Virus record (IMG/VR): IMGVR_UViG_3300017991_001447
Location: 1 to 20,086 of that record
Reading direction: 5' to 3' (one strand)
DNA: 20,086 bases
From: a virus
Shown here: in pieces, positions 1 to 20,086 of the stretch
Position numbering within the stretch: position 1 is the first letter of the stretch
Layout of the letters: every line of letters starts with the position of its first letter
The notes under the pieces: model-generated
What the model saw: only the letters and a program-made list of their open reading frames with translations
Databases searched by the model: none
What the model was told of the DNA's origin: nothing
Position numbers and translations under genes: made by a program

Positions 1-1289
1 CCATCTTTATGTTGCTTTAGCTTAGTCTCACGGCCACGCATGGGCGCACCTACATTGAGGTTTGCTCCAAGCAATCTAGCCGCGTTTTCAGCTACCTCTG
101 CTTCACGAAAAACAAACGCGCCTGATTGTTCTTCGATGCCGCCGTAAGCTCGTGCAGCTGTAGAAAGATCAGGGTCTTTATTAAGGAACGTGCGCGTCCA
201 GCCCGCGCCGTCCTGCTGCCATGATTCATGCTCCTGTACACCAGGAGTATAGCGTCTTACAGACCAGGCTCCACCGCGAATTGGGTAGGCAAAGCAGTTT
301 TGCTCATTTAGATTCGTTCCCTGAGTGTTTGATTTGAAAAATCCCTTTAGTCCCATTTCTTCATGGGCCTTTTGGAGCCAGTAGGTATGTGTCACAAGCA
401 TATGATGGTCTTGATCCCACCACCAAACTGCGTTCTCTTGCTCCTTCAGAAAGTCTATTACTTTCTTATGCCCCTCATCCAAAGGAACACGCGGACGCTG
501 GCTCGTGAGTTCCTCGAATAAATCTCCTGACCCACTTTCTTCAATTACCTGTGGGAGAACTTTCCGTCTTCGTCCAGATACAACCTTAATATGATCTTTC
601 CAGTTGGGTGGTACCTCTGACAATATTCCTCCGGACTTAAGGAGTGCAAGACCACGTAGATCTGATCCCCCATTTGCCATTTTTCGATGCCAGATCCACA
701 TATTGCCACCGCAAATATCCACACTGGAGCTAAAATCGTACCCTGTGTATGCGGACATCTTGCCAAGTATTGCTCTAGCAAGAGCTGCATGTTCGTTATG
801 ATTTTTTGTTTCAACTGGCTCGACAAAGACATATATGTGGATACCTTTTCCAGACGTTGAGCGTCGGATTGTAGCCCATTCAATGTCTTGTGCAGCTCGT
901 CTAATGCTTTTAAGTTGCTCATTAGTTAGTCCGTCCTTATGTGATACTATGCTATCAAAGTCAAAAGCCACCCAACGACTAACGCGATTTTCCCAATCCC
1001 ATCCAGTCATTCCGATGGCTTCAACGTGTTGTTCAAGAGGCCAAGTTATTGGCTTATCAGTATATTCCGGTTCTGTATTTGCTTTATATGGAATCCTAAA
1101 AGACTTCCAAGTGATTGTGCCATCTGTCCATCCCTGCCACCGACGACCATGAAAGTCTCCATCAACACGTTCACCGCCATCCTGTGCTACATTGACTTGA
1201 CATTCCATAGAATGATTATACAAATCCGCCAAGTCTTTGTGGGTAGACGACTGTAGAAAGAGTCGAATCGCTTCTGTACGAGTAGGCAC
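1..1289 (-). CDS. Archaeo-eukaryotic-type primase (AEP), N-terminal part, 3' end outside window
   Basis: The minus strand is open from a GTG start at 1289 to the window edge (429 codons, no stop). An AGGGAG ribosome site (complement of 1297-1302) lies 7 bases upstream of the GTG. The protein carries the three AEP catalytic motifs in order: hhhDhD as WVAFDFDS (D110, D112), the SxH motif as STSGKGIHIYVF (H151), and hhD as SVDICGG (D191). Family knowledge: AEP primases and prim-pols synthesise primers, and phage versions are often fused to a helicase; such a C-terminal domain would lie outside the window. The rest of the visible protein, from about residue 215, is not recognised. It is the only minus-strand gene seen and is divergent from the ParB-like gene at 1820. 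AEP domain assignment is quite sure; whether it is replicative or part of a TOTE-like system is not. Confidence 0.85.
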   Translation of the reverse strand, partial: MPTRTEAIRLFLQSSTHKDLADLYNHSMECQVNVAQDGGERVDGDFHGRRWQGWTDGTITWKSFRIPYKANTEPEYTDKPITWPLEQHVEAIGMTGWDWENRVSRWVAFDFDSIVSHKDGLTNEQLKSIRRAAQDIEWATIRRSTSGKGIHIYVFVEPVETKNHNEHAALARAILGKMSAYTGYDFSSSVDICGGNMWIWHRKMANGGSDLRGLALLKSGGILSEVPPNWKDHIKVVSGRRRKVLPQVIEESGSGDLFEELTSQRPRVPLDEGHKKVIDFLKEQENAVWWWDQDHHMLVTHTYWLQKAHEEMGLKGFFKSNTQGTNLNEQNCFAYPIRGGAWSVRRYTPGVQEHESWQQDGAGWTRTFLNKDPDLSTAARAYGGIEEQSGAFVFREAEVAENAARLLGANLNVGAPMRGRETKLKQHKD

Positions 1290-1314
1290 GCAGTATCTCC
1301 CTGATTTTCTGAAT

Positions 1315-1399
1315 CAATGATTGCAGGAATCATTGGATAGACACCGTACAGGTGTATGATTTGATTTGTGATAACAGGACGTTATCCAAATCAAATCAT
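1315..1399. repeat. Cluster of three consecutive hairpins upstream of the primase gene
   Basis: Three inverted repeats follow each other almost without gaps. CAATGATT at 1315-1322 pairs perfectly with 1328-1335 around a 5-base loop. ACACC at 1341-1345 pairs with GGTGT at 1351-1355. The arm at 1356-1375 pairs with 1381-1399 around a 5-base loop, perfect except for one bulged T. The outer 13 bases of that third hairpin are ATGATTTGATTTG and its complement, so the iteron-like motif is here arranged head to head. Possible roles are an operator pair, a leader-RNA structure for the primase transcript, or single-strand initiation or recombination structures; the sequence alone does not decide. Confidence 0.75.
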
Positions 1400-1476
1400 G
1401 GAGTGCAATAGCAGAACAGACATAAAGCCTGTCCGTGTACTTTACGGTATAGACTGGAAAAAGGTAAGAAAAAAGT

Positions 1477-1503
1477 GTAACTCGTTACGGGAGAATGACT
1501 TAC
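1477..1503 (+). promoter_or_regulatory. 29-base element, copy 1 (diverged)
   Basis: It reads GTAACTCGTTACGG, then GAG, then AATGACTTAC. It matches copy 2 (1605-1633) and copy 3 (14929-14957, opposite strand) in the half sites AACTCGTT and AATGACTT, but differs in the three bases after the central CGG. The two halves form an imperfect dyad (AACTCGTT against AAGTCATT when inverted), as expected for an operator bound by a dimer. The last bases overlap the 25-base arm of the large inverted repeat. Confidence 0.6.
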
Positions 1504-1604
1504 AACAATTCTGACTAACTGCCCTATTATCCGCAGAATATATTTACCTTTTTCCTTTTTCCTTTATATATAGCGACTGGATGGGCAGTTAGTCAGAATT
1601 GTTG

Positions 1605-1633
1605 TAACTCGTTGCGGTTCAATGACTTATGAC
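1605..1633 (+). promoter_or_regulatory. 29-base element, copy 2
   Basis: The element begins TAACTCGTTGCGGTTCAA and ends GACTTATGAC. It is identical at 27 of 29 positions to the complement of 14929-14957, more than 13 kb away, where only two C/T differences occur. Imperfect dyad half sites AACTCGTT and AATGACTT are separated by GCGGTTC. Conservation of a non-coding 29-mer in two separate intergenic regions indicates a bound site. The protein is unknown; the ParB-like product of the gene at 1820 is one candidate. Confidence 0.7.
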
Positions 1634-1819
1634 TTTTTCTTACCTTTTTCCATTTGAGAACGTAAAGCATATGGCAGCAACGTGGCCAGTTTGCACATTC
1701 GGCCCGTTGTTCAAATCAAATCATTCCCTGAGTGAGTGCTCGGTGAGTATGGATTTGATTTGCATAATCAATCGTGTTTGATTTTGCCAATCAGACACAC
1801 AAAGTAGGGAGTCCCAATC

Positions 1820-2815
1820 ATGGGGAAACTCGCAACTGTTCCGATCACGCTCGTTCGCGAGAACGAGGTAGCATTGAGGACGGTCAATCGTGAGAGCGAA
1901 AAGTATCTCGGATTGATCGAATCAATGAAGCAGAAGGGTTTTCTTGGTGCGATTACCGTTCGCAGCCAGGAGGATCCTGAAACCCATCAGGAGTATTACG
2001 AGCTCGTTGATGGGTTGCATCGCTTCAGCGCGGCGAAGGACGCCGGGCTGGTTGAAATCAATGTGGACATCGTTGATCTTGATGACGATCAGGTGCTCGA
2101 AGCGCAGCTGATGGCCAACTTCCACAAGATCGAGACTCGTCCCGTTGAGTATTCGAAGCAGCTTGTTCGTATTCTGAATCGGCACCCGCTGATGACGGAA
2201 TCGGAACTGGCTGAGAATCTTGGTGTGTCGTCTGCTTTCATTCAGCAGCGTTTGAATCTCACTAAGATTCCTGACGAGGGTGTTCAGAAGCTCATCGACG
2301 CGGGAGAGATTTCGCTGTCGAATGCTTACGCACTCGCCAAGCTGCCGCCTGAAGAGCAGGCGGAGTTCGTTCAGAATGCTGTGGCGATGCCGCCCGACGA
2401 GTTTGTTCCGCAGGTATCGCAGCGCGTGAAGGAACTTCGTGAGGCAAAGCGTCAGGGTCGTGACGCTGCGTCGATTGAGTTCACGCCTCAGCCGCACATC
2501 CGTAAGATTGCGGAGATGAAGGAAGCCATCAACAACTCCGAGCTTCATTCGTTTCTTGCGAAGGATGTTGAAACCAAGGAGCAGGCCATTCGTCGTGGAA
2601 TCGAATTCTGCCTGAATCTTGATCCTCGTTCGATCGAGGCGCAGAAGGCCAAGCACGACGAGCGGATTCAGAAGAAGGAAGCCATGCTGAAGAAGCGCGC
2701 TGAAGAGCGTGCGAAGAAGGCCGAAGAGAAGGCGGCAAAGGCTGCCGCAGCTGCAGCGGAAGCTAAGGCTGCATTGTCCGGTGAAAGTCAGCCGGATGAC
2801 ACGCAGGAAGGTTGA
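1820..2815 (+). CDS. ParB-like nuclease-fold/HTH DNA-binding protein
   Basis: This 331-residue protein has a ParB N-terminal domain. The strand and helix before residue 50 lead to the GxHRxxA box as VDGLHRFSAAKDAG (G65, H67, R68). The second box is MANFHKIETRPVEYSKQL (99-115), in place of the usual ENxQR. A helix-turn-helix follows at about 125-148 (MTESELAENLGVSSAFIQQR). From about residue 275 the chain is a Lys/Glu/Ala-rich, probably coiled-coil tail. ParB-family proteins use this fold for CTP-dependent DNA sliding, transcription control or nuclease activity; no ParA is present here. The start ATG follows a TAGGGAG ribosome site. By eye it is clearly richer in GC and in preferred-looking codons than most neighbours, which may mean high expression. 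A strong hairpin follows the stop. Confidence 0.88.
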   Translation: MGKLATVPITLVRENEVALRTVNRESEKYLGLIESMKQKGFLGAITVRSQEDPETHQEYYELVDGLHRFSAAKDAGLVEINVDIVDLDDDQVLEAQLMANFHKIETRPVEYSKQLVRILNRHPLMTESELAENLGVSSAFIQQRLNLTKIPDEGVQKLIDAGEISLSNAYALAKLPPEEQAEFVQNAVAMPPDEFVPQVSQRVKELREAKRQGRDAASIEFTPQPHIRKIAEMKEAINNSELHSFLAKDVETKEQAIRRGIEFCLNLDPRSIEAQKAKHDERIQKKEAMLKKRAEERAKKAEEKAAKAAAAAAEAKAALSGESQPDDTQEG

Positions 2816-2822
2816 CCAACTG

Positions 2823-2854
2823 AATCCGGGAGTCAGGCAACTGGCTCCCGGATT
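2823..2854 (+). terminator. Strong 14-bp hairpin with GCAA tetraloop between 1820 and 2882 genes
   Basis: AATCCGGGAGTCAG (2823-2836) pairs with CTGGCTCCCGGATT (2841-2854) through 14 pairs including one G-U, closed by a GNRA-type GCAA loop. The downstream sequence TCTAAAATCG lacks a U-tract, so a classical intrinsic terminator is doubtful. An attenuator or an mRNA 3'-end stabiliser for the ParB-like transcript is at least as likely. Confidence 0.65.
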
Positions 2855-2881
2855 TCTAAAATCGAGGGGACTGAAAGTATA

Positions 2882-3613
2882 ATGACTAAGAAGATTCAAA
2901 AGAAGAATCCTGGTTGGCCGTTGTTTGAGCATGTGTTCGATGATGAAACTCTGCCTACGGTTGCTGGTACAGCGGATCTTGATTTCCTGAAATCAGAATT
3001 GCCTGAAAAGTATTCTGAAGAGGATTTCGATATCGTTGCTGCACCGGCTTGGTTGCCGCGTCTGCAGCTCATGTCGTCAAATAGCGAGAAGTGTAAGAAG
3101 GGTGAGTTTCCTGTAAATCACTACGCTCTCGTTGTTGGACAAACATTCAACGACCTTGGCACGGAAGTTGATGCCCTGAATCTGGCATGGCGTCCGCGGG
3201 CTATGGATTTGAGCGGTGACAACATTGTCACTGTATATGATCCAAAGTCTAAGGAATTCCAGGATATTGTTGCTCGTTCAGCGGAGCAGAATTCGGGTTG
3301 TATGTATGGTGTAGAGTTTTTGCTTTACATTCCTTCGGCTAAGACGTTTGCTGGTTTCTTTATGGGTAGTAAGACTGCTCGTAATGAAGCACCGAATGTC
3401 AAGGCTAAGATGCATGAGCCGATTACTCTGAAGCATCAAATCATCGAGAACAAGAGGTACTCGTGGGCCGGACCGATTGTGGTAAGCTGCACGACTCCGT
3501 TCGAGATTCCGCCTAAGGAGTTGATTCTGGCCGAGGTGCATAAGTTCCAGAATCCGCCAGAGCGTGAAGTCGAGCTGGCTGACGAAGAGGCTACGGGAGA
3601 TCATGAACGGTAA
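2882..3613 (+). CDS. Unknown protein, candidate single-stranded DNA-binding protein
   Basis: A 243-residue soluble protein that I cannot assign to a named family. It has no signal peptide or membrane segment. The central part is rich in aromatic and beta-type residues (for example WRPRAMD at 103-109, GCMYGVEFLLYIP around 139-151, RYSWAGPIVV around 192-201). The extreme C-terminus is acidic (VELADEEATGDHE). A beta-rich core plus acidic tail resembles phage SSB architecture, and the gene lies in the same series as ParB-like and replication genes, so an SSB-like role is a hypothesis only. The start ATG at 2882 has GAGGGG 12 bases upstream, somewhat far. It lies 66 bases after the ParB-like gene, with a hairpin between them. 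Confidence 0.82.
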   Translation: MTKKIQKKNPGWPLFEHVFDDETLPTVAGTADLDFLKSELPEKYSEEDFDIVAAPAWLPRLQLMSSNSEKCKKGEFPVNHYALVVGQTFNDLGTEVDALNLAWRPRAMDLSGDNIVTVYDPKSKEFQDIVARSAEQNSGCMYGVEFLLYIPSAKTFAGFFMGSKTARNEAPNVKAKMHEPITLKHQIIENKRYSWAGPIVVSCTTPFEIPPKELILAEVHKFQNPPEREVELADEEATGDHER

Positions 3614-3736
3614 TCGAAGGTGCCCTCCCCACCTTCATCCCGACACAAGTGGTTAGGCTGTGTATAAATATACTAACTAGGAGCGCCGCGAGCCTACTCA
3701 ACAGCGGCCCCGCATAGCGGGGGATATGGGAGTGTC
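3614..3736. other. Intergenic stretch with two small hairpins and a TATAAAT box
   Basis: GAAGGTG (3616-3622) pairs with CACCTTC (3630-3636) around a C-rich loop. CCCCGC (3708-3713) pairs with GCGGGG (3717-3722) around ATA, ending just before the GGGAG ribosome site of the next gene, so it may affect translation. A TATAAAT -10-like sequence lies at about 3664-3670 but has no convincing -35 box. No open reading frame with a ribosome site is visible here. Confidence 0.4.
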
Positions 3737-4252
3737 GTGAAAATTATACCGCTGTCTGTACCGAGAATCAATTGGAAGGACTTCATTGAGGTCACTCAAG
3801 AAGTTCTAGGAATCTCTCCTACTCGCGGGCTTGATGCTAACAACATTAAGCTCGATTCTCCTGCCGCATTTCCTGCCTGTCTTACCTTTGATAATAAGCC
3901 GGTAGAAGCATTGGCTAATTCAGATGCCGTTCTCCGTCACTCTTATGCCACATTTATGATTGTGGGATCAAGAAAGGAGATTACTTGGATCGCCACCAGA
4001 GTGTGTCTTGAAAGATTATATAAATCAGGAGAGGATGAGTCTTTCATTGTTCTGTCAGGAAATATGCTACAATGGAAACAGGAGATAGTATGGGCATTAA
4101 GAGAACATAGCTATGCACCGAAGTATATTCGAGATATCTTCGATCAATTATTGTGTGCATTCAAAAAGGCTGGTTATGAAATCTGGACAGAATACGAAAG
4201 AGTGGATTCGCACAGTCAAGGCGTCACTCTCAGACGTTCCAAGAACAGGTAA
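3737..4252 (+). CDS. Unknown protein, possible degenerate ThyX-like (flavin-dependent thymidylate synthase fold)
   Basis: This 171-residue protein starts at GTG with GGGAG 5 bases upstream. Two blocks recall ThyX. The first is VLRHSYATFMIVGSRKEITW followed by IATR (about 85-108), in place where ThyX has an EHxxFTF strand followed by the RHR motif. The second is NMLQWKQEIVWAL plus YAPKYIRDIFDQLL (about 128-160), in place of the ThyX NARxxxxFLxxR and HAQxEIR helices. The RHR signature residues that bind substrate and flavin are not conserved (ATR is found), so the protein would be inactive as a thymidylate synthase or may not be a homologue. The resemblance is by eye only. The next gene overlaps its 3' end by 77 bases. 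Confidence 0.72.
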   Translation: MKIIPLSVPRINWKDFIEVTQEVLGISPTRGLDANNIKLDSPAAFPACLTFDNKPVEALANSDAVLRHSYATFMIVGSRKEITWIATRVCLERLYKSGEDESFIVLSGNMLQWKQEIVWALREHSYAPKYIRDIFDQLLCAFKKAGYEIWTEYERVDSHSQGVTLRRSKNR

Positions 4253-4472
4253 AATTCGATGCAGAAAATCGGACTTTGAATCTGCTACTAAGAATGTATT
4301 TGCGAGGCAACATCGATCAGATCAGGGGTATAGTGAAGAAGACTGCTTTGCTTATGTTTTTGGTTCTAGTTTCATGGAACCACGCGGAGAGATTGCATCA
4401 GATATCGTAAATAGTGGTATCGAAGACATTCTAGATGGTCATGATTATGAAGATGTGTATGGTGGGGCGTAA
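4176..4472 (+). CDS. Small unknown protein overlapping the preceding gene
   Basis: I recognise no family in this 98-residue product. The chosen ATG at 4176 has AAAGG a few bases upstream; an earlier in-frame ATG at 4113 lies deeper in the preceding gene and lacks a good ribosome site. The N-terminal third is basic (TKEWIRTVKASL, KIRCRKSD). The C-terminal half is acidic (SEEDCFAYVFG, DILDGHDYEDVYGG). The long overlap (77 bases) makes the exact start uncertain, but the part after 4252 is open and uncovered by any other plausible gene. Confidence 0.55.
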   Translation: MKSGQNTKEWIRTVKASLSDVPRTGKIRCRKSDFESATKNVFARQHRSDQGYSEEDCFAYVFGSSFMEPRGEIASDIVNSGIEDILDGHDYEDVYGGA

Positions 4473-4547
4473 AAAGCATGAATCATGATATACCGAACAA
4501 TGATTCTTGTTGCAGGTTCTCGGCCGCCTGTCGTTCTATTTTAAGAC

Positions 4548-4630
4548 GCTCGGGTGGTGGAATAGGCAGACACAATAGACTTAAAATCTATCGGCTAGTT
4601 ACCATGCGGGTTCGAGTCCCGCCCCGAGCA
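4548..4630 (+). tRNA. tRNA-Leu (anticodon UAA)
   Basis: Acceptor arms GCTCGGG (4548-4554) and CCCGAGC (4623-4629) pair perfectly, with discriminator A4630. The D arm region resembles the usual bacterial Leu form (GGTGGAATAGGCAGACAC). The anticodon stem ATAGA (4575-4579)/TCTAT (4587-4591) encloses loop CTTAAAA, giving anticodon TAA at 4582-4584. A 15-base variable region (4592-4606) marks a class II tRNA. The T arm GCGGG-TTCGAGT-CCCGC is canonical. The 3' CCA is not encoded. Phages often carry such tRNAs to read codons rare in the host; tRNA-Leu genes can also be attachment sites, but no integrase is seen nearby. Confidence 0.93.
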
Positions 4631-4638
4631 TATTAATC

Positions 4639-4785
4639 ATGATAGCTTTATTTCATTGGTTCGAGAATTGTGATCATTGTTACTGTGAGTTGAATATTTG
4701 GTTCTGTCCGTGGCACAAAAGATTGGAAATATCATGTTGGAATTGTGGTAAGATACTAAGGATATATCCTTATGCAAAAAACTAG
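4639..4785 (+). CDS. Tiny Cys/His-rich protein, possible zinc finger
   Basis: A 48-codon frame from ATG 4639 encodes clustered metal-ligand residues: CDHCYC at 11-16, CPWH at 23-26, and CWNC at 33-36. Eight Cys/His in this spacing within 48 residues is typical of small zinc-binding phage proteins. The frame ends inside the first codons of the glycosyltransferase (14-base overlap), a coupling style used across this region. Against it, no clear Shine-Dalgarno site lies upstream, and it begins only 8 bases after the tRNA. Function unknown. Confidence 0.4.
   Translation: MIALFHWFENCDHCYCELNIWFCPWHKRLEISCWNCGKILRIYPYAKN
4757..4772. promoter_or_regulatory. 16-base perfect palindrome over the ribosome site and start of the glycosyltransferase gene
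   Basis: TAAGGATATATCCTTA is its own complement. It contains the AAGGA ribosome site and the A of the ATG start codon of the next gene. A repressor bound here, or dimer or stem formation in RNA, could hide the start. A 16-base palindrome is expected by chance about once per several tens of kilobases, so position rather than length is the argument. Confidence 0.35.
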
Positions 4786-5392
4786 ACTCATTGTTTGCTT
4801 ACGATCAGGTGGAGACTATGATGAAAGGTATGTGCATAGTCTTCATAGGCAGGTTGAGCATTGGGGAGGGAACAATATTGAATTTGTCGCATTAACTGAT
4901 GTTCCAAATCTTGGTGATCCTCTAGTTAGAAATTGGCCAGGATGGTGGTGTCTGATCGAGGCGTTTCGTTTCACTGGTCCCTGTATTATGATAGGACTTG
5001 ACACAGTGATTGTGGATTCACTGGAGCCATTTGTCGAGTTATCACAGTCTCGGCAGGGTTTCTGGATGAAGGTACCATTGAATCGAAGACAACGGCATGG
5101 ACCATGGTCATCCATGATTACAATATGGAACGGTGACTATCGTTATCTATTCCAGAATTTCCGAGCACATAAGCATATTCCACAATATACTTATGAGCAG
5201 ATTTACACGGCGATGCATGTACCTGATATTGGTGCCGTTGATGATTTTGTTGATGGTATGTATAGTTACAAGAAGCATTGTCGTAATGGCTTACCGAATG
5301 ACGCGAGAGTCATTTTCTTTCATGGTAAGCCGCGTCCACACGAGGTAAGTGATAGTTGGGTTTGGTTGGCTCGGGAGGGATTGTTTTGTTAG
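4772..5392 (+). CDS. Glycosyltransferase-like protein (GT-A fold)
   Basis: A 206-residue protein with features of small GT-A glycosyltransferases. The N-terminus is beta-alpha type (TRLIVCLRSGG, EFVALTDV). The donor and metal region is WPGWWCLIEAFRFTGPCIMI followed by GLDTVIVDSLEPF (about 55-87), where LDT replaces the usual DxD. The C-terminal HGKP at 184-187 resembles the HGxxKP motif of GT8-like enzymes. Family knowledge: these transfer a sugar from a nucleotide donor; in phages the target can be DNA bases, virion proteins or host surface. No base-modification gene is visible nearby to choose between these. The gene overlaps the helicase start by 7 bases, so the two are probably co-translated. 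Confidence 0.75.
   Translation: MQKTRLIVCLRSGGDYDERYVHSLHRQVEHWGGNNIEFVALTDVPNLGDPLVRNWPGWWCLIEAFRFTGPCIMIGLDTVIVDSLEPFVELSQSRQGFWMKVPLNRRQRHGPWSSMITIWNGDYRYLFQNFRAHKHIPQYTYEQIYTAMHVPDIGAVDDFVDGMYSYKKHCRNGLPNDARVIFFHGKPRPHEVSDSWVWLAREGLFC
5373..5379 (+). promoter_or_regulatory. Ribosome site deciding the TTG start of the helicase
   Basis: GGGAGGG lies inside the last codons of the glycosyltransferase and 6 bases before TTG 5386. This favours TTG 5386 over the upstream TTG at 5356, which has no purine-rich site at proper distance. Confidence 0.65.
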
Positions 5393-7422
5393 TAGAAACA
5401 AAATTTATTGCAGGTAAATATAAGATCAAGGTTAAGCTATTCTATAAGAATGGTCGCATATTTATCAAGTTTCCATTCAATAAAAAATTGATTGATGAAA
5501 TCCGTGTCATGGAAGGTGCAAAGTGGCATGGATTCGACAAACCTAATCCTGTGAAGATGTGGAGCGTAGCCGACACACCGGGAAATGATTTTCGTATTCG
5601 TTATCTCAAGGGTGAGAATCCTTATGCAGCATTCAAGACACCACTAATCGAGATTCCTGAATCCTCATGGGGTCGACCGCTATATGATCATCAGAAAGAG
5701 ATGGTACGTCATGGCCTTACTCGTGGATACTGTGTGTTCGCGTGTGAGATGGGCACAGGAAAATCACTCGCAGCCATTGAAATAATGGAGCGTGCAGGTG
5801 TGCATGATGAACATGATGCATGGTACGTGGGTCCGGTTGCCGGCGTCAAGGCTGTGGGTCGTGAGTTAGTCAAGTGGCAATCATTTGTTAAGCCACGAAT
5901 GATGACCTATGATAGATTGGTAAGAATTGTGGAGGATTGGGATGATGGATTCCCGGCACCAAGATGCATTATCTTCGACGAGAGTTCCAAGATCAAGAAT
6001 CCAAATGCTAAAAGGTCTCAAGCTGCTCGGCATATTGCAGAAGCGATACGAGAAGAGTATGGCGAAGAAGGTTATGTCATCGAAATGTCAGGAACGCCGG
6101 CACCAAAGTCACCTGTAGATTGGTTCAATCAACTTGAGACAGCAGTTCCTGGTTACCTAAGAGAAGGTGACATTCATAAATTTAAGTCACGGTTGTGTAT
6201 CATTGAAACTCGTGAATCAGGAATCACTGGTACCACTTATCCGCATATTGTTACATGGCTTGACGATGAGAAAAAGTGTGCAACGTGTGGTGAGTATAGA
6301 GATTCAGATAATCATAAGCAGTTTCTCGATCCTGTTGGATTACCTATAGTCGAGCAAAAATCTACCGGACTAAAGATGCTAGAGGATGTTCCTGTCAATA
6401 CGGAATCTTTTGAACCAAATCCGAACTACCATCCATATAAGCCGTCAGTCAATGAAGTAGAAAAATTGTATCGTAGAATGGATGGTGTTGTTCTTGTACA
6501 ATTTAAGAAGGATTGCTTAGACTTACCGGATAAGAGATATAAAATCATTACAGTCAAACCAACGCCGTCAATGGTCCGTGCTGCAAAGATTATTCGTACT
6601 AAGGCGACACGAGCAGTTATGGCCCTCAACCTTCTTCGAGAACTCTCAGATGGTTTTCAATACACTGACAGGGAAGTGGGTGTCCAGAAATGTCCGAACT
6701 GTCAGGGTAATGGAAGTGTTACAGCTATGGTTCCTAAGGACGAAGTTGATACACAGAAGCCTAATGCGGACATTGATGCAGAACAATTTGAAGAACAAAC
6801 AATAGTCTGTGATTACTGTAAGGGTTCTAAGGTTGTTCCCCGTTATGAAAGAGTAACAGACTCAGGTGAGACACCTAAGGATCAAGTATTCATAGACATG
6901 CTCGATGAACATGAAGAAGGCGGCCGGTTCATTGTGTGGGGTGGATTTACTGGATCAATTGATCGACTGGTTGCTATCGCACATAAATACGGATGGGCTA
7001 CTCTGCGTGTCGATGGTCGTGGATACTTTGCTCAAGAAGCAACAGGTGAGGTTGCTAACGATAATGACTTTCTTGACGCTATGGATTTATCGCATCCACG
7101 TTACAGAGAATTGTTGTCTAAGCATCCAAGGATATGTTTTGTTGGCCATCCACAAGCAGGTGGTATGGCATTAACATTAACGGCATCACCGTCAGCATTA
7201 TTTTATAGTAACTGTTACAACGGTGAGGCAAGAATGCAGGCAGAAGATAGATTCCATCGTGCGGGTATGGATAAAAATAAAGGAGCAACAGTCTATGATT
7301 TGTTCTGTCTTCCGACAGATAAGTTGATCTATGAGAATCTGCAGCAGAAGAAGAAGCTTCAGAAAATCAGTATGGGTGAGTTGAATGACGCGTTCACAGA
7401 AATAGAGAAGGAGAAGACATGA
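5386..7422 (+). CDS. SNF2-like superfamily 2 DNA helicase/translocase with DnaJ-like zinc insert
   Basis: This 678-residue protein (TTG start) has the SF2 motifs. Walker A is EMGTGKS (K126). Motif II is CIIFDESSKIKN (D198, E199), where DESS rather than DEAD/DEAH fits the SNF2 type. Motif III is SGTPAP at 235-240. Motif VI is QAEDRFHRAGM (618-628, R622 and R625). Between the two RecA lobes lie a CxxC knuckle (C298, C301) and a pair CPNCQGNG (C436, C439) and CDYCKGSKV (C475, C478). That pair resembles the CxxCxGxG zinc modules of DnaJ. Likely role: ATP-driven unwinding or remodelling during phage replication or recombination. The stop overlaps the following ParB-domain gene by 4 bases (ATGA), and the polymerase follows two genes later. 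An alternative start is TTG 5356. Confidence 0.9.
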   Translation: MLVETKFIAGKYKIKVKLFYKNGRIFIKFPFNKKLIDEIRVMEGAKWHGFDKPNPVKMWSVADTPGNDFRIRYLKGENPYAAFKTPLIEIPESSWGRPLYDHQKEMVRHGLTRGYCVFACEMGTGKSLAAIEIMERAGVHDEHDAWYVGPVAGVKAVGRELVKWQSFVKPRMMTYDRLVRIVEDWDDGFPAPRCIIFDESSKIKNPNAKRSQAARHIAEAIREEYGEEGYVIEMSGTPAPKSPVDWFNQLETAVPGYLREGDIHKFKSRLCIIETRESGITGTTYPHIVTWLDDEKKCATCGEYRDSDNHKQFLDPVGLPIVEQKSTGLKMLEDVPVNTESFEPNPNYHPYKPSVNEVEKLYRRMDGVVLVQFKKDCLDLPDKRYKIITVKPTPSMVRAAKIIRTKATRAVMALNLLRELSDGFQYTDREVGVQKCPNCQGNGSVTAMVPKDEVDTQKPNADIDAEQFEEQTIVCDYCKGSKVVPRYERVTDSGETPKDQVFIDMLDEHEEGGRFIVWGGFTGSIDRLVAIAHKYGWATLRVDGRGYFAQEATGEVANDNDFLDAMDLSHPRYRELLSKHPRICFVGHPQAGGMALTLTASPSALFYSNCYNGEARMQAEDRFHRAGMDKNKGATVYDLFCLPTDKLIYENLQQKKKLQKISMGELNDAFTEIEKEKT

Positions 7423-8273
7423 AAGAGATTATTTCCGTAAGAATTGATGAGATGCATATGGATGACAATTTCAATTGTCGTGGACATATTACGCCTATGG
7501 ACGTTGCTGATCTCGCAAAGGACATTGAGCAACGTGGACTCGTTCAGCCTGTAACTGTACAAAAGTATAATGAGGAACAGCGACAGAACACAGGATTCAA
7601 GTATCGGTTACTTGCTGGTTATCGCCGAACAATGGCTCATAGGATTCTTGGACGAGAGGAGATTGAAGCAATCATCCATGAGCCAATGTCAGAAACAGAC
7701 GCTATGTTTCTGAATCTTGCTGAGAATGTTAATCGTTCTGAATTAACAATCATGCAAGAGGCCCGTGCGCTGCACAAACTTCATGCTATGGGTATCGGTG
7801 AAATTGTCGCTGCCGCAGAGCTAAATAAGTCTCGCGGTTGGATACAAGTTCGATACATGCTCCTGAAGCTTCCTCCCGATGTTCAGGCTGCCGTTGAAGC
7901 TGGATTTATTAATCAGACACAGATTCGTGAGCTATATACCGTAATGAAAAAGTACGGTGTAGATACATGTCTGTCAGAGGCTCGCGACATTAAAGACAAG
8001 AAACGCCGCGGTGTTAAGGGTGCTAAGGTTAAGAAGGCCAAAAATTACACAGCGAAAAAGGCCCGGCTGAAGCAAGAAATCATTACCATGCTTGAGTATA
8101 TTTATGACATAACGGGATCAGGATTGCATACCCGTTGTCTGGCATGGGCGTGTGGTGAGATTAGCGAACTTGATCTTTACAAGTCACTCAAGATTTTCTG
8201 TGATAAAAACGGAATAATCTACAGTATTCCGAATGTGGCTCTGCGTGAAGAAGAAAACGAATCGAAATACTAA
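7419..8273 (+). CDS. Second ParB-domain DNA-binding protein
   Basis: This 284-residue protein has a canonical ParB/Spo0J N-terminal domain: DLAKDIEQRGLVQPVTV (about 31-47), the GYRR box as RLLAGYRRTMAHRILG (R69, R70), and the NLAENVNRSELTIMQEARAL box (99-118). A helix-turn-helix follows at about 126-148. The middle is strongly basic (KKRRGVKGAKVKKAKN). The C-terminal 75 residues are unrecognised. It is closer to the family consensus than the ParB-like protein at 1820 and clearly distinct from it. It starts at the ATGA overlap with the helicase, which implies joint expression and possibly a shared task such as replication initiation or DNA organisation. No ParA partner is visible. Confidence 0.88.
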   Translation: MKEIISVRIDEMHMDDNFNCRGHITPMDVADLAKDIEQRGLVQPVTVQKYNEEQRQNTGFKYRLLAGYRRTMAHRILGREEIEAIIHEPMSETDAMFLNLAENVNRSELTIMQEARALHKLHAMGIGEIVAAAELNKSRGWIQVRYMLLKLPPDVQAAVEAGFINQTQIRELYTVMKKYGVDTCLSEARDIKDKKRRGVKGAKVKKAKNYTAKKARLKQEIITMLEYIYDITGSGLHTRCLAWACGEISELDLYKSLKIFCDKNGIIYSIPNVALREEENESKY

Positions 8274-8504
8274 TTGCCATACTCCGAAATACAGAATATG
8301 CTCGGGGACTCCGGATTTGTATTCTGGTGTCCCGTTTGCAGAACAGAATACGGCGTAAAGAATGATGTTAAGCATCATGACTTACTGAGCCTACGGTGTA
8401 GGAGATGTAGTCGCACGATGTTTCTGATGCCTAAGTTTGAGATTAACTCAATCATATTCTGTAAAGTGCCGGATAGTTTGAGGGGATGGAGTTTCGTAAT
8501 CTGA
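8274..8504 (+). CDS. Small zinc ribbon protein
   Basis: The 76-residue product has two CxxC knuckles, CPVC at 19-22 and CRRC at 42-45, separated by 19 residues, as in zinc ribbons. Function unknown; small ribbons in phage replication regions often bind nucleic acid or RNA polymerase. The start is uncertain. TTG 8274 directly follows the stop of the upstream gene, giving reinitiation-type coupling. ATG 8298 is 8 codons in and also lacks a clear ribosome site. The family A polymerase follows 12 bases downstream. Confidence 0.65.
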   Translation: MPYSEIQNMLGDSGFVFWCPVCRTEYGVKNDVKHHDLLSLRCRRCSRTMFLMPKFEINSIIFCKVPDSLRGWSFVI

Positions 8505-8516
8505 TAAAATAGCCTG

Positions 8517-10934
8517 ATGATCTATTTCGATACAGAGACTTGTGGCCTCCACGGCCCCACTGTGCTTATACAGTGGGCGCGGGATGATGGTGAAATCAAC
8601 CTTCATTCGGTATTCACAAGTCCTATTCGATATACACTAGACCTCATTGAGGAATTTGTAGTAGAGTCAAATGGAGTGACTGGATTCAATCTTGCATTCG
8701 ATTGGTTTCATATCTGTCAGACATATACTACACTCTATGAGTTACAAAAGAAAGTAGGATTGAATGCCTGTCCCGAAGATTACATTAATCAATATGCTCT
8801 CGCCGAGCCTGCGGCTCGTGATGGTTTGTGCATTAAGCCAGAAACTGCACACGATATTATGCTGCATGCTCGAAAAGGCCCTTACCAAAATACTATGGAC
8901 CGAGCCGATATTAGGATCAAGAGAGTGCCGACCGCTCTCGCCTTTGAGCTTGCTAAGGAATTAGACAAGCGTATTCCCATCAAAGACATTTACTTTATGC
9001 GGAAGAAGGACTTTCGTAGGCGTTGGCAAGTAGTAGACCTGTTCGATGATTTCGGAGATTTGCTTCCTGACTTTAAGGATGTTGTATTACGGTTTGCACC
9101 TACGAGCGCATTGAAAGCGTTAGCAGTGGACGCACTCAACATTCCGCCGAGTGAGGTTCTTACCTTTGGTCAAGTTGAAGTTGATCCCACTTATCGTCCT
9201 GTCGAACAGGGCTATGCTCCATTTGCTTTAGCACCATACCGACGTAAGAAAAAAGATAAGACTGAGGTTGTTCAGCCGAGTCCTGATTTCTGGTATGGTA
9301 AATGGCCACAAGTAATTGAATATCATATAAGTCATTGGGCGTACAATAGAATCGCTAGAAAGTATGCCAGTGATGATGTAAAATACACGCGAGATTTATA
9401 CCATCATTTCGGTGATTCAACTCCTGGCGATGATGATTCTATTCTAGCTTGTATGGTGGGTGCCAGTCGTTGGCGGGGTTATGCTATTGATAAAGAAAAG
9501 ATTCAGAATCTCATTGATACCGCTAGGGAAAAAGAACAAGATGTAAGAGAACGATTCAACTATAACTCACCATCTGTCTGCCGAAAGTATCTTGAAGAAG
9601 TACTCGACGAGACAGAAACTCTTGTCATGCGTGTGCGTGATAAGATAACGACTAAAGGCACTGTTCTTGAAGAATTATGTAAGTGGAAAAAGTGTGAAGT
9701 CTGTGATACCTGCCAAGGAGCAGGAGTATTAGGCTCTAGATCAATACATATAGAACATAGTGATCCTTACGCAAGAGCTTGTCCAGATTGTAACGAAGGA
9801 TTAATAGAGACTGATTTACCACATCCAGCCGCGGAACGTGCGAGAGAGATTCTTGATGCAAGGCACGCTAAAAAGGAAATTGAAAATTATGAGAAACTTC
9901 TTTTCGCCGGACGTTTCCATGCTAGTTACAATATTATTGGTGCTCGCAGTTCTCGTATGTCAGGTCGCGACGGTCTTAATCCGCAGGGGATACGTCGCGC
10001 CACAGAAACTCGTGGTTGTTTTCCGCTTGTATTTGATAGCGACATTCTTTGCGGCGGTGACTTTGATGCTTTTGAAGTCTCGATTGTAGACGCTGATTAT
10101 GGCGATCCAGTTTTACATGAAGACCTAGTATCAGGAAAAAAGATTCATGGACTATTTGGACAATTCTTTTTTGATAAGACGTATGAAGAAATTATGGCAA
10201 CAAAAGGTCTTCCGGGTGAGCAAGATCAATATGGTCGTTCAAAAAATGGAGTGTTTGCCATCTTATACTTTGGTAATGAATATACTCTTCAAACAAGAGT
10301 AGGAATCAGTCCTGAACAAGCTGAGCATGGTTATCAAGAAGCAATCAAACGGTATCAAGTCTTCGGACGTGAGCGCCGTAAGTATATGCAAATGTTCTGC
10401 TCAATGCAGCAACCCGGCGGAATAGGTACGCGGGTAGAATGGCATGAACCAGCAGAATTCATTGAAAGTATGTTCGGCTTTCGTAGGTACTTTACATTAG
10501 AGAATCAGATTTGTAAAGCACTATTCGACTTAGCAGAGAATCCACCTAAAAATTGGCAGACCCTTCGCATCGCAGTGACACGCCGCGACCGCGTACAGAC
10601 AGCCTGCGGTGCGTTGAGGTCTGCTTTATTTGCTGCGGCCTTTGCTATTCAAGGTTCTAATATGCGTGCTGCAGGGAATCATCGTATCCAATCGACCGGA
10701 GCACAAATTACAAAATTTCTACAGCGTCGCATTTGGGATGTACAGCCACCGGGAATCAGTAAGTGGAGAGTGCAGCCATTCAATAGTCACGATGAGATTC
10801 TAAGCCCCACTCATCCGAGGTTTGTCTCTACTGTTAAAGAAATTGTAGACAAATTTATTATAGAGTATCGTAAGCATATTCCTTTATTGGGTATGAAGTG
10901 GAAAACAGATTTGAAAAGCTGGGCGGATAAATAA
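8517..10934 (+). CDS. Family A DNA polymerase with 3'-5' exonuclease and internal zinc module
   Basis: This 805-residue replicative-type polymerase has an N-terminal DEDD exonuclease: YFDTET (D5, E7), GFNLAFDWFH (D62), and YASDDVKY (D287, with Y283 four residues before it). The polymerase domain has SSRMSGRDGLNPQG as motif 1. Motif A is DFDAFEVSIVD (D515, steric-gate E520). Motif B is GRSKNGVFAILYFGN (K576, F580, Y584), with its Arg only two residues before Lys rather than four. Motif C is SHDEI (H758, D759, E760). Inserted between exonuclease and motif 1 is a Cys cluster, C393/C396/C399 and C422/C425, with a CxxCxGxG signature like one in the helicase. T7-like polymerases carry a processivity-factor loop in the thumb, so the insert may serve a similar purpose; that is inference. 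Confidence 0.93.
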   Translation: MIYFDTETCGLHGPTVLIQWARDDGEINLHSVFTSPIRYTLDLIEEFVVESNGVTGFNLAFDWFHICQTYTTLYELQKKVGLNACPEDYINQYALAEPAARDGLCIKPETAHDIMLHARKGPYQNTMDRADIRIKRVPTALAFELAKELDKRIPIKDIYFMRKKDFRRRWQVVDLFDDFGDLLPDFKDVVLRFAPTSALKALAVDALNIPPSEVLTFGQVEVDPTYRPVEQGYAPFALAPYRRKKKDKTEVVQPSPDFWYGKWPQVIEYHISHWAYNRIARKYASDDVKYTRDLYHHFGDSTPGDDDSILACMVGASRWRGYAIDKEKIQNLIDTAREKEQDVRERFNYNSPSVCRKYLEEVLDETETLVMRVRDKITTKGTVLEELCKWKKCEVCDTCQGAGVLGSRSIHIEHSDPYARACPDCNEGLIETDLPHPAAERAREILDARHAKKEIENYEKLLFAGRFHASYNIIGARSSRMSGRDGLNPQGIRRATETRGCFPLVFDSDILCGGDFDAFEVSIVDADYGDPVLHEDLVSGKKIHGLFGQFFFDKTYEEIMATKGLPGEQDQYGRSKNGVFAILYFGNEYTLQTRVGISPEQAEHGYQEAIKRYQVFGRERRKYMQMFCSMQQPGGIGTRVEWHEPAEFIESMFGFRRYFTLENQICKALFDLAENPPKNWQTLRIAVTRRDRVQTACGALRSALFAAAFAIQGSNMRAAGNHRIQSTGAQITKFLQRRIWDVQPPGISKWRVQPFNSHDEILSPTHPRFVSTVKEIVDKFIIEYRKHIPLLGMKWKTDLKSWADK

Positions 10935-10936
10935 CC

Positions 10937-11302
10937 ATGCGTGAAAAATGTCAAATAGAACTTGATCAGTTACGTGATTCAGTACATCGTAGAGTGTTGA
11001 ATCTAAGAGCGATTGAAACAATACTATCAGGAGAAAAATTTCAACAGTTATGGGAGAAATCAGACAAGATATTACGGTTGAAGGTTATTGAATACATAGA
11101 GGAAAGGAAAGTAAATAAAGTTCGACAGTGGATGCGGCTACATCCGAGTGTGCCTATACAGTTTCAATCACATGCATCATTAAAGGAGATTGCTAAGAAG
11201 TATCAGATAACAAACTATTCTCGCAAGGATAAAGGTACATTGATTCGTGAAATCCAAGAAGTGGAGCGTAGACTAGATGAGATCGAAAAACGAATACATT
11301 GA
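10937..11302 (+). CDS. Small basic protein with Rho-N/SAP-like C-terminal motif
   Basis: A 121-residue, largely helical, strongly basic protein. The segment SLKEIAKKYQITNYSRKDK, continuing GTLIREI (about 81-106), follows the helix-extended-helix pattern of Rho-N, SAP or LEM-like nucleic-acid-binding domains, where a Leu-Ala-Lys helix is followed by a basic turn and a second helix. The end (EVERRLDEIEKRI) looks like coiled coil. It starts 2 bases after the polymerase stop, so it is likely co-expressed and may bind DNA in the replication complex. Not a recognised named family. Confidence 0.75.
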   Translation: MREKCQIELDQLRDSVHRRVLNLRAIETILSGEKFQQLWEKSDKILRLKVIEYIEERKVNKVRQWMRLHPSVPIQFQSHASLKEIAKKYQITNYSRKDKGTLIREIQEVERRLDEIEKRIH

Positions 11303-11660
11303 GAGTCTATATCATATGAAGATAATGATGGAGCCACTCTTCATCTATGGAAACATTCGTGAAGGAGCTCTGTCTTTACCTGAGGATGTAGATAGCCTTC
11401 CAATGGATGTTATCCGTGAAGGCCAAAAATGGTTAGCATCAGTTTTTTACTGTGAATTTAAGGAAGCCAAGCGTATCTGGAATATGCAGGCACCCGAATA
11501 CTGGCACAGATACCGGATTTGGGGAGATGAATTTAACGATCATCGTGAAGTCATACTGTTGAAAAAAGCTATGAAGATAGTGAAAAAGAGGCTGTGTTCG
11601 CATGACCGCCCAGTGTTGTTCAAGAAAACTGAGCTAGCAAAGATTAGGAGGAAGAAATAA
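11277..11660 (+). CDS. Unknown small protein
   Basis: The 127-residue product starts within the last 26 bases of the preceding gene. The following gene starts on its stop codon (TAATG). It is aromatic-rich in the middle (KWLASVFYCEF, APEYWHRYRIWGDEF) and ends in a very basic tail (KKTELAKIRRKK). No signal peptide, membrane span or named domain is apparent. The continuous overlaps with genes on both sides support it as real. Confidence 0.7.
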   Translation: MRSKNEYIESLYHMKIMMEPLFIYGNIREGALSLPEDVDSLPMDVIREGQKWLASVFYCEFKEAKRIWNMQAPEYWHRYRIWGDEFNDHREVILLKKAMKIVKKRLCSHDRPVLFKKTELAKIRRKK

Positions 11661-12121
11661 TGACAAGAAGCAAAATACCTTTCCATGGCCCAAACTTTCA
11701 AGACGCCCGTAACATCAGTATTGCTAAGGAGCAAAAGTTACAGGCAGCCATTCTCCACTTACAAGAGGCTATAAGTCAAATTGCTGGTGCGGTGGCATCT
11801 AACGGTAAGATTATTAGTGATCTTGTTGCTTTACAAGAAGCAATGGTTGCTAAAGAATATATTACCTACGAAGAAATTCTTGAAAAGAGAAGGGAGTTGG
11901 AACGTGAATCCGAAGAACGAGCAAAGAAGAGTCTCGAAGCCGTCCGCAGGGAAGTTGTCGCTGACGCGGATAAGAAGTTTGATGAAGAACATCCAGTTCA
12001 ATCCGAGAGTTCACTCTCTGATGACTCCGATAGTGGAGATGCACGACCCACACTATCTGGAGAGTGCAGCGATTCTGGAAATCAAGAGGGCGCAGGAACT
12101 AAGGAAGACACGGACGACTGA
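11660..12121 (+). CDS. Coiled-coil protein with acidic, disordered tail
   Basis: A 153-residue protein starting on the stop codon of the preceding gene, with a strong AGGAGG site 8 bases upstream (11646-11651). Residues about 20-105 are helical and heptad-like (KEQKLQAAILHLQEAISQIA, EEILEKRRELERESEERAKK). Residues from about 110 are a Ser/Asp/Glu/Gly-rich acidic tail (SESSLSDDSDSGDARP). The acidic tail coincides with an overlapping reading frame (12021-12200), so its low complexity may partly reflect overprinting. Function unknown; it could be a structural or adaptor component. Confidence 0.82.
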   Translation: MTRSKIPFHGPNFQDARNISIAKEQKLQAAILHLQEAISQIAGAVASNGKIISDLVALQEAMVAKEYITYEEILEKRRELERESEERAKKSLEAVRREVVADADKKFDEEHPVQSESSLSDDSDSGDARPTLSGECSDSGNQEGAGTKEDTDD

Positions 12122-12200
12122 GAATATGCGTCTTAGGCGTGAGAAACTGATTCTTGCGTGTCGTATGTTGATCATGGCTATTCTGGAGACTGACGAATGA
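12021..12200 (+). CDS. Small helical protein in a frame overlapping the acidic tail
   Basis: This 59-codon frame starts inside the preceding gene (101-base overlap) and ends at the ATGA overlap with the next gene at 12197. That terminal overlap is the main reason to accept it, because most neighbours are joined the same way. The product is amphipathic helical and basic (YLESAAILEIKRAQELRKTR, MRLRREKLILACRMLIMAIL). A weak GAGAG site lies at 12005-12009. If only the downstream ATG at 12126 is used, a 24-residue peptide results. Function unknown. Confidence 0.45.
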   Translation: MTPIVEMHDPHYLESAAILEIKRAQELRKTRTTENMRLRREKLILACRMLIMAILETDE

Positions 12201-12406
12201 CCCGCTTTCATTCAATACGCCCTGATAATGAGCCGGGAACATTCGCTGACTTGCGTTATATCCTTTGGAATCTTTACATAAGTAGAGAATGTGGGGATGA
12301 TCGCATTGTTAAGGCTTATGATCCAGATACAGGCGGAATGGTTCCGATTACCGGAATCTTGGTCAACGATAATGGAGACATTGAAATTTGTACGATGGAT
12401 GAATAG
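12197..12406 (+). CDS. Small unknown acidic protein
   Basis: The 69-residue product starts at an ATGA overlap and is itself overlapped for 8 bases by the VRR-NUC gene. It contains a probable compact fold ending in beta strands (YDPDTGGMVPITGILVN then DIEICTMDE). No catalytic motif or membrane segment is visible. Function not recognised. Confidence 0.72.
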   Translation: MTRFHSIRPDNEPGTFADLRYILWNLYISRECGDDRIVKAYDPDTGGMVPITGILVNDNGDIEICTMDE

Positions 12407-12770
12407 CTTTATTACAAAAGGAAAACGGAAACCGGAGGACATACTCCGTGATCAGATTATTGACAAACTGAAGCGTAAAGGCTGGTTTGCAAAGTCTACT
12501 CACGGCAGTATGTTCCAGTCCGGTTTTCCTGATATCTTTGCTACACATCAACGATATGGTCATCGTTGGATTGAAGTAAAGATGCCTGGTCGTAGAGGTA
12601 ATGTATTTACTCCAGCACAGCATAAGACTTTTCCTTTGCTATGTCAAGCTGGTTCAGGTGTATGGGTATTAACTAGTGATTCCGAGGTAGAATATAAGAA
12701 ATTGTTTCGTGGATATAACTGGTATCAGTATATGCCAGTGAGTAGGGTAAATAGCCGACTGAAGATTTAG
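12399..12770 (+). CDS. VRR-NUC-type PD-(D/E)xK nuclease
   Basis: A 123-residue single-domain nuclease. The N-terminal helix (EDILRDQIIDKLKRKGW, 13-29) precedes the PD-(D/E)xK core: SGFPDIFATH supplies D45, and HRWIEVKMPG supplies E59 and K61. FTPAQ (Q74) matches the usual helix after the core, and GVWVLTS is the last strand. Size and order match stand-alone VRR-NUC proteins, which cut flaps, Holliday junctions or other branched DNA. The ATG at 12399 overlaps the upstream stop by 8 bases; upstream in-frame ATGs at 12291 and 12372 exist but would increase the overlap. It likely acts in replication or recombination intermediate processing. Confidence 0.87.
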   Translation: MNSFITKGKRKPEDILRDQIIDKLKRKGWFAKSTHGSMFQSGFPDIFATHQRYGHRWIEVKMPGRRGNVFTPAQHKTFPLLCQAGSGVWVLTSDSEVEYKKLFRGYNWYQYMPVSRVNSRLKI

Positions 12771-12788
12771 GAGTATGAAAGGAATAGC

Positions 12789-13373
12789 ATGAAAAAGATT
12801 GGTATGTTTGTTGATGTTAGTAACCTTTACTACTGTATCCGCCACCAGTATCCTGGTCGCAAACTTGATTACAGTGAGCTATGGAAATATGTATCGGATT
12901 TGGGTATGATTCAAGTTGCAGTAGCATACGGTAGTCAAAAGAAGGATCAGGCTGCAGGATTTATTACCTGTCTCAAGGAGATTGGTTTCCGAGTGAACTT
13001 CAAACGGCCGAAGGCCATGCGTTCAAAGGGTGATATTAAGCATAAGGCTGATTGGGATGTTGGAATTACTATCGACATTGTAAATATGATTGACAACATC
13101 GATATGGTGGTATTGTGTACAGCTGATGGTGACATGGCTCCGCTCGTCAAGTGGGTCATGGATAAAGGTATTGAAGTCCTAGTGATTGCAAGTAATCCTT
13201 CTTATGAATTGAAAAAAGAAGCAACAGCTGTAGTCAACATTCCTGAATCAATGCTGGAGAAGCCCAAGGAAAGAAAGACGATAGTTGAACCGACACAGAA
13301 AGAGATTGTTGAATCAGCACAGAAAGTAGTAGATAAGATCCAGTCGGATAGCGTAGAGAGATTCTACAAATAG
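12789..13373 (+). CDS. NYN-domain (LabA/DUF88-like, PIN-fold) putative ribonuclease
   Basis: This 194-residue protein has the NYN domain signatures. The first strand is MKKIGMFVDVSNLYY with D9 and N12. Then comes VAVAYGSQ, followed by KADWDVGITIDIV (D88, D90). VVLCTADGDMAPLVKWV supplies D113 and D115, then IEVLVIA. These acidic residues would hold the metal of a PIN-like active site. Residues from about 150 form a charged linker-like tail. The family acts on RNA in many bacteria and phages; the substrate here is unknown. The start follows AAAGGA with good spacing. It follows the VRR-NUC gene by 18 bases. Confidence 0.88.
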   Translation: MKKIGMFVDVSNLYYCIRHQYPGRKLDYSELWKYVSDLGMIQVAVAYGSQKKDQAAGFITCLKEIGFRVNFKRPKAMRSKGDIKHKADWDVGITIDIVNMIDNIDMVVLCTADGDMAPLVKWVMDKGIEVLVIASNPSYELKKEATAVVNIPESMLEKPKERKTIVEPTQKEIVESAQKVVDKIQSDSVERFYK

Positions 13374-13439
13374 GTGGCTTCTACGACCACAAAAAGACAG
13401 AGTGCTCGATATGAGACAAATTGATGCTCCGAGTGGGCC

Positions 13440-13445
13440 AGGAGG
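13440..13445 (+). promoter_or_regulatory. Strong ribosome site deciding the start at 13451
   Basis: AGGAGG lies 5 bases before ATG 13451 and selects it over the in-frame ATGs at 13421 and 13424, which lack such a site. Confidence 0.75.
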
Positions 13446-13450
13446 ACGGC

Positions 13451-13645
13451 ATGACTGAACCCAAAATGCAAGCGCGACAGCGTTACATTTTCGGCATAAT
13501 GCATCAAGGGCGAACAATGCGTCCACTTGGATGGGATGAGTACCAGATGTGGCTTACTGCGCCGTTGCCGTACGGGTGGATGATAATCGCCGAGCCGTAC
13601 TTGGTTTCCAACGCCGAGCATCGCGCTCGGCCTGAAAGGACGTAG
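13451..13645 (+). CDS. Small unknown protein, GC-rich
   Basis: The 64-residue product is preceded by a perfect AGGAGG. It is rich in Met, Trp and Tyr (QRYIFGIMHQGRTMRPLGWD, PLPYGWMIIAEPY). By eye it is more GC-rich than its neighbours. The gene stands somewhat apart, with 77 bases before and 65 bases after without coding. Near its 3' end GCCGAGC (13613-13619) and GCTCGGC (13625-13631) form a 7-bp hairpin inside the coding sequence. No family is recognised. Composition and isolation suggest a separately acquired gene. Confidence 0.65.
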   Translation: MTEPKMQARQRYIFGIMHQGRTMRPLGWDEYQMWLTAPLPYGWMIIAEPYLVSNAEHRARPERT

Positions 13646-13710
13646 CGTGGATGCTTTTGTTATGAGGCGCGAGAAAACCGCGCTTTAACGCTAAATAGGA
13701 TTAATAGTAA

Positions 13711-14337
13711 ATGATTCTTATTACTGGAGCAGCACGCAGTGGAACGAGTCTGATCGCAGGAATCATTGATATCTGCGGTGGTCAAGGTGGCAAGGTTGTT
13801 GGTCCCGGAGTCGGAAACACTAAAGGTTTCTTTGAGAACAAAGAGATACGTAATGGAATAATTAAGCCTTATCTTCGGAGCATTGGTGCTGATCCTAAAG
13901 GCCAAGACCCATTGCCGGATTTTACAAATCTAAAGCCTTTACCAGATTTACGGATCAGAGTAAAACGTATTCTAGGTAACCTGCCTGAAGCTTACTATAA
14001 AGGAGCAAAGATATGTTTGCTCTGGCCTCTTTGGTTTCAGGCGTTTCCTGATGCAACATATATTATAGTTCGCCGACCGGATGAACAGATACTCGATTCA
14101 TGTAATCGTACACATTTTATGAATCGCCGGCGGGACTGGAAAGATTGGCTGGATCATCACAAAGTTTGTTTTGACTATATGCAAAGTATTATGCCAGCGA
14201 GAGTTATTACTGTGTGGAGTAATGAAGTAGTAGATGGTAATCTTGAGGTAATAAGGATTATTGTAAATAATCTCTGGTTAGAGTGGAATGAGTATAAAGT
14301 ACGGTCGTTCATAGATAAAGGAATATATCATCAGTGA
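13711..14337 (+). CDS. Sulfotransferase-like P-loop protein
   Basis: A 208-residue protein with the two PAPS-binding elements of sulfotransferases: an N-terminal 5'-phosphosulfate loop ITGAARSGTSLIAGII (4-19), and a 3'-phosphate motif YIIVRRPDEQILDSCNR (117-133, R121 and S130). The domain between is short, so it is a compact member of the family. Such enzymes move a sulfate group from PAPS to sugars, proteins or small molecules. A phage could use it to modify host or virion surface. It overlaps the cysteine peptidase gene by 4 bases (GTGA), implying coupled expression. Assignment is by motif, and the acceptor is unknown. Confidence 0.8.
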   Translation: MILITGAARSGTSLIAGIIDICGGQGGKVVGPGVGNTKGFFENKEIRNGIIKPYLRSIGADPKGQDPLPDFTNLKPLPDLRIRVKRILGNLPEAYYKGAKICLLWPLWFQAFPDATYIIVRRPDEQILDSCNRTHFMNRRRDWKDWLDHHKVCFDYMQSIMPARVITVWSNEVVDGNLEVIRIIVNNLWLEWNEYKVRSFIDKGIYHQ

Positions 14338-14807
14338 AAGCTATAAAACAAAATGGTCCTGACTGTCTGGTTACCAGCGCCGCCATGATTTTTGATTGTG
14401 AACCGAGTGAAGTGATTGATTGCATCGGTACGGATGGTAAGGATATCTGGTGGCCCGCGGCTCGAGGCACTGATGCTCTTCGCGGTATTCATATACGCGA
14501 AATCCAGGAATTTGCGATCAATAGGGGTAAAGTATTAACGCCCATTGACGTGACACCTATGATAGCTCCACAAAGCGGAGAGCCACGACCTATATGGGAA
14601 TCACAAAGGTGCACAACATCACTCTATGACTGGATATGGGAGCGCAGGGGCATAGTAATTGGATCGACACAATCAGGAAATGGTCATGCGTGCGCATTAC
14701 GCGAAGACGGTGTGATTATTGATCCTCGTGATGGTAAAGAACATATACTCTTCGATGATTGTATAAATCCGATACAAATCTGGGTTATGTTCAGAATCAA
14801 TCAATGA
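14334..14807 (+). CDS. Papain/C39-like cysteine peptidase-fold protein
   Basis: This 157-residue product starts at GTG overlapping the sulfotransferase stop. It carries the order Gln-Cys-His-Asp of papain-like peptidases: IKQNGPDCLVTSAAMI (Q6 as oxyanion-hole residue, C11 nucleophile), then GNGHACALREDGVIIDPRDG (H118, D130). The length fits small C39-like peptidases, which cut leader peptides, or related transglutaminase and amidase folds. No signal peptide or transporter is visible. Function in the phage is unknown; pairing with a sulfotransferase could mean modification plus processing of one target, an inference from gene order only. Confidence 0.78.
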   Translation: MKAIKQNGPDCLVTSAAMIFDCEPSEVIDCIGTDGKDIWWPAARGTDALRGIHIREIQEFAINRGKVLTPIDVTPMIAPQSGEPRPIWESQRCTTSLYDWIWERRGIVIGSTQSGNGHACALREDGVIIDPRDGKEHILFDDCINPIQIWVMFRINQ

Positions 14808-14811
14808 AGAC

Positions 14812-15095
14812 TGATTTGATTTTGTAAATGTCTGATACTTGATTTGATTGTCATTACCAATTCTGAGAATTATTTTCGCAAATTCTAAAATATGACACAG
14901 ATTTCCTGTTTCCTGATTTGATTTATTTGTCATAAGTCGTTGAGCCGCAACGAGTTAGGAGTTGGTATGAAACTTGCTATGCTGCCCTGGCACGGTTCCT
15001 GCTGTATATAAGGTGACGCAAGGGATGTATCAAAAATCAAATCATGAAATCAGAATCAATTGATTTGAAATCGACGATCAGTGATATTTGATTTC
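14812..15095. repeat. ATTTGATTT-type repeat array in the control region before the sigma gene
   Basis: TGATTTGAT-type copies occur at 14812-14823 (+), about 14839-14849 (+), 14913-14923 (+), 15034-15044 (-), 15061-15069 (+, TGATTTGAA) and 15084-15094 (+, TATTTGATTTC). The 308-base gap 14808-15115 has no supported gene. It also holds a TATATAAGG box at 15005-15013 and the small dyad AATTC-TGA-GAATT (14859-14871). The last copy continues as TTTGATTTCGCAATCA, almost the sequence found before the ParB-like gene. The shared motif points to common control of the two gene sets. Confidence 0.72.
14929..14957 (-). promoter_or_regulatory. 29-base element, copy 3
   Basis: Read on the minus strand it matches 1605-1633 at 27 of 29 positions. 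The two differences keep or improve the dyad: half sites become AACTCGTT and AACGACTT around GCGGCTC. It sits between repeat copies in the region upstream of the sigma gene. Opposite orientation relative to copies 1 and 2 is consistent with a near-symmetric binding site. Confidence 0.7.
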
Positions 15096-15115
15096 GCAAT
15101 CATTAGGGAGGAAAT

Positions 15116-16000
15116 ATGATTAAGTCATCACGTGACTGGTCAGACGAGAACGTAAAGCAGCTCGCTGATCAATTATTAGAGTGCGGAGACAATGTTCCTG
15201 ATTCATTGTTCGATGACCTCATCGACGCCAATCTTGATCTGGCTAATCAAATAGCCGGACACTTTATCCGCATGTTTCCCAAGAAGCGGAATGACATAAT
15301 CTCGTCCGCGATGCTCGGACTCGTGCGTGGGGTGCATAACGCGCCTCACGTCATGCACGATAATAATATAAGGAAGTACCTGCGCCCGCGTATAGCAGGA
15401 GCCATTCATGATTTCCTTGAGCGTGATTTCCTAATCCGTATTCCACGTAAGCAGTGGAAGAAGATGATGGAAGTCGAGGACGTAGTTGATTTTATGGAGC
15501 GTACATTCCGCCCAGGAGTTACACTTCAACGATTCGGAAGTGGAGTGCTTACCTCTAAGCCGATTATCTTCTCAATGATCGGTCGTGATCCCGAGACTGA
15601 TGAAGAATATCATTCCGAAATTCCAGCACCAAAGAAGTATATCAAACGTGACTTCGACGAGATGCTGATCGAAATGCATCTAACTGAACGTGAGTCAATG
15701 ATTGTATGGTTGAGATTATCTGGTTACACGTTCGCTGAGATTGCGGAACGTATGAAACTTACGAAGCCACGAATCATTCAGATAATTGAAGGTCTACGTT
15801 CACGTTGGGTTGAACTTGGATTTCCAATGCCGCGTATTCATCATCGTAAGATATCCGGCACCAAGGTTTGCACACGATGCGAGACTGAGAAAAGTCTGTC
15901 TGAGTTTTACAAGATCGGTGAGGATAAATTCAAATCGATCTGTAAGAAGTGCATGAAGGAGCAACGTTTGGAAAAGGAAAAAGACAATGCATGCAGGTAA
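15116..16000 (+). CDS. Sigma-70-family-like factor with C-terminal zinc-binding tail
   Basis: A 294-residue protein. Residues about 36-110 look like sigma region 2 (DANLDLANQIAGHFIRMFPK, AMLGLVRGVHNA, YLRPRIAGAIHDFLERD). Residues about 189-230 form a region 4 helix-turn-helix (LTERESMIVWLRLSGYTFAE, then IAERMKLTKPRIIQII). Region 3 is shortened or diverged. The last 45 residues add CTRC (252-255) and CKKC (276-279) around a KSLSEFYK segment. This is the pattern seen in HNH-type proteins, but no HNH catalytic His is apparent, so it is probably only a zinc module. Likely role: redirecting host RNA polymerase to phage promoters. The start is supported by AGGGAGG 4 bases upstream. It heads the gene series to the window end and overlaps PolX by 14 bases. 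Confidence 0.85.
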   Translation: MIKSSRDWSDENVKQLADQLLECGDNVPDSLFDDLIDANLDLANQIAGHFIRMFPKKRNDIISSAMLGLVRGVHNAPHVMHDNNIRKYLRPRIAGAIHDFLERDFLIRIPRKQWKKMMEVEDVVDFMERTFRPGVTLQRFGSGVLTSKPIIFSMIGRDPETDEEYHSEIPAPKKYIKRDFDEMLIEMHLTERESMIVWLRLSGYTFAEIAERMKLTKPRIIQIIEGLRSRWVELGFPMPRIHHRKISGTKVCTRCETEKSLSEFYKIGEDKFKSICKKCMKEQRLEKEKDNACR

Positions 16001-16559
16001 TCCGGTACGTCGAGAGCATGTTGAATACTTTGTTGATGGTTTTGTTACGGGTGTAATAGCTGCACGGAATGTTGAGTTAATTCAGTACACAATTACTGGA
16101 TCATTTCGTCGTGGTGCAACAATCTGTGGAGACATTGAGCTTATCCTGCAGGTTAATGACGATGATTATGGTAATCTTCGTCATGCAATCGGTGAACAAT
16201 TCGGATGGGCAAGCTCCGGTAATCCACGCATGTCGGGCGTACGTGGTGAAGTGCAGTTTGATTTATTCATCGCTGATAAGTGTACGCTAGGAGCCATGCT
16301 ACTCCATACCACGGGCAGCTGGAAATTCAATAAAATGCTCCGAACGGAGGCTGCTGCCCGTGGTATGTTACTCAATCAGTATGGTTTGTTTCGTCGGGAT
16401 AATGGTTCTTCATCAAAGACTATGAGTGAAGTTATGCATCAATACGGAAAGAGAGGTCTTATCGAAGGAAAGCCGATAGTTTGTGGTCCGAATGAAAGTG
16501 ATATTCTAACGTATCTCGGATTTGAGAAGTATTCTGATCCGACGAGTAGGAGCCTATGA
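15987..16559 (+). CDS. Minimal family X DNA polymerase / nucleotidyltransferase
   Basis: This 190-residue protein contains the PolX palm and thumb. GSFRRGATICGDIELIL (38-54) carries the GS...D-x-E signature with D49 and E51 (E replaces the usual second Asp). VQFDLFIAD gives the third acid D92. LHTTGSWKFNKMLRTEAAAR continuing GMLLNQYGLF (106-135) is the dNTP-binding thumb block. The C-terminal TYLGFEKYSDPTSR matches the family ending. The 8-kDa lyase domain and fingers are missing, so it is about half the length of Pol beta. Likely role: gap filling in repair, working with the ligase at 18330 and the glycosylase at 17103. The E51 substitution may alter but need not abolish metal binding. A perfect 15-base inverted repeat lies inside the gene. 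Confidence 0.88.
   Translation: MHAGNPVRREHVEYFVDGFVTGVIAARNVELIQYTITGSFRRGATICGDIELILQVNDDDYGNLRHAIGEQFGWASSGNPRMSGVRGEVQFDLFIADKCTLGAMLLHTTGSWKFNKMLRTEAAARGMLLNQYGLFRRDNGSSSKTMSEVMHQYGKRGLIEGKPIVCGPNESDILTYLGFEKYSDPTSRSL
16305..16367 (+). repeat. Perfect 15-base inverted repeat inside the PolX gene
   Basis: CATACCACGGGCAGC (16305-16319) is the exact complement of GCTGCCCGTGGTATG (16353-16367), with 33 bases between. The loop itself holds CTCCG-AA-CGGAG. Arms of 15 bases this close together would be very rare by chance in 20 kb. It lies over the codons of the conserved HTTGSWKFN...RGM block, so both RNA structure and protein sequence are constrained. It may be an RNA control element or the trace of a small duplication or inversion. 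Confidence 0.75.
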
Positions 16560-16930
16560 TGAAAGATCTAGAGTTTGTGACGACCGAAGACATTCTTTCA
16601 CTGGATGATTGGCAGAAGCAGGGCAGGCCTCGTATGTGGGTACCTGTCGAAGTCAAGGGTGACTGGCGTGTTGATATTGATCATGGCTACGGCTGCATGC
16701 GGCTGATGAACAAGGGCACGGAAGTCGGTTCATGTGGTTCAACCAGTAACTTTATCTCGGATTCTCAAAATCGAGTCGTGTGTCTTCGCGCAGACTACTA
16801 CGACCTGCCACAGTATCTGTGGTTTCCACAAGCATCGCAGGCTGAGGCCGAGCTGCAGGAAGCCCTGACAATTATGGAGCAAGGTACGTTTGACGAGATG
16901 CAGGAGTTTCTGAAGAGGAATCAGTCCTGA
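16559..16930 (+). CDS. Unknown protein
   Basis: A 123-residue product (start ATG 16559 with AGGAG 6 bases upstream; ATG 16556 is the alternative). It has an N-terminal acidic part, a beta-rich middle (WVPVEVKGDWRVDIDHGYG, GSCGSTSNFI), and a helical C-terminus rich in Gln and Glu (QAEAELQEALTIMEQ). No family is recognised. It overlaps by single bases both upstream (TGATG) and downstream (TGATG at 16928-16932), so it is part of the repair-like operon. Confidence 0.78.
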   Translation: MKDLEFVTTEDILSLDDWQKQGRPRMWVPVEVKGDWRVDIDHGYGCMRLMNKGTEVGSCGSTSNFISDSQNRVVCLRADYYDLPQYLWFPQASQAEAELQEALTIMEQGTFDEMQEFLKRNQS

Positions 16931-17103
16931 TGCAGACAATCTGGGTAAGTATAACGGAAGAGGATATCCGTACTTTTTCCACTAATCCGCGTGACACCTG
17001 TCTTTCGGCACATATACTGTGTTGTTGGTTGGACAAGAATCCTGATGTCTACGTTCACGATTGTGGAATAATACGGGGCAAACTGTGGATTAAGGGTGTC
17101 TAG
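16930..17103 (+). CDS. Small unknown protein (57 residues)
   Basis: This short frame starts at the TGATG overlap with the preceding gene and ends at the TAGTG overlap with the next. Both junctions are the style used by the real genes around it. The product begins MQTIWVSITEEDIRTFSTNP and contains CLSAHILCCW and VYVHDCGIIRGKLWIKGV. Four Cys are present but not in a convincing CxxC pair arrangement. Function unknown. Confidence 0.7.
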   Translation: MQTIWVSITEEDIRTFSTNPRDTCLSAHILCCWLDKNPDVYVHDCGIIRGKLWIKGV

Positions 17104-17510
17104 TGCAAACATTCCTTCCCTATCCTAACCTAAGGGACTCCGCTGCCTGTCTCGATGACAAGCGTCTCGGAAAACAGCGTGTTGAAGCGATGCAAATTCT
17201 TTCAACGCTCCGAGGACTGTCGGACGGATGGCGGAATCATCCTGCGGTTAGGATGTGGGAAGGTTTCGAGTCGTGCCTGGAACTTTATCTTTTGTTCTGT
17301 GTGTTAGAGTGGGAGGGGAGAGGTTATGTCAACAATATCCGGGTGGATTATTCTATGCGAGCACCTTTTCTATGCGACGTACCTGATTGGCTCGGTGATT
17401 TTAGAATTCATTCTAGTCATCGAGCTGCTTTACTAGCGAAAGAGCCAGAGTGGTATGACTGTATGGGATGGACAGAGGAACCGGAGATTAACTATTGGTG
17501 GCCACGATGA
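17103..17510 (+). CDS. Pyrimidine dimer DNA glycosylase family protein (MSMEG_6728/Pyr_excise-like)
   Basis: A 135-residue product with a GTG start overlapping the previous stop by one base; AAGGG lies 6 bases upstream. The sequence follows the small MSMEG_6728-like group closely: MQTFLPYPNLRDSAACLDDK with RLGKQRVEAMQIL (1-33), GWRNHPAVRMWEGFE (41-55), a linker, then FRIHSSHRAALLAKEPEWY and GWTEEPEINYWWP at the C-terminus. The group is annotated with the Pyr_excise family, whose founding member, T4 endonuclease V, cuts at UV-induced pyrimidine dimers through an N-terminal amine nucleophile. Gene context with PolX and ligase fits base excision repair. Actual activity of this branch is less certain than the family match. 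Confidence 0.85.
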   Translation: MQTFLPYPNLRDSAACLDDKRLGKQRVEAMQILSTLRGLSDGWRNHPAVRMWEGFESCLELYLLFCVLEWEGRGYVNNIRVDYSMRAPFLCDVPDWLGDFRIHSSHRAALLAKEPEWYDCMGWTEEPEINYWWPR

Positions 17511-17722
17511 ATAAATTGACTGAACTCGCAGATCAATATGGTTATGACGATCCAATGGACCTGCTTATGGAAGTGGGTCTTGATTCTGTTCAGCCTGGAA
17601 TCTGTACGAATGAGGACTGTGATTATACTACGGATGTGGAGCCTGATTGTAGACAAGGGTGGTGTGAGGTTTGCTCCACAAATAGTGTGCAATCAATCAG
17701 CGTGTTGTTCGGAGTGATATAG
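17507..17722 (+). CDS. Small zinc-ribbon-like protein
   Basis: The 71-residue product starts at an ATGA overlap with the glycosylase gene. It has a helical N-terminus (LTELADQYGYDDPMDLLME), then a Cys cluster C33, C38, C48, C53, C56 (PGICTNEDCDY, GWCEVCSTN). Four of these can bind one zinc as a small ribbon. The C-terminus is hydrophobic (VQSISVLFGVI). Likely a nucleic-acid or protein-binding accessory factor; function unknown. Confidence 0.78.
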   Translation: MNKLTELADQYGYDDPMDLLMEVGLDSVQPGICTNEDCDYTTDVEPDCRQGWCEVCSTNSVQSISVLFGVI

Positions 17723-17743
17723 GGGAGAAGGAGAGGAATAGCC

Positions 17744-18337
17744 ATGTACGTTACAGAATCAACTGCGCCGGAAGTCGTTGCCGTAGCAAGGCGAGCGTTT
17801 CCAAATTACAATGGTAGGAAGTTTGAAGTTGAGGTCTTTAATGGGCCAATGCGAATTAGTTCCTGCTGGAGTGGTGGATCACGCACGGACTATAAATTCG
17901 TGAGTCTTGATCCAGCAAATCCAAATCAGCATACTCTTCGTGAGTGTGGTAATATGTTCAGTGGTCCGGCTGAGGAACTGAGAGAATTGCCTGAGAACGT
18001 AGCGATGGTAGCACATCGTATACTCTGTGGTAAGGATCTTGGAATCACGGTCTATGTGAATTCCATCAATATGAATAAGCTGGCAATTCCTGACAAACCG
18101 ACACTGACAAAGTATGAAAGAATTGTTCTGGTATATACCAGAGCGATGAAGCCTGCAGCAAGATTTCACGAAGCACATCGTGATACATCGATTCTGGGAG
18201 AGGAATGGTGCGAGGCGAAAGAGTCTCTTAAGAATCGGAAACTGCTGCGTAAGAACGCTAGCATCACGCCCGAAGGTAAGAATGCTGTTGAGGGACTGTA
18301 TCCTCACAATCGAAAGGAATGGTTGACTAATGGCTAA
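17744..18337 (+). CDS. Unknown two-part protein, possible winged-helix C-terminus
   Basis: A 197-residue product with GGAGAGGAA close upstream of the start. The N-terminal about 115 residues look like a beta-rich unit (PNYNGRKFEVEVFNGPMRIS, SCWSGGSRTDYKFVSLD, HRILCGKDLGITVYVN). Residues about 122-190 (LTKYERIVLVYTRAMKP, EWCEAKESLKNRKLLRKNAS, ITPEGKNAVEGL) have the spacing of a winged helix where the final strand-turn follows a helix. It overlaps the ligase by 8 bases. Neither half is assigned to a named family; a DNA-binding accessory role in the repair set is an inference. Confidence 0.83.
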   Translation: MYVTESTAPEVVAVARRAFPNYNGRKFEVEVFNGPMRISSCWSGGSRTDYKFVSLDPANPNQHTLRECGNMFSGPAEELRELPENVAMVAHRILCGKDLGITVYVNSINMNKLAIPDKPTLTKYERIVLVYTRAMKPAARFHEAHRDTSILGEEWCEAKESLKNRKLLRKNASITPEGKNAVEGLYPHNRKEWLTNG

Positions 18338-19511
18338 GCGTGAATTTCTACAGCTAGCGCATACTATCGCACCGAAACACAATATCGGCGGCTGGTGGTG
18401 GTCATTCAAACTGGATGGCTGTCGCTGTTTCTGGGATGGTGGAATCAGCCGTGGGATACTGAAGAGTGACGTACCCTACGCTAATACCGCTAAAGATGAA
18501 CGATACTTGGATGCCGAGGTAGCTACCGGACTTTGGTCACGTTACGGTAACGTGATTCATGCTCCGGAATGGTGGCTCAACACTCTGCCGCCGATGCCAC
18601 TTGACGGTGAACTCTGGGCAGGTCTGGATGTTGAACGTCAAGACCTACGATCATGGATATCGAAACTGATTCCGATTGATGAGGAATGGATCAAGGTCGG
18701 GTTTCATGTTTTCGATATGCCACCTATCAGCAAAGTGTTGGCTGATGGGTTCATCGACAATACGAATTTCAAAAAACGCTTCAAAGGATGCGTTGAGTGG
18801 TGGGATAGAACGAGAATGTCGGCAGGTATAAATTGCCTGCATGATCCTCATCGTGTACGGCGATATGAGACAGCATCCGAGTTGCTGGATCAAGACTACG
18901 ATGTCTTGGAGCAATCGCGTACGCTATATTGGCAAGTGCACGATCAGCATGAGCTACCGTTGCAGTATAAATTAGCCTGGGAGGTGATTAACACAATCAT
19001 GGCTAATTTGGGTAGGCATGAGGGAATCATCGTTCGGAATCCTAATGCTACCTATTACTGTGAACGGTCGCATATGATTCTGAAAAAGAAACCGGATCAG
19101 GATGCCGAAGGCACAGTGGTCGGCTACATAACTGGCCGTGAGGGTAAAGAGGGGAAACTGTTAGGAAAGATGGGTGCCTTAATTTTGAAACTAGACAATG
19201 GTGGCCGACTTGAATTGTCTGGTTTCACGGATGAGGAACGGAAACTTGAACACGTAAGAACAAAAGAGGAGTGTGATAAGGACATATCTGAATACGTGAA
19301 TCCCGGTAACGGTGCTTTTATGCCGAGTGACAAAAAATCATTAGATGCACAGGTACAACGATGGGCAATTAAGAATCCAGAAATTGAGTGTCCGGCTTTT
19401 ATTCATGCTCCGGCTTTTCCTCGTGGATGTCGTGTCACGTTCAAGTATCGGACACTGACGAAGGATGGCATACCTCAGGAAGCACGGTACTGGAGGAAAT
19501 GGGATGAATAG
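18330..19511 (+). CDS. ATP-dependent DNA ligase
   Basis: This 393-residue protein has nucleotidyltransferase motifs: I as SFKLDGCRCFWDG (nucleotide-accepting K27, D29, G30, R32), III as HVFDMPP (about 128-134), preceded by the substrate-contact segment MPLDGELW, IV as HEGIIVRNPNA, and V as MILKKKPDQDAEGTVVGY. The C-terminal OB fold ends in VTFKYRTLTKDGIPQEARYW, as in short phage ligases. It has no N-terminal DNA-binding domain, so it is the minimal type. It probably seals nicks in replication and repair with PolX and the glycosylase upstream. The start overlaps the upstream stop by 8 bases, and the next small gene begins inside its last codons. Confidence 0.9.
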   Translation: MAKREFLQLAHTIAPKHNIGGWWWSFKLDGCRCFWDGGISRGILKSDVPYANTAKDERYLDAEVATGLWSRYGNVIHAPEWWLNTLPPMPLDGELWAGLDVERQDLRSWISKLIPIDEEWIKVGFHVFDMPPISKVLADGFIDNTNFKKRFKGCVEWWDRTRMSAGINCLHDPHRVRRYETASELLDQDYDVLEQSRTLYWQVHDQHELPLQYKLAWEVINTIMANLGRHEGIIVRNPNATYYCERSHMILKKKPDQDAEGTVVGYITGREGKEGKLLGKMGALILKLDNGGRLELSGFTDEERKLEHVRTKEECDKDISEYVNPGNGAFMPSDKKSLDAQVQRWAIKNPEIECPAFIHAPAFPRGCRVTFKYRTLTKDGIPQEARYWRKWDE

Positions 19512-19641
19512 AGCGCGTAAGCAGGCAGAACGTGTAGGGTATACTAAGGAGGCTGAGTATAGGAGAGAGTATATTACGTTGGTAGTCGTGTATCTGGTTA
19601 TGATGATCGCAATCTGTATTGGGGGCTGCTATGCAAATTAG
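19504..19641 (+). CDS. Tiny single-span membrane protein
   Basis: This 45-codon frame starts inside the ligase 3' end (ATGAATAG overlap, 8 bases) and ends inside the next gene. A basic N-terminus (MNRARKQAERVGYTKEAEYR) precedes one hydrophobic span (YITLVVVYLVMMIAICIGG), so the N-terminus would face the cytoplasm by the positive-inside rule. Such small membrane proteins in phage operons can be inhibitors, lysis helpers or exclusion factors; nothing here shows which. Confidence 0.65.
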   Translation: MNRARKQAERVGYTKEAEYRREYITLVVVYLVMMIAICIGGCYAN

Positions 19642-19828
19642 TCTTCGTATTGTATGGGATGAAGAGTGGTCAGAGCATCGTGTGGAGTATTACGAGGGGA
19701 GCATACTCTCTGAAAGTAAGACTTATCACTGTCCATATTATGATGATGCACATGCTACGATGCTGGCGATGTGCAAAGAAGCTGAAGAGGCCGGACACAG
19801 TGTCAATATTCTTCCGGAGATACTATAA
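19631..19828 (+). CDS. Small unknown protein
   Basis: A 65-residue acidic product. ATG 19631 has a GGGGG run at good spacing; a TTG four codons upstream is less likely. It begins with a beta hairpin-like segment (ISLRIVWDEEWSEHRVEYYE) and ends with a helix rich in Ala and Glu (HATMLAMCKEAEEAGHSVNI). No family recognised. The next gene starts on its stop codon (TAATG). Confidence 0.7.
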   Translation: MQISLRIVWDEEWSEHRVEYYEGSILSESKTYHCPYYDDAHATMLAMCKEAEEAGHSVNILPEIL

Positions 19829-20058
19829 TGACATACGAATACAGAAACAAGACTCTGACTGCTACTATGGATTGTGGAATCAAATTCGACTGTCGATTTT
19901 ACAAAGAGGAACAGGTACGTTTTATTCAGGATCTTGTAGGCAGTGCGCAGCAAGAGGCCCGTGATTCCGTGCGTCATGAGATTCGTCGTGAAATAGTTGA
20001 TCATCTCGTTGAGCGTATGAATCATATGATTGACGGGATCAAGTGTCTGAGAGGGTAG
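19828..20058 (+). CDS. Small unknown protein
   Basis: The 76-residue product has an N-terminal beta segment (YEYRNKTLTATMDCGIKFDC) and a long C-terminal helix with alternating Arg, Glu and hydrophobic residues (QEARDSVRHEIRREIVDHLV), possibly coiled coil. It starts at a TAATG overlap with GGAGA upstream. No family recognised. Confidence 0.7.
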   Translation: MTYEYRNKTLTATMDCGIKFDCRFYKEEQVRFIQDLVGSAQQEARDSVRHEIRREIVDHLVERMNHMIDGIKCLRG

Positions 20059-20061
20059 GTT

Positions 20062-20086
20062 ATGAATTATCATGATTTGAAAAAGC
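20062..20086 (+). CDS. Start of a further gene, cut by the window end
   Basis: ATG 20062 follows GAGGGTAGG by a few bases and the frame is open to the edge (MNYHDLKK). Only eight codons are visible, so nothing can be said of function; the spacing of 3 bases after the preceding stop fits the operon. Confidence 0.5.

Follow-up and report, generated by a model that had tools for sequence, protein, structure and literature searches.

What do the two long non-coding stretches of this uncultured bacterial virus do, and what does it mean that they carry the same repeated elements? The window analyzed is the entire IMG/VR record IMGVR_UViG_3300017991_001447, 20,086 nt. The initial annotation had singled out region 1 (1292-1819, 528 nt) and region 2 (14808-15115, 308 nt) as the only long non-coding stretches, and indeed the third longest gap is 141 nt. 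It had also described a repeat set in both; all 8 exact copies of ATTTGATTT in the window lie inside these regions, which are 13 kb apart, 4 in each and 0 elsewhere, with 0.58 expected and a maximum of 4 in 100 shuffles. The 29-nt element said to be common to both is found at 1605-1633 (plus strand) and 14929-14957 (minus strand), in opposite orientation and identical at 27 of 29 positions, with a cross-region match score of 23 vs a maximum of 13 in 60 shuffles. Its diverged copy is real, at 1476-1502, and the similar ends noted before gene starts are present as well, TTTGATTTTGCCAATCA 26 nt and TTTGATTTCGCAATCA 13 nt before the ATGs. Three things had been overlooked. The 29-nt element is itself a dyad, TAACTCGTT-N7-AAYGACTTA; copies A and B of it lie within a long inverted repeat, 1439-1524 / 1583-1668, with an AT-rich core between the arms; and position 1289 is the start of a leftward primase-helicase gene. 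Region 1 is therefore a divergent intergenic region, placed between this gene and a rightward gene for a ParB-family protein, ParB1 (Table 1). A near-identical contig (L004/L131) differs from the window at 10 positions over 13.4 kb, none of them within the elements. Six of the 10 differences from L131 fall within 36 nt, 1401-1436, between the left operators and the palindrome.

We propose, with a probability of a little under 60%, that region 1 serves both as a stem-loop origin and as the divergent control region for two replication operons, that region 2 controls the sigma operon, and that a single phage regulator, most likely a KorB-like ParB1, has its operators in both.

Table 1. Features of the two regions and neighboring genes in the window
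Feature	Position	Strand	Remark
Primase-helicase gene, 5' part	1-1289	-	cut by the window's left end; 897 aa in near-identical contig L004
Left operator pair, ATGATTTGATTTG and inverted copy	1356-1368, 1387-1399	+, -	
Palindrome, outer left arm	1439-1475	+	
Dyad A, TAACTCGTTACGGGAGAATGACTTA	1478-1502	+	
Inner left arm, CAACAATTCTGACTAACTGCCC	1503-1524	+	
AT-rich core with TATATATAG	1525-1582		palindrome loop; candidate unwinding element
Inner right arm, GGGCAGTTAGTCAGAATTGTTG	1583-1604	+	
Dyad B, TAACTCGTTGCGGTTCAATGACTTA	1605-1629	+	core of the 29-nt element
Palindrome, outer right arm	1630-1668	+	
Right operator pair, CAAATCAAATCAT and GATTTGATTTG	1712-1724, 1752-1762	-, +	
Operator-like site TTTGATTTTGCCAATCA	1777-1793	+	26 nt 5' of ParB1 start
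ParB1 (ParB_N + HTH_ParB)	1820-2815	+	candidate operator-binding regulator
tRNA-Leu (taa) gene	4548-4630		inside replication gene block
ParB2, second ParB-family protein	7419-8273	+	alternative candidate binder
Region 2 operators, TGATTTGATTT and TGATTTGATT	14812-14822, 14840-14849	+	
Region 2 operator TGATTTGATTT	14914-14924	+	8 nt before dyad C
Dyad C, TAACTCGTTGCGGCTCAACGACTTA	14933-14957	-	core of the 29-nt element
Two sigma-54-like -24/-12 matches, 14963 TGGTATGAAACTTGCT and 14988 TGGCACGGTTCCTGCT	14963-15003	+	candidate promoters
Region 2 operator TGATTTGATTT	15034-15044	-	
Last operator before sigma-factor start, ATTTGATTTCGCAATCA	15086-15102	+	13 nt before ATG; end TTTGATTTCGCAATCA at 15087-15102
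Sigma-70 family protein (regions 2 and 4)	15116-16000	+	heads region-2 operon

Using the DNA polymerase as query in IMG/VR, we found 13 further contigs at 40-63% identity, 11 of which are syntenic at the locus. Gene order in nearly all relatives is primase (minus strand), region 1, ParB1 and then helicase, ParB2 and polymerase; in contigs of sufficient reach, these are often followed by sigma-like and ligase genes. Searches of IMG/VR with the sigma and ParB1 proteins returned no relative beyond the near-identical contig, no close relative of any of four proteins (primase-helicase, ParB1, polymerase and sigma) turned up in 50,697 phage records, and a primase homologue sought in plasmids was not found.

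The motif TGATTTGATT is present in 7 of 12 relative records, and the reversed control in 0. Where both regions are present, nearly all copies fall in two clusters about 10-14 kb apart, and relatives at roughly 45-61% polymerase identity have the motif in the same two gene contexts; there are also a few stray 9-mers (e.g., G002:24501). The relatives L138, L140, and L141 carry GATGTGATG in place of TGATTTGATT in both regions, and L137 has an inverted GATGGGATG pair in region 1. Common to these operators is the form (GATNN)2, and their spacing is variable, unlike that of the fixed parS. Since the operator sequence differs jointly at two distant places, a trans-acting factor appears to be coevolving with its sites. 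In region 2 of L135 and L136, operators flank TTGACA-17-TATATT and TTGACA-17-TATAGT promoters, respectively, the placement expected of repressor sites. The proposal of a phage-specific promoter/operator system is thus well supported by the conserved contexts of TGATTTGATT, the absence of the reversed control and the swap to GATGTGATG in both regions; random motif positions and absence from related phages, the outcomes named as speaking against it, were looked for and did not occur. The two-region operator set points to one virus-wide switch, in which the GATTTGATT operators of both regions would be served by one sequence-specific, phage-made regulator, most likely ParB1.

Region 1 also contains an interrupted palindrome of about 230 nt. 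Folded as single-stranded DNA, positions 1438-1669 give -53 kcal/mol (z = -11.5). The palindrome scores 76 in the window and 82, 93, 81, and 45 in L132, L143, L136, and L135, with shuffle maxima of at most 32, and in four records (the window, G001, G005, and G007) no ungapped inverted repeat outranks it; in G002, G008, and G009 others do. Its arms differ between phages yet remain complementary, with 13 compensatory pairs in L132 vs L143. A long stem-loop beside the primase gene is clear in 5 of 12 phages and shorter or absent in the rest, so that structure is kept without sequence; a TATATAG-like core is found again in relatives. A search for a long palindrome in L133, L137, and L141 gave none, and the top score in L139 was an operator pair. 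Perfect DnaA boxes (TTATCCACA) occur in region 1 of L137 (2), L138, and L140, 2-3 in each, and this sequence is confined to region 1 in G007 (3 of 3 copies in 48 kb) and G009 (3 of 3 in 38 kb). The perfect box is absent from the examined loci of the window and the other GATTTGATT relatives, and G008 has one, elsewhere. GC skew was rejected as proof of an origin: it reverses only across the leftward primase gene, with no genome-wide minimum at region 1, and since the reversal tracks that gene, it is not independent origin evidence. The elements, their confinement to two places, their conserved position, the joint operator differences between phages and the compensatory changes are observations; origin activity, hairpin extrusion and the identity of both binders are what we infer. 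The stem-loop in region 1 is probably the phage replication start site.

It may also be that region 1 is a divergent promoter/operator region only, that the palindrome acts in RNA as a leader or terminator hairpin, and that replication starts elsewhere. We consider this unlikely, although several observations fit it: operators are found close to both divergent gene starts and ahead of the sigma gene, and the region 2 promoters of L135 and L136 are flanked by operators. In addition, mismatches in the arms favor wobble pairing on the plus strand, 15 vs 4, which makes an RNA role for the palindrome possible. However, DnaA boxes are concentrated in region 1 of three relatives, a long palindrome interrupted by an AT-rich loop would be an odd shape for a leader, and region 2 has no palindrome.

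The product of the adjoining gene bears on the choice. All 11 members of the primase-helicase family have the DUF5906 helicase domain (E 2.3e-15), which we take to be SF3/D5-like, with weak Pox_D5 support in one member. The PDB entry 6k9c, "Primase," matches profile positions 609-806 (E 5e-5), and an AEP-TOTE match is weak and below the cut-off (E 0.0055). The structure model of the primase has a mean pLDDT of 56, and its middle part is unreliable. In this low-confidence model, the fold of the N-terminal part matches RepB', Prim-PolC, and the LigD polymerase, which are AEP-like, at Z 5-6, and residues 801-875 form a predicted winged helix, scoring Z 9.5 against RFX5 and about 7.6 against the C terminus of AsfvPrimPol. 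The replication proteins of pRN1 (ORF904) and Bordetella phage BIP-1/BPP-1 consist of an AEP-like primase, a helicase and a C-terminal winged helix, which the window protein resembles, tentatively so in its primase part, and they too have an adjoining long stem-loop kept in structure rather than sequence (PMC4234260). pRN1 requires an intact stem-loop of about 100 nt, and the same was proposed for BIP-1 (PMC4234260). This architecture, probably common to all three, supports reading the stem-loop as an origin. The systems differ in that the stem-loop of pRN1 and BIP-1 lies downstream of the replication gene, whereas that of the window lies upstream, between divergent operons, and is flanked by operators also found before the sigma operon. 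Unlike in pRN1 and BIP-1, the helicase family in the window is DUF5906, and some relatives of the window have DnaA boxes.

If the stem-loop is an origin, the interrupted palindrome would extrude as a hairpin with the AT-rich core as its loop; the primase-helicase would assemble there, open the core and prime. ParB1 would repress the primase, ParB1 and sigma operons and in this way link genome copying with the switch to the next gene set. The 25- to 27-nt dyads, which lie in the palindrome and ahead of the sigma operon, would be another element common to both regions, and the winged helix of the primase may bind them.

Alternatively, this winged helix could recognize the dyads themselves as the true origin sites, with region 2 as a further cis-acting replication region, a layout comparable to ori and crr of phage P4. 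As in P4, there are two separate regions with a common site, beside a P4-family-like primase gene: the C terminus of the primase-helicase has a P4-family match (TIGR01613, below the cut-off), and the winged helix is RFX-like. Dyads occur in both regions of the window and of L132, which has the variant TAAGTCACGTAATTACGTGACTTA in each, and TGTAAATTGTG is common to both regions of L136. We find this reading doubtful, since most relatives are without a recognizable dyad in region 2, and region 2 is without a palindrome; the 27-nt dyad of L133, L138, and L140 is kept in region 1. In contrast to the P4 arrangement, region 2 of the window precedes a sigma operon, and the primase domain of P4 is of bacterial type, in a system that has iterons (PMC4234260).

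The initial annotation had considered a multi-site origin, and half of this idea stands. Region 1 is origin-like by virtue of its conserved stem-loop, adjoining primase-helicase and the DnaA boxes of three relatives; region 2 looks like the control region of the sigma-factor operon. Of the four best sigma-54-like -24/-12 matches in 250 kb, three belong to region 2 (in the window, at L132:15568 and at L136:18571 on the minus strand), and the one at L132:15568, TGGCACGGGTTTTGCT, is perfect. A search of seven records gave no sigma-54 activator above threshold, and the promoters of L135 and L136 are of sigma-70 type, so sigma-54 regulation is only a lead. The C-terminal extension of the sigma-family protein (about residues 244-291) matches phage HNH/endonuclease VII-type modules. 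Other genes in this part of the window encode a DNA polymerase beta-like nucleotidyltransferase with palm and thumb (15987-16559), a pyrimidine dimer DNA glycosylase (17103-17510) and a protein with a weak sulfotransferase-family match (13711-14337), unusual for a phage replication block.

Which protein binds the operators? The ParB-like proteins and the sigma factor had been put forward. Cosegregation and the ParB fold favor ParB1, and we have no evidence for the sigma factor as a binder. ParB1 has ParB_N and HTH domains and matches Spo0J, Noc, and KorB, with the KorB structures 8qa9 and 8qa8 among its structural matches. When seven alignable proteins are compared, residues that cosegregate with operator type are densest at ParB1 143-154, at the end of the recognition helix (138-149) and directly beyond it. 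Residue 143 lines up with N178 of the Caulobacter protein, which makes a conserved contact to parS (PMC7383237), and residues 144 and 149 align with positions 179 and 184. The GATGTGATG group on the tree consists of one clade and one long branch, and the cosegregation is for this reason weak, suggestive only. Most likely, ParB1 represses the primase, ParB1 and sigma operons in the manner of KorB. KorB of plasmid RK2 is a ParB-family repressor that works at many operators. The two proteins share the ParB-family fold, and the sites in the window are likewise found near replication-gene promoters and at a distant operon; the window operator differs in being (GATNN)2-like with variable spacing.

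A partition system, in which ParB proteins load on the operator clusters as parS-like centromeres, had also been suggested and is not supported. There are two ParB-family proteins, and repeated sites adjoin one of them, but ParA (PF13614) was found in 0 of 7 records, two of them about 64 kb long, with 14 of 14 controls detected; half-site spacing ranges from 0 to tens of nucleotides, and copies sit near gene starts. We regard partition as very improbable. That the dyads serve a tyrosine recombinase as core sites for inverting the 13-kb replication block is hardly credible: their arms of 9-10 bp around 7 bp and their opposite orientation in the two regions would suit it, but the 7-bp spacers, expected to be identical, differ between the sites (ACGGGAG, GCGGTTC, and GCGGCTC), a tyrosine recombinase (PF00589) was found in 0 of 7 records, and gene order and orientation are constant in relatives.

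The dyad reaches beyond this group of phages. In IMG/VR, TAACTCGTTN7AAYGACTTA, the outer 9+9 bases of the dyad, matched at least 119 loci, many of them multi-copy, and the reversed pattern gave 27 single hits. In the loci retrieved, its usual form is TAASTCRTTGANNNTCAAYGASTTA. The 361 dyads there have a fixed spacing and often come in pairs at 50 nt, with TTGACA peaks 36-39 and 87-89 nt upstream; almost all dyads lie outside long ORFs (277 of 296). The contigs L006-L124 (e.g., L021, L076, and L084) are from tailed phages and carry up to 8 intergenic dyads of 25-27 nt at TTGACA promoters, often paired at a distance of 50 nt and with a GC-rich spacer. Many dyad-rich contigs have PhoH, a sigma region 2 protein and a T4-type terminase domain; despite these, we rejected outright assignment to the T4 superfamily, as the presumed portal protein was without a match. 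Homologues of the window proteins were not found in the dyad-rich contigs at E 1e-4. In one of the contigs (L060:577-3648, minus strand), the terminase large subunit is split by an intein with a LAGLIDADG domain. Host chromosomes were rejected as the source of the dyad, with 5 single scattered matches in 257 Gb vs about 2 by chance (a rough estimate). A seemingly fixed C.C mismatch proved to be an artifact of the search pattern; other sites show both forms.

A literature search for the dyad sequence returned only Stenotrophomonas phage DLP6 as relevant. This T4-like phage, from a group with PeSLs and PHIRE "phage promoters," has tandem pairs of ATCAACGACTTA, the half-site of the window dyad; in the dyad-rich contigs the dyad is just 3' of TTGACA. 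Unlike these, the dyads of the window flank an origin-like core. Judging by the sequences, the dyads of the window and of the dyad-rich group likely reflect common descent or a common binder. More tentatively, TAASTCRTT-N7-AAYGASTTA may be a widespread, largely undescribed phage control element, recognized by one kind of factor (possibly the host's) in unrelated phage groups; it would occur as promoter-proximal, 50-nt-spaced pairs in one and, here, within a stem-loop origin and before a sigma operon.

Stem-loop origins and ParB-family operators are known kinds of element; their combination, tied to a sigma operon, is probably new. The locus offers a compact candidate origin for a phage group with relatives in viral metagenomes, and the GATTTGATT and GATGTGATG phages form a natural series for finding the DNA-binding partner. 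If ParB1 is the regulator, a ParB-family protein would serve as a global regulator without partition. The shared dyad links two unrelated phage groups and, if our reading of it is true, would link replication to a transcription switch in the phage group of the window.
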